Origin: CAVSKL01 sp963728475 [NCBI: Candidatus Eiseniibacteriota bacterium]
GTDB lineage: Bacteria; Eisenbacteria; RBG-16-71-46; JABDJR01
Direction: 5' to 3'
NCBI GenBank assembly: GCA_963728475.1
Contig: CAVSKL010000001.1
Coordinates: forward strand, 1,116,001 to 1,180,000
DNA length: 64,000 nucleotides
Below are positions 1-64,000 of this stretch, piece after piece (position 1 is the first letter of the stretch; each line of letters begins with the position of its first letter). The notes beneath the pieces are model-generated. The model made no database searches and was not told where the DNA came from. It saw only the letters and a program-made list of their open reading frames with translations. The position numbers and the translations under genes are program-made.

Positions 1-433
1 ATCCTCCGGGCGCGGCGAGCACGATCCCCGCTCCGGTCACCAGCGCCACCGCGGCCCCGCCCCGGACCCCCAGATGCTCGCGGAACAGGAACGCGGCGAG
101 GAGCGCGGTCGCCGCCGGCTCCAGGTTGAGCCAGAGCGACACCGAGGACGCGGGCGCCGCCCGGAGTCCGGTCAGGAGCAGCACCGGCGCGAGTACGCCC
201 CCCAGGCCCACCGCCCCCGCCAGCCGGAGCCACTGGGACCGGGTGCGCGAAGCGGCGGCGCGGCGGCGAAGCGCGGCGGGCAGGACCGCCGCGGCCGCCC
301 CGAGGTAGAGAAGCCCGGCCAGCGCCGCCGGTCCCATCGTGTCGAGAAGCTTCTTCGAGGCGGGAGTGGATGCGCCGAAGAGGACCGCGGCGAGCAGGCA
401 GGCGAGGACCGGCCCGGGAACGGGACCGCGCAC
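1..433 (-). CDS. EamA/DMT-family transporter, N-terminal part (cut by window edge)
   Basis: The minus strand reads as about 144 residues of a drug/metabolite-transporter (EamA) protein, an inner-membrane exporter family that normally has ten TM helices. The segment LFGASTPASKK in the first helix and the fourth/fifth helix region APASSVSLWLNLEPAATALL are typical of the family. The GTG start at 433 abuts the TAG stop of the upstream PhzF-like gene with no gap, so the two are probably cotranscribed and translationally coupled. The C-terminal half lies outside the window. Substrate cannot be predicted. Confidence 0.8.
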   Translation of the reverse strand, partial: MRGPVPGPVLACLLAAVLFGASTPASKKLLDTMGPAALAGLLYLGAAAAVLPAALRRRAAASRTRSQWLRLAGAVGLGGVLAPVLLLTGLRAAPASSVSLWLNLEPAATALLAAFLFREHLGVRGGAAVALVTGAGIVLAAPGG

Positions 434-1306
434 CTACTCCGCCACCAGCCGCGAGCGGAGCACGGTGACCGCCTGCCCGCCCAGGAGCACCCGGTCCCTG
501 CGCACGGTCACCCGCACCGTGCCGCCTCGGGCCGAACACTGGTAGCCGGTGAGTTCCCCCTTGCCCAGCCGGTCCGCCCAGTAGGGCCCCAGCACGCAGT
601 GGGCGGAGCCGGTGACCGGGTCCTCGTCCACGCCGGCGGCGGGGGCGAAGAAGCGCGAGAGGAAGTCGGGGGCGGCGGAGTCGCCGGTTCGCGCGTCGGA
701 GTCGCCGGTTCGCGCGGCGGAGACGCCGGTTCGCGCGCCGGAGTCGCCGGGGGCCCGGAGGCCGCGGCAGGTCGCGATCACCCCCCGCGCGGGGAGGGCG
801 GCCAGCTTCCGGAAATCGGGGCGGAGGCCGCGCAGCACCTCCTCGTTCTCCACCTCCACCAGGAGGTCGTGGCGGCTGCGGCCCACGTACTTGGGGGCCG
901 CGCCGAGGGCCCGCGAGATGCCCTCGGGCTGAGGCGCGGGTTCTTCGGGGAGGGCGGGAAAATCCAGCGTCACCCAGCTCCCGGTGCGCGAGGCGGTGAG
1001 CGCGCCGCTCCGGGTGTGGAAGGTCACGATGTCGCCCGCCGCCGCCATCCCCGACTCGAACAGCACGTGCGCCGAGGCCAGGGTGGCGTGCCCGCAGAGA
1101 TCGACCTCGACCGCGGGGGTGAACCAGCGGAGCCGGTACCCGTCGTCCCCGGGGAGGAGGAAGGCGGTCTCGGAGTGGTTCATCTCGCGGGCCAGGCGTT
1201 GCATCCACCCCGCGTCGCGCTCGCGATCCAGCAGGCAGACCGCGGCGGGGTTGCCGGCGAAGGGGCGGTCGGTGAAGGCGTCGACCACGACGATGTCCTG
1301 GGGCAT
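434..1306 (-). CDS. PhzF family isomerase/epimerase
   Basis: 290 residues, usual length for the PhzF/diaminopimelate-epimerase-fold family. The N-terminus MPQDIVVVDAFTDRPFAGNP is diagnostic, NHSETAF carries the conserved catalytic Glu (E46), and GVDEDPVTGSAH near the C-terminus is the second family signature. The frame is open far upstream, but ATG at 1306 begins the conserved domain. Just before the C-terminal signature there is an insertion of a 7-residue repeat (ARTGxSx, about 3.7 copies) encoded by a 21-bp DNA repeat. The family includes phenazine enzymes and many uncharacterised members; the substrate here is unknown. Confidence 0.9.
   Translation of the reverse strand: MPQDIVVVDAFTDRPFAGNPAAVCLLDRERDAGWMQRLAREMNHSETAFLLPGDDGYRLRWFTPAVEVDLCGHATLASAHVLFESGMAAAGDIVTFHTRSGALTASRTGSWVTLDFPALPEEPAPQPEGISRALGAAPKYVGRSRHDLLVEVENEEVLRGLRPDFRKLAALPARGVIATCRGLRAPGDSGARTGVSAARTGDSDARTGDSAAPDFLSRFFAPAAGVDEDPVTGSAHCVLGPYWADRLGKGELTGYQCSARGGTVRVTVRRDRVLLGGQAVTVLRSRLVAE
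673..750. repeat. 21-bp in-frame tandem repeat inside the PhzF-like gene
   Basis: A unit close to GGAGTCGCCGGTTCGCGC plus three bases is repeated about 3.7 times. Its period of 21 bp keeps the reading frame and adds seven residues per copy, so changes in copy number would give length variants without breaking the protein. Confidence 0.8.
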
Positions 1307-1416
1307 GAGGCGGCTCCGATTGGGGACGGCCGGGGCGAAACCCGGCCCTCGGCTCTGCGGCTGCGCCTGCGGCCGGCGGGTCCGCCCATCCGCGTGCGGC
1401 TGCGCTCTCCGGAATG

Positions 1417-2250
1417 CTACAGCAAGTCGAGGGGCACGTCCTCCGACGGCGCGGGGAAGGCGGCGTCGAGTTCCTCCAGGTCCCGGGGCTCGAGCGCGAT
1501 CTCCGCCGCGCGGGCGTTGGCGCGCACGTGTTCGGGGTCGGCCGCCTTCACCACCGCGGCCACGCCGGGGAGCCGCACGGTCCAGGCGAGGGCGATCTGG
1601 GCGGGGGCGGCGCGGTGGCGCGCGGCCACCCGGGCCAGGGCCTCGCGGCTCTGGAGCCCCCCCTGCTCGAGCGGCGAATAGGCCATGACCGGCACGCCGC
1701 GGGCGACGCACTCGGGGATGAGTCGCCGCTCGATCCCCCGGCGTTCCAGGTTGTAGGCGACCTGGTTCACCGCGATCCCGGCGCCGCCGGGAAGAGCCTG
1801 GGCGCGGGCCACGGCGCCGGCGTCGAAGTTGCTCACCCCGTAGTGGAGGATCTTCCCGTCCCGCTGGAGGCCGGCGAACCCCTGCAGGGTCTCCTCCAGC
1901 GGATGGTAGGACGGCCAGTGCAAGAGATAGAGGTCGATGCGGTCGGTCCCGAGGCGCCGCAGCGAGCGCTCCGCGGCCTCGATGGTGCCGCGCCGGGATG
2001 CGTTCTGGGGAAGGACCTTCGACACCAGAAAGACCCCGTCGCGGCGGCCGCGGATCGCTTCGCCCACGACCTCCTCGGCGCCGCCGTTGGCGTACATCTC
2101 GGCGGTGTCGATGAGGGTGAGTCCCAGGTCGAGGCCGAGCCGGAGGGAGTCGGCTTCGGTGGCGCGGCGGCGGCGGTCCTCGCCCAGGAGCCAGGTGCCC
2201 TGGCCCAGGACCGGAAGCCGCGCGCCGGCCCGCGTGACGACGGTTCGCAT
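1417..2250 (-). CDS. Aldo/keto reductase
   Basis: 277 residues, matching the short bacterial aldo/keto reductases of the 2,5-diketo-gluconate reductase type. The catalytic tetrad is visible: D48 and Y53 in DTAEMYANG, K78 in LVSK and H111 in YLLHWP. These enzymes are cytoplasmic NADPH-dependent carbonyl reductases with a (beta/alpha)8 barrel. The gene reads in the same direction as the PhzF-like gene, 110 bp upstream of it. Substrate unknown. Confidence 0.92.
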   Translation of the reverse strand: MRTVVTRAGARLPVLGQGTWLLGEDRRRRATEADSLRLGLDLGLTLIDTAEMYANGGAEEVVGEAIRGRRDGVFLVSKVLPQNASRRGTIEAAERSLRRLGTDRIDLYLLHWPSYHPLEETLQGFAGLQRDGKILHYGVSNFDAGAVARAQALPGGAGIAVNQVAYNLERRGIERRLIPECVARGVPVMAYSPLEQGGLQSREALARVAARHRAAPAQIALAWTVRLPGVAAVVKAADPEHVRANARAAEIALEPRDLEELDAAFPAPSEDVPLDLL

Positions 2251-2350
2251 GAGTGCCTCCTCGCCCCCACCAAGGTCCGGCCGGTTCCTTCGGCGAGTTC
2301 GGGCCTGCGGATCGGGGCCGGACCGACTGCTCCTTCGAGTCTACTCCCGC

Positions 2351-2450
2351 GGGGGTGGGGAGATCCCAGGCCCGTGGGGGCGGGGTGATCCCAGACCCGT
2401 GGGGGTGGGGAGATCCCAGACCCGTGGGGGCGGGGTGATCCTCGACCTCG
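2351..2450. repeat. 25-bp tandem repeat, four units
   Basis: Units at 2351, 2376, 2401 and 2426 alternate between a form with GGGGTGGGGAGATCCC and one with GGGCGGGGTGATCC, giving a 50-bp higher-order repeat. It lies about 100 bp upstream of the aldo/keto reductase start. Confidence 0.85.
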
Positions 2451-2841
2451 CCGGGTTCCGGGCGTCGGGAGCGTGGGGTTGAGGGAGCGGGGTTCGGGGA
2501 GCTCCGTGCGGGGGCGGGGCGTACGGGGCGTGGGGTCGGGGGAGCTACGTACGGGGGCGCTGCGTACGGGGCGTGGGGTCGTAGCGGGTGCGCGCGGGGA
2601 CGGGCGCGCGGTGGGACCCGGGTCCAGACGGAGTCGCGTGCCATCGTGCCGGTCCCGTGAACTCAGGACCTGGGTGGATCTCGGGCCGGCGCCCCGCTCG
2701 CGATCTTCGGCGGACCGGCCACGCCGGCCCGAGCAGTCCCCGCAGAAGCTACCCTCCCACGAGGGCTCGACCCGCGCCGGGTCAGCTGAGGCGGAAGCGA
2801 CCCCCCGGCGAGGGCTCTCGACCCGCGCCCCCGGGCGGCCT

Positions 2842-2904
2842 ACAAGGGAAATTGCTTGTATTTCCAGTACCCGGGTATCGCGTTGCGGAGCAATGGGTTA
2901 ACGC
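2842..2904 (+). repeat. 63-nt structured repeat, copy 1
   Basis: Architecture: an 18-nt hairpin (ACAAG 2842-2846 pairs with CTTGT 2855-2859), a 9-nt spacer, the palindromic core ACCCGGGTATC (2869-2879), then a second stem GCGTT (2880-2884) with AACGC (2900-2904) around a 15-nt loop containing AATGGGTT. The same spacing is kept in all five copies in the window. Confidence 0.8.
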
Positions 2905-3272
2905 AGGTGCGCGAAATACCGGCCCCCGCGCGAAGCACCCACCCCCGCGCAGAATGACCGGCGCCCTCCCGCGAAATACCGGCCCCTTCGCGAAATAGTC
3001 GGCCCCCCTTGCAAGACATCGGCCCCCCCGCGGAGGAGCGAGCGCCCGGCCGCGCCGGCCCGCGCAGTCCCCGCAGAAGCTACCCTCCCACGAGGGCTCG
3101 ATCCGCGCGGGGTCAGCTGAGGCGGAAGCGACCCCCCGGCGAGGGCTCTCGACCCGCGCCGGGTCAGCTGAGGCGGACGCGACCCCCCCGGCGAGGGCTC
3201 TCGACGCGCGCCGGGTCAGCCGAGGCGGACGCGACCCTCCGGCGAGGGCTCACCCGCGCCCCCAGGCGGCTC

Positions 3273-3335
3273 ACAAGGGAAATTGCTTGTATTTCGAGTA
3301 CCCGGGTATCATGTTGCGGGATAATGGGTTAACAT
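3273..3335 (+). repeat. 63-nt structured repeat, copy 2
   Basis: Same layout as copy 1: ACAAG/CTTGT hairpin (3273-3277 with 3286-3290), core ACCCGGGTATC at 3300-3310, second stem ATGTT (3311-3315) with AACAT (3331-3335). The second stem differs from copy 1 on both arms while pairing is kept, which is compensatory change. Confidence 0.8.
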
Positions 3336-3586
3336 AGGCGCGCGAAATACCGGCCCCCCCCAAAGTACCGGCCCCCTCCCGCGGAATACCCGCCCCCGCG
3401 CGAAGCACCCACCCGCGCGAAACAACCAGCTCACCCGCAAGACATTGGCCCCCCCGCGAAGGAGCGAACGACCGGCCGCGCCGGCCCACGCCGTCCCCGC
3501 GGAAGCGACCCCCGGCGAGGGCTCAACCCGCGCCGGGTCAGCCGGGGCGGAAGCGACCCCCCAGCGAAAGCTCGACCCGCGCCGGG

Positions 3587-6216
3587 TCAGCCGAGGTGGA
3601 CGATGTGGGCGCCGTCCAGGTGCCGGTAGCGGTCCGGGAACGAGGTGAGGATCAGGATCTGGAGCGCGGCGCCGGCTCGGGCCAGAATGCCGCCCAGGAC
3701 GCGGAGACGGTCGGGGTCGCTGTAGCCCAGAACGTCGTCGAGGATGAGCGGAGCGCCTTCGGTGGCGCTGACCAGCTCGGCGGCGGCAACCCGGGTGAGG
3801 AGCGAGAGCTGCTCCCGGGCGCCGGTGCTGAGCAGCGCATACGGCAAGGTGTCGCCCCCCGCGGCGCGCTCGACGATGCCGAGATCGTCGTCGAGCACGA
3901 TCCGGAAGTCCTCACCGAAGAGCGGGCGCCCCAGGCTCTCGATGCGGTTGCGGAGCGGCGCCTGGTAGCGGTTCCGCGCCTCGTCGCGGGCCTCGGTGAA
4001 GGCGGAGTACAGCAGCCCGGCCGCCCGGGCCCGCCGCTCGAGATGTTCCAGTCCCTCGCGGGCATGCTCGGCGCGGGCGCCGGCGGCCTCGGTCAGCTCG
4101 TAAAGGCCCTCGCCGCCGGCACGGTCCAGGCGATCGGCCAGCACCGCCAGCTCCCGCTGGAACTCGTCGCGCGTCCCGGCCAGCGCCGCGGCGCGGGCGG
4201 CGGCTTCGTGGGCCTCGCGCTCCACCGCCTCGGGGTCGACCCCGGCCAGCTCCGCCCGCTTGTCGTAGCGCTCCTGATCCCGCTCCATCTGTTCCTTCTT
4301 GACCGCGTTGAGCTCGGCGAAGAGCGTGTTGTCGGTTTTCGCCGCGCGCGCGGACTCCAGCGCCCCGGCGGCCGCGTCCCGACGACCCGCCGCCTCCTCC
4401 CGGGTTCGCTCGACCTCCCGGCGCGCCTGGCGTGCGCGGTCCCGCTCCTCCCGGGCGGCGTCGCGCCGGGCGAGGGCGGCCTGGGCCGCCTCGCGCGCCC
4501 GCTCCACCTCCGCCTGGGCCTCCTCGACCGCGGCTCGCGCTCCGGCCAGGTCCGGGGCCGGGGGAGGTTCGGGGGTCCGGTCGGCCGGGTAGACCCCCAC
4601 CCGCTCGCGGAGCCGGACCAGGACCGCGGAGTCGTCCCCCCGTTCGCGCCGGCGATCTCGGCGAGCTGCGCTTCCGCCGCCTTGAGTTCCGCCGCCGCCT
4701 CCTGTCGCGCGCGATGCCGGACGCGCGCGTCCTCCACCGAGCCGGCTCCCGCTTCGGCCAGAGCGGCGTCCAGCGCCCCCTGCGCCCCCTTCGCGGCCGC
4801 GGCCCGCGAGGCGGCGTCGCCGCCCGCCGACACGCGCACCCGGAGCACGCCGGGGATCACCGCTTCCCATGCCCCCTCCACCGTCGCCTGGACATCCCCG
4901 CCGCGCGCGAGGCGCACCGGCTCGCCCTCCACCTCCAGCTCCATCTCCTCCATCGCCGACAGGGTGACCCTCGGAGCGGCGGCCTCGAGCGCGGCGCGAG
5001 CCTCGGCGAACCGGCGCGAGGCGTCCTCGACGGCGACCAGGCGCGCGTCGTCCACAGTGAGCGACGCCAGCCGCTCCCGGAGCGCGTCGCACGCTTCCAG
5101 CGCGCGTCCCCGCGCTGCGACCCGCCGTTCAAGCGCGGCCAGCTCCTCCTCGTCGGCGCGGTGCCGCTCGTCGCGGCGGCGGAGGTCCAGCGCCCGCTCC
5201 GCGGCCGCTTGCCGGTCCACCGAGGCGGCGCATTCCGCCTCCACCGCGGAAAACGCGGCCTCCGCGTCCCGGGCCGACCGGACCGCCGCCGGGAGCGCCG
5301 CTTCCGCTTCCCTGACCTCTCCGGTCGCGCGGTCGAGTTCCTCGGTGAGACGGAGCCGCTCCTGGTGCTCGAGCTGGATGCGCTTCCGCCGGTCGTGGAC
5401 GGCCTCCGCCTCGGCCTCGAGCTTCTCCGCCGCCGCGGCCAGAGCGCGGACCTCGTCCCGGCGGGCCGCGGCGTGTTCCCGGCCGGCCTCGGACCGGGCC
5501 GCGGCTTCGCGGGCGGCCGCCAGTTCCCGCTCCACCGTGTCCCGGCGTTCGGCGTCGGCCTCGATCGCCTCCAGCCGTCCGCGGAGGGTGTCGTGGGACG
5601 CGGCCGCCTCCGCCGCCCGGTCGCGCGCGTCCTTCAAGGGCTTGCGCTCCCGGCCGGTCTTCAGGGTGTAGAACTCCTCGTAGGCATTCCGGATGCGCTC
5701 GTAGAGCGCGGTGTCGCCGGCGTCCGAGTCCCCGCCCGAGGCCCGCTCCAGGATCTCCAGCAGGGCGGGAGCCTTGGCCAGGTCCGGCTGCGCGACCGCC
5801 AGGCCCTGGTCCACCCGGAGCGCGTGCCAGAGCCTCAGGTCCACCGACTCGGCCAGGATCGCCGCCACCCGGTCGTGGGCGTCGGACCCGGAGAGGCGCT
5901 CGGGCCGGGGGGCGGTGATCTCGAGTTCGGTCATGGGGCTCTTCACGAACCGCTTGCGGTAGAGGAACCGGTAGGGGCCGGACTCGGCCTCCAGCTCCAC
6001 GAACGGGCCCACGTCGCGGCCCACCGGCTGGGCGGCCCGCACCGCCGCCTTACGGGTGGAGTCGTACTCTTCCAGAAGCAGATCCAGCGCCTGGGCCAGG
6101 GTCGACTTGCCCGCTTCGTTGGGGCCGACCACCAGGGTCACCCCCCGCGGGGCGGGGACGATCTCGCACTCGGCCAGCCCCTTGAAGTTCTCGACCCGCA
6201 GGCGAAGGAGCCTCAT
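3587..6216 (-). CDS. SMC-like AAA ATPase, YhaN/SbcC type, with an apparent single-base frameshift
   Basis: Start ATG 6216. The N-terminal ABC half has Walker A GPNEAGKST (31-39); two long Glu/Arg/Ala-rich coiled-coil arms follow; the C-terminal half carries the signature-like LLSTGAREQLSLL and Walker B PLILDDVLGYSD. The two halves are in different frames. The break is at a C6 run on the plus strand (4636-4641); a seventh base would restore one frame through GANGGDDSAVLV and give about 876 residues. The start overlaps the stop of the YhaO-like gene by 4 bp, so the two likely form a nuclease-ATPase complex acting on DNA ends. A sequencing error is the likeliest cause; real inactivation or frameshifting is possible. 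Confidence 0.85.
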
Positions 6217-7415
6217 CGCCCGCCTCCGGCGGTCCGCCCGTCTCCGGGAGCCCCCCCGTCCCCGGCGCCCCTTCCCCCGGGAGCCCCCCCGCCCCCCGCG
6301 AGCCGGTACAGCAACCCGAGCGCGTCGCCGGCGGCCGCCGCGTCCTCGCCTCCGGCCGCGGCCGTATCCCGCAAGCGGCGGAGCACGGTCTCGCCGGTGC
6401 CGGAAAGGCTCACGGCGTCCAGGTCCGAGGGATCCGGCAGGACGACCAGATCGCTCCGGCTCTCGGAGTGCACCAGTCCGGCCACCAGCTCCTGCGTCTC
6501 ATCGAGCGCCCGGTCCAGCGCCGCCTTGGCCCCGAGCGACAGCGTGCCGGTGAGGCCGAGCTTGAGCACGGTGCGGCGCTTCCCGGGAAGGTCCCGGAGC
6601 CGTGCCGCCAGCGCGGCCACGTCGGTCCCGCCGGTGAGCGCGGCGTCCTCCCGCACGAACGTCCACTTGCCCACCCGATGCTCGCGCACCGCGCAGCCGT
6701 CCGGTCCGGCCTCGACGACCAGCACGAACCCGGGGCCGGTCTCGACGAAATCGGTGGCCTCGGGCGTGCCCGCGTACCACACCCGGCCGGTGTCGCCGAC
6801 CCGCGTGAGCGAGTGCCGGTCGCCCAGGGCCAGGTAGTGGATGCGCCCGCCGGCCAGCGCCGCTTCCACCGGGGCGAGCCGGATCACCCCCGGCGCGTCC
6901 GGATCGGGGGCGAGCGCGTCCACCGCCCCGTGGGCGGCCATCACCCGCGCGGTGGCCCGGGCCGGCTCCAGCGGCGCCAGCGCGGCGGCGACCAGGTCGG
7001 TGCCGGGACGCTTGGAGAACCACGGCGCTCCCACCAGTTCCACCCCCGGCGCCACCGTGACGACTTCCGAGGTCGAGAGCACGTGAACGTTCGCGGGCTT
7101 CCGCTCCCCGAACGCGCTCCCGCGGTAGACCGAGGCCGCGTTCCAGGGGTCGTGGTTCCCGGGAAGGAGATACACCGGAATCCCGGCGCCGCCCAGGATT
7201 TCCAGCGCATGGGTCACGACGGTGCGGTCGATCTGGTTCGACTCGAACACGTCGCCGCTCGCCACCACGAACGCGCAGCCCTCCCGTCCCGCCAGCTCCA
7301 GGAGCCGGTTCACCGCGTCGAAGCGGGCGTCGGTGTAGCGGGCCTGGGCGTCGCCGGCCAGGAAGTGGCGGGTGATGCCGAGCTGCCAGTCGCCGGTATG
7401 AAGGAACTTGACCAT
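6213..7415 (-). CDS. Metallophosphoesterase exonuclease, YhaO/SbcD type
   Basis: 400 residues. Calcineurin-like phosphoesterase motifs occur in order: HTGDWQLG near the N-terminus (Asp present, with Gln where many SbcD proteins have His), ASGDVFE, LLPGNHDPW, MAAHGAVD and LALGDRH. These bind two metal ions, usually manganese, for nuclease activity. It overlaps the downstream coiled-coil ATPase gene by 4 bp, the arrangement of yhaO-yhaN and sbcD-sbcC pairs. Role in DNA end processing is inferred from the family. Confidence 0.88.
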   Translation of the reverse strand: MVKFLHTGDWQLGITRHFLAGDAQARYTDARFDAVNRLLELAGREGCAFVVASGDVFESNQIDRTVVTHALEILGGAGIPVYLLPGNHDPWNAASVYRGSAFGERKPANVHVLSTSEVVTVAPGVELVGAPWFSKRPGTDLVAAALAPLEPARATARVMAAHGAVDALAPDPDAPGVIRLAPVEAALAGGRIHYLALGDRHSLTRVGDTGRVWYAGTPEATDFVETGPGFVLVVEAGPDGCAVREHRVGKWTFVREDAALTGGTDVAALAARLRDLPGKRRTVLKLGLTGTLSLGAKAALDRALDETQELVAGLVHSESRSDLVVLPDPSDLDAVSLSGTGETVLRRLRDTAAAGGEDAAAAGDALGLLYRLAGGGGAPGGRGAGDGGAPGDGRTAGGGR

Positions 7416-7521
7416 GCTTGCCTGTGCGGGGGGAAGTCCGGGAGCGGGCGAAACGGTGCCGGATTATAGCAGGGGCGGGAAAGGGCCGGTTTCGTGCGGC
7501 GCGGGCCGCTTGCGGGCGGGG

Positions 7522-7683
7522 CTATCTCCCCTGACCGGCCCGGATCCGCCGCAGCGTGTCGGCGAGCACCACGAACATGACCGCCATGAGAAGGAAGATG
7601 TTGAGGAGCCCGCCGATGTGAAACGGCAACGCGTACCCCACCCCCCAGAACACGAATGAGACGACGGCCAGGATCCAGAACAT
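7522..7683 (-). CDS. Small two-helix membrane protein (Lmo0937-like)
   Basis: 53 residues beginning MFWILAVVSFVFWGVGYALP, with two hydrophobic helices and a short basic tail. Length and pattern resemble the tiny Lmo0937/DUF5670 membrane proteins often linked to stress responses; function unknown. ATG at 7683 was chosen because GAGGAG (minus strand, 7690-7695) sits at good spacing and upstream sequence in frame looks non-coding. Confidence 0.75.
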   Translation of the reverse strand: MFWILAVVSFVFWGVGYALPFHIGGLLNIFLLMAVMFVVLADTLRRIRAGQGR

Positions 7684-7939
7684 GATGTTCTCCTCGATTG
7701 CCGGCGCCGGGGGTCCGCGCCGCCGGAGCGCCGGTTCCCGGCGGCCCGGCTCCACGACCGGCCGCGGCCGGGACAATGCGCGTCCCGTCCCGCGCCACCT
7801 CCCATTGTTACTCCGATCCGCCGCCGGATGCGAGGGAAGATCCGTCGGCGGAACCCGCTCCGACTCCCGGATCATCGGCACCTTCCCCCGGCTGCACGCC
7901 CCCGCCCGCCCGCCATCCCACACTCCGCACCAAACGGCG

Positions 7940-7945
7940 TATCCT
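7940..7945 (+). promoter_or_regulatory. Putative -10 hexamer giving a leaderless transcript
   Basis: TATCCT ends six bases before the ATG at 7952, so transcription would start at or next to the start codon. There is no ribosome-binding site in the gap. Confidence 0.4.
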
Positions 7946-7951
7946 GAACCT

Positions 7952-8857
7952 ATGCCCCAGACGCGAGCGCGGCTCACCAACGAGGACGTGGCCGATCTCC
8001 TGGACCGGGTGGCGGATCTCCTCAAGGCCCAGGACGCCAACCCCTTTCGCGTCCGCGCCTATCGTGACGCCGCCGCCATCGCGCGCGCGCGCCAGACCCC
8101 CCTCGCCGACGTGCTGGACGAACGCGGCCTGGAAGGGCTGGAAGACCTTCCCGGGATCGGCAAGAGCCTGGCCTCGGCCATCCGCGAGATCCTCCACACC
8201 GGGAAGCTCGGCATGCTGGAGCGGCTCCAGGGCGAAGTGACCCCCGAAGCCGTCTTCCGGAGCGTTCCCGGGATCGGCGGGGAGCTCGCCCGCCGGATCC
8301 ACGAAACCCTGAACCTCGAAACCCTGGAGGAGCTGGAAGAGGCCGCTCACGACGGGCGCCTGGAGGAGGTCGACGGTTTCGGGGACCGGCGGCTGCGCGC
8401 GGTGCGGGAGTCGCTGGCCTCGATGCTGGGGCGGGAGACGCGGAGGCGGGCGCTGACCGCCCGCGACCGCGAGGGGCAAACCCGCAATCCCGGGCGATGG
8501 GCGCAAGGGGACCGTCCCACCGTCCAGACCCTCCTCGAGGTCGACCGCGAGTACCGCGAAAAGGCCGCCGCGGGCAAGCTCCGCCGGATCGCGCCCAAGC
8601 GGTTCAACCCTACCGGCCGGGCGTGGCTCCCTATCTACCACACGGAGAAGGACGGATGGTCCTTCACCGCGCTCTTCTCCAACACCGCGCGCGCGCACGA
8701 ACTCCAGCGCACCCAGGACTGGGTGGTGCTCTACTTCGAGCGCGACGGGCGGGAGAGCCGGGGCACGGTGGTGACGGCGCACCAGGGGGATCTCAAGGGC
8801 AAACGCGTGGTCCGGGGCCGCGAGGAGGAGTGCCGGGATCACTACGCGAATCGCTAG
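7952..8857 (+). CDS. Helix-hairpin-helix protein related to the N-terminus of PolX
   Basis: 301 residues. The first half resembles the DNA polymerase beta/PolX N-terminal region: the helical segment VADLLDRVADLLKAQDANPF followed by HhH motifs LPGIGKSLASAI and VPGIGGELARRI, which bind DNA backbone non-specifically. No polymerase palm or PHP domain follows. The C-terminal half (about 180-301) is a separate conserved-looking region containing APKRFNPTGRAWLPI and WSFTALFSNTARAHEL. ATG 7952 begins the homologous region. A role in DNA binding or repair is likely, the exact activity unknown. Confidence 0.85.
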   Translation: MPQTRARLTNEDVADLLDRVADLLKAQDANPFRVRAYRDAAAIARARQTPLADVLDERGLEGLEDLPGIGKSLASAIREILHTGKLGMLERLQGEVTPEAVFRSVPGIGGELARRIHETLNLETLEELEEAAHDGRLEEVDGFGDRRLRAVRESLASMLGRETRRRALTARDREGQTRNPGRWAQGDRPTVQTLLEVDREYREKAAAGKLRRIAPKRFNPTGRAWLPIYHTEKDGWSFTALFSNTARAHELQRTQDWVVLYFERDGRESRGTVVTAHQGDLKGKRVVRGREEECRDHYANR

Positions 8858-8940
8858 TTCCGCGGTCGGATTTCCCCGCTCCCGTTGACTGCGGCCGCCG
8901 GTCCTGCTAGCCTGAAAGAGCGGGCTTGGGGGGGGGCACC

Positions 8941-9570
8941 ATGCGCTCGAAATCGCGACCTTTGTTCGCGCTGGTCCTGGTCCTCGCCCTGGGCGGCTGC
9001 TCCGACTCCTCGCCGAACCACGAGGTACAGAACCCGGACAAGGTCTTTCCCTCCACCGTGGGCACCACCTGGGACTATCGCTGGCACGACGACGTGGCTG
9101 AGGCCACGAACACCGTAACCGTGAGCGTGGCCGGCACCGCTTCGCTCCCGCGGTACGGCACCGTGAAGATCCTCACCTACGAAGCCGGCGCGGCGCCCGA
9201 CACCGGGTTCCTTGCCGTCACCGGCGACACCGTGAGCTTTCTCCAGAAGTCGTACTATCCCCTGGGCCAGTACCCGCGCGTCGCCGTCTTCGTGCTTCCC
9301 CTTGAGGTGGGAGCGACCTGGCGCCGGCCCTTCTTTTTCAACGACACCTCGCGGGTCGAGGCGGTGGAGACGGTCACCGTCCCCGCGGGGACCTTCGCGG
9401 GCGCGATCCGGATTCAGGAGACCTGGGGACCCGCCTTCAACAGCTTCGGCAGCGTGACCACCTGGGTCGTGCCGGGAGTGGGAATCGTGAAGGAGGATCG
9501 ACGGGAGTACTCCCTCGGCCCGCTCGCGGAGTACCAGCGAGAGCTCATCGCGTATCATCCGGCTCGCTGA
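8941..9570 (+). CDS. Putative lipoprotein, unknown function
   Basis: 209 residues. Signal peptide ending in the lipobox LALGGC, so the mature protein should be lipid-anchored. The remainder is beta-rich, with repeated short strands and aromatic residues (TTWDYRW, TTWVVPGVGIV). Two possible Met starts lie five codons apart; ATG 8941 gives the cleaner signal peptide. No domain recognised. It is flanked by a divergently arranged neighbour and a convergent membrane-protein gene, so it is probably a single-gene unit. Confidence 0.7.
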   Translation: MRSKSRPLFALVLVLALGGCSDSSPNHEVQNPDKVFPSTVGTTWDYRWHDDVAEATNTVTVSVAGTASLPRYGTVKILTYEAGAAPDTGFLAVTGDTVSFLQKSYYPLGQYPRVAVFVLPLEVGATWRRPFFFNDTSRVEAVETVTVPAGTFAGAIRIQETWGPAFNSFGSVTTWVVPGVGIVKEDRREYSLGPLAEYQRELIAYHPAR

Positions 9571-9583
9571 CCGCCGCCTGGGC

Positions 9584-10696
9584 CTACCGCTCTTCCCGTC
9601 CCGCCGACCGCTCCCGGTCGATCATGTAGTCGAGGATGACCAGGACCAGCACGTTGAAGGCCAGCCCGATCAGCGCCTCGAACTGCTTCTCGTAGAAGAT
9701 GAAGATCTGGGTGAGGAAGATGGTGACCAGGACCGATCGCTTGAACGCGCGGTACGCCTCGAGCTTGGACCGCCGCACCCGGATCACCCCCAGCACCACG
9801 AACACACCGGAAAGCAACGACGATCCCACCACCGCGAAGTGGACGAAGCTCGAGGTGGGCACCCGCCCGGTGATCAACCAGAGGAACCGGCTCTTCAGGA
9901 TCTCCTCCCGCCCCAGCCCCACCACGAACACCAGCGCGAACACATACCCGAGCCGCACCAGCAACTGCGCCCCGAAGAAGATCACCAGCCCCGCGTCGAA
10001 CCCGGGAAGCTGCGCCACCCGCACGTAGAACGCCCGGAGCCGCCGCCGGAGCCGGCTTACCGGGTCCGGCGCCGACACCGCCACCGGCTCCACCCGGTCC
10101 AGGACGTCGCCGAGGGGCGCCACCAGCGGGTTCGCCGGGTCGCTGCGCTCCAGGTAGCGGCGGGCGCGGCGGCGCTCCTCCACGTCCAGGTCGTGGCGCG
10201 CCACCTCCTCGAACTCGCGGAGCGCGTTCACCAGGTATTCCTCCCGGGAATAGCGCTGGTGCCCCTGGATCATCCGCACCACCAGGACCAGGATCACGAA
10301 CACCGCGTAGATCATCGCCGCCGCGGGGCGGAAGAAGTAGTCGTTGTCCTGGGTGACGAACTTCCCGACCTCGTCGATGAAGAGCCCGAACCCCACTCCC
10401 CCGATCACCGAGGCGATCCGCATCGAGCGCCGGCTGGTGAAGAGCAACAAGTTCACCACCGCCACCGTGAGGAAGAGCCCGCCCCAGAGCACGTGGGCCA
10501 CGTGGATCACCTCGCCCCCGACCTGGGGATAGCCGGTGAGCCGCAGGTAGAACCGCACCACCAGGATGGTGGCCACCGCGGCCACGAGGGCGGTCTGGAG
10601 GTACTCGGCGGCGCGGACGTTGCGGACGAAGCGCCGTTGGCGGCGGGCCGGCTCCGCCGGCCTCCCGCGTTTCGTATCCCCCGCCCGAGGCCCCAT
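9584..10696 (-). CDS. Polytopic membrane protein, unknown function
   Basis: About 370 residues with eight or so hydrophobic helices split into two groups by a charged cytoplasmic segment (YSREEYLVNALREFEEV through DPVSRLRRRLRAF). I do not recognise a family. A conserved-looking acidic motif, GLFIDEVGKFVTQDNDYFF, sits between early helices. ATG 10696 overlaps the stop of the upstream phosphatase-superfamily gene by one base (TGATG), so the two are cotranscribed and may act together. Confidence 0.75.
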   Translation of the reverse strand: MGPRAGDTKRGRPAEPARRQRRFVRNVRAAEYLQTALVAAVATILVVRFYLRLTGYPQVGGEVIHVAHVLWGGLFLTVAVVNLLLFTSRRSMRIASVIGGVGFGLFIDEVGKFVTQDNDYFFRPAAAMIYAVFVILVLVVRMIQGHQRYSREEYLVNALREFEEVARHDLDVEERRRARRYLERSDPANPLVAPLGDVLDRVEPVAVSAPDPVSRLRRRLRAFYVRVAQLPGFDAGLVIFFGAQLLVRLGYVFALVFVVGLGREEILKSRFLWLITGRVPTSSFVHFAVVGSSLLSGVFVVLGVIRVRRSKLEAYRAFKRSVLVTIFLTQIFIFYEKQFEALIGLAFNVLVLVILDYMIDRERSAGREER

Positions 10697-11652
10697 CAGC
10701 GCTCCACCACTCCCAGGAACTCCAGAAGCGCCGGGGTGAAGTCCTCCAGCCGCCGGAGCCGCGGGGCCAGGGTGCGCGCGCCCTCGCCGAACACCAGGGT
10801 GGGGACGGGGTTGTGGGTGTGGGTCTTGATCGAGAGATCCTCCACGTTCCCGTGGTCGCTGGCCACCACCAGGGTGGTCTCCGCGAGGTCGATCCGCGCC
10901 AGGGCCTCGGCCAGGAAGCGTTCGAGCTTCAGGAGTTCCCGTTCCGCCTTCCCCTCGTCCATGGCGTGCCCGGCCTTGTCGGTCTGGAAGAACTCGAACA
11001 GCGTGAAGGCGTACCCGTCGCTGGCCCGGGCCAGGACCCGGCCCGCCTCCTCCGGGGTCCGCAGGGCGAGGTCCACCCCGCGGGAGCGGACGGACTCGTG
11101 GGTGATGTCCTGGTACACCGCGCGTCCGGCCACGAGGTCGTCGACGGTGCGGAAGGGGAGCCCGGCGGCGCGGTTGGACCAGGTGGTGGCGCTCATCCCC
11201 TTCTTCCACACCGCCTCGCCCAGCTCGAAGAAGAGGGGGCGGAACGCGTTCAGGAAGGCGGTGGGGAGCGAGGCCTCGGTGAGCCGCTTGAGGATCGAGG
11301 CGCGCATCAGGATCCGCTGCAAGGTGATGGTGGGGAAGCCGTTCAGGTGCCGGTTCAGCGCCGCCGCCCCGTTCTCGCCGGTGAAGAGCGTGGTCTGGCC
11401 GGTGGCGCTCTGGGGCAGTCCCGGCACCCCGAGCGAGGCGTCGGTGGCGACCACCGCGCCGTCGTGGCGGAGGGCGGCGGGGCGGAGCACCTCGGGCAGC
11501 TCCGGCGGGCGCCCCCCCTGGGGCGGCGCCCGCCATCCCCGGGGAAGGAAGTTCGCGAGGAGATCGAGTTCCGGATGCCGGAGCGGGTCGGCGGGGGAAT
11601 CGGGATCGCCCAGCCCCAGTCCGTCCACGAACACGAAGATCACGCGACGCAT
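10696..11652 (-). CDS. Alkaline-phosphatase-superfamily metalloenzyme (phosphopentomutase/iPGM-like)
   Basis: 318 residues. Superfamily metal-site motifs are visible: VFVDGLGLGD at the N-terminus, LPQSATGQTTLFTGENG around the expected Ser/Thr nucleophile, FQTDKAGHAMD, and VASDHGNVED followed by THTHNPVPTLVFG. The order and short length match small metalloenzymes related to cofactor-independent phosphoglycerate mutase, but the iPGM insertion domain is absent. Substrate unknown. It is the first gene of a two-gene operon with the membrane protein. Confidence 0.85.
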   Translation of the reverse strand: MRRVIFVFVDGLGLGDPDSPADPLRHPELDLLANFLPRGWRAPPQGGRPPELPEVLRPAALRHDGAVVATDASLGVPGLPQSATGQTTLFTGENGAAALNRHLNGFPTITLQRILMRASILKRLTEASLPTAFLNAFRPLFFELGEAVWKKGMSATTWSNRAAGLPFRTVDDLVAGRAVYQDITHESVRSRGVDLALRTPEEAGRVLARASDGYAFTLFEFFQTDKAGHAMDEGKAERELLKLERFLAEALARIDLAETTLVVASDHGNVEDLSIKTHTHNPVPTLVFGEGARTLAPRLRRLEDFTPALLEFLGVVER

Positions 11653-11783
11653 GGAACCGATGGTAGACCCCGGCGCGGCCGCGGACCACCGGGATGACGC
11701 GCGGGAGGCGGTTGCGCTCCGTGGAGGCGGCCCGGCAAGACACCCCCGTACCGGGCCGAGGATGGCGCCCGCCCCCGGGGCCG

Positions 11784-11792
11784 TGGTATAAC
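11784..11792 (+). promoter_or_regulatory. Extended -10 promoter element close to the amylase start
   Basis: TGGTATAAC fits the extended -10 form TGnTATAAT. It ends nine bases before the ATG at 11802, and the gap is a C-run with no Shine-Dalgarno sequence, suggesting a leaderless or nearly leaderless mRNA. Confidence 0.5.
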
Positions 11793-11801
11793 CCCCCCCT
11801 C

Positions 11802-13160
11802 ATGACTGGCCATGACCCGCGCGCCGGCGCCGCGTCCCCGCCCGAGGCGGGTGCGGTGGACGGGGTGCACCTTCGAGAGGGACGGCTCGGAGGCCTCGGG
11901 GGGTTGGAACCCCCCGGGCGGTTCCTGAGCGGCGCCCTCTACTCCATCTACCCGCGCGCGTTCAGCCGCGAGGGCACCCTGGCCGCGATCGTCCCCGCGC
12001 TCGACCGGATCGCCGCCCTCGGCGCGACCGCGATCTGGCTCCTGCCCATCCATCCCATCGGGGTCGAGGGACGCAAGGGCACCGCGGGTTCCCCGTACTC
12101 GATCCGCGACTACCGGAAGGTGGATCCCGCCCTCGGCACCCTGCAGGACCTGAAACTCCTGGTGGAGGCGGCCCACCGTCGCGGCCTGGCGGTGATCCTG
12201 GACTACGTGGCCAACCATGCCGCCAACGACCCGGACATGCCGGAGGCGCGGCCGGATTGGTTCACCAGCGACGCCGCCGGCCGGCCCACCCGGCGCCACC
12301 GGGACTGGTCCGACGTCTCCGACTGGCGGCACGACGCTCCCGGCGCCGCCGACTACCTGGTGGAGAGCGCGCTCTTCTGGGTCCGCGAGGCCGGCGTGGA
12401 CGGCTTCCGGTGCGACGTGGCGGGGATGGTGCCGCGCCCCTTCTGGCGGACCCTTCACCGGCGGCTAGAGGAAGTGCGCCCCGGCGCGTTCCTGCTGGCG
12501 GAATGGGAGGACGCCGAGCTCCACACCATCGCCTTTCACGCCTCCTACGACTGGATGCTCTACCGGGCGCTCCGGGACGTGGTGATGGGGCGATGCGACG
12601 CCGGCGCGGTGGGCGAGGCGCTCACCGCCTGGCAGGAGAACTTTCCCGGGCCCGCGCTCCCGCTCCGGTTCCTGGAGAACCACGACTACCCGCGGGCGGT
12701 GGCCACCTTCGGCCGCGAGCGGCTCCCCGCCTGCGCCGCGGTCACGTTTCTCTCCGGCGGCCTCCCGCTCCTCTACAACGGGCAGGAGGTGGGGGCCGTC
12801 CGCCGGCCGAGCCTCTTCGAACCGGATCCCATCGACTGGAGCCGCCCCGGCGACGAGTACGCCCGGCTCTACCGGGAGCTGATCGCGCTCCAGCGCGCCG
12901 GCGATCCCTGGGGCCCGGGCCCGGCGCGGGTGATCCCCACCGACCGCCCCCGGGAGGTGGCCGCGTTCGTGCGCGAGGGGGTCCGCAAGCGGGGCCTGGT
13001 GGTGGCGAACCTGGGCCGGAACCGGCTGGGGGTCCTGAACGGCACGCCCGCCCCCACCGGAGTGTTCAGCGGAGTCCTCGGGACCGGGGTGTGGCGGGCG
13101 GGAGACACGCTCATCCTCGAACCGGGAGAAGCCTGGGTGGGGGAGGCTCCGCGGTCATGA
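11802..13160 (+). CDS. Alpha-amylase family (GH13) glycoside hydrolase
   Basis: 452 residues with a (beta/alpha)8 GH13 core. Region I DYVANHAAND, region II DGFRCDVAG with nucleophile D205, the acid/base E234 in LLAEWED, and region IV FLENHDYPRA with D295 are all present. No signal peptide, so probably cytoplasmic; substrates are likely alpha-glucans or related oligosaccharides such as trehalose or maltodextrin. The stop overlaps the next start by 4 bp. The N-terminal 40 residues precede the domain and look unstructured. Confidence 0.92.
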   Translation: MTGHDPRAGAASPPEAGAVDGVHLREGRLGGLGGLEPPGRFLSGALYSIYPRAFSREGTLAAIVPALDRIAALGATAIWLLPIHPIGVEGRKGTAGSPYSIRDYRKVDPALGTLQDLKLLVEAAHRRGLAVILDYVANHAANDPDMPEARPDWFTSDAAGRPTRRHRDWSDVSDWRHDAPGAADYLVESALFWVREAGVDGFRCDVAGMVPRPFWRTLHRRLEEVRPGAFLLAEWEDAELHTIAFHASYDWMLYRALRDVVMGRCDAGAVGEALTAWQENFPGPALPLRFLENHDYPRAVATFGRERLPACAAVTFLSGGLPLLYNGQEVGAVRRPSLFEPDPIDWSRPGDEYARLYRELIALQRAGDPWGPGPARVIPTDRPREVAAFVREGVRKRGLVVANLGRNRLGVLNGTPAPTGVFSGVLGTGVWRAGDTLILEPGEAWVGEAPRS

Positions 13161-14005
13161 ATCCGGTCACGGCCAGGAGGACGGGAATCCTGGAGCGGGT
13201 ACTCGAGCGCTGGCAGCTTCCCCGCCCGGCCTTGCCCACGGCCGAGGCCCTGGACGATCTCCACGCGGCCTGGCTCGTCCACGTCCCGTTCGAGAACGCC
13301 ACCAAACTGGTGAAGGCGGCCCGGCTCATGAACCCGGAGGCGGCCGTGCGCGGGCCGGTGGAGTTCTGGGAGGACCATCTCCGGTGGGGGAGCGGCGGTA
13401 CCTGCTTCGCCTCGTCCTACGCCTTCCAGTTCCTCCTTCGCTACCTGGGGTATCGCTCCCGGCTCCTCTTCTGCCACCTCCCCGCCGAGAAGCCCCAGGC
13501 CCACACCGCCCTCCTGGTCGAAGCCGGCGGCGGCACCCATCTGGTGGACGTGGGCTACGCGCTCCCGGCTCCGGTTCCGCTCCCGGCCGGGGATGCGGTG
13601 AGCCGCCGGAGCACGATCTACTACGACGTGGAACTCCGCCCGGGCCCCGGCGGGGAGATCCTGGTCTTCTCGGAGGACGCCCGGGGCCAGCGCTTCCGTT
13701 ACCGGTTCGCCCCTCACGCCGCCGCCGACGGCGCCTACCTGGGGGCCTGGGCCCGGACCTTCGCCCTCACCGCTCCCTACATGCGGCGCCTGGCCCTGGG
13801 CCGATTCCAGGAAAACGCGCGGTTCCTGTACAAGGAGCCGGGCCGGGTGTTCGCGATCAACCGGGAGGGGGAGCGCGAGGTTCCGATGACCGGCCCCCCG
13901 GCGGCGGCGCTCTCGGGCCTTTTTCGGATCCCCCAACCCCTTCTCCAGGCGGCGATTGGGTCGTTGGGCCGGCTTCAGGAGATGCGCGCCGGCTCATTCC
14001 GATAA
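13157..14005 (+). CDS. Arylamine N-acetyltransferase family protein
   Basis: 282 residues. The Cys-His-Asp triad of the NAT family is visible: C83 in SGGTCFASSYAF, H116 in AHTALLVE and D131 in LVDVGYA. These cytoplasmic enzymes transfer acetyl or acyl groups from acyl-CoA to arylamines or hydrazines. ATG 13157 overlaps the stop of the amylase-family gene (ATGA), implying one transcript, although no functional link between them is obvious. Confidence 0.9.
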   Translation: MNPVTARRTGILERVLERWQLPRPALPTAEALDDLHAAWLVHVPFENATKLVKAARLMNPEAAVRGPVEFWEDHLRWGSGGTCFASSYAFQFLLRYLGYRSRLLFCHLPAEKPQAHTALLVEAGGGTHLVDVGYALPAPVPLPAGDAVSRRSTIYYDVELRPGPGGEILVFSEDARGQRFRYRFAPHAAADGAYLGAWARTFALTAPYMRRLALGRFQENARFLYKEPGRVFAINREGEREVPMTGPPAAALSGLFRIPQPLLQAAIGSLGRLQEMRAGSFR

Positions 14006-14065
14006 CCGAAAAGCCGATTCGATCGTTGACCCGGCCTCCCAAGAATCCTAAACTCGCCCCCTGAG

Positions 14066-14084
14066 ATTGAGATTGCGTCTCAAT
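14066..14084. promoter_or_regulatory. Probable Fur operator upstream of fur-feoB
   Basis: Perfect inverted repeat ATTGAGA-TTGCG-TCTCAAT, 67 bp upstream of the fur start. The core TGAGA-N5-TCTCA with an almost identical centre recurs before the porin gene at 17677. Spacing and symmetry suit a Fur-type dimer, so fur is probably autoregulated. Confidence 0.6.
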
Positions 14085-14150
14085 TGCAGCAAGTCCCGCC
14101 GGGGCCTCGGGGAGCCGGCGGGGAGTCACCGGCCGAGGCAAGGAGCACCC

Positions 14151-14639
14151 GTGATATCCGGAAGCGACGTCGGGACCGTTCGCGATCGCGGCAAGGACCG
14201 GAACGGCCCGCTGGTCCGGTTCGAGGAGTACCTGCGGAAGAACAACCTCCGCATGACCCCCGAGCGCCGGGCGGTGCTCGAGGTGGTCCTGGGCCGGGAG
14301 GGGCACTTCGACGCCGAGGAACTCCTAGAGTTCCTGCGCCGGAAGCACAAGCGGGTGAGCCGGGCCACCCTGTACCGGACCCTGGAACACCTTCGGGGGG
14401 CGGGCCTGGTCAAGATGCACCGCTTCGGACGGGGGCAGGCGCTCTTCGAGCGCATCTACGGCCGCCAGCACCACGACCACATGGTCTGCGACCGCTGCGG
14501 CAAGGTGATCGAGTTCGTGAACGGGGAGATCGAGCGGCTCCAGGACGAGGTCTGCGCCCTCCACGGTTTCCGCTCCACCAACCACGTCATGCAGATCTTC
14601 GGGATCTGCGCCGAGTGTCAGGAAAAGAAGGAAGGGTAG
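14151..14639 (+). CDS. fur: Fur family iron-responsive transcriptional regulator
   Basis: 162 residues from GTG 14151, which has AAGGAG six bases upstream; the longer ATG-initiated frame would start inside the operator. Winged helix RMTPERRAVLEVV and SRATLYRTLEHLRGAGLV, then the metal/dimer domain with HHDHMVC, the two CxxC pairs CDRCGK and CAECQ, and HGFRSTNHVMQIFGIC. It should repress iron-uptake genes when Fe(II) is bound. It heads a cluster with feoB and a DtxR-FeoA fusion. Confidence 0.93.
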   Translation: MISGSDVGTVRDRGKDRNGPLVRFEEYLRKNNLRMTPERRAVLEVVLGREGHFDAEELLEFLRRKHKRVSRATLYRTLEHLRGAGLVKMHRFGRGQALFERIYGRQHHDHMVCDRCGKVIEFVNGEIERLQDEVCALHGFRSTNHVMQIFGICAECQEKKEG

Positions 14640-14681
14640 GGCGGTCCCGGGGAGAGGCTCCCCCGGTCGCCGACAACAACC

Positions 14682-16781
14682 ATGGCCAGCATCAGCGAAC
14701 CCATCGTCCAGTGTCACGGCTCCGGCGACGACCCCGCGCTCCGGGGCGTCGCCGCCCGCTCCCGGCTCGTCCTGGTCGGGAACCCCAACGTCGGAAAGAG
14801 CGTGATCTTCGGCTTCCTCACCGGCCGCTACGTCACCGTCTCCAACTATCCCGGCACCACCGTCACCATCACCCGCGGCAAGGCCACGCTCCACGGCGAG
14901 ACCGTGGAGGTGATCGACACCCCCGGGGTGAACAGCCTCATTCCCATGTCGGAGGACGAGCGGGTGACCCGCGACGTGCTCCTGGAGGGGCCGGCCGAGG
15001 CGGTGGTGCAGGTGGCCGACGCCAAGAACCTGCGGCGCTCGCTCCTCATCTCCTCGCAGCTCGCGGAGATGGGGATTCCCTTCGCTCTCGACCTCAACAT
15101 GACCGACGAGGCGGGGAGCCTCGGGGTCGAGGTCGACGAGAACGCCCTGGCCGCCGAGCTGGGGATCGCGGTGGTGAAGACGGTGGCGGTCCGCCGCAAG
15201 GGGTTCGACGAACTCCGCAAGGCGCTTCAGGATCAGCGCCCCGCGACCCTCCCGGTGGCCTATCCGCAACCGGTCGAGGACGCGGTGGCCGAGATGGAGG
15301 CGCGCCTCCCCGACACCCATCTCACCCGGCGGAGCCTCGCGGTGATGCTCCTGGCCGGGGATGAATCGCTGGAGCCCTGGCTCCGGGAGCGGATGGGGGA
15401 TGCCGCCTACGAAGAGATGGAAGCGATCCGCCGCCGGGCCGCCGCCCGGGTGCGCGATCCCCTGAGCCTGGTCATCAACCGGGCCCGGCTGGCCGCGGTG
15501 GACGCGGTGGTGAGCCGGGTCGAGATCCGGCCCCGGCGGCGCCGGGGGACGGTGCTCGACACCGTGGGGTATCTGGCCATGCACCCGGTGTGGGGGGTGC
15601 CCATCCTCCTGGCCGTGCTCTACGGCATGTACCAGTTCGTGGGGGTCCTGGGCGCCGGGACCCTGGTGGACTTCTTCGAGACCACCGTCTTCGGCCACTA
15701 CCTGAGCCCCTGGGCCATCCACGCCACCGACTTCCTTCTCCGCTTCCCCCACCAGTACGCGATGCAGAACGGGGTGGTCCAGCCCGACTACACCGTGCTG
15801 GCGGCGCACCTCGACTGGTGGCAGTACGGGCTCAAGTTCGTCCACGATCTGCTGGTCGGCCCCTACGGCCAGGTGACGATGGCGCTCTCCTACTCCATCG
15901 CGCTGATCCTGCCCATCGTGGCCACCTTCTTCATCGCCTTCGGGCTGCTGGAGGATTCGGGGTACCTTCCGCGGCTCGCGGTGATGGTGAACCGCATCTT
16001 CCGCACCATGGGGCTGAACGGCAAGGCGGTGCTCCCCATGGTGCTGGGCCTGGGCTGCGACACCATGGCCACGCTGACCACCCGGATCCTGGAGACCAAG
16101 AAGGAACGGATCCTGGTCACCCTGCTCCTGGCCCTGGGGGTGCCGTGCTCCGCGCAGCTCGGGGTGATCCTGGGCATGATCCGCGCGCTTTCCTTCGGCG
16201 CCACCCTGGTGTGGGCGGGATCGATCGCGGTGACCATGCTGGCGGTGGGATGGCTGGCGGCGCGGCTCGTCCCCGGCGAGAGCTCGGATTTCATCCTGGA
16301 GCTTCCTCCCATCCGCCGGCCCCAGCTTTCCAACATCGTGGTCAAGACCCTGGCCCGGATCGAGTGGTACATGCGCGAGGCGGTGCCGCTCTTCCTGCTG
16401 GGCACCTTGATCCTCTTCGTGGTGGACGCGTTCCACCTTCTGGGCTACCTGGAGCGGGCGTCCGCCCCGGTGGTCCACGGCGTCCTCGGGCTGCCGCCGC
16501 AGGCCGCCCAGGCGTTCCTGGTGGGGTTCCTTCGCCGTGACTACGGCGCCGCCGGCCTCTACGACCTGTCCCGGCGGGGGCTCCTCGACCCGGTCCAGCT
16601 CATCGTGGCCATGGTCACCATCACCCTGTTCGTCCCCTGCATCGCCAACTTCTTCATCATGCTCAAGGAGCGCGGGGTGAAGACGTCGCTGGCCATGGTG
16701 GCGTTCATCGTGCCGATGGCGTTCCTGGTGGGCGGCGCGCTCAACTACGGGCTCCACGCCCTGGGGGTGACCTTCCGATGA
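14682..16781 (+). CDS. feoB: Ferrous iron transport protein B
   Basis: 699 residues. N-terminal G domain with G1 GNPNVGKS (33-40), the switch YPGTTV, G3 DTPG and G4-like NMTD; then a helical linker and two membrane Gate domains, the first containing LGLGCDTMAT at the position of the conserved Gate cysteine. FeoB is the inner-membrane Fe(II) importer. A short unusual extension precedes the G domain (residues 1-27). It lies between fur and a Cys-rich peptide gene, whose start overlaps by 4 bp. FeoA is supplied by the fused gene two positions downstream. Confidence 0.95.
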   Translation: MASISEPIVQCHGSGDDPALRGVAARSRLVLVGNPNVGKSVIFGFLTGRYVTVSNYPGTTVTITRGKATLHGETVEVIDTPGVNSLIPMSEDERVTRDVLLEGPAEAVVQVADAKNLRRSLLISSQLAEMGIPFALDLNMTDEAGSLGVEVDENALAAELGIAVVKTVAVRRKGFDELRKALQDQRPATLPVAYPQPVEDAVAEMEARLPDTHLTRRSLAVMLLAGDESLEPWLRERMGDAAYEEMEAIRRRAAARVRDPLSLVINRARLAAVDAVVSRVEIRPRRRRGTVLDTVGYLAMHPVWGVPILLAVLYGMYQFVGVLGAGTLVDFFETTVFGHYLSPWAIHATDFLLRFPHQYAMQNGVVQPDYTVLAAHLDWWQYGLKFVHDLLVGPYGQVTMALSYSIALILPIVATFFIAFGLLEDSGYLPRLAVMVNRIFRTMGLNGKAVLPMVLGLGCDTMATLTTRILETKKERILVTLLLALGVPCSAQLGVILGMIRALSFGATLVWAGSIAVTMLAVGWLAARLVPGESSDFILELPPIRRPQLSNIVVKTLARIEWYMREAVPLFLLGTLILFVVDAFHLLGYLERASAPVVHGVLGLPPQAAQAFLVGFLRRDYGAAGLYDLSRRGLLDPVQLIVAMVTITLFVPCIANFFIMLKERGVKTSLAMVAFIVPMAFLVGGALNYGLHALGVTFR

Positions 16782-17011
16782 ACCAGACCTGCCCCATCTG
16801 CGGCGGAGAACTCAAGGACCAGGTCACCACCTGCAACCGCTGTCCCATGAACGGCGGGGGCTGCGGCATGCTCTGCTGCGATAACTGCGGCTACGAGACC
16901 GTGGCCCCCAGGTCCGTCACCGTCGACCTTCTCCGGAAGCTCTTCCGCCGGAAGAAAGAGACCGATGCCCCATCCCGAGTTCCTGAAACAACCGACCGAC
17001 GAGCTTCTTGA
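16778..17011 (+). CDS. Small Cys-rich protein linked to FeoB
   Basis: 77 residues with eight-plus cysteines: CPICGG, CNRCP, GGGCGMLCCDNCGYE, suggesting a zinc ribbon or iron site, then a basic tail RKLFRRKKE. Its start overlaps feoB by 4 bp and its 3-prime end overlaps the next gene by 47 bp. Small Cys-rich proteins are known beside feoB in other bacteria (FeoC or FeoB-associated types), but this one is not clearly either. Expected to be cytoplasmic and to assist or sense FeoB. Confidence 0.7.
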   Translation: MNQTCPICGGELKDQVTTCNRCPMNGGGCGMLCCDNCGYETVAPRSVTVDLLRKLFRRKKETDAPSRVPETTDRRAS

Positions 17012-17633
17012 ATCGATCTGGAACCGGCGGGAGGACGGGGCGGAGCAATCCCCGGCCGCGCTTCTCACCGGGAGTCTGAACGGCGAGGGCCCCGCCGCCC
17101 TCCGGCAGCTGGCGGATGAGGGCCTGATCGCGCTTGCCGGCGACCGGGCGTCCCTCACCGAGGCCGGAGAGGAGCGCGCGCGGGCGGTGGTGCGCGGACA
17201 CCGCCTGGCCGAGCGCCTCCTGGTCGACGTGCTCGGTGTGCCCGAAGACGAGGCGGAGCGGACCGCTTGCCTCATGGAGCACGTGCTGAGCCCGTCGGTG
17301 ATCGACGCGGTGTGCGGATTCCTGGGCCATCCGCCCACCTGTCCCCACGGCCGGCCGGTTCCCCAGGGTCCGTGCTGCACGTCGCGGCGGAACGGGGTGA
17401 AGCCGGTGGTGGTGCCGCTCGAGAACCTGGAGCCGGGGCGGGTGGCGCGGGTGGTGTTCATCGCCCCCGGCGTGGCCAAGCGCCTGGAGCGGCTGGCCAG
17501 CTTCGGCCTGGTGCCGGGGACCGAGGTGGAACTCCGGCAGAAACGGCCGACGTTCGTGGTGGAGATCGGGGGCACGACCCTCGCCCTGGAGAAGGAAGTG
17601 GCGCGCGGGATCTACGTGCGCCGCACCGAGTAA
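16965..17633 (+). CDS. DtxR-type metalloregulator fused to FeoA (SH3-like) domain
   Basis: 222 residues. The N-terminal winged-helix part (about 1-70) is weakly conserved. It is followed by the DtxR metal-binding/dimer region with RGHRLAERLLVDVLG, CLMEHVLSP and TCPHGRPVP, and a C-terminal FeoA/SH3 domain (about 145-222) with GLVPGTEVELRQK. Known relatives (IdeR, MntR) repress uptake genes on binding Fe or Mn. The fused FeoA domain and the operon with feoB suggest an iron-responsive regulator or FeoB partner. Possible competition or layering with Fur in the same operon is unusual. Confidence 0.85.
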   Translation: MPHPEFLKQPTDELLESIWNRREDGAEQSPAALLTGSLNGEGPAALRQLADEGLIALAGDRASLTEAGEERARAVVRGHRLAERLLVDVLGVPEDEAERTACLMEHVLSPSVIDAVCGFLGHPPTCPHGRPVPQGPCCTSRRNGVKPVVVPLENLEPGRVARVVFIAPGVAKRLERLASFGLVPGTEVELRQKRPTFVVEIGGTTLALEKEVARGIYVRRTE

Positions 17634-17634
17634 C

Positions 17635-17664
17635 CGCCGGCGCCCCCCGGTGCCGGCGTCCTTT
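17635..17664 (+). terminator. Hairpin after the feoB operon
   Basis: Stem CGCCGGC (17635-17641) with GCCGGCG (17652-17658), extended inward by three pairs around a C4 loop and followed by CCTTTC. The T-tract is weak. It separates the Feo genes from the porin operon. Confidence 0.45.
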
Positions 17665-17676
17665 CAAGCTTCTTGA

Positions 17677-17691
17677 TGAGACTGCGTCTCA
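17677..17691. promoter_or_regulatory. Second copy of the fur-type operator, upstream of the porin operon
   Basis: TGAGA-CTGCG-TCTCA, identical in half-sites and spacing to the site before fur. It lies 24 bp upstream of the porin ATG, next to CACTATAGG, where a repressor would block transcription. Confidence 0.6.
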
Positions 17692-17714
17692 GTATCACTA
17701 TAGGGGGGAATCGC

Positions 17715-18908
17715 ATGCTGCGGCTGCTGGTTATGAGCGTGGTGGGGTTGGTGTTCGGGGGGATCTTGGGGCTGGGGGGGGCGGTCGCGTCCGCCTCCGA
17801 GGCCCCGGCGGGGGACGCGGCGGCGGGGGCCTCCTTCGCCGCCCCCTATCAAAAACCCTTCCTGGGCCACGGAACCGCCGCGCTCGGGGGCTACTTCGAC
17901 TTCCAGTTCCGGGCCGGCCGGGAGGGGAGCGGATTCGACCTGGCCCGGTTCGTTCCCTTCATCTTCGCCCAGGTAAGCGACCGGGTGCACCTGGCGAGCG
18001 AGATCGAGTTCGAGCACGGCGGGTTCGTGACCGGAGAGGATGAGCCCACCGACGGCGAGATCTCGGTCGAGTTCGCCACCGTCGACTTCCGCGTGAACGA
18101 CGCGCTCAATTTCCGGGCGGGGATCATCCTGTTGCCGCTGGGGCGGCTGAATGAGTTCCATGACGCGCCCATGCTCGCTCTCACCGACCGGCCCCTGGTG
18201 GACCAGCTCGTCATCCACACCACGCTGAGCGAGAACGGGTTGGGAGCGTTCGGAAGCTGGACGACCTCCGGGGGGGCGGTCCTGGACTACGAGGCGTACG
18301 CCGTGAACGGCCTCAACGAGGACGCGGTCGAGGACGGCGTGCTGAACCTGGGCGAGGCGGAGGGGATCGCGACCGGCGACAACAACAACGACCGGTCGTT
18401 CGCGGGGCGCGTGGGGGTGAGCCCGTGGCTGGGCACCGAAGCGGGGGTGAGCCTCCACTCCGGAGCCTACAGCGACGACGGCTCCAGGAGCCTGACCATC
18501 GGCGCCCTGGATTTCCACGCCGCCCGCGGCCGGTTCGAGTTCCTGGGCGAGGGCGCGCTGGCCCGGGCGAGCCGGCAACCCCTGGCCGGGGGCCCGGAGC
18601 CGGTGGTCGAGGTCACCCCCCGCTCCGGTGGGTTCTACGCCGAGGCCCGGGTGCACGTGCTCCAGGGCGTGGTCCGCGCGCTTCCCGCGAGCGGGTTCAC
18701 CGGAACGGTGCGCGCCGGCTACGTGGACCGGGACCGGAACACCGCGGGGGCGGACCTCGAGCGGCTGACGGTGGGGGTGAGCTTCCGGCCCACGGAGGAA
18801 ACCGTGATCAAGAACGACGTCCTGTTCGACCGTGCGCGCGAGGCGGGCGCGCCGGCGTGGGGCGCCACCCAGGCGGGGTACCGGTTCAGTGTGGCGACCT
18901 ACTTCTAG
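17715..18908 (+). CDS. Outer-membrane porin-like beta-barrel, probably iron-regulated
   Basis: 397 residues. ATG 17715 (with AGGGGGGAA upstream) starts a signal peptide ending near AVASA. The rest alternates short amphipathic strands with an aromatic C-terminal strand GYRFSVATYF, the hallmark of BAM-inserted barrels. It resembles porins of the phosphate-selective porin O/P or OprO type in segments such as FRAGIILLPLGRLNEFHD. It follows a Fur-type operator and precedes an FMN-binding protein, so it may admit an iron chelate or flavin substrate. Specificity is inference. Confidence 0.8.
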   Translation: MLRLLVMSVVGLVFGGILGLGGAVASASEAPAGDAAAGASFAAPYQKPFLGHGTAALGGYFDFQFRAGREGSGFDLARFVPFIFAQVSDRVHLASEIEFEHGGFVTGEDEPTDGEISVEFATVDFRVNDALNFRAGIILLPLGRLNEFHDAPMLALTDRPLVDQLVIHTTLSENGLGAFGSWTTSGGAVLDYEAYAVNGLNEDAVEDGVLNLGEAEGIATGDNNNDRSFAGRVGVSPWLGTEAGVSLHSGAYSDDGSRSLTIGALDFHAARGRFEFLGEGALARASRQPLAGGPEPVVEVTPRSGGFYAEARVHVLQGVVRALPASGFTGTVRAGYVDRDRNTAGADLERLTVGVSFRPTEETVIKNDVLFDRAREAGAPAWGATQAGYRFSVATYF

Positions 18909-18912
18909 CCGG

Positions 18913-19515
18913 TTGGGGGCGGCGAGGTCGTTGCCGGCCGCGCTGGTCCTGGCCCTCCTCGTCCTGGCCGGCCCCGGCCGGGCGTCGCCAGCGCCGCCCG
19001 GGACCGGCGACGCCGCGATCGGCCCCGAGCAGGTCTACCTCACCCCCGGCCGGGCGATCGAGGAGATCTTCGACGGAGCGGTGCGCGCCGACACCGTGAC
19101 CGCGCGGATCACCCCGGAGGAGCGCGACGCCCTCCGCGGTGAGCTGGGCTTCGCGCCGCCCTCGGACAGCGTCACCGTTTTCGTGCCGAGGAACGACCGG
19201 GGAGAGCCGCTTGGTTTCGCGGTGGTCGCCGAGGAGGTCGGCAAGTACCGCCCCATCACCTTCATGGTGGGCACCGACACCACCCTCGAGGTCCGGGACG
19301 TGGAGGTTCTGGTCTACCGGGAAAGCCGCGGGGGCGAGATCCGCCACACCCGGTTCCTGCGGCAGTACCGGGGGAAGACGCCGGACTCCTCGATCCGGAC
19401 CGGGGTGGACATCGTGAACGTGGCCGGCGCCACCCTCTCGGTGAGCGCGCTCGACCGCGGGGTGAAGCGCGTCCTGGCCACGCTGGCCATCCTCAAGAAG
19501 CGAGGCGCACTGTGA
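18913..19515 (+). CDS. Extracytoplasmic FMN-binding domain protein (RnfG/NqrC-type)
   Basis: About 200 residues. Signal peptide followed by one FMN-binding domain; DIVNVAGATLSV contains the (S/T/G)GAT flavinylation motif, with T174 the predicted site of the phosphoester-linked FMN. The start is uncertain: TTG 18913 just after the porin stop is chosen, with GTG 18889 the alternative. ApbE, which attaches FMN to such threonines, is encoded two genes downstream. It should work as a periplasmic electron carrier. Confidence 0.85.
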   Translation: MGAARSLPAALVLALLVLAGPGRASPAPPGTGDAAIGPEQVYLTPGRAIEEIFDGAVRADTVTARITPEERDALRGELGFAPPSDSVTVFVPRNDRGEPLGFAVVAEEVGKYRPITFMVGTDTTLEVRDVEVLVYRESRGGEIRHTRFLRQYRGKTPDSSIRTGVDIVNVAGATLSVSALDRGVKRVLATLAILKKRGAL

Positions 19516-20051
19516 CCCAGTACTACGCCTACCGGCGGTTCCGGCTCGATCGTGCTCCCAAGAACACGCGCATCCTCATCACCTGCTTCTACGTCATGGT
19601 CGCCCTGGGGGTGGGGGTGGGGATCGTGAACTACAAGGTGCGCACCCATCTCACCCCCGAAGGCACCGCCACCTGGTACCGCGGAAACGAAGACGCGCCG
19701 GGCCAGGTCACCGAGATGCGCTTCGCCAAGTCGGTGCGGGAGATGCTGGACGTCACCCACCCGCATCTCTTCGAGGAGACGATCTTCATCTTCGTGCTCT
19801 GCCACCTCTTCGGGCTCACCAAGGTGCGCGAACGGCGCAAGCGCGGCGTCTATCTGCTCAGCTTCAGCGCCGTTCTGGCCGAGGTCGGGATGCCGTGGCT
19901 GGTGCGGTTCGTCTCGCCCGCCCTGGCCCCGGTCCAGATCGCGGCGACCTCGCTGCTGGCCCTGATGTTCACGGTGCTGATGGTGGTCCCGCTCTACGAG
20001 ATGTGGTGGGGATTCGAGAAGGAGGAGCAATATGACTGGGCACGGCAGTGA
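19512..20051 (+). CDS. Four-TM inner-membrane protein of the flavin module
   Basis: 179 residues from GTG 19512 (GTGA overlap with the FMN-binding gene). Hydrophobic helices near 20-40, 85-105, 115-135 and 140-165. Histidines sit at membrane borders in DVTHPHLF and VLCHLFGL and could bind haem, which would make it the electron donor to the FMN protein, but this is speculative. No family recognised. The 3-prime end overlaps apbE by 20 bp. Confidence 0.75.
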   Translation: MTQYYAYRRFRLDRAPKNTRILITCFYVMVALGVGVGIVNYKVRTHLTPEGTATWYRGNEDAPGQVTEMRFAKSVREMLDVTHPHLFEETIFIFVLCHLFGLTKVRERRKRGVYLLSFSAVLAEVGMPWLVRFVSPALAPVQIAATSLLALMFTVLMVVPLYEMWWGFEKEEQYDWARQ

Positions 20052-21195
20052 GGGCGGAGGGCGGCCCTCGGGAGGCTCCCGTCCTGCCGCCGGAGCCGCG
20101 GGCGCGATCGAGCGCCGCCGGTTCCTGGTCCGCGCGGTGCGGGCGGGAGTGCTGGCGGTGCTGATCCCCGATCTCCCGAGGTGGGCGCGGGCCCTGGGCG
20201 CGCTCCCGGCCCCGAGGCCGCCGGTCGCGCTCCCCGGCGCCCCGCCGCCGTCCGGCGCCCCGGGCGCCCGGGCCGAGACCGCCCGGGCGTGGCGCGCCAT
20301 GGGGACGCTGATCGAGGTACGGGTGCCCGACCTCCCTCCCGGGGAAGCGGTGGAAGCCGTCCGCGCCGTCCGCCGCCGGGTGGAGGCCCTGGAAGCGGCG
20401 ATGACCCTCTACCGGCCCGGGAGCCCGCTCGTCGCGTTCAACCGGGGGCGGGTGGAAGGGTGGCGGGACGTGCCGGTGGAGCTGGTGGACGGTGTGGCCG
20501 CGGCCCTCGCCGGCGCGCGGGCTTCGAGCGGAGCCTTCGACCCCACCGTAGCCCCCCTGATGCGGGCGTGGGGTCTGACCCGGCTCCAGGGCGGCCACGT
20601 CCCCGGCCGGGCCGTGCTCGCGGCCTGGCGCCGGCATCCCGGGCCCGAGGCGGTCGAGATCGACCGGGCCAACCGCCGGCTCCGCCGGCTGGACCCGCGG
20701 GTGGAGATCGATCTGGGGGGGGTGGGGAAGGGGATCGCGGTGGACGAGGCGCTGGCGGTCCTCCACCGGGCCGGGAGCCGGAGCGCGCTGGTGAACCTGG
20801 GGGGCAGCATCGGCGTCCTCGGTCCGCCGCCGGGGCGCCCGCAGGGATGGCCGGTCGGGATCGCCCACCCGCGCGAGCCCGGGGAACTGTGGTGCACGCT
20901 CGATCTCGGGAGCGGCCATCTGGCCACCTCCGGGGACTACGAACGCTGGGTCCGCACCCCCGCCGGCCGCAAGCATCACCTGCTGGATCCGGCCACCGGC
21001 GAGCCCACCCGGGGCGTGGCTTCGGTCACGGTGTGGCGGGCGGACGGGACCGCCGCCGACCTGGCATCGACCTCGACCATGGTGCGGCTGGCCCGAGGCC
21101 GCGACCCCCGGCGGGATCCGGGGGTCCTGGCGATCCTCGACCGCCCCGGCGGGCTCTGCGCGGTGCGGTCCGGAGGCTTTCCCGGGAGGGCCTGA
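20032..21195 (+). CDS. apbE: FAD:protein FMN transferase (ApbE)
   Basis: 387 residues. The Tat-like leader ERRRFLVRAVRAGVLAVL suggests export of a folded protein. The ApbE domain starts near AWRAMGTLIEVRV and includes SSGAFDPTVAPLM, VEIDLGGVGKGIAVDEA, ALVNLGGSIGVLG and the C-terminal ADLASTSTMV region where Mg and FAD bind. It transfers FMN from FAD to Thr in FMN-binding domains such as the protein two genes upstream. Residues 50-85 form a Pro/Ala-rich linker. Last gene of the operon. Confidence 0.92.
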   Translation: MTGHGSEGGGRPSGGSRPAAGAAGAIERRRFLVRAVRAGVLAVLIPDLPRWARALGALPAPRPPVALPGAPPPSGAPGARAETARAWRAMGTLIEVRVPDLPPGEAVEAVRAVRRRVEALEAAMTLYRPGSPLVAFNRGRVEGWRDVPVELVDGVAAALAGARASSGAFDPTVAPLMRAWGLTRLQGGHVPGRAVLAAWRRHPGPEAVEIDRANRRLRRLDPRVEIDLGGVGKGIAVDEALAVLHRAGSRSALVNLGGSIGVLGPPPGRPQGWPVGIAHPREPGELWCTLDLGSGHLATSGDYERWVRTPAGRKHHLLDPATGEPTRGVASVTVWRADGTAADLASTSTMVRLARGRDPRRDPGVLAILDRPGGLCAVRSGGFPGRA

Positions 21196-21526
21196 CCGCC
21201 CGTCCTCCCGCCCCGCCCGGGGAACAAGAAACCCGCCGCGCCGGCGGGAGGAGTAGATGCCGGCGCGGCGGGGCGCCCAACCCTTGGGCCGCGAAACCGT
21301 GGTCCACCGCCGGGGCCTCGGGGGGTTGGAACGACGCCCGGGGGGCCCGCGGCGGTGCGACCCGCACGCCTCCCTAATGCAGGCGCCGTGCCACCGGTCC
21401 CGGGACGGGGCCGCAACGACTTACGGGGTGGGGGGAGGGCTCCAGTGTGGCGCGGCAGGCACGGGTGTGTCGCGCGCGGATCGGCCGGCGGGGCCTCCGG
21501 CGGGGGAGGGAGGGGGCGTGCGCGGG
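21196..21526. other. Intergenic region between convergent apbE and galE
   Basis: 331 bp, no gene seen. A perfect hairpin CCCGCCG-CGC-CGGCGGG at 21232-21248 follows apbE without a T-tract and could end transcription from that side. The rest is unremarkable GC-rich sequence. Confidence 0.5.
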
Positions 21527-22576
21527 TTAACGCGAGGGCTTGGGCTCGGCCCGCTGCGGTTGCGGCTGGCCGAACGCGTCGCCGGCGAGCACGTCGGGAT
21601 AGCCGCCGGGGTGGCGGCGGATGAAGTCGTAGGTGTTGACGATGATCTCGTCCAGGTCGCGCCGGGGCGACCAGCCCAGCACCTGGCGGGCGCGGGCGTT
21701 GGACGCCACCAGCACCGCGGGATCGCCGGCCCGGCGGGGCGCGGTGTGATGCGGCACCGGGAGCCCGGTCAGCCGCTCCACCGCCTCGAGGATCTCCAGC
21801 ACCGAGGTCCCGGTCTCGGTCCCCAGGTTGAGCGACACGCTCTCGCCCTCGTTCTCCAGGTACTGGAGCCCGCGCAGGTGGGCGTCGACCAGGTCCTTCA
21901 CGTGGATGTAGTCGCGGATGCAGGAGCCGTCGCGGGTGGGGTAGTCGGTGCCGTAGACCGCGAGATCGCTCCCCTCCTGGATCGCCGCCTTCACCGCCAG
22001 CGGGATGAGGTGGGTCTCGGGCCGGTGATCCTCGCCCAGGCCGGCCTCGGGATCGGCCCCGGCGGCGTTGAAGTAGCGGAAGGCCACGTAGCGGATGCCG
22101 TAGGCGCGGGCGGCGTCGGCCAGCATCTGCTCGCCCACGAGCTTGGACCAGCCGTAGGGGTTGATCGGGGCCAGGGGATGGCTCTCGGTGATCGGAACCT
22201 CGCGCGGCTCGCCGTAGAGGGCGGCGGTGGAGGAGAAGATGAAGCGCGGCACCCCCACGTCGAGCGCCGCCTCGATCAGGGTCGCGGTCCCGGTCACGTT
22301 GTTGTGGTAGTACTTGACCGGATTCTCCACCGACTCCTTCACCGAACAGAACGCCGCGAAGTGGACGATGGCCGAGGGCCGGTGGCGGCGCAGCGCGGCC
22401 CGGATGGCCCCCTTGTCGGTGATGTCCTCCTCGATGAGTTCGGCGTCGCGGAGCGCGGCACGGTGCCCCTCGGCGAGGTTGTCGAGGATGACGGTTCTGT
22501 AGCCCGCCCGGCGAAGGGCCTGTACCATGTGGCTACCGATGTAGCCGGCCCCACCGGTGACGAGGACGGAGTTCAT
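21527..22576 (-). CDS. galE: UDP-glucose 4-epimerase
   Basis: 349 residues, extended SDR fold. Rossmann motif TGGAGYIGS at residues 7-15, the catalytic S116/T117 in FIFSSTAALYG and Y141/K145 in NPYGWSK. It interconverts UDP-glucose and UDP-galactose in the cytoplasm, feeding surface polysaccharide or galactose metabolism. Typical length is about 330-340; a short C-terminal tail (QPQPQRAEPKPSR) is extra. It is monocistronic and divergent from the Cys-cluster gene. Confidence 0.93.
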   Translation of the reverse strand: MNSVLVTGGAGYIGSHMVQALRRAGYRTVILDNLAEGHRAALRDAELIEEDITDKGAIRAALRRHRPSAIVHFAAFCSVKESVENPVKYYHNNVTGTATLIEAALDVGVPRFIFSSTAALYGEPREVPITESHPLAPINPYGWSKLVGEQMLADAARAYGIRYVAFRYFNAAGADPEAGLGEDHRPETHLIPLAVKAAIQEGSDLAVYGTDYPTRDGSCIRDYIHVKDLVDAHLRGLQYLENEGESVSLNLGTETGTSVLEILEAVERLTGLPVPHHTAPRRAGDPAVLVASNARARQVLGWSPRRDLDEIIVNTYDFIRRHPGGYPDVLAGDAFGQPQPQRAEPKPSR

Positions 22577-22691
22577 GGTGGCGTCCTTGGTGCGGAGAGC
22601 GATCCCGATCGTCCAGCCGGAGCGCAGCCCGGGAAGACGCCCTCAATCTTAGCCGGTTTTCGTCCGTTTTTCCCGTTCTCTTGAGGATCCC

Positions 22692-23132
22692 ATGCAACCG
22701 TTTTACGTCAAGGCGAACGGACTCCGATTTGAATGTACGAAGTGCGGCAACTGCTGCACCCGCCCGGGTCCGGTTTATTTCCCGGAGCCGGAGCTGGCCC
22801 GCACGGCCGGATTCCTGGGGCTCACCCCGGCCGAATTCCGCCGCCGGTACCGGGTCCGCGACCGGGACGGGGTGCCCACCGTGGACCCGGGGAGCGAGGC
22901 GCCGTGCCCGTTCCACGACTCCGGCCGGGGCTGCACCGTCTACGAGGCCCGGCCCACCCAGTGCCGGACCTGGCCCTTCTGGCCGGAGACGGTGCATCGC
23001 CGCCGCTCCTGGGAGCGGGCGGCCCGGGATTGCGAGGGGATCGAGCAGGGTCCGCTCCACGGCGTGGCCGAGATCGAGCAGGCGCTGGTGGAGTGCGAGG
23101 ACGCGGGGCTGCCGGAGGGCGATCCGTGGTGA
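22692..23132 (+). CDS. YkgJ family Cys-cluster protein
   Basis: 146 residues. The eight-Cys pattern includes ECTKCGNCCTRPG near the N-terminus and CPFHDSGRGCTVYEARPTQCR, typical of the YkgJ/CxxCxxCC zinc- or iron-cluster family. Function unknown across the family. A GAGG sequence precedes ATG 22692. The stop overlaps the priA start by 4 bp. Confidence 0.85.
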   Translation: MQPFYVKANGLRFECTKCGNCCTRPGPVYFPEPELARTAGFLGLTPAEFRRRYRVRDRDGVPTVDPGSEAPCPFHDSGRGCTVYEARPTQCRTWPFWPETVHRRRSWERAARDCEGIEQGPLHGVAEIEQALVECEDAGLPEGDPW

Positions 23133-25138
23133 CCTCGGCCGCCCTGCGCTATGCCGAGGTCGCGGTGCCGGTCCCCCTCCGGCGCACCTTCACCTATCGG
23201 ATCCCCGAGGATCTCCGGGACGCGGTCCGCGAGGGATCGCTGGTCCGGGTCCCGTTCGGGCGGCGGTCGATGAGCGGCTTCGTGGTGGCGCTGGCGGGAT
23301 CGTCGCCGGTGGCCTCGGTCAAGGACATCGCGGGGGTGGAGGATCCCGAGCTGTCGCTCCTGCCCGAGGTGCTCGAACTCTGCCGGTGGGTGGCCGACTA
23401 CTACCTGGCGCCGGTGGGGGAAGTGCTGCGCTCGGCGCTGCCGGCGGGGCTCGGGAAGAAGAGCCCGGGCGAGGTGCCCCACGCCGAGGGCACGGTGCCC
23501 ACCATCCGCCTGGACGCGGAGCAGCAGACCGCGCTCGATGCGATCACCGAGTCGCTCCGTGCACGGCGGTACGAGACGTTCCTGCTTCACGGGGTGACCG
23601 GGAGCGGCAAGACCGAGGTGTATCTCCGCGCGGCGGCGGAAGCGGTCCGCACGGGGGGGAAGGTGCTGATCCTCATCCCCGAGATCGCGCTCTCGCCGCA
23701 GATGGTGCGGCGGGTGGAGGCGCGGTTCGGGAACCGGGTGGCGCTCTGGCACAGCGCGCTCACCCCGGTCCGCCGGCGCGAGGTGTGGGCGCGGACCCGC
23801 CGCGGGGAGATCGACGTCCTGGTGGGGGCGCGGTCGGCGGTGTTCGCCCCGGTTCCGGACCTCCGGCTGGTGGTGGTGGACGAGGAGCACGAGGGCGCCT
23901 ACAAGCAGGCCGAGAACCCCCGCTACCACGCCCGCGACGTGGCGCTGGTGCGCGCCCGCGCCGCCGGGGCCACCGTGGTGCTCGGCTCCGCCACCCCGAG
24001 CCTGGAGTCCTATACCAACGCGAAAAAGCGCAAGTACCGGCTTTTGACCCTGCCCCACCGGGTGGAGGGGCGCCCGCAGGCCCCGGTGGAGCTGACCCCG
24101 CTCCCTTCCCGCGAACCGGGCGCGCCCCGGCCGGTGTCGCCGATCTTCGGCGATCCGTTGCGGGAGGCCATCGCCGCGACTCTTTCCCGCGGCGAGCAGT
24201 GCATCCTGTTCCTCAACCGGCGCGGCCACTCCACCGTGGTCCAGTGCGAGGCGTGCCGGGAGATCCTCACCTGCCGCCAGTGCGACATCGTGCTCACCTG
24301 GCACGCCGACACCGACCGGGTGGTCTGCCACTACTGCGGCGAGCGGCGGCCGACCCCCACCGCGTGCCCCTCCTGCGGCGGGCCGGTCACGATCTTCAAG
24401 GGGGTCGGCACCCAGCGGGTGGAGCGGGAGATCGCGCGGCTCTATGCCGGGGTGAGGCTCCTGCGCCTCGACACCGACTCCACCCGCAAACGGGGCGCGC
24501 TCGAGGACGCGCTCGAGACCTTTCGCCGCGGCGACGCCGACATGCTGCTCGGCACCCAGATGGTGGCCAAGGGGCTCGACTTCCCCAACGTGACCCTGGT
24601 GGGGGTGGTGAACGCGGACCTGCAGCTGGCGCTGCCGGACTTCCGGAGCGCGGAACGCACGTTCCAGTTGCTCACTCAGGTGGCGGGGCGCTCGGGGCGG
24701 GGGGTGCGGCCGGGGCGGGTGCTTTTCCAGACCGCCAAGCCTGAGCACTACGCGCTCACCGCCGCCGCCCGGCAGGACTACGAGGCGTTCTACGAGGTGG
24801 AGTCTCGCGAGCGTCGCGATCCGCCCTACCCCCCGTTCCGCCGCCTGGTGAACCTGCTGTTCGACGGGCGCGACCTGGAAAAGGTCACTGCCGAGGCCGA
24901 GGCCACCGCCGGCCGCCTGGAACGCCTGGCCCGCCGGGAGAAGCTGCAGCTCGAGTTCATGGGGCCGGCGCCGCAGCCCTTCTCGCGGCTCAAGGGGAAG
25001 CACCGCTGGCATCTCACCCTGCGGGGAGCGGACCATCGCGCGCTCCGGGGGCTGGCCGAACAGGCGCTCGCGCGCCACGAGGCCTCGCCGGGCGCGGTGC
25101 GGTTGTCGGTGGACGTGGATCCGGTTTCGCTGCTCTAG
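23129..25138 (+). CDS. priA: Primosomal replication restart helicase PriA
   Basis: About 669 residues, close to the family norm. The 3-prime-DNA-binding N-terminal domain (VAVPVPLRRTFTYRIP) is followed by Walker A GVTGSGKTEVYL, Walker B VVDEEHEGAYKQ, helicase motifs LGSATPSLES and QVAGRSGRG, and the zinc module of four Cys pairs (CEACREILTCRQC, CHYCGE, CPSCGG). Two adjacent GTG codons can start it: 23126 with GGAGGG seven bases upstream, or 23129 with a GTGA overlap. It restarts stalled replication forks. Confidence 0.95.
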   Translation: MTSAALRYAEVAVPVPLRRTFTYRIPEDLRDAVREGSLVRVPFGRRSMSGFVVALAGSSPVASVKDIAGVEDPELSLLPEVLELCRWVADYYLAPVGEVLRSALPAGLGKKSPGEVPHAEGTVPTIRLDAEQQTALDAITESLRARRYETFLLHGVTGSGKTEVYLRAAAEAVRTGGKVLILIPEIALSPQMVRRVEARFGNRVALWHSALTPVRRREVWARTRRGEIDVLVGARSAVFAPVPDLRLVVVDEEHEGAYKQAENPRYHARDVALVRARAAGATVVLGSATPSLESYTNAKKRKYRLLTLPHRVEGRPQAPVELTPLPSREPGAPRPVSPIFGDPLREAIAATLSRGEQCILFLNRRGHSTVVQCEACREILTCRQCDIVLTWHADTDRVVCHYCGERRPTPTACPSCGGPVTIFKGVGTQRVEREIARLYAGVRLLRLDTDSTRKRGALEDALETFRRGDADMLLGTQMVAKGLDFPNVTLVGVVNADLQLALPDFRSAERTFQLLTQVAGRSGRGVRPGRVLFQTAKPEHYALTAAARQDYEAFYEVESRERRDPPYPPFRRLVNLLFDGRDLEKVTAEAEATAGRLERLARREKLQLEFMGPAPQPFSRLKGKHRWHLTLRGADHRALRGLAEQALARHEASPGAVRLSVDVDPVSLL

Positions 25139-25502
25139 CCGGCCCCCCGTCGAGAACCTGGATCCGCTCGCAGGAGCCGGCCGGCGCGACCGGGACCGGT
25201 TCTTCGGCGGGCGGCCGGACGCTTCCCCGGTGGGCCTCCTCCCCCGCTCTCCCCCGCGGGCACGGGATTTGCTCAACCCATACCGTGAAATCCTTCCCCC
25301 AGGGTCCTTTTCGGGCCGGTCCGGCCACCTGCCGCCGGGGTGCGCGGCTAACTTGAAGGGTTCCCGCGGCCCCCCAGGATGATGGCGGGCCCGGGCCGGC
25401 CCGGTTCTCTCCGGCGCGGATCGCACGACCCCCGTTGCAGATCGGGGGGCTTTCCCGCCTCCCCGCCTTGACACCCCCCCTTCGAAACCGAAGAATCCGC
25501 AC
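25139..25502. other. Intergenic region between priA and the TPR lipoprotein gene
   Basis: 364 bp. No gene or clear RNA seen. GGGGGGCTTTCCCGCC and nearby GC-rich blocks precede the next gene. No convincing terminator with a T-tract for priA. Confidence 0.4.
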
Positions 25503-26786
25503 ATGCTCGACATCGTCCCCACCCGTCCGGAACCCGGATCCCGGATCCGGCCCCGCCGGCCGCACCCCGCGCCCCCCCGGCGCCCCCCCTTCACCGCGGG
25601 CGCCGCCGCCCTGTGGTTGGCCGGCGCGCTGGCGCTCTGGCTCGCCGGCACCGGATCCGGCTGCGCGACCCGTGGCGGCGCCGGTCCCGAGGTGGACGTG
25701 GCCCGGGCTCGGCCCGATTCCGCCGCGGTCGAGGCCCGCCGGGCTCTGGCCCGGAACCCCAACGACGGCTCCGCGCACCTGGAGCTGGCGGTGGCGTTGG
25801 CCGAGGAGGGGAAAGCGGACGAGGCGGTGGTGCACTTCGAGAAGGCGGGCGCGTTGAAGCCCGGGCTCGCCGGCCGGGCCCTCGAGGAACGCAAGCACTA
25901 CGCCCAGGCCTACGAGGAGGACGCGCGCGCCGCGCTCGACCGCGACGACGAGAGCGCGGCCGGCACCTGGCTCGCAGCGGCTCTGGCCATGGTCCCCGGG
26001 GATCCCGGAGCCGCCTTCCTCCAGGCCCAGCTGGCCGAAAAGAGCGGGCGCACCGACGAGGCGATTCCGGCCTACCGGAGGGCCTACCAGGCCGACCGCG
26101 GCAACGAGGAAAAGCGCGAGGCCTTGGTGAACGCGCTCAAGAAGCGCGCCCAGGCCCGCTACGAGGCCGGACGCTACGACGAGGCGTGGGCCGACCTCTC
26201 CGAGGCCGCCTCGGTGGACCGGAGCGCCGAGACCGAGTACCTGATGGGGACGGTGGCCTACGCCTGGGCCCAGAACACCACCGGGTCCGATCGCGAGCAG
26301 CATCTGGATCAGGCGGCCGCCGCGTTCGAGGAGGTCCTCCGCCGGAACTCGCAGGACGAGGACGCGCGCTTCAACCTCGGCACGGTGTACCTGGCCGCCC
26401 AGCGCTACGCCGACGCGGCCCGGGTCTACCGCGACCTGCTTTCCGACAACCCCACCGACGGGGATCTCTACCTGGCCCTGGCCCGGGTCCACGGGTTCAT
26501 GAGCCTCCCCGACACCGCCCAGACCGAGGAGGCGGTGGGCCGGGCGCTGCGCGCCGGGCAGCCGGTGAAGGATCCCATGGACTGGGCCCGCCGCTCCGCC
26601 GACCGCTTTCCCGACACCGATCTCGCCTCGGTCTACTACGTCGATCTCGCCCCCGATGCGGTTTATACCTATACCCTCCCCGGCGGGGGGCTGGTCGAGG
26701 TGTGGCTCTACTGGTCCAAGGGACTGGCCGAGGCGTTCCGGGACGGCGCCCGGCTGGGGACCGAGATCTCGATTCCGCGTCGCTGA
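25503..26786 (+). CDS. TPR-repeat lipoprotein
   Basis: 427 residues. A long basic N-terminal stretch precedes a hydrophobic segment and the lipobox-like GTGSGC, so the real start may be internal (no better Met or GTG with a ribosome-binding site was seen). At least six TPR-like helical pairs follow, for example DGSAHLELAVALAEEGKADEAVVHFEKAG kept here as positions about 80-110 and NLGTVYLAAQRYADAARVYR further on. Probably periplasmic or outer-membrane anchored and involved in protein assembly; exact partner unknown. Confidence 0.75.
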   Translation: MLDIVPTRPEPGSRIRPRRPHPAPPRRPPFTAGAAALWLAGALALWLAGTGSGCATRGGAGPEVDVARARPDSAAVEARRALARNPNDGSAHLELAVALAEEGKADEAVVHFEKAGALKPGLAGRALEERKHYAQAYEEDARAALDRDDESAAGTWLAAALAMVPGDPGAAFLQAQLAEKSGRTDEAIPAYRRAYQADRGNEEKREALVNALKKRAQARYEAGRYDEAWADLSEAASVDRSAETEYLMGTVAYAWAQNTTGSDREQHLDQAAAAFEEVLRRNSQDEDARFNLGTVYLAAQRYADAARVYRDLLSDNPTDGDLYLALARVHGFMSLPDTAQTEEAVGRALRAGQPVKDPMDWARRSADRFPDTDLASVYYVDLAPDAVYTYTLPGGGLVEVWLYWSKGLAEAFRDGARLGTEISIPRR

Positions 26787-27128
26787 GGAGAAATTTCCCT
26801 GGTATGCAGCGGCGCCCGCGGCCGCGCCCGCGGCGGGGCCGGCGGGGGGGCCTCGGGCGAGGCGGAAAGGCCGCCGGGGGCGGCCCGGGAACCCCTCCGG
26901 CGCCCCTCCCGGACGTTGACAACGGGTTTCCGGGCGTTCTAGACTCAACCTGTCCAGACGACCGCCTATCTCCGGCGACCCCTTCCAGCCCGTCTCCCGG
27001 CTCCGGAACCCTGTCTCGCACGTAGGGGCTCGAACTTCCAACCCGTTCCGTTTCCGACCGCCTCGCCGCCGATCCGGGCACCCCGCCCGCGAACCCGGTG
27101 GGCTCATCATCCCAAGGAGTGATGTCCC
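26787..27128 (+). other. Leader region of rho
   Basis: 342 bp without a gene. It contains the promoter at 26916-26945 and a 5-prime untranslated leader of roughly 175 nt before the rho GTG. Long rho leaders are used for autoregulation in other bacteria; no specific structure was resolved here. Confidence 0.5.
26916..26945 (+). promoter_or_regulatory. Sigma70-type promoter for rho
   Basis: TTGACA at 26916-26921, an 18-bp spacer, and TAGACT at 26940-26945. The -35 is a perfect consensus match. Confidence 0.6.
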
Positions 27129-28394
<1,266 letters not shown>

Positions 28395-28407
28395 TCCGGT
28401 CCCGGAG

Positions 28408-28462
28408 TTGAGTCGGGGGTCCGGATCTGGTACGCTATTTCGCCCTCTCCCCGGAGGGGGAG
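28408..28462 (+). promoter_or_regulatory. Promoter and leader hairpin before rpmE
   Basis: TTGAGT (28408-28413), 17-bp spacer, TACGCT (28431-28436). A perfect hairpin CTCCCC-GGAG-GGGGAG at 28447-28462 lies in the early leader, without a T-tract. Confidence 0.4.
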
Positions 28463-28516
28463 ACAACACCATTCAGCCCGGAAAGACCGGCTCCGGCCGG
28501 AGATCGAGGATTCGTC

Positions 28517-28864
28517 ATGAAGACCGACATTCATCCCGACTACCAGGTGGTGAAGGTGGTCTGCGTCTGCGGCAACACGTTCGAGACGCGGTCGACCATG
28601 GGGAAGGACTTCCACGTGGAAATCTGCTCCGCGTGCCATCCCTTCTTCACCGGGAAGCAGAAGCTGGTGGACACCGCCGGCCGGGTGGACCGTTTCCGCA
28701 GGAAGTACGGAACCGACTACGCCGGCGCCAAGGCGGGGCCGGCCAACGCGAAGACGCCGGTTGCCGCCAAGGCGGAGCCGGCCGCGAAGGCGGAAGCGGC
28801 CGCGAAGGCGGAAGCGGCCCCCAAGGCCGGGTCCCCCGCCGGCGACAAGGCCGACGCCTCCTAG
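28517..28864 (+). CDS. rpmE: Ribosomal protein L31 with a lysine/alanine-rich tail
   Basis: 115 residues against about 70 for typical L31. The core is complete: MKTDIHPDY, zinc-binding CVCG and [13 protein letters not shown], ending in a VDRFRRKYG segment. Zinc (C+) type. The extra 45 residues are a low-complexity tail made of AKAE-like repeats encoded by 18-bp repeats. A large ribosomal subunit protein; position after rho is conserved. Confidence 0.93.
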
Positions 28865-28881
28865 CGACCTTTACCCGGCAC

Positions 28882-28915
28882 GGCCCTCCGCGGTCCCGCC
28901 GGACCGGGGAGGGCC
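28882..28915 (+). terminator. Long GC hairpin after rpmE
   Basis: GGCCCTCC pairs with GGAGGGCC, and inside it CGGTCC pairs with GGACCG around CGCC. No T-tract follows, so it may be a processing or partial termination site. Confidence 0.4.
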
Positions 28916-28942
28916 TCGCCGTATCCGTCCCGGGAGCGGACT

Positions 28943-29908
28943 ATGACGCTCAAAGCGCGCTTCATCCTGATGAACAAGATCGTCCTCTCCCGCTACGCCC
29001 CGGTGGGGGGGCAGGCGGTGATCGAGGGGGTGATGATGCGCTCGCCCCGCATGGTGGCCACCGCGGTCCAGCGCCCCGACGGCGGGATCGCCCTCCAGGT
29101 GGAGCCGTTCACCTCGCTGACCAAGAAGAACCGCCTGCTGTCGATCCCGGTGGTCCGGGGCACGGTGGGGATGGTGGAGACCCTGGCCCTGGGCATGCGC
29201 TGCCTGTCGTTCAGCGCGTCCGAGGCCGTTCGGGACGAGGATGCGCCTCCGGCCAAGGAGGGCGGGAAGAATCAGGGCGGCTTCTCCGGCTGGGGCATGA
29301 CCCTGACCATGATCGTGTCCTTCGCGCTGGGGCTCCTGGTCTTCTTCTACCTGCCGCTCCGGCTGGCGGAGTGGACGGGGGTCCGGGGGAGGATCGGGTT
29401 CAACCTCGTCGACGGGGCCTTCCGGCTGTCCTTCTTCCTGCTCTACATGTGGGGAATCAGCCTGTGGGGGGAGATGCGGCGGCTGTTCGAATACCACGGC
29501 GCCGAGCACAAGGTGATCCACGCCTTCGAGGCCGGACTCCCGGTGACCCCGGAGAACGCCAAGCCGTTCAGCACCCTCCATCCCCGCTGCGGGACGTCGT
29601 TCCTCCTGAGCATCATGGTGCTGAGCATCGTGGTCTTCACCTTCTTCGGACGCCCCGACGACATGGCCCAGCGGCTCCTGCGGTTCGCGGGGGTGCCGGT
29701 CATCCTGGGCCTGGGGTTCGAGTACATCCGTTTCAGCGGCAAGCATGCCGAGAACGCTTTCGTGCGGGCGCTGGCCCAGCCGGGCCTCTGGCTCCAGCAC
29801 ATCACCACCAAGGAGCCCGACCTGGCGCAGCTGTCGGTGGCCTGCCGCGCCCTGGACAGCGTGCTCCCGCTCACCGAGGAGGACCGTCTGGACGTGCGGG
29901 TGATGTGA
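28943..29908 (+). CDS. DUF1385 (YqhQ-like) membrane protein
   Basis: 321 residues. The conserved N-terminal block APVGGQAVIEGVMMRSP and the central EYHGAEHKVIHAFE and HPRCGTSFLL motifs are diagnostic of DUF1385. Four or so TM helices. The His/Glu/Cys residues suggest a metal site. Function is unknown, but the gene sits with rpmE and prfA in many bacteria. The first Met (28943) is used; a second Met ten codons later is possible. Confidence 0.9.
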   Translation: MTLKARFILMNKIVLSRYAPVGGQAVIEGVMMRSPRMVATAVQRPDGGIALQVEPFTSLTKKNRLLSIPVVRGTVGMVETLALGMRCLSFSASEAVRDEDAPPAKEGGKNQGGFSGWGMTLTMIVSFALGLLVFFYLPLRLAEWTGVRGRIGFNLVDGAFRLSFFLLYMWGISLWGEMRRLFEYHGAEHKVIHAFEAGLPVTPENAKPFSTLHPRCGTSFLLSIMVLSIVVFTFFGRPDDMAQRLLRFAGVPVILGLGFEYIRFSGKHAENAFVRALAQPGLWLQHITTKEPDLAQLSVACRALDSVLPLTEEDRLDVRVM

Positions 29909-29954
29909 CCCGCGCGCGGCTCGCCCCGTTCGGGCCGGGCATCCGGCGACGACC

Positions 29955-31076
29955 ATGAATCAGAACGACCGCTTCCTCGACCATCTCTCGCAGCTCGACC
30001 GGCGCCTGGACGAGATCAACCACGAACTCACCGATCCCAGGGTCCTGGGGAGCCCGGCCTCGCTCAAGCGGCTGGGGAAGGAGCGCGCCGAGGTCCAGGA
30101 GATCGTCTCGGAGCTTCGCAAGTACGAGTCGCTCCGGAACCGGCTGGACGAAGCCCGGGAGATCCTCGACACCGCCGGCGACCCCGAGATGCGGGAGCTT
30201 GCCGAGGCCGAGGTGGAGGAGTGCGAGCCCGGCTTGGAGCCGCTCCGCCGGCGGATCACCGAGCTGCTCTTCCCCGCCGACCCCAACGACAGCAAGGACG
30301 TGATCGTGGAGATCCGGGCCGGCACCGGGGGGGACGAGGCGGCGTTGTTCGCGGGCGAGCTGTACCGGATGTACACCCGCTACGCCGAGCGCCAGGGCTG
30401 GGGGAGCGAGGTCCTGAACTCCAGCGAGACCGGGATCGGCGGCCTCAAGGAAGTGATCTTCAACCTGTCCGGGCGCGGGGTGTACGGACGGATGAAGTAC
30501 GAGAGCGGCGTGCACCGGGTGCAGCGGGTGCCCGAGACCGAGGCCTCGGGCAGAATCCACACCTCCGCGGCGACGGTGGCGGTGCTCCCCGAGGCCGAAG
30601 ACGTGGACGTCGAGGTCAACGAGAAGGACCTCCGGGTGGACGTCTACCGCTCCAGCGGCCCCGGCGGGCAGGGGGTCAACACCACCGACTCCGCGGTCCG
30701 CATCACCCACCTCCCCACCGGGCTGGTGGTCACCTGCCAGGACGAGCGCTCCCAGATCAAGAACAAGGCCAAGGCGATGAAGATCCTTCGTTCCCGGCTC
30801 CTCGACGCCAGGATCCGGGAGCAGGAGGAGGCGATGCGCACCAGCCGCCGGACCCAGGTATCGACCGGCGATCGCAGCGCCAAGATCCGCACCTACAACT
30901 TCCCCCAGGGACGGGTCACCGACCACCGCATCAACTTCACCGCGCACCGGCTCCACGAGATCCTGGAGGGGGACCTGGACGAGCTCACCGAAGCCCTGGT
31001 CGCGGCGGCGGCCGAGGAGCGGCTGGAAGAGGCGGAAGCGGGGGAGCGCGATGCCGGAGCGGCCCAACGCAACTGA
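29955..31076 (+). CDS. prfA: Peptide chain release factor 1
   Basis: 373 residues. GGQ at 237-239 (SSGPGGQGVNTTDS) triggers peptide release; GRIHTSAATVAVLPE and YNFPQGRVTDHR are family signatures. RF1 reads UAA and UAG and not UGA, relevant because a UGA here appears to be read as selenocysteine at 39167. It overlaps prmC by 26 bp, coupling RF1 synthesis to its modifying enzyme. Confidence 0.97.
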   Translation: MNQNDRFLDHLSQLDRRLDEINHELTDPRVLGSPASLKRLGKERAEVQEIVSELRKYESLRNRLDEAREILDTAGDPEMRELAEAEVEECEPGLEPLRRRITELLFPADPNDSKDVIVEIRAGTGGDEAALFAGELYRMYTRYAERQGWGSEVLNSSETGIGGLKEVIFNLSGRGVYGRMKYESGVHRVQRVPETEASGRIHTSAATVAVLPEAEDVDVEVNEKDLRVDVYRSSGPGGQGVNTTDSAVRITHLPTGLVVTCQDERSQIKNKAKAMKILRSRLLDARIREQEEAMRTSRRTQVSTGDRSAKIRTYNFPQGRVTDHRINFTAHRLHEILEGDLDELTEALVAAAAEERLEEAEAGERDAGAAQRN

Positions 31077-31974
31077 CCGAGGCCCCGTCCCCGGCGGCGG
31101 CTCGCCCCGGGTCCTGGACGCCTGGCGCCGGGAGGCGCGGAGCCGGCTCGCCGCCGCCGGAATCGAATCCGCCGCCGCCGAAGCCGACCTCATCGCCCGT
31201 CACGTGCTGGGGCTCACCCGGGTGGAGCTCGTCGCCGGCCCCCGCCGCCCGCTGGGCCCGAACGAGCGCCGGAGGCTGACCCGGATCCTTCACCGCCGCC
31301 TCAACCGCTTTCCTTTACAGTACTTACTGCGCGAAGTAGACTTTTTTGGCCTGACCCTCGAAGTCACCCCCGCGGTGCTGATTCCCCGGCCCGAGACCGA
31401 GGGGTTGGTGGAGCGGGTGCTGGCCGGGCTGGCGCCGGACGAGCCGGCCACGGTGCTCGACGTGGGAACGGGAAGCGGGGCCATCGCGCTGGCGGTGGCG
31501 GCCGGGCGGCCGCGGGCGCGGGTGTGGGGGACGGATCTCTCCCCGGCCGCGCTCCGGGTGGCGCGGCGGAACGCGCGCCGGCTGGGGCTTGCGGACCGGG
31601 TCCGCTTCTTCGCCGGGGACCTCACCGATCCGGTGGAGAGAGCGCAACCGGTCCCTCCATTCCGGGTCGTGGTGAGCAATCCGCCGTACGTGGCGTCGCG
31701 GGAACGCCGGAGCCTCGCGCCCGAGGTCGCCGACCACGAGCCGGCGGCGGCGCTCTTCGCGCCGGAACGGGGGCTGGGGGTGATCCGGCGTCTCATTCCG
31801 CGAGCCGCGCGGCTCCTTCCCGAGAAGGGTCTCCTGGCCCTGGAGATCGGGGAGAGCCAGGGGGAAGCGGTCCGGAAGTTGGCCGCGGGCTCGAGGCAGT
31901 TCCGAGAGGTCCGGGTGGAGCGGGACCTGGCGGGCAGGGACCGTTACCTCCTGGCCGTGCGATCCCGTTCGTGA
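31051..31974 (+). CDS. prmC: Release factor glutamine methyltransferase
   Basis: 307 residues. Helical N-terminal domain, then a SAM-binding fold with VLDVGTGSGAIALAVA and the catalytic NPPY (210-213). It methylates the Gln of the GGQ motif in release factors. A short stretch around 31315-31345 is noticeably AT-richer than the rest of the gene. ATG 31051 lies inside prfA. Confidence 0.93.
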   Translation: MPERPNATDRGPVPGGGSPRVLDAWRREARSRLAAAGIESAAAEADLIARHVLGLTRVELVAGPRRPLGPNERRRLTRILHRRLNRFPLQYLLREVDFFGLTLEVTPAVLIPRPETEGLVERVLAGLAPDEPATVLDVGTGSGAIALAVAAGRPRARVWGTDLSPAALRVARRNARRLGLADRVRFFAGDLTDPVERAQPVPPFRVVVSNPPYVASRERRSLAPEVADHEPAAALFAPERGLGVIRRLIPRAARLLPEKGLLALEIGESQGEAVRKLAAGSRQFREVRVERDLAGRDRYLLAVRSRS

Positions 31975-32006
31975 GGACGGGGCGCGCCCCGAAGGAGATC
32001 GCAGCC

Positions 32007-33707
32007 ATGGCACGCTTGATCCTGATCCTCGCTTCCGTCGCCCTGATCGCCGGCGCCGTCCCGGGATGTGGCAAGAACGAGCCGACCCGGCCCAACCAGC
32101 CGCCCACCGTGAGCTGGGTCCGCACCCCCGACCTGAGCCGGCCGGTGGCCGGGGACGCGGACTTCGCCTGGTCCGGCGCCGACCCCGACGGGGCGGTGGA
32201 CCACTACGAGGTGAGCCTTGACTCCGAGGACGCCTACGCCGCCACCGGCGACACCGCCCGCACCCTGGCCTTCACCCGGGCCGACGGCACCGACAGCAAC
32301 CCGCAGAACCACGTGTTCCGGGTGCGGGCGGTGGACGACAAGGGCCTGGCCGGAGCGGTCCTGAGCGCCGGCTTCGTGGTGGCGTTTCCCAACCAGGCTC
32401 CCACCGTGGCGTTCACCGGAGCGCCCCCGAGCGGGGTCTTCCTCGGGCCCTCGGTCTCCCTCTCCTGGCACGGTGAGGACCCCGACGGCTCGATCGCCGC
32501 CTACGAGTACGTCCTCGACGACACCGCCGCGGCCTGGACCGCGACCCCGGACACCGTGCTCGCCCTCGACTTCAACGCGCCGGGCGCCCCCCGGCCGGCG
32601 CCCCTCCACCATCCGGTGGACCATACGTTCTACCTGCGGGCGCTGGACAACGACGGGAAGCGCTCCACCGTCGTGCACACCGGATTCACCGCCGGACCCG
32701 ACAACCGCCCTCCCGCCGTGGCCCTGGACGTCTACCCCCAGGGCACGGTGACCGGCCAGGCGAGCTGGAGCTGGACGGGAACCGACCCCGACGGCGAGAT
32801 CCTCGCCTACCAGTGGGCGATCGATCTGGTGGACTCCCTGGGGTGGCGCACGGCCGGCCCCGCCACCACCGACCTCACCCGCACCTTCACCCGCGCCGAC
32901 GGCACCGCCGAGGCCCCGCGGACCCACGCGTTCAGCGTGCGGGCCATGGACGACGATTCCACCCTGAGCGCGACGGTGACGCGGAGCTTCACCGTGGGGG
33001 TCCCCAACCAGCCCCCCACCGTGCTGTTCAACCCGGTTCCCGATCCCAACCTGGTCCGTTTCTACCAGGTGCCGGTGGTGTGGAAGGGGCAGGACGACGT
33101 GGCCATCGCCGCCTACTTCGTGGCGGTGGACGACACCAGCTCCTGGACCCAGCTCGCGGCCTCGGTCACCAGCCGCACCTTCGTCCTGAGCTGTCCCGAT
33201 CCGTCCCCCTACGACCCGCCCCTGAACGCGACCGCCCCCTTCGACACCAGCTTGGGGGCGCACACCGTGTACCTGAAGGCCCAGGACGGGGCCGGGCTCC
33301 AGTCCGCGACGGTGTCGGCTCCGGTCAAGGTGAGCACGCGCACGCCCTACACCACCATCACCGATCCGGTCGCCGCCGACGGCGCGGTGACCGCGCTCCC
33401 CGGACCGTTCCCGGTGGTCTGGACCGGCCGCGATCCCGACCGGCCGGTGGCTCCGCCCCAGAGCCCCGCCGGCTACGACTACAAGACGTTTACCGTGACC
33501 GATTTTTCGCAGGTGCCCGACGCGCGGGCCGCGGTCCTGGCCGACGGCTCGGCGTGGGTGGCGGTGACGCCGGGGGTGGGGCAGGTTACCCTCACCCTGG
33601 TGCCGGGGCGGCGCTACGTGCTGGCGCTCCGGGCGCGCGACGAGGCCGGCGCGATCGAGCCCTACTTCGATTACGGCCGGAACGTCCTCAAGATCACGGT
33701 CCCGTAG
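32007..33707 (+). CDS. Lipoprotein with tandem Ig/Fn3-like domains
   Basis: 566 residues. ATG 32007 (GAAGGAG upstream) gives a signal peptide with lipobox AVPGC. Then at least four related modules, each opening with NQPPTV-like sequence (NQPPTVSW, NQAPTVAF, NRPPAVAL, NQPPTVLF) and containing a DPDGxxxxYxxxxD motif and a TRADGT-like turn. The pattern suits cell-surface beta-sandwich domains that bind calcium or other proteins. It is not functionally tied to its neighbours. Confidence 0.8.
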   Translation: MARLILILASVALIAGAVPGCGKNEPTRPNQPPTVSWVRTPDLSRPVAGDADFAWSGADPDGAVDHYEVSLDSEDAYAATGDTARTLAFTRADGTDSNPQNHVFRVRAVDDKGLAGAVLSAGFVVAFPNQAPTVAFTGAPPSGVFLGPSVSLSWHGEDPDGSIAAYEYVLDDTAAAWTATPDTVLALDFNAPGAPRPAPLHHPVDHTFYLRALDNDGKRSTVVHTGFTAGPDNRPPAVALDVYPQGTVTGQASWSWTGTDPDGEILAYQWAIDLVDSLGWRTAGPATTDLTRTFTRADGTAEAPRTHAFSVRAMDDDSTLSATVTRSFTVGVPNQPPTVLFNPVPDPNLVRFYQVPVVWKGQDDVAIAAYFVAVDDTSSWTQLAASVTSRTFVLSCPDPSPYDPPLNATAPFDTSLGAHTVYLKAQDGAGLQSATVSAPVKVSTRTPYTTITDPVAADGAVTALPGPFPVVWTGRDPDRPVAPPQSPAGYDYKTFTVTDFSQVPDARAAVLADGSAWVAVTPGVGQVTLTLVPGRRYVLALRARDEAGAIEPYFDYGRNVLKITVP

Positions 33708-33741
33708 CCGGGCCCGCCCCCGGACGGCGGAAAGGAAGCGC

Positions 33742-35010
33742 ATGGACAAGTTCGTGGTCACCGGGGGAGCCCGGTTGGAGGGGCGGGTGGACGCGGCGGG
33801 GGCCAAGAACGCGGTGCTCCCGATGATGGTGGCCACCCTCCTGGCCCCCGGGGTGAGCCGCATCCGGCGCACCCCCCGGCTCCGCGACATCGCCACCCTC
33901 GGCCGGTTGCTGGAGACCCTGGGAGCGAAGGTGACCCGCGACGGCGACGTCCTCGCCATCGACACCTCCGGGCCCACCTCGGTGGAGGCGCCCTACGACC
34001 TGGTCAAGACCATGCGCGCCTCGGTCTACGTTCTGGGGCCGCTCCTGGCCCGCGCCGGCCGCGCCCGGGTCTCGCTCCCCGGTGGCTGCGCGTGGGGTCC
34101 CCGACCGGTGGACCTGCATCTGAAGGGCATGCAGGCCCTGGGAGCGGAGATCACCATCGACGAGGGTTACATCGTGGCCTCGGCGCCGCACGGGCTCACC
34201 GGGGCGGAGATCGTGCTCGACATCCCGTCGGTGGGGGCCACCGGCAACATCATGATGGCGGCGGTGGGCGCCCGCGGGCTCACCCGCATCGCGAACGCGG
34301 CGCGCGAGCCGGAGATGCCCGCGCTGGCCGAGTTCCTGATCGCGATGGGGGCGCGCGTCCACGGCGCCGGGACCTCGGAGATCACGGTCGAGGGCGGGGG
34401 CGACCTGCATCCGGCCGAGGCCTCGGTGGTGGCGGACCGGATCGAGGCCGGGACCTTCCTGGTGGGAGCCGCCATGACCGGCGGCGACGTGACCGTGTCG
34501 GACTGCGTTCCGGAGCACTTGCAGGCGCTTCTCTCCAAGCTCCAGGAGGGGGGGGCCGAGGTCTCCCGCGGCGAGGACTGGGCGCGGGTGCGCGGGGTCC
34601 GCCGGCCGCGCGGGATCAAGGTCACCACCGATTTCTTCCCCGGCTTCCCCACCGATCTCCAGGCCCAGATGATGGCCCTGGCCGCGGTCTCGGAGGGAAC
34701 CTCGGTGATCACCGAGCAGATCTACCGGGACCGCTTCACCCACGTGGCCGAGCTCGCGCGGCTGGGGGCGCGCGTCTCCCTCGACCAGAACGTGGCGGTC
34801 GTCGAGGGGCGGGAACGGCTCTCCGGCGCGCACGTCATGGCCACCGACCTGCGCGCCTCGGCCGCGCTCATCCTGGCCGGTCTCGCCGCCGAGGGGGAGA
34901 CCCACATCTCGCGCGTCTACCACATCGACCGGGGTTACGAGCGGATCGAGGCCAAGCTGGCCGCCCTCGGCGGCACGGTGCGGCGGGAAGACGAACCCCT
35001 GGTCACATGA
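33742..35010 (+). CDS. murA: UDP-N-acetylglucosamine 1-carboxyvinyltransferase
   Basis: 422 residues. K22/N23 in GAKNA and the catalytic C116 in LPGGCAWGPRPVD (the fosfomycin target Cys) are present, with the second domain RAS and ATDLRAS signatures. First committed step of peptidoglycan synthesis, in the cytoplasm. The stop overlaps the selB start by 4 bp. Confidence 0.96.
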   Translation: MDKFVVTGGARLEGRVDAAGAKNAVLPMMVATLLAPGVSRIRRTPRLRDIATLGRLLETLGAKVTRDGDVLAIDTSGPTSVEAPYDLVKTMRASVYVLGPLLARAGRARVSLPGGCAWGPRPVDLHLKGMQALGAEITIDEGYIVASAPHGLTGAEIVLDIPSVGATGNIMMAAVGARGLTRIANAAREPEMPALAEFLIAMGARVHGAGTSEITVEGGGDLHPAEASVVADRIEAGTFLVGAAMTGGDVTVSDCVPEHLQALLSKLQEGGAEVSRGEDWARVRGVRRPRGIKVTTDFFPGFPTDLQAQMMALAAVSEGTSVITEQIYRDRFTHVAELARLGARVSLDQNVAVVEGRERLSGAHVMATDLRASAALILAGLAAEGETHISRVYHIDRGYERIEAKLAALGGTVRREDEPLVT

Positions 35011-36932
35011 GCGATCCCTCGCGCTTCGCCATCCTCGGGACCGCCGGACACATCGATCACGGGAAGACGGCGCTGGTGGGACTCCTGACCGGCACCGACA
35101 CCGACCGGCTCAAGGAGGAGAAGTCCCGGGGCATCTCCATCGATCTGGGCTTCGCCCACCTCGACCTCCCCGGCGGGATCTCCTGCGGGGTGGTGGACGT
35201 TCCCGGCCACGAGCGGTTCGTGAAGAACATGCTGGCGGGGGCGTGCGGGGTGGACGCGGTGCTGCTGGTGATCGCCGCCGACGAGGGGGTCATGCCCCAG
35301 ACCCGCGAGCACCTGGACATCGTGGATCTCCTGGGGGTGCGCAAGGGGGTGGTCGCGCTGACCAAGACCGATCTGGTGGACGGGGAATGGCTGGAGCTGG
35401 TGACGGAGACGGTGGCGGACTACCTCGCGAAGCGGGGATTCGAGGAGTTCCCGGTGGTGCCGGTCTCCTCGCGGACCGGCGCCGGGAAGGACGCGCTCCT
35501 GGACGCGCTCTCCGCGGTGATGGGCACCCTCGAGGAACGGCCCACCCAACGGTCGCCGCGCCTCCCGGTGGACCGGGCGTTCGTGGTGGAGGGGTTCGGG
35601 ACCGTGGTCACCGGCACCCTCTGGCAGGGGACGCTCCGGCCCGGCGACCGGATCCGGGTGGAACCGGCGGGGGTCGAGACCCGCATCCGGAACGTGGAGG
35701 TGCACGGACGCCCGGTGCCGGAGGCGCGGGCCGGCCAGCGCACCGCGGTGGCCCTGGCCGGGGTGCCTCGGGAGACGGTGCCGCGCGGCTCGTGGCTGGT
35801 GGCGCCCGGCACCCTGGTCCCTTCCCACATGCTCGACGTGAGGCTCCGGGTGCTCCGCGACGCTCCCAAGGAGATCCGCCACCGCCAGCGCATCCGCTTC
35901 CACCTGGGGGCGAGCGAGCTGCTGGGGCGGGTGGTGCTCCTGGAAGGGGACACCCTCGCGCCCGGAAAGGAAGGGCTGGCGCAGATCCGGCTGGAGGCGC
36001 CGGTGGTAGCCGATCGCGGCGACCGTTTCGTGCTGCGGTCCTATTCCCCCGCGCGCGCGGTGGCGGGGGGGACGGTGCTGCTCCCGGTCGCGCCCAAGCG
36101 GCGCCGCGGCCACGCCGCGACCCTGGAGGAACTCCACCGCGAGGAGTCGGGGAGCGCCGAGGACCGCCTTCTGGCCGCGCTGGAGACGATGCCGTTCGGC
36201 GGGTCGTGGATCGACGGGGGGCGCCAGGCGGGCTTGGCCGAGGCCGAGGCGGTCCGGGCCGGGGAGGCGCTCGCCGCCGAGGGGCGGGCGGTGGTGCTGG
36301 AGGACGGAAACGCGATTCCGGCGAGGACGCTCCTGGGCCTCGCCGCCAGGGCGGAGGAGGTGTTGGCCGGACTCCAGCGCGCCTACCCCTTCCGCTGGGG
36401 CGCGACTCGGGGTGAACTCAAGAGCCGGGTGGGGCAAAAAATGCCGGCGCCGGTCTTCGACCGGGTGATCCGGGAACTGGCGGCGGCGGGGCGGGTGAGC
36501 CAACGGGAGGAGTACGTGCGCCTGGGCGGCGAGAGCCTGGATCTCCCGCCGGAGCTGCGCATGCGGGTGGAGCAGGTGGCGGGGGAGCTGGCCGGGGGCG
36601 GCCTCACCCCCCCCTCTCCCAAGGAACTCCAAGCCCGGCTGGGGTTTGCCGCCGGAGAGGTCCTGGAGCACTTGACTTTCGAAGGGGAGGCGGTGAAAGT
36701 GACGCCCGAACTCTTCCTGAGCGCGTCCAGCACGGGGCGCATCGTGTCGTGGGTTGAAAATTTCTTTCAAGACCACGCCGAGCTGAGCGTCGGCGACCTG
36801 CGCGACGGCCTGGGAATGAGTCGCAAGTTCTCGGTTCCGGTGCTCGAATTCCTGGACCGCCAGGGCTGGACACGCCGTCTGGGCGATGTACGAGTCCCCG
36901 GGCGTAGACTGGGAGATACGCCCCACGCATGA
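35007..36932 (+). CDS. selB: Selenocysteine-specific elongation factor SelB
   Basis: 641 residues, full length. EF-Tu-like G domain with GTAGHIDHGKTALV, the DVPGHERFVKNM G3 region and TKTD G4; domains II and III; and a C-terminal half of winged-helix repeats (roughly 400-641) that bind the SECIS hairpin. It delivers Sec-tRNA to UGA codons. selA, selD and selC are not in this window. A candidate target, the UGA-containing gene at 38978, lies 2 kb downstream. Confidence 0.95.
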   Translation: MSDPSRFAILGTAGHIDHGKTALVGLLTGTDTDRLKEEKSRGISIDLGFAHLDLPGGISCGVVDVPGHERFVKNMLAGACGVDAVLLVIAADEGVMPQTREHLDIVDLLGVRKGVVALTKTDLVDGEWLELVTETVADYLAKRGFEEFPVVPVSSRTGAGKDALLDALSAVMGTLEERPTQRSPRLPVDRAFVVEGFGTVVTGTLWQGTLRPGDRIRVEPAGVETRIRNVEVHGRPVPEARAGQRTAVALAGVPRETVPRGSWLVAPGTLVPSHMLDVRLRVLRDAPKEIRHRQRIRFHLGASELLGRVVLLEGDTLAPGKEGLAQIRLEAPVVADRGDRFVLRSYSPARAVAGGTVLLPVAPKRRRGHAATLEELHREESGSAEDRLLAALETMPFGGSWIDGGRQAGLAEAEAVRAGEALAAEGRAVVLEDGNAIPARTLLGLAARAEEVLAGLQRAYPFRWGATRGELKSRVGQKMPAPVFDRVIRELAAAGRVSQREEYVRLGGESLDLPPELRMRVEQVAGELAGGGLTPPSPKELQARLGFAAGEVLEHLTFEGEAVKVTPELFLSASSTGRIVSWVENFFQDHAELSVGDLRDGLGMSRKFSVPVLEFLDRQGWTRRLGDVRVPGRRLGDTPHA

Positions 36933-36983
36933 ACCTCCGCAAATGGGGGCGGAATAGCCGGCGGTGAGCCTAGGTAACACGCA

Positions 36984-37583
36984 ATGGAACGACGCCTGAG
37001 TGGGAGCCCGGGGGAAGAACTCAAGGGCGCCCGCGATGCCGAGCTGGTGGCCCGCTCCAAGGCCGGAGACACGGAAGCCTTCGGGGAGCTGGTTCGCCGG
37101 TACCAGAAACCGGTCTTCCGGATCGTCCTGCGTATGGTCAAGAGCATGGACGACGCGGACGACCTGACCCAGGACACGTTCGTCCGGGCGCATCGCGGGC
37201 TCAGGACCTTCAAGGAAGAGTACGACTTCCATCCCTGGCTCTACCGGATTGCGGTCAACCTGGCCATCAACTTCATCAACCGTCGCAAGCGTCAGGCGGC
37301 GGTGGATCTCGAGGATGTGCCGGAAGGCGACGTCAAGTCGGGACCGGATCCGGAAAGCCCCATCCAGGCTGCCTCGAGACGGGAGCTCCTCGACCGTCTG
37401 GAGGGTGCGCTCGAGCGTCTTCCCGACGAACAGCGCACCGTGTTTCTCCTGCGAGTGCAGGAAGGACTTTCCTACGAGGAGATCGCCAAAGCCATGGATA
37501 CGCCCAAGGGAACGGTGATGTCCCGTCTGGCCAGAGCCCGCATGGCATTGCGCAAGTATCTCAATATGCAGCAGCTGCCTTGA
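36984..37583 (+). CDS. ECF-type RNA polymerase sigma factor
   Basis: 199 residues. Region 2 (FGELVRRYQKPVFRIVLRMV, DDADDLTQDTFVRAHR) and region 4 (LERLPDEQRTVFLLRV, LSYEEIAKAMDTPKGTVMSRL) of the RpoE-like group. The next gene, 18 bp on, encodes a zinc-finger anti-sigma, so this is a standard ECF/anti-sigma pair sensing envelope stress or redox state. It sits between selB and the selenoprotein operon. Confidence 0.92.
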   Translation: MERRLSGSPGEELKGARDAELVARSKAGDTEAFGELVRRYQKPVFRIVLRMVKSMDDADDLTQDTFVRAHRGLRTFKEEYDFHPWLYRIAVNLAINFINRRKRQAAVDLEDVPEGDVKSGPDPESPIQAASRRELLDRLEGALERLPDEQRTVFLLRVQEGLSYEEIAKAMDTPKGTVMSRLARARMALRKYLNMQQLP

Positions 37584-37601
37584 CGTCATGAGGACCAAGC
37601 C

Positions 37602-38714
37602 ATGAGCGCGCCGATCCACCCCTCACCCGACGAACTCAGTGGATTTCTCGACCGGGAGCTCCCGGAATCCCGCCGCCAGGAAGTCGACCACCACCTGAGC
37701 GATTGCCCCGAATGCCGTTCCCTGGTGGACGGCTTCACCTTTCTCGAGGAACTGGGACCCCGAATCACCGAATCCCTTCCCGGGGACGCCTACTGGCTGG
37801 ATCTCCCCGACCGGGTCCTGGCCCGGATCGCCGCGGCCGACCGCGCGCCGGCGCCGGAGGCCCCGGCCGAACCGCGCCCTTCGCGGTGGCGGCAACTCTG
37901 GAACCCGCAGGGGATCTGGCGCTGGGCCGCGGGATCCGCGGCGGCGGTGGTGATCCTGGCCGGAGCCTGGGTCACCGTCCACCAGTCCCGAAGCCCGGTC
38001 GCCCCCGAGCCGATGCTGGCGGAGAACCGTGAGGACAACGTGGCCCTGCCTCCCGCGGGGCTGACCCGCGCCGTCTCCACCGGGGACGAGGAGAGCCAGC
38101 CGGCCATGAACCCGGATGCGTTCTCCCGCCGGGTGATCATGACCCTGGGCGGTTCGGGCAACCTGGGCCAGACCCTGGACATGCCCTCGGGCCAGGCGGT
38201 GGTGAGCGCCGGGGACCCGGGCGGCCTGGGGAGCCAGGTGGACTTCAGCCTGCCTCCGCTCAGCCCGGAGGGCCGGGCCGAGACCGCGGGAGTGCTGAGC
38301 TGCGGCCCCGGGGTGAGCCCGCTCGAGACCGCCTTCCTGTGCGCGGCCAAGGCCGACGAGATGGGCAACGACGACCTCGCCCGGCAGGGGTACCAGATCG
38401 TCCGCAAGATGGCCGGCCCCAGCCAGCCCATCTACTGGGAGTCCGACTTCCGGCTGAACTACCACGCGTGGCGCGAGCGGCTCGCCGCGGCTCCTCCCGG
38501 CGCGCCGCGGGCGGAAGTCCTGAGTGAGCTGGGCCGGCTGGCCGACCAGTCCTACCAAGAGTGGCAGGCGAGCGGCGGCCAGACCGACTGCCAGCGCGCG
38601 TGGTGCCTGAACCGGACGTTCTACAAGCTGGCCGACGAGGTATCGCCGTCGGCGCAGCTCCAGACGGTGGTGGATCGGACCCACGAGCTCGTCCGCTGTA
38701 TGAACAAGCGTTGA
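37602..38714 (+). CDS. Membrane anti-sigma factor with zinc-binding N-terminus
   Basis: 370 residues. The zinc-binding anti-sigma motif VDHHLSDCPEC (His30/31, Cys35, Cys38), one TM helix near 106-124, and a long extracytoplasmic domain (about 245 residues) rich in Gly and Ser. C35/C38 could make it redox-responsive like ZAS proteins. It should hold the ECF sigma at the membrane until a signal arrives. Confidence 0.85.
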   Translation: MSAPIHPSPDELSGFLDRELPESRRQEVDHHLSDCPECRSLVDGFTFLEELGPRITESLPGDAYWLDLPDRVLARIAAADRAPAPEAPAEPRPSRWRQLWNPQGIWRWAAGSAAAVVILAGAWVTVHQSRSPVAPEPMLAENREDNVALPPAGLTRAVSTGDEESQPAMNPDAFSRRVIMTLGGSGNLGQTLDMPSGQAVVSAGDPGGLGSQVDFSLPPLSPEGRAETAGVLSCGPGVSPLETAFLCAAKADEMGNDDLARQGYQIVRKMAGPSQPIYWESDFRLNYHAWRERLAAAPPGAPRAEVLSELGRLADQSYQEWQASGGQTDCQRAWCLNRTFYKLADEVSPSAQLQTVVDRTHELVRCMNKR

Positions 38715-38797
38715 AGGGGGGCCGGCTTGACCGGCCTTCATGAAACAATCGTCTCGTTGAGGCGCGATGCAATAAGAGCCATCATGTCGAGGTGCGA

Positions 38798-38829
38798 AAG
38801 CCCGGCCCGCCGCCGGGCTTCCGCTTTTT
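38798..38829 (+). terminator. Rho-independent terminator after the anti-sigma gene
   Basis: Perfect 9-bp stem AAGCCCGGC / GCCGGGCTT around CCGCC, followed by CCGCTTTTT. Confidence 0.75.
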
Positions 38830-38877
38830 CGCGGGCGCCGCCGCCTCCGAGACCCCCCGTCCCCGCTCCCGGCCTCG

Positions 38878-38920
38878 CCGGCACCGGCACCGGCACCGGC
38901 ACCGGCACCGGCACCGGCAC
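38878..38920. repeat. Hexanucleotide repeat (CCGGCA)7 upstream of the selenoprotein gene
   Basis: Seven perfect CCGGCA units lie 57 bp before the start codon, between the terminator and the gene, where copy-number change would alter promoter or leader spacing. Confidence 0.85.
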
Positions 38921-38977
38921 ATGGATTGTGGTATCCTTTTTGTCGTGTTCCGCTTCCCTTCCGCCGGAGGGACCCTC

Positions 38978-39541
38978 ATGACCCTGCGCCGTTCCGTCGC
39001 CGCCTTCACCCTCGCCGCCCTCCTGACGCTTCCCGCCGCGGCCCTGGCGGTGGGGGTGGGGGACACCGCTCCCGATTTCAGCTTCACCGACGTCCAGTCC
39101 GATTCCACCCTCACTCTCTCGTCGTTCCACGGGAAGGTGGTGGTGCTGGCGTTCTTCTTCTACGGCTGAACGTTTTGCCGGGCCTGGGCCGGGCCCTTCC
39201 AGCAGAACGTGGTGCAGGCGTACGCCGGCACCGACCAGGTGGTGTTCCTGGGAATCGAGGACGGGAGCACCCTGGATCTCGTCCGGAGCTGGATCGCGCA
39301 GTACGGCTGGACCTTTCCGGTGGGGGTGAAGAGCCCGGCCGACGACATCTATGCGCTCTACGGCGCGTACTACGACAACTTCTTCGTCATCGGCCGGGAC
39401 GGGGTGATCACCCAGAAGCTCACGTACGGCACCGAGGTCGACCAGGTCCTCTCGGTGATCCCCGCCGCGGTGGACGATGCGCTCGCCCACGTTCCGGTCA
39501 GGCCCGCGACCTGGGGCCGGATGAAGCGGCGGTATCGGTGA
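38978..39541 (+). CDS. Predicted selenoprotein: exported thioredoxin/AhpC-like protein with UxxC motif
   Basis: ATG 38978 (GGAGGG six bases upstream) opens a signal peptide, then the AhpC/TSA-like start VGVGDTAPDFSFTD. At codon 64 an in-frame TGA (39167-39169) sits where thioredoxin-like proteins have the first Cys of CxxC: FFYG-U-TFCRAW. The frame then continues unbroken for 123 codons with clear homologous-looking sequence (IEDGSTLDLVRSWIAQYGW, DNFFVIGRDGVITQ) to a TGA at 39539. Total 187 residues with Sec. It is the first gene of an operon with a TlpA-like protein and an outer-membrane protein. If Sec is not inserted the product ends after 63 residues. Confidence 0.8.
39171..39209 (+). promoter_or_regulatory. 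SECIS-like stem-loop after the UGA
   Basis: Outer stem CGTTTTGC (39171-39178) pairs with GCAGAACG (39202-39209) with one G-U pair. Inner stem GGGCC (39180-39184) pairs with GGCCC (39192-39196) around the 7-nt loop TGGGCCG. The apical loop starts 16 nt after the UGA and has G in its first two bases, the features expected of bacterial SECIS elements. Confidence 0.65.
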
Positions 39542-40146
39542 CGGTACTTCCGCGATCGCTCCGGCGCGTCCGCGTCCCCGTCCGAGGCCCCGCCGCCTGG
39601 GTGCTGGCATTGCTTCTAGCCGCCCCCGGCGTTTCCGCCGCGCCCGGCGCCGCCCCGGACGGCGCCAAGAGCCTGGGAGCGGCCCCTCCCCTGGCCGCCC
39701 GGGACCTGGACGGCAAGCCCTTCGACCTGGCCCGGCGCCTGGATCGCGGACCGGTGCTGGTGACCTTCTGGGCCACCTGGTGCAAGCCCTGCCGGAAGGA
39801 GCTTCCCGAGCTCCAGAAGCTCCTGGAGCGCTACCGCGACCGCGGCTTCGGGGTGGTGGCGGTGGGCGAGGACGGCCCGGTGGACGCGGCCAAGGTGGCG
39901 CCCTACGTGCGGGCCTCGAAGTTCACGTTCACGGTGATTCCCGACCCCGACGGCGACATCCGCCGCCGCTTTCAGGTCGAGGCGCTTCCCACTGCCTTCC
40001 TGATCGGGCGGGACGGCGAGGTGGTCCACCGGCAGATGGGCTACCGGCGGGGCGACCAGGACATCCTGGAGCGGGAGCTGGGGAAGATCCTCCCCGCGGC
40101 CGCTCCCGCCGAAGGCGGTCCGCCTCCATCCGGCGAGGGGCGGTGA
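39538..40146 (+). CDS. TlpA/ResA-like thioredoxin-fold protein
   Basis: 202 residues from GTG 39538, which overlaps the selenoprotein stop (GTGA). Signal peptide or anchor near residues 18-36, then a TlpA-like domain with LVTFWATWCKPCRKELPE (C82/C85) and VEALPTAFLIGRDG. Probably a periplasmic thiol-disulfide reductant, here with an ordinary CxxC, in contrast to the UxxC protein upstream. The two may form a redox relay. The stop overlaps the next start by 4 bp. Confidence 0.88.
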   Translation: MTVLPRSLRRVRVPVRGPAAWVLALLLAAPGVSAAPGAAPDGAKSLGAAPPLAARDLDGKPFDLARRLDRGPVLVTFWATWCKPCRKELPELQKLLERYRDRGFGVVAVGEDGPVDAAKVAPYVRASKFTFTVIPDPDGDIRRRFQVEALPTAFLIGRDGEVVHRQMGYRRGDQDILERELGKILPAAAPAEGGPPPSGEGR

Positions 40147-41645
40147 GGGGCGGTCCCCTCGCCGCGGCGTTGGCCGCGGCGGCGCTGGCCGCGGGCGCGA
40201 CCCCGGCCGGGGCCTCGGACTGGGTGCTCACCGGTTCGGGGCGGATCGATGCGCTCTCCTACCGGAATCCCACCCCGTTCCTGCGCGCGCAGGGGGTTTC
40301 CGGCGGCGCGGTGAACCTCGACGGCTGGTTCGACACCCGCGCCTACTACCGGGACTGGGAGGCGTCGGCCCGGTTCCGGGTGCATCAGTCCTCGGGGATC
40401 GCCGGCGACGCGTCCGAGGAGACCATCGACCGGCGGCACGTGGCGTTCCATTCCTCCGATCTCGAAGTGTGGGCCGGCAACTACTACGTCACCTTCGGGA
40501 ACGGGCTCATCCTCCGGACCCTGGAAGAGCGGTTCGTGACGCTCAACCGGACCGAGCGCGCGTTCAACCTGGACCGGAACCTGGACGGAGTGCGGGTGCG
40601 CAGCTCGCAGGGGCCGGCGGCGCTGACCCTGGTGAGCGGGCGGCCGAACCGGCAGAGCCTCTCCACGGTGGGCGGGGCGAGCGCCGAGACCACCCAGGAC
40701 CTTCTGCAGGGGGGCGAGGCCACGGCGAGCGCGGGGCCGTTCACCGGCGGGTTCGGCTACGTGCGGGCGGAGCTGGAGGACGCCGGCGCGGCGGTGCCCA
40801 CCCGGAACCAGGAGGACCTGGTCTCCTACCGCGGACGGGCCGCGGCCGGCGGCTGGAGCGGGGAGTTCGAGTACGCGGAGAAACGACCCCACGGGGAATT
40901 CGACTCGCGGGGGTTCGCCCGCTATCTCCGGGTGGACGGCGCGGTGGGCCCGGTGGGGATGAGCCTGGAGGCCAAGAGCTACCGCCGGTTCTCGTTCCCC
41001 TACAACCAGCCGCCGACCCTGGTCCGCACCCAGGAATCGGTGCTGCTGAACCGCGCCACCCACGTGCTCCTTCCCGAGGACGAGCGCGGGGTTCAGGCGG
41101 AAATCCTCGTCGCCCCCAGCCTGGACACGAGCGTGCTCTTGAACCTGTCCGGCTCCGGCGACCACCACGACTCCTACGGGCGGCAGTACCGCGAGGTGTA
41201 CCTGGAAGGGCGGGGGGAACGCGACGGGGTGGGGGCGGCGCGGCTGGGCCTGGACTGGGGGCGGGACCGGCTGGAAGGCGTCGACGACCGCTGGACGGCG
41301 GCCCTGGAGCTGGAGCGGTTCGTGACCGGGGCCCAGTCGCTGATCGTGGACCTGGAGATGCAGGCGGTGGACGAGTTCCGCGCCCGGCACACCCACGGGC
41401 TGATGTCGCTGGCATGGTCGAAGGCGGGGGCGTGGACGGCGTCGGTGACCGGCGAGCATGACAGCGAGCGCGACCTGGACCGGCGCGACTGGCTGTTCGG
41501 GTCGCTGGACCTGCGCCTCTCGGAGCGCCACGACCTCACCGTGGGCTACGGCTCCCGCCCCGAGGGGACCGTCTGCACCGGCGGGTTCTGTTTCGTCTCG
41601 CCTGCCTTCGAGGGGGCGGAGGTACGGCTGCTCAGCCGGTTCTAG
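40143..41645 (+). CDS. Outer-membrane beta-barrel-like protein, unknown
   Basis: 500 residues from GTG 40143 (GTGA overlap). Signal peptide ending near PAGAS, then many amphipathic strands and a terminal aromatic VRLLSRF. Contains YYVTFGNGLILRTLEERF, reminiscent of DUF6029-type outer-membrane proteins of Bacteroidetes-like bacteria. Third gene of the operon with the selenoprotein and TlpA-like protein; a client or partner of that redox pair is plausible but unproven. Confidence 0.75.
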   Translation: MRGGPLAAALAAAALAAGATPAGASDWVLTGSGRIDALSYRNPTPFLRAQGVSGGAVNLDGWFDTRAYYRDWEASARFRVHQSSGIAGDASEETIDRRHVAFHSSDLEVWAGNYYVTFGNGLILRTLEERFVTLNRTERAFNLDRNLDGVRVRSSQGPAALTLVSGRPNRQSLSTVGGASAETTQDLLQGGEATASAGPFTGGFGYVRAELEDAGAAVPTRNQEDLVSYRGRAAAGGWSGEFEYAEKRPHGEFDSRGFARYLRVDGAVGPVGMSLEAKSYRRFSFPYNQPPTLVRTQESVLLNRATHVLLPEDERGVQAEILVAPSLDTSVLLNLSGSGDHHDSYGRQYREVYLEGRGERDGVGAARLGLDWGRDRLEGVDDRWTAALELERFVTGAQSLIVDLEMQAVDEFRARHTHGLMSLAWSKAGAWTASVTGEHDSERDLDRRDWLFGSLDLRLSERHDLTVGYGSRPEGTVCTGGFCFVSPAFEGAEVRLLSRF

Positions 41646-41647
41646 TT

Positions 41648-41667
41648 CCTAGCTGTCTGGAGCTAGG
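41648..41667 (+). terminator. Hairpin after the outer-membrane protein gene
   Basis: CCTAGCT-GTCTGG-AGCTAGG, perfect 7-bp stem three bases after the stop codon region, without a T-tract. Confidence 0.4.
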
Positions 41668-41685
41668 GCGACGGCGCCGGGACGT

Positions 41686-41795
41686 GCGCGGAGGATGGAG
41701 GGGTTGACCGCGGCAACCCGCAGCACCCGGCGTCGCCGGGGGTGAGCGCTGCGTCTTTGCGAGGACGTCGCGGGCGGCCCCTCCATCCTCCGCGC
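41686..41795. other. Large structured inverted repeat between convergent genes
   Basis: A perfect 18-bp stem, GCGCGGAGGATGGAGGGG (41686-41703) with its complement at 41778-41795, encloses 74 nt that fold further: CCCGGCG/CGCCGGG, and an outer GCAGC/GCTGC around it. Could be a bidirectional terminator, a mobile hairpin element or a small RNA. Confidence 0.6.
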
Positions 41796-41813
41796 TTCCT
41801 TCCGTCGGTGCCC

Positions 41814-42527
41814 CTAGTGTACCCGCTCCACCGTGATCCGGGCCACCGGCATGTTCACCGGCCATCCCCAGTCGGCGGGCGACAGGTCGCCCACGCCCGC
41901 CTGGATGCCCGGGTGCGGCATGATCATGCCGTGCTCGGGGGTCCCGTTCCGGCCGGTGTCGCCGCAGCAGGGTCCGGGGATGTGGGTCTTGAGCTGGTCG
42001 TTCATCTCCGCCCCCGCGTCGTAGGCCATGACCTCGTAGGTGCGGCTGGCGGCGGTGAGGTGCACCGCGTCGAGCCCGGTGAACCCGTCGTTGGTGTTGA
42101 CGAGCATGGTCACCAGCGACAGCTCGTTGTCGTCCTTCGACGTGGTGAAGGTGAAGGAGCCGCTCTGCCCCGGGGGGATGGGGTTCCCGAACGCGTTCAC
42201 CATGCCCACGTCGGGGTCGCCGGAGTACATGGAGACGCCGGTCGCGGTGACCGCGTCCTCGGCCACGTCCACCACCGCCTGGTTCGCGGCCATGCCCGGC
42301 CGGAAGAGATGGAAGCCCTGGCGGTGGGCCACCGCCAGGACCGGCGAGAGGACCTGGGAGCCGCCGGGGACGGTGGCGGGGGTGAGGTTCTCGATGGTGA
42401 CACGGTAGGTGCGCGTCCCGCCCGGGTCGGCGGCGGCGGGGCCGGCGGCGAGGAGCGCCAGGACGCCGGCGCCGGCGAGAGCGGTGATGAGCGATCGTTG
42501 AGCGTGATGCCGCGCATGAAGCTGCAT
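41814..42527 (-). CDS. Secreted spondin-domain protein
   Basis: 237 residues. Signal peptide ending near PAAA, then a spondin_N-type domain: TYRVTIENLTPATVPGGSQV, SPVLAVAH, FRPGMAANQAVVDVAEDA. Such domains are found on secreted bacterial proteins of unknown role. A Cys pair in GPCCGD is near the C-terminus. Flanked by the large inverted repeat on one side and a 63-nt repeat copy on the other. Confidence 0.8.
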   Translation of the reverse strand: MQLHARHHAQRSLITALAGAGVLALLAAGPAAADPGGTRTYRVTIENLTPATVPGGSQVLSPVLAVAHRQGFHLFRPGMAANQAVVDVAEDAVTATGVSMYSGDPDVGMVNAFGNPIPPGQSGSFTFTTSKDDNELSLVTMLVNTNDGFTGLDAVHLTAASRTYEVMAYDAGAEMNDQLKTHIPGPCCGDTGRNGTPEHGMIMPHPGIQAGVGDLSPADWGWPVNMPVARITVERVH

Positions 42528-42686
42528 GATGATCGGCCTCGGCGGGCCCGGGAAGGCAAGGGGGCGCGGCCCGGGGCCCTGGCGAGGCGCGCCGGATGGT
42601 TCCGTTCAAGACACATCTCTGCCTACGCGGCGGGCGGTGCGGGTGTGACCGAGGCTCCGCCCATGCTTTGCTCTGAGATCCGAGGA

Positions 42687-42755
42687 GGACACAACCGAAT
42701 TCGGTTGTGTCCTTAATACCCGGGTACCGCCCTGGTAGACAATGGGTTAGCCAGG
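42687..42755 (+). repeat. 63-nt structured repeat, copy 3, with extended palindrome
   Basis: The left hairpin is a perfect 26-bp palindrome (42687-42712) built on ACAACCGAATTCGGTTGT; 9-nt spacer; core ACCCGGGTACC at 42718-42728; right stem CCTGG (42731-42735) with CCAGG (42751-42755) around a 15-nt loop with AATGGGTT. Both stems differ in sequence from copies 1 and 2 but keep pairing. Confidence 0.8.
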
Positions 42756-42825
42756 TTCAACCGACCGGGGCTCCACCGATGCTCTGCGCATTTCCCAGGG
42801 CATGGTGATCGAGAAGGCGTGAGGG

Positions 42826-45144
42826 TCAGTGCGGGTAGCGGCTGCCGAGCGGTTTCCAGGCGCTGGGCGCGGGTTTGGCCTTCGCGCCGCAGCCGGGAGT
42901 GTCGTAAACGCCCAGGACGCCGTCCGGGGTGATGGCGGGGGAGTTGACCGCTACGTGGTAGTCGTCGTTGACGGGGTCGCAAAACAGGGGATCGGCGAGG
43001 ATCTGGTTCTCGGACCAGGATGGCCAACAGGATCCAAGCGACACGTTATGCCAAGGATCCATGTTCTCCCAAAAGAGGTTCACGCCCAGCGCGAAGCCGG
43101 AATCCATGTTTCCCGAGCAGGCGAGATTGCAGCCGGGGTTTTCGAAGAAGATGTTTCCGAACACCGCCAGGGTGGTAGGCGGGCTGTAGAGTGTGAGGCC
43201 ACCGCCCGGGCACGCTCCATTTCCGCCGGAGAGACCCTTGTTGGCCACAAAGGTGTTTCCGCTGATCTCACCAGGCCCAGAAAAGAATAGCCCACCTCCG
43301 GCACCGAACCCAAAGTGCTGCCCCCTGGAAAGGTTGTCGACGAAGAGGTTGGACCGAACGGTTACGGCGTAGGCCCCGGCGTTCGTGTTCCCCACCAGGA
43401 TGGCGCCTCCCTTGTCATAGGATTCGTTGTCCCAGAACTCGTTCCCCTCGATGATTTGCGGTCCGTTCCCCTGTCCGATCGTGATGGCTCCGCCGTCCGA
43501 GCCGCTGTGGTTGTTTCGGAACACATTGCCACGAATCTCGGAGCTACCCCACCCGGTGGTGATTGCCCCCCCGAAGTACGCCTCGTTGTCTTCGAACAGA
43601 TTCCCTGTGATGAGCGGGGAGACAGGGCGCGAGAGATCTTCTTCAACCCCCGTGACTAGCAACGCTCCCGCGTAATCCGCCGATGTGTTCCCAACAATCT
43701 GGTTGCCTCGAATTGTCGGGGAAGCACCAGCGCAGTAGATTCCACTGCTGTAGCGAGTCAGGGTGTGTGGTCCATGGGCGCCGGTGATGGTAAGCCCTTC
43801 CAAGACGGTCTTTCGGGACTCGTTGCTGTTGAAGAGAACAACGGTGTCATCCCCCGCGCTCCCGTCCAGGATCGTCGTCTCCGGGCCCGCCTCGGACCGC
43901 ACCACGATGTCCCGGCCCCGAAAGCGGATGTTCTCCAGGTACCGCCCCGGCTCGACCAGGACCGTGTCCCCCGTCCCCGCGCTGTCGATCCCCGCCTGAA
44001 CCGTAGGTGCGTCCCCGGTCCCGTCCACCCGGACCAGCCAGGTCCGCGGCTTCCCTCGCACATAGACCTCGGACGGATTCGAGACCGGAGCTTCATTTCC
44101 CGCCTCGTCCTCCGCCCGGACCGAGAACCAGAGCATTTGCCGTCCCGGAAGCCCGGTCACGATCACCGACTCCTTCTCTCCCGCCTCCTTCGGGCTCAGC
44201 GTCACCGCCACCGGGACGGCCGCCTCCCAGGTGGCCGCGGTGATCGCCTCCCCGGCGTAGCGGACCGCGTACCGCGCGGCCCGGCCCTCGCTGCCATCGT
44301 TCCCGGGCGCCGTCCAGGTCAGGGTGGCCTGGTAGGCGGTGTCCGAGACCGCCTGGAGGTCGGCGACCGCCCCCGGGGGAACGGTGTCCGCCGGCAGCGC
44401 CGCCACCACGTCGTTCGAGACCGGCCCCAAGAGCCCCACGTTGTCCCGGGCCCGGAGCGCGAAGTGGTAGGTCGTCTCCGGCGTGAGCCCGGTCGCCCGC
44501 GCGGTTTCAGCGGTTCCGGCGGGGTGCGGCGTGGGGAGGTCCGGGACCGGGGCGGCCGCCTCCCAGGTGGCCTCGGTGACCGGAACCGCAGCGTAGCGGA
44601 GTTCGTACGCGGTGGCGGTGCCCTGGTCGCCGTCGTCGCCGGGGGCGGTGAACCGGAGGCTCACCGCGTGGGGCTCGATGGTTGCGACGCCCAGATCGGT
44701 GACTTGGCCCGGGGGTTCGGTGTCGCCGGTCTCGACTTCCACCACGTTGGAGAGTCCGGAGGCGTTCCCCGCGTCGTCCAGCGTGCGGAGGGCGAAGAAA
44801 TAGGTGAGGCCGAAGACGAGGTCGGTCACCTGGGCGGTGTCGGCCCGGCCCGCGAGACCCGGAGCCGCCAGACCCGGGACCACGGTGGCGCTGTCCCAGC
44901 CGGCGGGAAGCGGGTCCAGCGAGTAGCGGAGGTCGTAGGCCGCGGCCCGACCCTTGTCGCCGTCGTCCCCGGGGGCGGTCCAGGTGAGGGTGACGCCGGA
45001 CTCGGTGGCACTGACGACGGTGAGGTCCTGGATCGCTCCCGGAGGCACGGCGTCCGGACCGCGCCTCCCCCCGCCGCAGGAGACGGCCGCCCCGGCGACC
45101 GTCGCCAGGGAGAGGGCGATACCCCAACGCACGCATCCCGTCAT
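42826..45144 (-). CDS. Lipoprotein with three Fn3 domains and a parallel beta-helix domain
   Basis: 772 residues from ATG 45144; lipobox-like AAVSCGG. Three Fn3-like modules (each with LTWTAPGDDGxxG-type sequence and a GLTPETTYHFALRARD-like strand) are followed by a right-handed beta-helix region from about residue 370, with repeats such as GGAITIGQGNG and GGAILVGNTN and many N-x-F/W turns. It is likely surface-exposed and carbohydrate- or protein-binding. The beta-helix half is AT-richer than the Fn3 half. Flanked by 63-nt repeat copies 3 (downstream) and 4/5 (upstream). Confidence 0.85.
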   Translation of the reverse strand: MTGCVRWGIALSLATVAGAAVSCGGGRRGPDAVPPGAIQDLTVVSATESGVTLTWTAPGDDGDKGRAAAYDLRYSLDPLPAGWDSATVVPGLAAPGLAGRADTAQVTDLVFGLTYFFALRTLDDAGNASGLSNVVEVETGDTEPPGQVTDLGVATIEPHAVSLRFTAPGDDGDQGTATAYELRYAAVPVTEATWEAAAPVPDLPTPHPAGTAETARATGLTPETTYHFALRARDNVGLLGPVSNDVVAALPADTVPPGAVADLQAVSDTAYQATLTWTAPGNDGSEGRAARYAVRYAGEAITAATWEAAVPVAVTLSPKEAGEKESVIVTGLPGRQMLWFSVRAEDEAGNEAPVSNPSEVYVRGKPRTWLVRVDGTGDAPTVQAGIDSAGTGDTVLVEPGRYLENIRFRGRDIVVRSEAGPETTILDGSAGDDTVVLFNSNESRKTVLEGLTITGAHGPHTLTRYSSGIYCAGASPTIRGNQIVGNTSADYAGALLVTGVEEDLSRPVSPLITGNLFEDNEAYFGGAITTGWGSSEIRGNVFRNNHSGSDGGAITIGQGNGPQIIEGNEFWDNESYDKGGAILVGNTNAGAYAVTVRSNLFVDNLSRGQHFGFGAGGGLFFSGPGEISGNTFVANKGLSGGNGACPGGGLTLYSPPTTLAVFGNIFFENPGCNLACSGNMDSGFALGVNLFWENMDPWHNVSLGSCWPSWSENQILADPLFCDPVNDDYHVAVNSPAITPDGVLGVYDTPGCGAKAKPAPSAWKPLGSRYPH

Positions 45145-45365
45145 ACCGCACCCTCCCGGCCCGGGACCCTGGGAAAGTCGCCGGCGAAGGGTCCGATTCG
45201 CCTCCTGCCGGTTCCCACAAGTAGTAGACCGGCAACCGCGAGCGATCAACGCCGAAGGAGCGGGAACGGTTGCGCCGAAGACGGCTCGCTCTCGCCGGTA
45301 TGATCGCCCCGACACCTGCCCGCTCGCGCCGACGGGCCGGCGCCCGCCTGCATGGCCTCCCGCTC

Positions 45366-45428
45366 CCGAGCGAGACGAGCGGCGCTTCGAGCACCCGGGT
45401 ACCATATTGTTGCAGAACGACTTAACTT
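45366..45428 (+). repeat. 63-nt structured repeat, copy 4 (degenerate)
   Basis: Core ACCCGGGTACC at 45393-45403 and the downstream loop and TTAAC at the expected spacing are present, but the left hairpin is lost and the right stem pairs only in part. Confidence 0.55.
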
Positions 45429-45444
45429 ACATCACGCCGCCCGC

Positions 45445-45507
45445 ACAACCAAAATAGATTGTACTTCTCGAACCCGGGTACCGTGTTGTGATACAGCAGA
45501 TTAGCTA
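45445..45507 (+). repeat. 63-nt structured repeat, copy 5
   Basis: Left hairpin ACAA (45445-45448) with TTGT (45459-45462), 9-nt spacer, core ACCCGGGTACC (45472-45482), then a loop ending GATTAGC. The right stem pairs in three of five positions. Confidence 0.65.
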
Positions 45508-45548
45508 GTAGCAATGCCGCCGCCGAGTTCTCTTCTTCTAAGCGGCCC

Positions 45549-47099
45549 TCAGAGCGGAATGTTCCCGTGCTTTTTGGCCGGGAGCGTCTGCCGCTTGTTG
45601 CGCAAGGAGTGCAGCGCCCGGATCAACCGTGGCCGGGTCTCCCGCGGCTCGATCACGTCGTCCAGGTAGCCCAGCTCGGCTGCCACGTAGGGGTTGGCGA
45701 ACTTGGCGTTGTACTCCTCGACGCGCTCGCGGCGCTCGCCGGCGGGGTCGGCGGAGGCGGCGATCTCGCGGCGGTAGAGAATGTTCACGGCGCCCTCGGC
45801 CCCCATCACCGCCAGCTCCGCGGTGGGCCAGGCCACGTTGAAGTCGCCCCGGATGTGCTTGGAGCTCATGACGTCGTAGGCCCCGCCGTAGGCCTTGCGC
45901 AGGACCACCGTGAGCTTGGGCACCGTGGCCTCGCAGTAGGCGAACAGGAGCTTGGCGCCGTTGGCGATGATCCCGTTCCACTCCTGTCCGGTTCCCGGAA
46001 GGAACCCGGGCACGTCCTCGAAGGTCACCAGCGGCAGGTTGAAGGCGTCGCAGAAGCGCACGAAGCGCGCACCCTTCTTGGAAGCGTCGATGTCCAGCAC
46101 CCCGGCCAGGAACCTCGGCTGGTTGGCCACCACCCCCACCGGGTGCCCGTCGAGCCGCCCGAACCCCACCACGATGTTCCGGGCGAAGTGCTGGTGCACC
46201 TCCAGGAACCGGCCGTCGTCGAACACCGCCCGGATCACCTCCTTCACGTCGTATGGCTTGTTCGAATCGGCCGGGACCACGGTCTGGAGTGCCTCGTCCC
46301 TGCGGCTGGGATCGTCGGTGGGCTCCAGGTAGGGCGGGTCCTCCACGTTGTTCTGCGGCACGTAGCTCAGGAGCTCCCGCACCAGCCGCAACGTGTCCCG
46401 ATCGTCCTCGGCGGCGAAGTGGGCGACCCCGCTCTTGGCGTTGTGGGTCATGGCCCCGCCCAGCTCCTCGTGGGTGACTTCTTCCTTGGTCACGCTCTTG
46501 ATCACGTCCGGCCCGGTCACGAACATCTGGCTGGTGCCCTTGGCCATGATCACGAAGTCGGTGATGGCGGGGGAGTACACCGCGCCCCCCGCGCAGGGCC
46601 CCATGATCGCGGAGATCTGCGGGACCACCCCGCTGGCCAGCGTGTTCCGGAGGAAGATGTCGGCGTAGCCGCCCAGGCTCGCCACCCCCTCCTGGATCCG
46701 CGCCCCCCCGGAGTCGTTGAGCCCGATCACCGGCGCCCCGTTCTGCATGGCCAGGTCCATGATGTTGCAGATCTTCCGGGCGTTGGCGGCGGAGAGCGTC
46801 CCCCCGAACACGGTGAAGTCCTGGGCGAAGAGGTAGACCTGCCGGCCGTCGATCTGCCCGAACCCGGCCACCACCCCGTCCCCGGTGATCTTCCGCTTCT
46901 CCATCCCGAAATCGGTGCAGTCGTGGGTCACGAAGACCCCCAGCTCCTGGAAGGTGCCGGGGTCGAGCAGCAATTCGATCCGCTCCCGGGCGGTGAGCTT
47001 GCCGGCGGCATGCAGTTTCTCGATGCGCTCAGGGCCCCCGCCGAGGGCGGCCTCGGCCCGGCGGCGCTGGAGTTCGGCGATGCGGTCCTTGACGCTCAT
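45549..47099 (-). CDS. Acyl-CoA carboxylase beta (carboxyltransferase) subunit
   Basis: 516 residues, full length for PccB/MmdA-type proteins. [19 protein letters not shown] and [20 protein letters not shown] form the acyl-CoA oxyanion site, and [12 protein letters not shown] and [14 protein letters not shown] the biotin-binding half. It moves CO2 from carboxybiotin to propionyl- or another acyl-CoA, or acts in methylmalonyl-CoA decarboxylation. The biotin carboxylase and carrier are not in the window. Divergent from the thiolase gene. Confidence 0.93.
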
Positions 47100-47321
47100 G
47101 GGCGGTCTCCGGAAGGGGCGCCGAGCCGGCGTCCGTCGTGGAATCTGGTTGCGACTGCGGCAATTACGCGCCCTGGATCGTAGCCGGGCGGGGGGGTGGG
47201 GTCAACGCCCGGCCGCCGGCGCGCTTGACGCACCGGCCCCCGGTCCCTAGCATGGACCGGTTGACCCCCCCGGGTCCGGCCTTTGGGACCCTGCCCACCG
47301 TCCTTCGTGGAGGCTCCGCCC

Positions 47322-48512
47322 GTGTCCACCGCCCCCCGTGTCGCCGTTCTCTCCGCCAAACGAACTCCTATCGGGCGGTTCCTGGGGGCGTTTTCGGGGG
47401 TGAGCGCGGTGGAGCTGGCCATCCGGGCGGCCGTCGCGGCCCTGGCCGAGGCCTCGGTGAAGCCGGACCAGGTGGACGAGACCATCCTCGGCCATGCCCG
47501 CCAGGCCGGATGCGGTCCCAACCCGGCCCGGCAGGTGGCGGTGGGGGCGGGGATTCCGGTCACCTCCCCCGCGGCGACGGTGAACCAGGCCTGCGGATCG
47601 GGGCTTACCGCGCTCCTCCTGGGCCGGGACCGGATCCGCCTCGGGGAGGCCTCGGTGGTGCTGGCGGGGGGGATGGAGAACATGACCCAGGTGCCCCACC
47701 TCCTGCCCGGGCTCCGAACCGGCTACAAGATGGGGGACCGGCCGCTGGTGGACGCCATGTACCGGGACGGCTTTTTCTGCCCGCTTGCCGGGGACGTCAT
47801 GGGCACGACCGCCGAGACCCTGGCCGGCCGCGAGGGGATCTCGAGGGCGGAGCAGGACGCCTACGCCGCGCGCAGCCAGAACCGGGCCGAGGCCGCCGCC
47901 GCCGACGGCCGCTTCCGGGATGAGATCGTTCCGGTCGAGGTCCCCGGCCGCCGGGGTCCGGTCCGGGTGGAGGCGGACGAGCGCCCCCGGGCGGGGGTGA
48001 CCGTGGAGGCCCTGGCCCGGCTCGCCCCGGTCTTCCGTTCCGACGGCACCGTGACCGCGGGCAACTCCAGTGGGATCACCGACGGGGCGGCGGCCCTGGT
48101 CCTGGCGTCGGAGGCGGCGGTGCGCGAACATGGGTGGAAACCCGTAGTCTGGCTCGAGGACGGCGCCACCGCCGGGGTGGATCCCCGCATCATGGGGATC
48201 GGCCCGGTGCCCGCGGTACGGAAGCTGGAGGCGCGGACCGGCCGGCCGGTCGACGCCTACGACCTGGTGGAGCTCAACGAGGCGTTCGCCGCCCAGGTCC
48301 TGGCCGTGGACCGGGAGCTGAAGTTCGATCCGGAGCGGCTCAACGTCAACGGTGGGGCCATCGCTCTGGGGCATCCCATCGGGGCCTCGGGCGCCCGCAT
48401 CGCCGTGACGCTCATCCACGAGATGCGCCGCCGGAACGCCCGCGCGGGCCTGGCGACCCTGTGCGTTTCGGGCGGGCTGGGCGTGGCGGCCTCGTTCATC
48501 CGGGAGGTTTGA
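47322..48512 (+). CDS. Acetyl-CoA C-acetyltransferase (thiolase)
   Basis: 396 residues from GTG 47322 (GGAGG eight bases upstream). Catalytic C91 in NQACGSGL, the His loop [16 protein letters not shown] and the C-terminal Cys motif LCVSGGLG are present. Family enzymes condense or cleave acetoacetyl-CoA or longer 3-ketoacyl-CoA. The SDR gene follows one base after the stop, an arrangement like phaA-phaB or fatty-acid oxidation operons. Confidence 0.93.
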
Positions 48513-48513
48513 G

Positions 48514-49254
48514 ATGGAACTCAAGGACAAGGTGGCGATCGTGAGCGGGGGGAGCGGGGACCTGGGGAGCGCCATCTGCATGCGCCTGGCCCGGGCCGGC
48601 GCCAAGATCGCGTTCACCTACCGGGCGGACCGCCGGGAAGCCGACGAGGTCGTGCAGGCGATCGAGTCCATCTCCGGATCGGCCCTGGGCGAGGCGCTCG
48701 ACATCACCGACTACGATCAGGTCTCGGAGTTCGTGAAGAAGACCGTGGCCAGGTGGGGGCGGCTCGACATCCTGGTAAACGCGGTGGGGGCCAAGGACCC
48801 GGCCTCCCTCTTCGAGATGACCCGGGAGCAGTTCGACCACGTTCTGGACGTGAACCTGAAGGGGTACTTCAATTTTATCCGGGCGTCGGCCACCGTCTTC
48901 CGGGAGCAGGCGGCGGGGAAGGTGGTCAACGTGGCCTCGCTTCAGGCCACCCAGGGGGCCTCGGACCTGAACGACGTGGTGGCCAAGATGGGGGTGATCG
49001 GGCTCACCCTGGCCGCGGCCCGGGAACTGGGCCCCTACGACGTGAACGTGAACGCGGTGGCCCCGGGCATGGTAGAGACCGCGGCGCTCAAGGCCGTCTC
49101 TTCCGAGGAGATCGACAAAGCGTTGTCTCGCAGTGTCTTGGGGCGTCTGGCCAAGCCCGAGGAAGTGGCCGACGTGGTCCTGTTCCTCTGCTCCCCCAAG
49201 GCCCGCCACATCACCGGCGAGGTCATCCGGGTGGACGGCGGGCAGCACCTCTAG
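48514..49254 (+). CDS. SDR family protein with a substituted catalytic tyrosine
   Basis: 246 residues. NAD(P)-binding [10 protein letters not shown] and NAVGAKDP; S142 in NVASLQAT and K158 in NDVVAKMG match the catalytic Ser and Lys, but the position four residues before the Lys, normally Tyr, is Asp (D154). Overall the sequence looks like FabG/PhaB acetoacetyl-CoA reductases. Either the reaction differs or the enzyme is catalytically altered. It is cotranscribed with the thiolase. Confidence 0.88.
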
Positions 49255-49619
49255 CCCCTCGCTGCGCCTCCATTCGAGCCCGGAAATCGGCCTTCCCGGA
49301 GCCCCGGAAACCGCCCCGGAAGACCCCTCAACCGACGGTCTGGGGGCTCCGGCGGAGCCCCCCCCATCATCCGGTAGCGCCCCTCCGGACCCCCAGGTGG
49401 CAGTCGTGTGCCATTTTACCCCCTTGCCAACCTGCTCAAACTTCGTGTACTCGTTTTGCCGATGCGGGTTTTCCCCCCCGTCCCGTGGCGGAGAGCCGCC
49501 GAAGGGGGGCGGATCCGGATTGGAGGATTGGGGACGCGACCGGATGGTCGGCCCCCCTTCGTCATGTCGCTCCGCGCGGCTGCGCGGAGCGCACAGCAGA
49601 ATCAAGGAGGGTAGCTCAA
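49255..49619. other. Intergenic region with terminator and 5-prime leader
   Basis: 365 bp. The SDR terminator hairpin is at 49342-49362. In the leader of the next gene, GCTCCGCGC-GGCT-GCGCGGAGC (49569-49590) forms a perfect hairpin just before AAGGAGG (49602-49608). TTGCCA near 49425 with TACTCG downstream is a weak promoter candidate. Confidence 0.55.
49342..49362 (+). terminator. Hairpin after the thiolase-SDR operon
   Basis: GGGGGCTCC-GGC-GGAGCCCCC, perfect 9-bp stem followed by CC, no T-tract. Confidence 0.5.
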
Positions 49620-50138
49620 ATGAAGAAGATCCTCTTCTTCACGGTCGCGCTGACCATGATCGCCACCGCGGCCATGGCGGCGAATGACATGTCGGGCCGG
49701 ATCGGCCTCGGTTTCACCAGCAGTGACTTCCCGGTGGGCGTCCGCTACTGGGCCTCTCAGAAGGTCGGGGTGGACGTCGGCCTCGGGTACATGACCCATA
49801 ACGATCACGAGGCCAAGACCTACGGGATCGACGTCGGCGTTCCGATCGTGATCGACAACATGGCCGACCGGGTGGCCTTCCTCGTCCGCCCCGGTTTCAA
49901 CTGGATGACCATGGATCCCGGTAACGGGGGGGACAAGGCCAAGGTCCTGAACGTGAGCGCCGCCCTGGAGTTCGAGGTCAACGTGACCGACGACTTCACC
50001 GTCAGCGCCGCCCAGGGATTCCAGTTCTCGAGCTACGACTCCGGGATCTCCGGGTCCAGCTCGACCTCGGACTACGGATTCTTCGGGAACAACTGGACCA
50101 GCTTCGGATTTCACTACTACCTGAAGAAGTCGCAGTAA
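49620..50138 (+). CDS. Small outer-membrane beta-barrel protein (paralog 1)
   Basis: 172 residues with a strong AAGGAGG ribosome-binding site and a clear signal peptide ending AMAAN. Eight or so amphipathic strands (RIGLGFTSSDFPVGVRYW, VGVDVGLGY, FGFHYYLKKS) suggest an OmpX/OmpA-like 8-strand barrel. The next gene is a diverged tandem duplicate. The good leader and ribosome-binding site suggest high expression. Confidence 0.82.
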   Translation: MKKILFFTVALTMIATAAMAANDMSGRIGLGFTSSDFPVGVRYWASQKVGVDVGLGYMTHNDHEAKTYGIDVGVPIVIDNMADRVAFLVRPGFNWMTMDPGNGGDKAKVLNVSAALEFEVNVTDDFTVSAAQGFQFSSYDSGISGSSSTSDYGFFGNNWTSFGFHYYLKKSQ

Positions 50139-50153
50139 ATCGGCCCCAAGCCG

Positions 50154-50720
50154 ATGACCTCCGTGCTCTGCCTGGGCCCCGCCGCACGCGCGGCGGGGCC
50201 TCGGCTTTTTCCCGCCCTCCTGGCCGCGCTCCTCCTGGCCGGCGCCTCCCCGGCTCGCGCCGGCGGGTTCGGCCACGACGTCTCCCGCCGTCTCGGGGTG
50301 GCCATGATCTCGCCCGAGGTCCCGCTGGGGGTGCGTTACCTCTTCGAGCGCCGCGTGGGGCTGGAGCTGGGCCTGGGGCTCACCGCCCGCGAGCGCGCCC
50401 ACGGCGATGCCCACCTGGACGCGGGAATCCTGATCGCGCTCGCTCCCGGCGACCGGGTGAACTTCTACCTGCGTCCGGGAGCGCGCTTCGCCAGCATGCA
50501 CCCCGCGGGGGCGCCCGAGACCACGGTGGAGCTGAACCTGGGTTTCGACTTCGAGGTGTTCGTGGCCCCCGACTTCAGCGTGACCGCGTCCCAGGGGGTG
50601 GCCCTGGACTTCGTGAGCGCGGGAGCCATCTCCTCCTCGCCGAGCGAGGATCATCGCGAGTTCAACCTCTTCGGAGGCGGCTGGCCGCACCTGGGCTTCG
50701 TCTACTATCTGCCTCGCTGA
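50154..50720 (+). CDS. Small outer-membrane beta-barrel protein (paralog 2)
   Basis: 188 residues, 15 bp after its paralog and plainly related: RLGVAMISPEVPLGVRYLF, VGLELGLGLT and LGFVYYLPR match the upstream protein in order. Signal peptide ending ASPARA. Probably cotranscribed, with weaker ribosome-binding sequence. Confidence 0.8.
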   Translation: MTSVLCLGPAARAAGPRLFPALLAALLLAGASPARAGGFGHDVSRRLGVAMISPEVPLGVRYLFERRVGLELGLGLTARERAHGDAHLDAGILIALAPGDRVNFYLRPGARFASMHPAGAPETTVELNLGFDFEVFVAPDFSVTASQGVALDFVSAGAISSSPSEDHREFNLFGGGWPHLGFVYYLPR

Positions 50721-50755
50721 CCGGGGACGAGGGCGCGTTCTCTCCGGGTATCCCC

Positions 50756-53581
50756 CTAGCCGAACGCCCCGAACCCGCCCCAGAACGCGGGGTGGCCCCA
50801 CCGCTCCCGGATCGAGCGCCGGGCCGCGGCAAGCGCCTCGGCGGGATCGGCGCCGCCGGTCAGTTCCCGGTAGAACGCCTCCATGAGTTCGCGGGTGGCC
50901 CGGTCGTGAACGCGCCAGAGACTCGCCACCAGCCCCGACGCCCCCGCCGCCAGGAATCCATGGGCGACTCCGGAAAGATCCTCCCCCCCTCCGGTGAACA
51001 CCCGCCCGGTGTTGCACGCGCTCAGCACCACCAGCGACGCCCGGAGCCGCACTTTCAGCACGTCGTCCAGGAAGAGGGCGCCGTCACCGGTGCTGAGGTT
51101 GGAGAACGCGGGGTTGTCGTCCCGGAACACCCCGTGGGAGCTCAGGTGAATCACCCCCGCCCGGGGGAGCGCGGCCAGGAGGTCGGCGGTGGCGGGATCC
51201 CGCATCACCGTCCGCCGGTCCCGGGGGAAGAATGCGGCCACCGCCTCCAGCTCCTCGGCCACGAAGGCGGGGCCGGAACGGAGGGTGCCCGCGAGGAGCG
51301 CGGGGCCGGGCCGGTGGGGGGGGCGTGGGCGGAGCAGGAAGTCGGTGAGCGGAAGCCGTGACACCGTGGTTCTCTCGTCCAGAAACCCGCGCCCGTCGCG
51401 GAGACACTCGAAGGGGGCGTGGTGCAGGAACCGGTGGGGGACCAGGTAGAGCCGGCGCGGGAGGGGCAGCCCCTCCAGGACCGGGGCCAGAATCAGGTCG
51501 TGGAGCGCGCGGAGCGAGGCCTCGGCGGAGCGGCGCAGGAAGCCGAGGCCGGCGGGGCCGCGCTCCCCCACGAACAGCGCGGACTCCAGCTGGAACCGCG
51601 CCCGCTCCACCGCCTCCCGGAGCGCCGAGGCCGGGGTGGGCAGGACCCGGTGGAGGGCGCGGTCCCGGGTGAGGGCCAGGGCCAGGACCCGTTCCCCGCT
51701 CACGAAGTAGCCGACCAGGGCGCCCCCCTCGCCCAGGCGCCGGCGGAGGCGGGCGGGATCGACGGCGATCCGCTCCTCATGGGTCTCCGGCTCGCGTTCG
51801 GCGGCGTGCCGCCGCTCGCGGAGGATCTCGTCCTCCAGCCGGAGCACCCGGCGCTTGAGGGCGTCCCGGTCCGCCCCGGCCGCGGGATCGAACTCGGCCT
51901 CCTCCAGCCGCCGGGTGAGGGAGCCCAGGAGTTCGCGGCGCCGGCCGAGGGCGGCCTCTCCGGACCGGTGGCCCGCCGCCAGGTCCCGGAACCCTCGGGC
52001 CCGCGCGCGCTCTACCAGGCCCAGCAACCGCTCGAACCGGGGGGCGGCCAGCTCCAGAGTGACCAGGTCGTGGTAGACCCCCGCCCGCCGCTCGAAGCTT
52101 CGCAGCCGGAGTTCGAGTCCGGGGGTGAGCCGGCGCCCTTGCTCGAGCAGGGCGGCAGCGCGCTCCAGCCGGCTCCGGGCGGCCGCGGTCCGTCCCGAGG
52201 CCAACGCCGCCCGCCCCGCCAGCATCCAGAGTTCCTGCCGCTGGGCGTGGGGGAGGGTCCGCGCTTTCGGGAGCGCGCCGGCCAGCGCCCGCTCCGCCCG
52301 CCCGGGCCGGCCCGCGTCGAGGTGCAGCCCGGCCACCAGGGCCCGGGCCTCGCTCTCCCATCGCCCCAGCCGCCGGCGGCGGAACACGTCGCGGGCGCGC
52401 CGGGCATGGGCGGCGGCCCGGGAAGGGTCGCCCGCCGCGCCTTCCGCGCGGGCCAGCTCCAGGAGCACCAGGGCCCGGCGGGCGGGGTTGCGCTTGGCGG
52501 TGAAGTCGTCCCGGGCCCGGATGAGGAGCGGAAGCGCCGCGCCCGGGCGGGCCAGGTCGAGAAGGCTCCGGGCCTCGACGAGGGCGGCGAGCGCGGCGTC
52601 GAGCTCCATCCCCTCGGCGGCGAAGGCGGCGCCGGCTTCCTTCGCCAGATCCCGCGCCTCGGCGGGCATCCCCAGCTCCAGGTAGATCTCGGCCCGCGAG
52701 TGCGCGGTGGCGGCGGTCATGTCCCGCGCCCCCTGCTCCGCGAACGAGCGGCCCGCGGTCTCGAGCAGGTCGAGGGCGGCCCGGGTGTCGCCGCGGAGCC
52801 GCTCCAGGAACGCGCGGTTGTAGCGGGCGTAGGCGACCAGGTGGTCCAGGCCCAGGGGCGCCGCCACCTGTTCGGTCTCCTCGAACCGTGCGCGGGCCTC
52901 GGCGAAGCGGTCGAGGCTGGTGGCGGTCACCCCGCGGTTCATGAGCAGTCCCGCCCGCGCCGGTTCCTCGGTGCCGGCGGCGGCCAGGAGCCGGTCCGCG
53001 CGGGCATAGCACCGGTCGGCGTCGCGATACCGGTCCTCCTGGTAGAAGGAGTTGCCCCGGTTCATGTAGAGCTTTCCCAGGAGATCGTCCCGGCCGGCCC
53101 GCTTCAGGAACCGTTCGGCGCGGCGGAAGAGCCGCGAGGCCTCCTCCCGCCGCCCGGCCAGCGCGGCGACGTGGACCCGTCCCACCAGGATCCGGCCGGT
53201 GAGATCGGGCCGGCGGGCGCGGTTCGCGAACTCCGCCGCCGTCCCGTAGGCCGAGGCCGCGTCCTGGATCCTTCCCGCCGCGTTCAGCGCCTCGGCGCGG
53301 GCGCACCAGGCGGCGGCGCGAGCCTCGGCGGCGTCGCGGGGGAGGGCAGTGGGGGCGCCGCCGACGCCTACCGCGCCGAGGAGGAGCCCGGAGAGGTCCA
53401 GGTAGACCGCGGGGGCGGAAAAGCGGAAGGCGGCGGCCCGGTTCCAGATCGCCCGGGTGAGGGCGGCGCCGGGGGGCGCGGCGAGCCCGCGCAGGCGCGC
53501 GGCCAGCTCCGCGGGCTCGGCGCGTTCCCAGAATTCGAGATCGGGACCCGGCTCCGGCCCGGGAACGGACGAACGCGCGAT
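50756..53581 (-). CDS. TPR and CHAT-domain protein (caspase-like peptidase) with ATC as apparent start
   Basis: About 941 residues. TPR arrays fill residues roughly 130-560, followed by a coiled linker and a C-terminal CHAT domain: H816 in IHLSSHGVFRDDNP and C856 in VVLSACNTGRVFTGGGEDLSG form the dyad, and GLVASLWRVHD follows. There is no ATG, GTG or TTG in frame near the 5-prime end; AAGGAG (53589-53594) lies seven bases from an ATC codon at 53581-53579. An ATC start, a sequencing error or a more internal start are the options. Cotranscribed with the ECF/zinc-finger genes upstream, so it is probably their effector or sensor. Confidence 0.85.
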   Translation of the reverse strand: MARSSVPGPEPGPDLEFWERAEPAELAARLRGLAAPPGAALTRAIWNRAAAFRFSAPAVYLDLSGLLLGAVGVGGAPTALPRDAAEARAAAWCARAEALNAAGRIQDAASAYGTAAEFANRARRPDLTGRILVGRVHVAALAGRREEASRLFRRAERFLKRAGRDDLLGKLYMNRGNSFYQEDRYRDADRCYARADRLLAAAGTEEPARAGLLMNRGVTATSLDRFAEARARFEETEQVAAPLGLDHLVAYARYNRAFLERLRGDTRAALDLLETAGRSFAEQGARDMTAATAHSRAEIYLELGMPAEARDLAKEAGAAFAAEGMELDAALAALVEARSLLDLARPGAALPLLIRARDDFTAKRNPARRALVLLELARAEGAAGDPSRAAAHARRARDVFRRRRLGRWESEARALVAGLHLDAGRPGRAERALAGALPKARTLPHAQRQELWMLAGRAALASGRTAAARSRLERAAALLEQGRRLTPGLELRLRSFERRAGVYHDLVTLELAAPRFERLLGLVERARARGFRDLAAGHRSGEAALGRRRELLGSLTRRLEEAEFDPAAGADRDALKRRVLRLEDEILRERRHAAEREPETHEERIAVDPARLRRRLGEGGALVGYFVSGERVLALALTRDRALHRVLPTPASALREAVERARFQLESALFVGERGPAGLGFLRRSAEASLRALHDLILAPVLEGLPLPRRLYLVPHRFLHHAPFECLRDGRGFLDERTTVSRLPLTDFLLRPRPPHRPGPALLAGTLRSGPAFVAEELEAVAAFFPRDRRTVMRDPATADLLAALPRAGVIHLSSHGVFRDDNPAFSNLSTGDGALFLDDVLKVRLRASLVVLSACNTGRVFTGGGEDLSGVAHGFLAAGASGLVASLWRVHDRATRELMEAFYRELTGGADPAEALAAARRSIRERWGHPAFWGGFGAFG

Positions 53582-53628
53582 GCTCTCACTCCTTCGCCGG
53601 GGTCCGGCCCCGGCCGCCGGACGGGCGG

Positions 53629-54288
53629 CTAAGATCTCTCGGCGTCGCCTCCCTCGGAACCCAGCGGGCCCAGGCGGATGAGCTCTCCGCCCAGGGCGAC
53701 GGCCAGCACGACCGCGCCGCGGGGCACGCCGCGGAAGGAGAACTCTCCGAACTCGGAGAGATCGGCCTCGGAAAGCCCGCCGGATCGATGAAGGACGACG
53801 TGCCCTCCGCCGGGGAGCCGGTCCGCGCGCCGCGGGGCGACCTGCCCCTGGAGATCCAAGGTGCCGGTCGGCTCGCCCGCGGCCAGGGAAATCGAGATCG
53901 AATAAGCGTCGGTCTCGTAGAGCAGAAGACGCGGCGAGGCCTCGGTGGAGCCCCGCACCGCTCCGGGGGCGGCGAGGGAGTCCGCGGCCAGGCCGGCCCG
54001 AACCTCGGACAGGCCCTCGGCGAACCGGGCCCGGATCGCCGCCCAGGCTCCGGTGGGAAGCGCGGCCGTCCGGGCTTCCGCCCGGACCCGGTTCAGGGCC
54101 GCGCGCTTCAGCGACTCCGGCGCGTCTTCCAGCCGGGCGTGGGCCAGGCGCGCGAGCAATTCTCCGGCCTCGCGGTCCCGCTCGCGACAGCGTGCGCAAC
54201 CGGCGAGGTGCGGATCGAGGGACGGCGCGCGCCCTTCTCTCGCGTCCAGGATCTCGGCCCAATCGGGATGTGCGTCAGGTGACTTCAC
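53629..54288 (-). CDS. Zinc-finger-like anti-sigma or regulatory protein
   Basis: 219 residues from GTG 54288 (GTGA overlap with the sigma gene). LDPHLAGCARCRERD is a reduced zf-HC2-like motif. There is no clear TM helix, so it may be a soluble anti-sigma. The C-terminal half is beta-rich (YSISISLAAGEPTGTLDLQG). It sits between the ECF sigma and the CHAT protein. Confidence 0.75.
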   Translation of the reverse strand: MKSPDAHPDWAEILDAREGRAPSLDPHLAGCARCRERDREAGELLARLAHARLEDAPESLKRAALNRVRAEARTAALPTGAWAAIRARFAEGLSEVRAGLAADSLAAPGAVRGSTEASPRLLLYETDAYSISISLAAGEPTGTLDLQGQVAPRRADRLPGGGHVVLHRSGGLSEADLSEFGEFSFRGVPRGAVVLAVALGGELIRLGPLGSEGGDAERS

Positions 54289-54911
54289 GGCTTGCCCTCT
54301 CCTTCCCCCCTGGGGGCGATTCCCGGCGTCCGATCAGTAGTCGGGGCCGTTTCCGGGGTTGATACCTCGGGAAAGAGGCGGCGGAGCTTCTCCAGGCACC
54401 GGGCGCGGGTCGGGCCGATGCTCCCGAGCGGCATGCCCTCCTCCTCGCCCAGCTCCTTGTAGCTGAGCGGAGGGTCCTGGAGGTAGAGCGCAGTGAGGAG
54501 ACGGCGGCAGCGTTCGTCCAGCAGCTCCAGGAGATCGTAGAGGCGGGCGGCCTCCTCCACCCGCTGCAGGTGGGCGTCGGGGGCGGGGCCCGGATCCTCG
54601 CGGCGCCCGGGTTGCCCGTAGGGCTCGGGGTCGTCGGTGAGGATCTCCCGCTTCTTCTTGCGGAGGGCATCGATGGAGAGCCGGTAGGTCACACCGTAGA
54701 TCCAGGACGAGAGCTTGGACGGGTCGCGCAGGGTATGGACGGAGCGGTGGATGACCACGCAGGCGTTCTGGAAGACGTCGTCGCGCTCGTCGTCGTTGAG
54801 GTCGAACCGGCGGACCACCGAGTAGATCAGGCGGCCGTATCCGTCCAGGAACAGCCTCCACGCCCGATCGTCCCCGGCGGCCAGCCCCGCCACCATCTGG
54901 TCCCGTTCCAT
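54285..54911 (-). CDS. ECF-type RNA polymerase sigma factor (second)
   Basis: 208 residues. Region 2 LIYSVVRRFDLNDDERDDVFQNACVV is split here as positions about 28-53, and region 4 near LLELLDERCRRLLTALYL, LSYKELGEEEGMPLGSIG. Heads an operon with a zinc-finger protein and a CHAT-TPR protein, an association known in ECF families of Planctomycetes and Myxobacteria. Transcribed divergently from the subtilase gene 224 bp away. Confidence 0.9.
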   Translation of the reverse strand: MERDQMVAGLAAGDDRAWRLFLDGYGRLIYSVVRRFDLNDDERDDVFQNACVVIHRSVHTLRDPSKLSSWIYGVTYRLSIDALRKKKREILTDDPEPYGQPGRREDPGPAPDAHLQRVEEAARLYDLLELLDERCRRLLTALYLQDPPLSYKELGEEEGMPLGSIGPTRARCLEKLRRLFPEVSTPETAPTTDRTPGIAPRGEGEGKP

Positions 54912-55134
54912 GATCTCCCCGGCCTCCTGGGCAAGTGTGCAAAAACAAACAGTATAGCGCCTTCGCCGGCGCCCGGCGCCCGGTCCCGCGAATTTCCCGG
55001 TCCCGTATCACCGGGGGGGGCGTATCCGTCTATTGAACGGAGCAGGGACGCCGCCGGCGGTTATACTCGGGCCCATCCCCGGATCCCCCCCCGGACCCCG
55101 GACCCGGCCATCGGTCCCGACGGGAGCTCGAACC

Positions 55135-56655
55135 ATGAACCTGCATCGCCCACCCGTCCGTCAAGCCGCCCTCTTGAGCCTGGCCGCCCTCGCCGCCTTC
55201 ACCGGCGGGGCGTGGGCCTCGGGCGACTACGTGTCCGGGCAGATGGTGGTCAGCATGTACACCGGCTACCCCATCAGCGAGGTCAACGACAAGTACGCCA
55301 GCGTGACCCTGGGCGCCTATCCCGAGGCCGACCTCTACCTGATCACCGTGCCCTCGGGCTGGACCGAGGTGGAGTTTCAGGACTCCCTCCGCGCCGACTC
55401 CGACGTGGAGGAGGCCGAGGTCAACTACTACCAGGAGACGCCGGAGGCGATCCGGCAAATGGTGATCTCGGCCACCGGCGGAACCGTGACCGAATACGCG
55501 GATCAGCAGGCCGCCCTCCGGGTGGGGGTGGATGCCGCCCACACCCGGGCCACCGGGCTCGGGGTGACGGTGGCGATCCTGGACACCGGGCTCGACGTGA
55601 ACCACCCCGTCTTCGCGGAGCGGGTGAGCCCGGAGCGGTTCAACTTCCTCGACTACAACGATGACGTGACGGACACCGCCGACGGGATCGACGAGGACGG
55701 GGACGGGATGATCGACGAGGGGCACGGCCACGGCACCATGGTGGCGGGGATCGTCCACCTGGTCGCCCCCGACGCCACCATCCTCCCCATCCGGGTGCTG
55801 GACGACGAGGGGCACGGCGATTCGTACCACATCTCCAAAGGTATCCGGTACGCCCAGTTCCACGGCGCCCAGATCCTCAACATGAGCTTCGGGGTGCCGC
55901 GCCACATCTCCATGATCGCCCACGAGCTGGACGTGGTGACCGCGGCGGGGATGGTGGTGGTGGCGGGCGCCGGGAACGAGGATCGCTCGAGCCCGACCTA
56001 TTTTCCCGCCGACTACAGCAAGGCGATCATGGTCACCGCGCTCGACTCCGCCGACGTCAAGGCGAGCTTCGCCGACTACAACTCCAAGGTGTTCGTATCC
56101 GCTCCCGGGGACGGCATCCGGAGCGCTTTCCCCGGAGGGGGATGGGCCACCGGAAGCGGCTGCTCCTTCGCCACTCCCTTCGTCGCCGGCGAGGCGGCGC
56201 TTCTCATGAGCGTGGCCCCCGGCGCCACCAAGCAGCAGTGCGAGAACTGGATCGCCAACGCGGTGGCTCCCATCTATCAGCTTGCCGGGAATCAGCCCTA
56301 CGACGGCGACCTGGGCACCGGCCGGGTGGACCTGGCGGACGCCGTGGACCTGGCGACGGCGGTCTCGGGGGTTCCCGACGTCGGCCCGGCGCGGCCGCGG
56401 GTTCTCGCCGCCCCCAATCCCTCGCGAGGCCGGGTGGAGATCCGGATCCCCCGGGCGCCGGCGGGCCAGGCGGCCCGGGCGGAGATCTACGACGTCACCG
56501 GGCGGAGGATCCGTGAGATCGACGGGATCGCCTCGGGCCTGGTCTGGGACGGCCGGGACGCGGAAGGGCGCCCCGCCCCCGCCGGAACCTATTTCGCCCG
56601 CGTGCGGACCGCCTCCGGCGCCGAGGCCTCGGCGCGGATGGTGTTGATCCGCTAG
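55135..56655 (+). CDS. Secreted subtilisin-like serine protease with C-terminal FlgD-like tail
   Basis: 506 residues. Signal peptide, a short prodomain (about 25-105), then the S8 catalytic triad: D150 in AILDTGLDVNHP, H199 in GHGHGTMVAG and S344 in GCSFATPFVAG. The C-terminal 85 residues, with YDVTGRRIREIDG and LVWDGRDAEGRPAPAGTYFARV, match FlgD-Ig/T9SS sorting-like domains, implying surface attachment or type IX-like secretion. A TATACT hexamer at 55062-55067 lies 67 bp before the ATG. Divergent from the ECF/CHAT operon. Confidence 0.93.
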   Translation: MNLHRPPVRQAALLSLAALAAFTGGAWASGDYVSGQMVVSMYTGYPISEVNDKYASVTLGAYPEADLYLITVPSGWTEVEFQDSLRADSDVEEAEVNYYQETPEAIRQMVISATGGTVTEYADQQAALRVGVDAAHTRATGLGVTVAILDTGLDVNHPVFAERVSPERFNFLDYNDDVTDTADGIDEDGDGMIDEGHGHGTMVAGIVHLVAPDATILPIRVLDDEGHGDSYHISKGIRYAQFHGAQILNMSFGVPRHISMIAHELDVVTAAGMVVVAGAGNEDRSSPTYFPADYSKAIMVTALDSADVKASFADYNSKVFVSAPGDGIRSAFPGGGWATGSGCSFATPFVAGEAALLMSVAPGATKQQCENWIANAVAPIYQLAGNQPYDGDLGTGRVDLADAVDLATAVSGVPDVGPARPRVLAAPNPSRGRVEIRIPRAPAGQAARAEIYDVTGRRIREIDGIASGLVWDGRDAEGRPAPAGTYFARVRTASGAEASARMVLIR

Positions 56656-56818
56656 CGTCCACTTTCCCGGCCGCCCGTCGAAAAACCGGATCTGGCCGCG
56701 TTCGGAGCGCCGCCGCGCCCGGCGCCGGGCGCGACGGCGATGCGCTTGGGCCATCGCCTCCTCGTCGTTCCTGGATCCGCCGGCAAGAGCCGGTCGGGAC
56801 CGGTCTTTCGACGGGTGG

Positions 56819-57526
56819 CTAGTTCCCGGAAGGACCCCCGGGGCGCACGGTGTTGCCCGGTTCGAGCGCGGCCAGGGTCCGCAGGTTCCGCCCCACCCGC
56901 GCCGCCAGGAGCGCGGCCATCCCGCCCGCCGCCGCGATTCCCGCGATGTCGAACACGGTCATGCCGATCCCGAACAGGTTGAACGGGAGGCCTCGCGCCG
57001 CGAGCGCGGTGAGGTTGAGCCCGATCAGGAGAATCCGCGCCTCGGTCGGCCCCACCACCCCGTAGCCGTAGCGGAACTCCCCGAAGAGGTAGGTCTCCAG
57101 GTAGACGTTGATCGAGAGCACCAGGTACGCCACCACGATCGCGAGCGAGGTGCCGAGCAGCATGAAGGGCGAGAGTCCCATGCCCAGCCCGATGGCGAAG
57201 GTGGCGTAAGCGTCGGAGATGTGGTCGACGTAGAAGCCGTAACGCGGCCGCTCGATGTGGCGGACCCGGGCCAGGGTGCCGTCCAGGCTGTCCCCGAACC
57301 AGTGCGCCACCAGGGCCGCGTTCACCGCCCACAGCCAGGCCGGGTCGCGGTTGGAGAGCACGTACCCGGCCCCGATCGCGGTGGCGGCGGCCAGACCGAG
57401 GAGGGTGAGGTGGTCGGGCAGGACCCGGCCGGGGAGCTTCCGGGCCAGCCGGGGCAGCGCCCACTTCTCGAAGCGGGCGAGCACGAAGCCGGCGGTACGG
57501 GTGTGCTGGGCGGGCGTCTCGCTCAC
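56819..57526 (-). CDS. CDP-alcohol phosphatidyltransferase family protein
   Basis: 235 residues from GTG 57526. The CDP-OH-P motif D-x2-DG-x2-AR...G-x3-D-x3-D is seen as GDSLDGTLAR with GFYVDHISD downstream. Five or six TM helices. Family members make phospholipids or related head-group lipids at the inner membrane; substrate is not predictable. The minus-strand terminator at 57702-57726 lies upstream of it. Confidence 0.88.
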   Translation of the reverse strand: MSETPAQHTRTAGFVLARFEKWALPRLARKLPGRVLPDHLTLLGLAAATAIGAGYVLSNRDPAWLWAVNAALVAHWFGDSLDGTLARVRHIERPRYGFYVDHISDAYATFAIGLGMGLSPFMLLGTSLAIVVAYLVLSINVYLETYLFGEFRYGYGVVGPTEARILLIGLNLTALAARGLPFNLFGIGMTVFDIAGIAAAGGMAALLAARVGRNLRTLAALEPGNTVRPGGPSGN

Positions 57527-57696
57527 GGTGGGGTCATGGGAACCCGGAAGAGCGTCCCTTGGCAAGATGGAAGTCGGGACTGCCCGGGACGCGGCCCGGG
57601 CCTCCCGGTGGCGGCTCCATCCCCCCGGGGAGACCGCGGCGGGAGCGACCCCGCCAGGCCGGCGCCCGGCGAGGCCCAAGGGCCCCTCCGGTCAAA

Positions 57697-58060
57697 AATT
57701 TGGGGCACCCGGCTTTCGGGTGCCCCTACGGCGCCAGCAAGAGCGGGCTTGTATACTCTTGCGACGCGCGATCCCCCCCTCAGGGATGGGATTGGTTCCC
57801 TGGAGCGCGCCGCCGTCCGGGAACGAGCCAGACCTGTGTGGGAGGCATCCCTTAGGCCGAGCGGGCGCTTGCTTTGCATAACCCTGCGGACGTTGACGGT
57901 CCCAGGGAACCAGCCTGGACGGCTCCGAGTCGCGGAACCGAAGTCTTTGTCGCCTCGAACTCCCCCAACCCGCCTCGCCAGGAGGGCCGCGTGGGTGGTT
58001 CGCCCGGTGGCTGCCTCATCACCGAACGAACCACCCTGCCGGGGTTGGAGAGTAGCATTC
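57697..58060 (-). ncRNA. Candidate structured non-coding RNA, family not identified
   Basis: On the minus strand the region ends in a terminator with no minus-strand CDS for 1.4 kb upstream. Stems: GCGAC/GTCGC (57761-57765 with 57929-57933) enclosing GGTTCCCTGG/CCAGGGAACC (57794-57803 with 57902-57911); GGGTGGTTCG/CGAACCACCC (57993-58002 with 58027-58036) with inner CGGTG/CACCG; CCAACCC/GGGTTGG (57965-57971 with 58042-58048); and GCAAGAG/CTCTTGC near 57736-57762. I could not match hallmarks of tmRNA, RNase P, SRP or 6S RNA with confidence. The 5-prime end is unknown and could extend to about 58300. Confidence 0.4.
57702..57726 (-). terminator. Rho-independent terminator on the minus strand
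   Basis: Perfect 10-bp stem GGGGCACCCG / CGGGTGCCCC with a 5-nt loop; on the minus strand it is followed by AAATTTTTG, a good T-tract. Confidence 0.8.
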
Positions 58061-58434
58061 GCGGCTTTTTGGTGCGTCTGAAGCTTGCTTCCCTCTTCCG
58101 AGAGTCTCGCTGCTTCGATCACCCCACTACGCAACCTGTGTGCCACTTCCGGTCGGATTCGTGACACGGCTTGTAAATCATTACCCCAAAATCAGATGCG
58201 AAATTGGTGACGTTCCCGGTCGGCTTTCCTCCGAGGCCGGGGTCGGGAGGCGGGGTGGATACCCCGACCCCACAAAAAGTGCGGCCGCGAAGGTAACCAA
58301 TTGTTTTTCTTGGAATTAGCTCTGGGTACTTGCTACCCGCGACCGGTCGCGCGGGAATCGCCAAGTTAACTGTTTGAAGTGATCCCGCCTCGCGCCGCCG
58401 CTCCGGCGGCGGGAGGAGTTATCCTCCCTCCACC

Positions 58435-59106
58435 ATGCCCGACTGGAACGAGCTCTTCAAGGACGCCGCCAACGTGCTTCCCGACCCCGCGCCCCTGGCG
58501 ATGGAGCTGGCCGAGTCCGCTCCACCCCGATGGCGGGTGCTGGACCTGGGGTGCGGCGCGGGACGCCACCTTCTCCCCCTGGCCCGGGCCGGGCTCCGGC
58601 CGGTGGGGTTCGACCGCGCGCGCCGGGGCCTGGCCCGGAGCCGCGACCTGCTCGAGGACGCCGGATACGTTCCCGCCCTTGCCCTGGGCGACTTCCGCCG
58701 GCCGTTCCCGTTTCCCGACCGCGTGTTCGACGCGGTGCTCGCGGTCAAGTCGGTGAATCACGCGCTCCCGGAGGAGGCCGGAAACGCCTTTGCCGAGGTC
58801 ACGCGGGTGCTGCGTCCCGGGGGCCGGTTCGTGGGCACGGTCATCGCATCCTCCGACGCCCGGTTCGGGGACGGCCGCGAGGTCGCGGAGAACACCTTCG
58901 TCCACGATCGCCCCCCGGAGGCGGGGGTGGTCCACCACTACTTCACCGAAGCCGAACTCCGCGGGCTCCTGGCCGGGTGGAGCTTTCTGGACCTGTCCCT
59001 GGTCGAGCGGGTGGTCTCGCCCGGGGAGCCGGTCTTCGGAGCGTACCGTTTCCGCCCGGGGGTGGCGCCGGTCTTCCGGCACTGGAACTTCCGCGCCATC
59101 CGCTGA
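58435..59106 (+). CDS. SAM-dependent class I methyltransferase
   Basis: 223 residues. SAM-binding motif I VLDLGCGAGRHLLPLA, acidic FDRARRG, and motif IV-like FDAVLAVKSVNHALP with RVLRPGGRFVGTV. Substrate unknown. TATCCT at 58420-58425 is nine bases from the ATG with no ribosome-binding site between, so the mRNA may be leaderless. It is convergent with the ferritin-like gene. Confidence 0.88.
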   Translation: MPDWNELFKDAANVLPDPAPLAMELAESAPPRWRVLDLGCGAGRHLLPLARAGLRPVGFDRARRGLARSRDLLEDAGYVPALALGDFRRPFPFPDRVFDAVLAVKSVNHALPEEAGNAFAEVTRVLRPGGRFVGTVIASSDARFGDGREVAENTFVHDRPPEAGVVHHYFTEAELRGLLAGWSFLDLSLVERVVSPGEPVFGAYRFRPGVAPVFRHWNFRAIR

Positions 59107-59133
59107 CCGGGCCTCGGGAGGATGCGGAGCGGT

Positions 59134-59676
59134 TCAGGCCTTCGTCTGCATCCTCTGGAGCAGGTTCACCAGGTCGTCGGCGTGCTCCTCCTCCTGCTTG
59201 AGGATGTCCTCGATCAGCCGCCGGGTGGTGGGATCGTCGTCGTCGAGCCAGCGCGCCACCTCGCCATAGGTCTCGATGGCGATGCGCTCGGCCACCAGGT
59301 CCTCGCGGATCATCTCCTCCAGCGAGTTCCCCTCCTCGTAGTCGGCGTGGGATCGGTCACAGAGGCCCTTGGGGTTGAAGTCGGGGGCCCCGCCGAGCTG
59401 GACGATGCGCCCGGCCACCCAGTCGGCGTGCTGCTGTTCCTGGCCGGCGTGCTCCAGGAACTCCGCCGCCACCGGGCCGCTCTCGATCCCCGTCGCCATG
59501 TAGTAGTGCCGCTTGTAGCGGAGGGTGCAGACGATCTCGGTGGCCAGGACCTCGTTCAACACCTGGATGACCTGGTCGAGGTCGCCCTTGTACCTGCCGA
59601 CCACCGCCCCCTTCTCCATGTGCTGGCGGGCGCGGGAGCGGATCGATTCCATGTCCAAGACGAATTTTCCGGGCAT
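59134..59676 (-). CDS. Bacterioferritin/ferritin-like di-iron protein
   Basis: 180 residues forming a four-helix bundle. Ferroxidase-type residues occur in order: E in VLATEIVCTLRYKRHYY, EHAGQEQQHADW, E in EDLVAERIAIETYGEV and KQEEEHADDL. Similar to bacterioferritin-type proteins of iron storage or peroxide defence. ATG 59676 follows AGGAGG 11 bases upstream; an earlier Met (MDSSQEDLSP) is an alternative start. Confidence 0.85.
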   Translation of the reverse strand: MPGKFVLDMESIRSRARQHMEKGAVVGRYKGDLDQVIQVLNEVLATEIVCTLRYKRHYYMATGIESGPVAAEFLEHAGQEQQHADWVAGRIVQLGGAPDFNPKGLCDRSHADYEEGNSLEEMIREDLVAERIAIETYGEVARWLDDDDPTTRRLIEDILKQEEEHADDLVNLLQRMQTKA

Positions 59677-60085
59677 AGGGGATAAGTCCTCCTGCGATGA
59701 GTCCATGACGATCGCGACCGGGAACGAACCGGAAAGCGGAGCTTTCATGGTAACGCGGGGGGCGGGGTGGAAGCCAGGGCCCCGCGGGAGCCCCGGTTTC
59801 GTTTCGGATCGAAGCGATGTTGCCGAATGGAACAGCCGATCCGCTTCATCTTGAATCAAGGGGCTTGGAGGCGGCCTGTCGCAGATTGGACCGCGGCGCT
59901 TGACCTTGTCTAACGCGTTGTTTACCATTGAATTGTGAAGCCGGACAGGCGCCGGGGCTCCTTGGCACGTTGCCTGCACATATAGGTGGGCGACGGTTTG
60001 AAGCGCGACGGCGAGACGCGCGAGACTCGAGGACCCAACAAATCAAACTCGCCCGGGCGAGCGCCCGGGAACGGAGGTGGCAGAC
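59677..60085. other. Intergenic region with hsp20 promoters
   Basis: 409 bp, no gene. Two promoter candidates point to hsp20: a sigma54-like site at 59963-59978 and a sigma70-like TTGACC (59900-59905), 17-bp spacer, TACCAT (59923-59928). Confidence 0.6.
59963..59978 (+). promoter_or_regulatory. Sigma54-like promoter before hsp20
   Basis: TTGGCACGTTGCCTGCA matches TGGCACG-N4-TTGCA at all but one key base, and the GG and GC doublets (59964-59965, 59976-59977) are separated by the required 10 bp. Confidence 0.5.
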
Positions 60086-60526
60086 ATGGCGCTTGTACGC
60101 TGGAGACCGATGAGCGATCTGGTCAGCATCCAGGACGAGATCAACCGGGCTTTCGACGAGGTCTGGCGGGGTGGCCGGCCGGCCGGGGCGGCCCCTCGCG
60201 GCTGGTATCCCGCGGTGGATCTCAAGGAGAACGAGAGCGAGTTCAAGCTGGTGGCCGAACTCCCGGGCCTGAAGCGGGACGACGTCAGGATCTCCCTCAC
60301 CGACAACGTCATCACCCTGCGGGGCGAGAAGCGGGCGGAACGGGAGAGCGACAACGACAACTGGCACCAGATCGAGCGGAGCTACGGGACGTTCGAGCGG
60401 AGCTTCCAGCTCGGCTGCCCGGTGGACACGGACAAGATCAAGGCCCGGTTCGAGGACGGCGTCCTCACCGTGGTGCTTCCCAAGTCCGAGGAGTCCAGGC
60501 CCCGCGAGATCGACATCGACGTGTAA
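60086..60526 (+). CDS. Hsp20 family small heat-shock protein
   Basis: 146 residues from ATG 60086 (GGAGG eight bases upstream; GTG 60077 is the alternative). Alpha-crystallin domain from about 48 with FKLVAELPGLKRDDVRISL and GVLTVVLPKSEE; short N-terminal region. A cytoplasmic holdase that keeps unfolded proteins soluble for DnaK, encoded 125 bp downstream. Confidence 0.93.
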   Translation: MALVRWRPMSDLVSIQDEINRAFDEVWRGGRPAGAAPRGWYPAVDLKENESEFKLVAELPGLKRDDVRISLTDNVITLRGEKRAERESDNDNWHQIERSYGTFERSFQLGCPVDTDKIKARFEDGVLTVVLPKSEESRPREIDIDV

Positions 60527-60651
60527 CTTCGAACCGCGACCGGGGAGGTCCGTGCGGATCCCCCCGGAGGCGGTTGGTGGCGGGTTGCGGCGCGGCAACG
60601 ACCGAGGAGCCGGGCCCGTCTCATATGTCAGCAAAGGCAGGGTGATTCAGC

Positions 60652-62580
60652 ATGGGAAAGATCATTGGAATCGATCTCGGGACCACCAACTCCTGCGTCG
60701 CGGTCATGGAAGGCGGCGAGCCGGTGGTCATCCCCAATTCGGAGGGTGGCCGGACCACGCCCTCGGTGGTGGCGTTCACCAAGAACGGTGAGCGGCTGGT
60801 GGGCCAGGTGGCGAAGCGCCAGGCCATCACCAATCCCCGCAACACCATCTTCTCGATCAAGAGATTCATGGGCCGCGCGCACAGCGAGGTCGAGTCCGAG
60901 GAGAAGATGGTGCCGTATGCGATCGTGCCGCACGGGAGCGGCCAGGTCTCGGTGGACGTGGGGGACAAGGAATACACCCCGCCCGAGATCTCGGCCATGA
61001 TCCTCCAGAAGATGAAGCAGACCGCGGAGGACTACCTCGGTCAGCCGGTGACCGAGGCCATCGTCACCGTTCCCGCCTACTTCAACGATTCGCAGCGGCA
61101 GGCCACCAAGGACGCCGGCCGGATCGCCGGACTCGACGTGAAGCGCATCATCAACGAGCCCACCGCGGCCGCGCTCGCCTACGGCCTGGACAAGAAGAAG
61201 AAGGACGAAAAGATCGCGGTCTACGACCTGGGCGGCGGGACCTTCGACATCTCCATCCTCGAGATCGGGGACGGGGTGTTCGAGGTGAAGTCGACCAACG
61301 GCGACACCCACTTGGGCGGGGACGACTTCGACCAGCGGGTCATCAACTGGCTGGTCGAGGAGTTCAAGAAGCAGGAGGGAATCGACCTCAGCAAGGATCC
61401 GATGGCGCTGCAGCGGCTCAAGGAGGCGGCGGAGAAGGCCAAGATCGAGCTGAGTTCGACGCAGCAGACCGACGTCAACCTGCCCTTCATCACCGCGGAC
61501 CAGAACGGTCCCAAGCACCTGAACGTGAACCTCAGCCGGTCCAAGTTCGAGCAGCTGGTGGACGATCTGGTGCAGCGCACGGTCGAGCCCTGCAAGAAGG
61601 CCATCGCCGACGCCGGGCTCAAGACCAGCGAGATCGACGAGGTGGTGCTGGTGGGCGGATCCACCCGCATGCCCAAGGTCCAGGCGCTGGTGAAGGAGCT
61701 GTTCGGGCGCGACCCCCACAAGGGGATCAACCCGGACGAGGTGGTGGCGGTGGGCGCCGCCATCCAGGGCGGCGTCCTCTCCGGCGACGTGAAGGACGTG
61801 CTGCTGCTGGACGTGACCCCGCTCTCCCTGGGGATCGAGACCCTGGGCGGGGTGATGACCAAGCTCATCGAGCGCAACACCACCATCCCCACCAAGCGGA
61901 CGGAGGTGTTTTCGACCGCGTCCGACAACCAGACCGCGGTGGACATCAAGGTGTTCCAGGGCGAGCGCCCCATGGCCGGGGACAACAAGCTCATCGGCTC
62001 GTTCCAGCTGGTGGGCATTCCCCCCGCGCCGCGCGGGGTGCCGCAGGTCGAGGTCACCTTCGACATCGACGCCAACGGCATCCTGAACGTCTCCGCACGC
62101 GACAAGGCCACCGGCAAGGAGCAGAGCATCAAGATCCAGGCCTCCTCGGGCCTGTCCGAGGACGAGATCAAGAAGATGGTGAAGGAAGCCGAGGCCAACG
62201 CCGGCGAGGACCAGAAGCGCCGCGAGGAGGTGGAGGCCCGGAATCGGGCCGAGTCGCTCACCTACGAGGTGGAAAAGCAGCTCAAGGAGAACGGCGACAA
62301 GATCGACGCCGAGACCAAGGCCAAGGTCGAAGCCGCGGTGGGACGGGTGCGCGAGGCGCTCAAAGGCGCCGACGTGGGCGAGATCAAGTCCTCCACCGAG
62401 GCCCTCCAGGAGGTGTTCAGCACCGCCGCGCAGAAGATGTACCAGGCGGCCTCGGGCGAGCAAGGCGGCCCGCAGGGTGAAGGCGGCCCGCAGGGCGAGG
62501 GGGGCGCCGGTCCTCAGGGCGGCGGGTCCGGCGGCAAGAAGGGGTCGGTGGACGCCGACTTCGAGGTGGTCGAGGACTGA
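60652..62580 (+). CDS. dnaK: Chaperone DnaK (Hsp70)
   Basis: 642 residues, full length. [48 protein letters not shown] and [11 protein letters not shown] of the ATPase domain, then the substrate-binding domain ([17 protein letters not shown]) and a Gly-rich tail. ATP-dependent chaperone; first of dnaK-DUF1844-grpE-dnaJ, a complete Hsp70 set. Confidence 0.97.
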
Positions 62581-62705
62581 CGGTCCCGGCCCCGCGCCCG
62601 AACGTTTCATTCGACCGGCCGAACGGGGAGGGGGCACCCGGCCCTCTCCCCTTCGCCTGCCGGAGCGCCGGGCCGGCGAGCCGGGGAAACCGGGAGGAGG
62701 TGGCG

Positions 62706-63074
62706 ATGAGCGAGGAGTTCCAGACCGGGCGTCTCATTCCCTATCTGGTGGAGACGTTCCGCTACCAGGCGTGGATCGCCATGGGCAAGGTCGCCAACCC
62801 GGTCACCGAAAGGGTCGAACGGGAGATGGCGGTGGCCCGGATCATGATCGACATGCTTGCCGAGCTGGACACCCGTACCGAGGGGAAACGCAGCCCGGAC
62901 GAGAACCGCCTGCTGCAGGGCGCCCTCACCGACCTCAGACTCAATTATCTGGACGAGATGAAGAAATCACCGGAACGGGCGGCCGCGGCCGGTCCGAAGG
63001 CGCCCGGCGCCCCCGCCGAGGCCTCGGAAGCCGGTGCCGGAGACTCGCAATCGAGCGAGACGGAGCGATCATGA
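62706..63074 (+). CDS. DUF1844 family protein
   Basis: 122 residues from ATG 62706 (GGGAGGAGG upstream; GTG 62700 alternative). The family pattern is seen in YLVETFRYQAWIAMGKVANP, ARIMIDMLAELDTRTEGKR and NRLLQGALTDLRLNYL. Role unknown; the gene is inserted between dnaK and grpE and overlaps grpE by 4 bp, so a link to the chaperone system is likely here. Ala/Pro-rich tail. Confidence 0.85.
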   Translation: MSEEFQTGRLIPYLVETFRYQAWIAMGKVANPVTERVEREMAVARIMIDMLAELDTRTEGKRSPDENRLLQGALTDLRLNYLDEMKKSPERAAAAGPKAPGAPAEASEAGAGDSQSSETERS

Positions 63075-63682
63075 CCAAACGACCGAAGAGCTACGACATT
63101 CCCATCGAGGACGCCCGGCGCCGCCCCGGCCCCGGGCCGGGAGGGGAGGCCGGGCGCGAAGGTGATCCGGCGCGCGGCGCGGACGGCCCCCGGGCGCTGG
63201 AGCCCGAGGGCCCCCCGGTGGAGGAGGACGTCGCCGCCCAGGTGGGAAGCGAGGGCTCCTACCAGGAGGCGATCGACCACCTCCGGCGGCTCCAGGCCGA
63301 GTTCGCCAACTACCGCCGGCGCACCGAGCGGGAGCGTATGGACACCGCGGCCTGGGCTCAGAGCGGGCTGGTGGAGAAGCTGCTGCCGGTCCTGGACGAT
63401 TTCGACCGGGCGGTGGCCTCGCTCCAGAAGGAGGAGGATCCGCACCTCACCGGGTTCGCGATGATCCGCGAGAAGCTCTTCCGCACCCTGGCCGACGCGG
63501 GTCTGGAGCGCGTTCCCTCCGAGGGCGAGACGTTCGATCCCGGGGTCCACGAGGCGCTCATGACCCAGCCGGTGGAGCCGGGCCGGGTGGGAACGGTTCT
63601 CCTGGAGTTCGAGCCCGGCTATTCCTTCAAGGGTAAGCTGGTGCGGCCGGCGCGGGTCCAGGTGGGGGTGGCGGCCGAGTGA
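63071..63682 (+). CDS. grpE: Nucleotide exchange factor GrpE
   Basis: 203 residues. Disordered acidic N-terminus (1-70), long coiled coil with HLRRLQAEFANYRRRTERER, then the beta domain with FDPGVHEALMTQP and YSFKGKLVRPARVQV. It exchanges ADP for ATP on DnaK. ATG 63071 overlaps the DUF1844 stop. Confidence 0.95.
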   Translation: MTKRPKSYDIPIEDARRRPGPGPGGEAGREGDPARGADGPRALEPEGPPVEEDVAAQVGSEGSYQEAIDHLRRLQAEFANYRRRTERERMDTAAWAQSGLVEKLLPVLDDFDRAVASLQKEEDPHLTGFAMIREKLFRTLADAGLERVPSEGETFDPGVHEALMTQPVEPGRVGTVLLEFEPGYSFKGKLVRPARVQVGVAAE

Positions 63683-63784
63683 TGCGGACAGGCACCCTCC
63701 TCCGCGCGCTATGCTTCAGGAACGAATCGCCGGCCCCCCGCCGGCCCCGGACGGGGCCGCGGGCGGGCTGAGAGCCAAGGAATC

Positions 63785-64000
63785 ATGCAGGCCAAGGACT
63801 ACTACCGGATCCTCGGGGTGTCGGAGACGGCGACCCATGAGGAGATCAAGAAGGCGTATCGCAAGATCGCCCGGGAGAGCCACCCGGACCGCAATCCGGG
63901 CGACAAGGCCGCCGAGGACCGCTTCAAGGAAGCGAGCGAGGCCTACGACATCCTGGGCGACAAGGAGAAGCGCGCCAAGTTCGACGCCCTACGCAAGTAC
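63785..64000 (+). CDS. dnaJ: DnaJ-family co-chaperone, N-terminal J domain (cut by window edge)
   Basis: 72 residues of the J domain are present, with [17 protein letters not shown] at 33-35 and [21 protein letters not shown]. The rest lies beyond the window, so DnaJ against CbpA type cannot be decided, but gene order suggests DnaJ. It stimulates DnaK ATPase. Confidence 0.9.

What the first reader, a model, noticed from the sequence alone, without database searches (positions are those of the whole stretch)
38978..39541. Undetected selenoprotein with a UxxC active site
Seen: one open frame runs through an in-frame TGA at 39167-39169, at exactly the first Cys of the thioredoxin CxxC motif (FFYG-TGA-TFC), with protein-like sequence on both sides. 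A complete selB lies in the same window. Known: bacteria place Sec at this position in several redox families. Inference: standard gene calling would split it into a truncated 63-residue protein and an orphan.
Basis: partly seen in the sequence, partly recalled or inferred. Interest (0 to 1): 0.85.

Follow-up and report, generated by a model that had tools for sequence, protein, structure and literature searches.

The report
Secreted thioredoxin-like selenoprotein gene
A bacterial gene very probably uses a stop codon to put the rare amino acid selenocysteine at the active site of a thioredoxin-like enzyme; it is a convincing but ordinary kind of selenoprotein that standard gene finders would cut in two.

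Summary
Frame 38978-39541 runs through one TGA at 39167-39169 (residue 64 of 187) inside a PF00578/ResA-like protein with a signal-peptide-like N-terminus. TGA stands where relatives have the first Cys of CxxC (U64-x-x-C67). Both halves have coding composition, and the distal stop overlaps the GTG start of a Cys-type TlpA gene (CKPC). A full-length selB ends about 2 kb upstream. A hairpin directly after the TGA meets the published bacterial SECIS model, but so do 21% of coding positions tested in this GC-rich window. In 61 genomes related to a Phycisphaeraceae MAG, six homologous stretches contain a TGA, all six at this codon; their five genomes are all among the 13 of 61 with selA and selB. 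A Chloroflexota sample was less clear. Most likely this is a true Sec-decoding gene, a new member of known selenoprotein kinds (Prx-like/redoxin/TlpA UxxC). selA, selD and selC of this genome could not be tested: no genome is held. No NCBIfam model reaches its cut-off, so annotation would probably miss it. The less ordinary part is the operon: U-redoxin, TlpA, then a DUF6029 protein (probably an outer-membrane barrel) whose only two cysteines lie near its C-terminus, a possible substrate.

The parts
38978..39541 (+). Selenoprotein gene: 187-residue AhpC-TSA/ResA-like redoxin, U64-T-F-C67, hydrophobic signal-peptide-like N-terminus (residues about 1-24, judged by eye)
39167..39169 (+). In-frame TGA, proposed Sec codon, at the first Cys position of CxxC
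39170..39210 (+). Predicted bacterial SECIS hairpin: 9-bp basal stem 39170-39178/39202-39210, 7-bp upper stem 39180-39186/39190-39196, apical loop GGC 39187-39189, 17 nt after the TGA
   Evidence: present in the 48- and 60-nt folds, not in the minimum-energy fold of 81 nt
39538..40146 (+). TlpA/ResA-like thiol-disulfide oxidoreductase with WCKPC; its GTG start overlaps the stop of the selenoprotein gene (GTGA)
40143..41645 (+). DUF6029 (PF19494) protein, probably an outer-membrane barrel (inferred); GTG start overlaps the stop of tlpA; its only two Cys are C478 and C483
35007..36932 (+). selB, Sec-specific elongation factor with winged-helix domains 2 and 3

Best explanation
38978-39541 encodes an exported, thioredoxin-fold thiol-disulfide oxidoreductase (ResA/TlpA/Prx-like). 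Its nucleophilic residue is selenocysteine, inserted at UGA 39167 by SelB with the help of the hairpin immediately downstream. U64 and C67 form the selenol-thiol pair that exchanges electrons with substrate disulfides outside the cytoplasm, working with the co-encoded Cys-type TlpA. Shown by sequence: frame, fold family, the U/C column, selB, gene overlaps. Inferred: actual Sec insertion, export, redox activity, co-transcription and partnership with TlpA.
For: One Pfam domain spans the TGA; best PDB sequence hits are 2ls5 and ResA 4nmu. Codon composition is coding-like on both sides. The next gene starts inside the distal stop, so the distal end looks like a real gene end. U64 aligns with the first Cys of CxxC in relatives and in the neighbouring TlpA. 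In 61 genomes, 6 of 6 homologous stretches with an internal TGA have it at this codon, and their 5 genomes are all among the 13 of 61 with selA and selB; the hypergeometric chance is about 2e-4, worked by hand and ignoring that the genomes are related. The hairpin meets the bSECIS criteria quoted in PMC13188914; 6 of 8 TGA relatives also meet them, against 145 of 949 control codons in the same loci. selB is over its cut-off, 352 against 242 bits. In a low-confidence AF2 model (pLDDT 63) U64 sits between a strand (55-61) and the long helix 65-82, the thioredoxin active-site place; the best Foldseek hits are ResA/TlpA/DsbE-type proteins, with AhpE-type peroxiredoxins lower in the list.
Against: No close orthologue was found (about 30-38% identity over 100 or more residues), so conservation of the TGA within the subfamily is untested. 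selA, selD and selC were not testable. The hairpin criteria are met by 21.1% of 3557 coding positions here and by 34.4% of 5000 synonymous versions of the same peptide. In 81 nt the minimum-energy fold is a different one, z -0.32. No Rfam SECIS match. In the Chloroflexota sample 2 of 5 listed rows with a TGA had it at the catalytic site, there as the UGC variant, and 3 of 5 did not.
Confidence: 0.93

Rival explanations
1. Assembly or sequencing error: the true codon is TGC (Cys) and one base was misread, so this is an ordinary CxxC redoxin.
For: TGC is the usual Cys codon in the 16 other genes counted (55 of 59) and one substitution converts it to TGA. No reads were available.
Against: An error would have to fall on the one residue where Sec replaces Cys, in a contig that carries selB 2 kb away and upstream of a SECIS-compatible hairpin.
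Confidence: 0.04
2. Recent nonsense mutation: a pseudogene.
For: No close orthologue is available to show that the distal half is under selection.
Against: The distal half keeps coding composition (GC3 0.93), the fold family and the overlap with the next gene start, with no second lesion in the frame; the position is exactly the catalytic one.
Confidence: 0.02
3. Two separate proteins (63 aa, and 110 aa from GTG 39209).
For: A mechanical ORF list shows this.
Against: It splits a single PF00578 domain at its active site; neither half would hold a complete active site.
Confidence: 0.01

Closest known systems
Prx-like thiol:disulfide oxidoreductase selenoproteins (PF00578, UxxC), Table 1 of PMC13188914; Prx-like UXXC in PMC1088965 (passages)
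   Same: PF00578 domain, thioredoxin-like UxxC instead of the TxxU of Sec peroxiredoxin, Cys homologues
   Different: I had no family sequences to compare directly; membership at subfamily level is not established
Redoxin family selenoproteins (PF08534, UxxC) and thiol-disulfide isomerase-like (cd02966, UxxC), same table
   Same: PF08534 also matches above cut-off; UxxC
   Different: Representative sequences not compared; only table rows read
TlpA/ResA-like UxxC homologues found here in genomes related to a Phycisphaeraceae MAG (L018-L020, L022, L023, second TGA of L021)
   Same: TGA at the same aligned codon, C67 kept, genomes have selA and selB
   Different: Motif context W-U-(GP/PP/AG)-C instead of G-U-TF-C; distant relatives
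UGC-containing TlpA (Table 1) / ResA-like WAxxUGC (NF041054, name seen), seen here in L036 and L037
   Same: Sec at the catalytic site of a ResA-like fold
   Different: One residue shorter motif (UGC, not UxxC); L036 and L037 were not scanned with NF041054

Membership tests
Bacterial selenoprotein gene | In-frame TGA with homology continuing on both sides | tested here: met
Bacterial selenoprotein gene | TGA aligned to Cys (or Sec) in homologues | tested here: met
   24 of 34 Cys, 6 of 34 TGA (fetched on purpose), 4 of 34 other
Bacterial selenoprotein gene | bSECIS hairpin after the TGA (3-9 nt loop, G in its first two bases, 16-37 nt spacing, 4-16 bp upper stem, energy at most -7.5) | tested here: met
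   weakly discriminating in this GC-rich DNA (21.1% of 3557 coding positions pass), and lost in the 81-nt fold
Bacterial selenoprotein gene | selB in the genome | tested here: met
   TIGR00475 352 bits against a cut-off of 242
Bacterial selenoprotein gene | selA, selD and selC in the genome | not testable with these tools
   no genome held. In the window itself: no tRNA by ARAGORN, no Rfam match at gathering, no SelA or SelD among 33 window proteins scanned with Pfam; not every ORF was scanned
Bacterial selenoprotein gene | Se incorporation shown experimentally | not testable with these tools
   -
AhpC-TSA (PF00578) redoxin | Pfam gathering score reached | tested here: met
   47.9 bits against 26
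Prx-like thiol:disulfide oxidoreductase selenoprotein | PF00578 with UxxC | tested here: met
   definition
Prx-like thiol:disulfide oxidoreductase selenoprotein | Sequence grouping with the named representative (WP_010940744.1) | not tested
   sequence not fetched
Sec peroxiredoxin (PrxU, NF040737) | TxxU motif and family score | tested here: not met
   16.7 bits against 270; motif is UxxC
ResA (NF002854) | NCBIfam cut-off 170 bits | tested here: not met
   41.9 bits; resembles ResA but is not filed as ResA

The most novel reading that the evidence does not exclude
The operon is a selenium-dependent envelope redox relay dedicated to an outer-membrane barrel: the Sec redoxin and its TlpA partner set the redox state of the single Cys pair (C478/C483) near the C-terminus of the co-encoded DUF6029 protein, making assembly or gating of an outer-membrane protein depend on selenium.
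Probability: 0.15. Interest if true: 0.55.

Novelty: new member of a known kind. Interest (0 to 1): 0.32.

Why it matters
It adds a well-supported, probably exported UxxC redoxin to the selenoproteome, in a sequence that no NCBIfam model recognises at its cut-off, so ordinary annotation would probably leave two fragments. It also shows a way to vet such candidates without the genome: coding signal on both sides, overlap of the distal stop with the next gene, and co-occurrence of the catalytic TGA with selA and selB in relatives. The gene order with TlpA and a probable outer-membrane barrel that has one Cys pair gives a concrete substrate hypothesis.

Tried and rejected
No genome is held for the window, so selA, selD and selC could not be searched. 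The one genome-contig scan gave 4 distant relatives. Viral contigs gave no relative of the selenoprotein or of the DUF6029 protein, and three TlpA relatives at 36-37% identity that I did not follow. Plasmids gave 4 distant records, none covering 80% of the query. Reassignment of TGA in the whole genome: rejected, TGA ends 15 of 17 listed genes. Rfam: no SECIS match; two sub-threshold hits of other families (BSnc120, glutamine riboswitch) and none at gathering. DUF6029 was sought to test conservation of its Cys pair: 0 of 149, 0 of 199 and 0 of 201 genomes in samples of the three phyla reached; no control genome rang either, so this says nothing about absence elsewhere. Placing the organism: not done; I suspect Candidatus Eisenbacteria or a similar FCB lineage from 71% GC and gene content, which is recall and not a result; one paper search for Eisenbacteria with selenocysteine returned 0 papers, which has no weight for that reason. 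In the Chloroflexota sample 3 of 5 listed rows with TGA had Cys at the site and a stop elsewhere; all 5 genomes have SelB, but so do 3 of 6 comparison genomes, so that sample does not discriminate. Freedom from inner stops in the other 16 listed genes is no evidence for sequence quality, since they were chosen as open frames.

Full report
Observation. Window 38978-39541 (+) is a single frame broken by one TGA at 39167-39169. Read with TGA=U it gives MTLRR...VVVLAFFFYG-U-TFCRAWAG...RMKRRYR, 187 residues. The stop-to-stop segments before and after the TGA have a coding-like GC3 of 0.83 and 0.93 (the first includes bases before the ATG). A codon log-odds scan of the in-frame TGAs on both strands found 7 with coding-like sequence on both sides. 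By my reading several of the other six are ordinary gene ends (31074 is the stop of the prfA-like gene, 37581 of the sigma factor before an in-frame anti-sigma gene, 59104 of the methyltransferase) and the rest chance neighbours; 39167 is the one where both sides make a single domain. Pfam sees that domain across the TGA (PF00578 47.9 bits, cut-off 26; PF08534 37.6 bits, cut-off 26.6). TGA is the terminator of 15 of 17 listed genes, so the codon is not reassigned globally.

Gene context. Order: prfA-like, a methyltransferase, a lipoprotein-like gene, murA-like, selB (35007-36932; TIGR00475 352 bits against cut-off 242; SelB winged-helix domains 2 and 3 present), a sigma factor, a zf-HC2 anti-sigma-like protein (37602-38714), the candidate, a TlpA-type protein with WCKPC (39538-40146), and a DUF6029 protein (40143-41645; PF19494, 89.3 bits against 27). 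The names prfA, methyltransferase (31051-31974), lipoprotein, murA and sigma factor (36984-37583) are my reading of the translations, not database calls. The distal stop of the candidate lies in GTGA with the start of tlpA, and tlpA's stop likewise with the DUF6029 gene. This argues that the distal end of the read-through frame is a real gene end in an operon.

Homologues. Relatives are distant (about 30-38% identity over 100 or more residues; higher only in short matches). I aligned 34 stretches from 33 loci: those, and eight fetched, six of them because they held a TGA. L004 (match too short) and L005 (SelA) gave no row. Column 64 has Cys in 24 of 34, U (TGA) in 6, another residue in 4 (F twice, D, N); column 67 is Cys in 24 of 34. 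In one search (61 genomes related to a Phycisphaeraceae MAG) six rows had an internal TGA; all six are at this column, in motifs such as FFATW-U-GPC and FASW-U-AGC. SelA is over cut-off in 13 of 61 of these genomes and SelB-wing_3 in 13 of 61, the same 13 (one further SelA hit, G036, was below cut-off). The five genomes holding the six TGA genes (G005, G006, G044, G048, G056) are all among the 13; the hypergeometric chance, worked by hand, is 1287/5949147, about 2e-4, and ignores kinship among the genomes. Against this, in the Chloroflexota sample (201 genomes, listing truncated) five listed rows had a TGA: two at the catalytic site as WASW-U-GC, three not; SelB was present in all five genomes and in three of six comparison genomes.

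SECIS. The 45 nt after the TGA fold into a hairpin with a 9-bp basal stem, a 7-bp upper stem, loop GGC and 17-nt spacing, -22.3 kcal/mol. Against dinucleotide shuffles the 48-nt stretch has z -2.10 (4 of 200 as good), the 60-nt stretch, which keeps the hairpin, z -1.36 (21 of 200), and the 81-nt stretch z -0.32 with another minimum-energy fold. The review PMC13188914 (outline and abstract, sections 5 and 9 whole, parts 1 and 2 of 3 of section 7, and passages) gives the bSECIS model: 3-9 nt loop, G in its first two positions, 16-37 nt spacing, 4-16 bp upper stem, energy at most -7.5. All are met. Controls: of 5000 synonymous versions of the same peptide 34.4% meet the model, 3.5% fold as well, 16.9% have a basal helix of 9 bp or more. 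Of 3557 coding positions in nine window genes 21.1% meet the model, 6.2% fold as well, 1.2% have such a helix, and 7 have both model and helix; the helix criterion was chosen after seeing the hairpin. In eight TGA relatives 6 of 8 meet the model (L021 and L023 do not) against 145 of 949 control codons from the same loci. The hairpin is supportive and not decisive.

Fold. AF2 on a five-row alignment gave a low-confidence model (pLDDT 63, pTM 0.57) with U64 between strand 55-61 and helix 65-82. Foldseek's best PDB matches are Geobacter thioredoxin-family 3kcm, ResA and DsbE-type proteins (E about 1e-9 to 1e-8, TM by query length about 0.5), with AhpE-type peroxiredoxins further down. Sequence search of the PDB agrees (2ls5, 4nmu).

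Mechanism. Most likely SelB with Sec-tRNA decodes UGA 39167 with the help of the hairpin. The exported protein then uses U64 as nucleophile and C67 as resolving thiol in disulfide exchange, beside the Cys-type TlpA encoded next. Insertion, export and partnership are inferred. The DUF6029 protein encoded after that has exactly two cysteines, C478 and C483, near its C-terminus, which suggests a substrate. Conservation of that pair could not be tested: no DUF6029 was found in 549 genomes sampled from the three phyla reached, and no control genome rang. PMC9603273 (passages only) suggests, from similarity, a potential polysaccharide secretion role for DUF6029.

Known or new. UxxC selenoproteins of PF00578, PF08534 and cd02966 are listed in the review's table, and Prx-like UXXC proteins were reported in the Sargasso Sea set (PMC1088965, passages). 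The finding is a new member of a known kind. No NCBIfam model reaches its cut-off (best NF002854, 41.9 bits against 170), so model-based annotation would probably not rescue the gene. Other papers in the searches were seen as listings only.

Noticed in passing
L021 (G056:C1:954600-956200): One frame holds two in-frame TGAs: SYT-U-PPF (deiodinase-like; family name recalled, not called) followed by a ResA-like FASW-U-AGC, shortly after selB and selA on the same strand of that genome. Looks like a double-Sec fusion protein.
   Followed up: no
window 40143-41645: DUF6029 protein whose only two cysteines are C478 and C483 (VCTGGFC) near the C-terminus, in an apparent operon with two thiol oxidoreductases.
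   Followed up: partly
window 38880-38921: Run of GGCACC hexamer repeats just upstream of the selenoprotein gene, seen by eye.
   Followed up: no
L036 and L037 (two genomes of the Chloroflexota sample): UGC-type TlpA genes with closely similar strong hairpins (loop GGT) after the TGA.
   Followed up: partly
window 59134-59979 (-): Ferritin-like/rubrerythrin protein with about 138 N-terminal residues without a Pfam match at 1e-5, or a start called too early.
   Followed up: no
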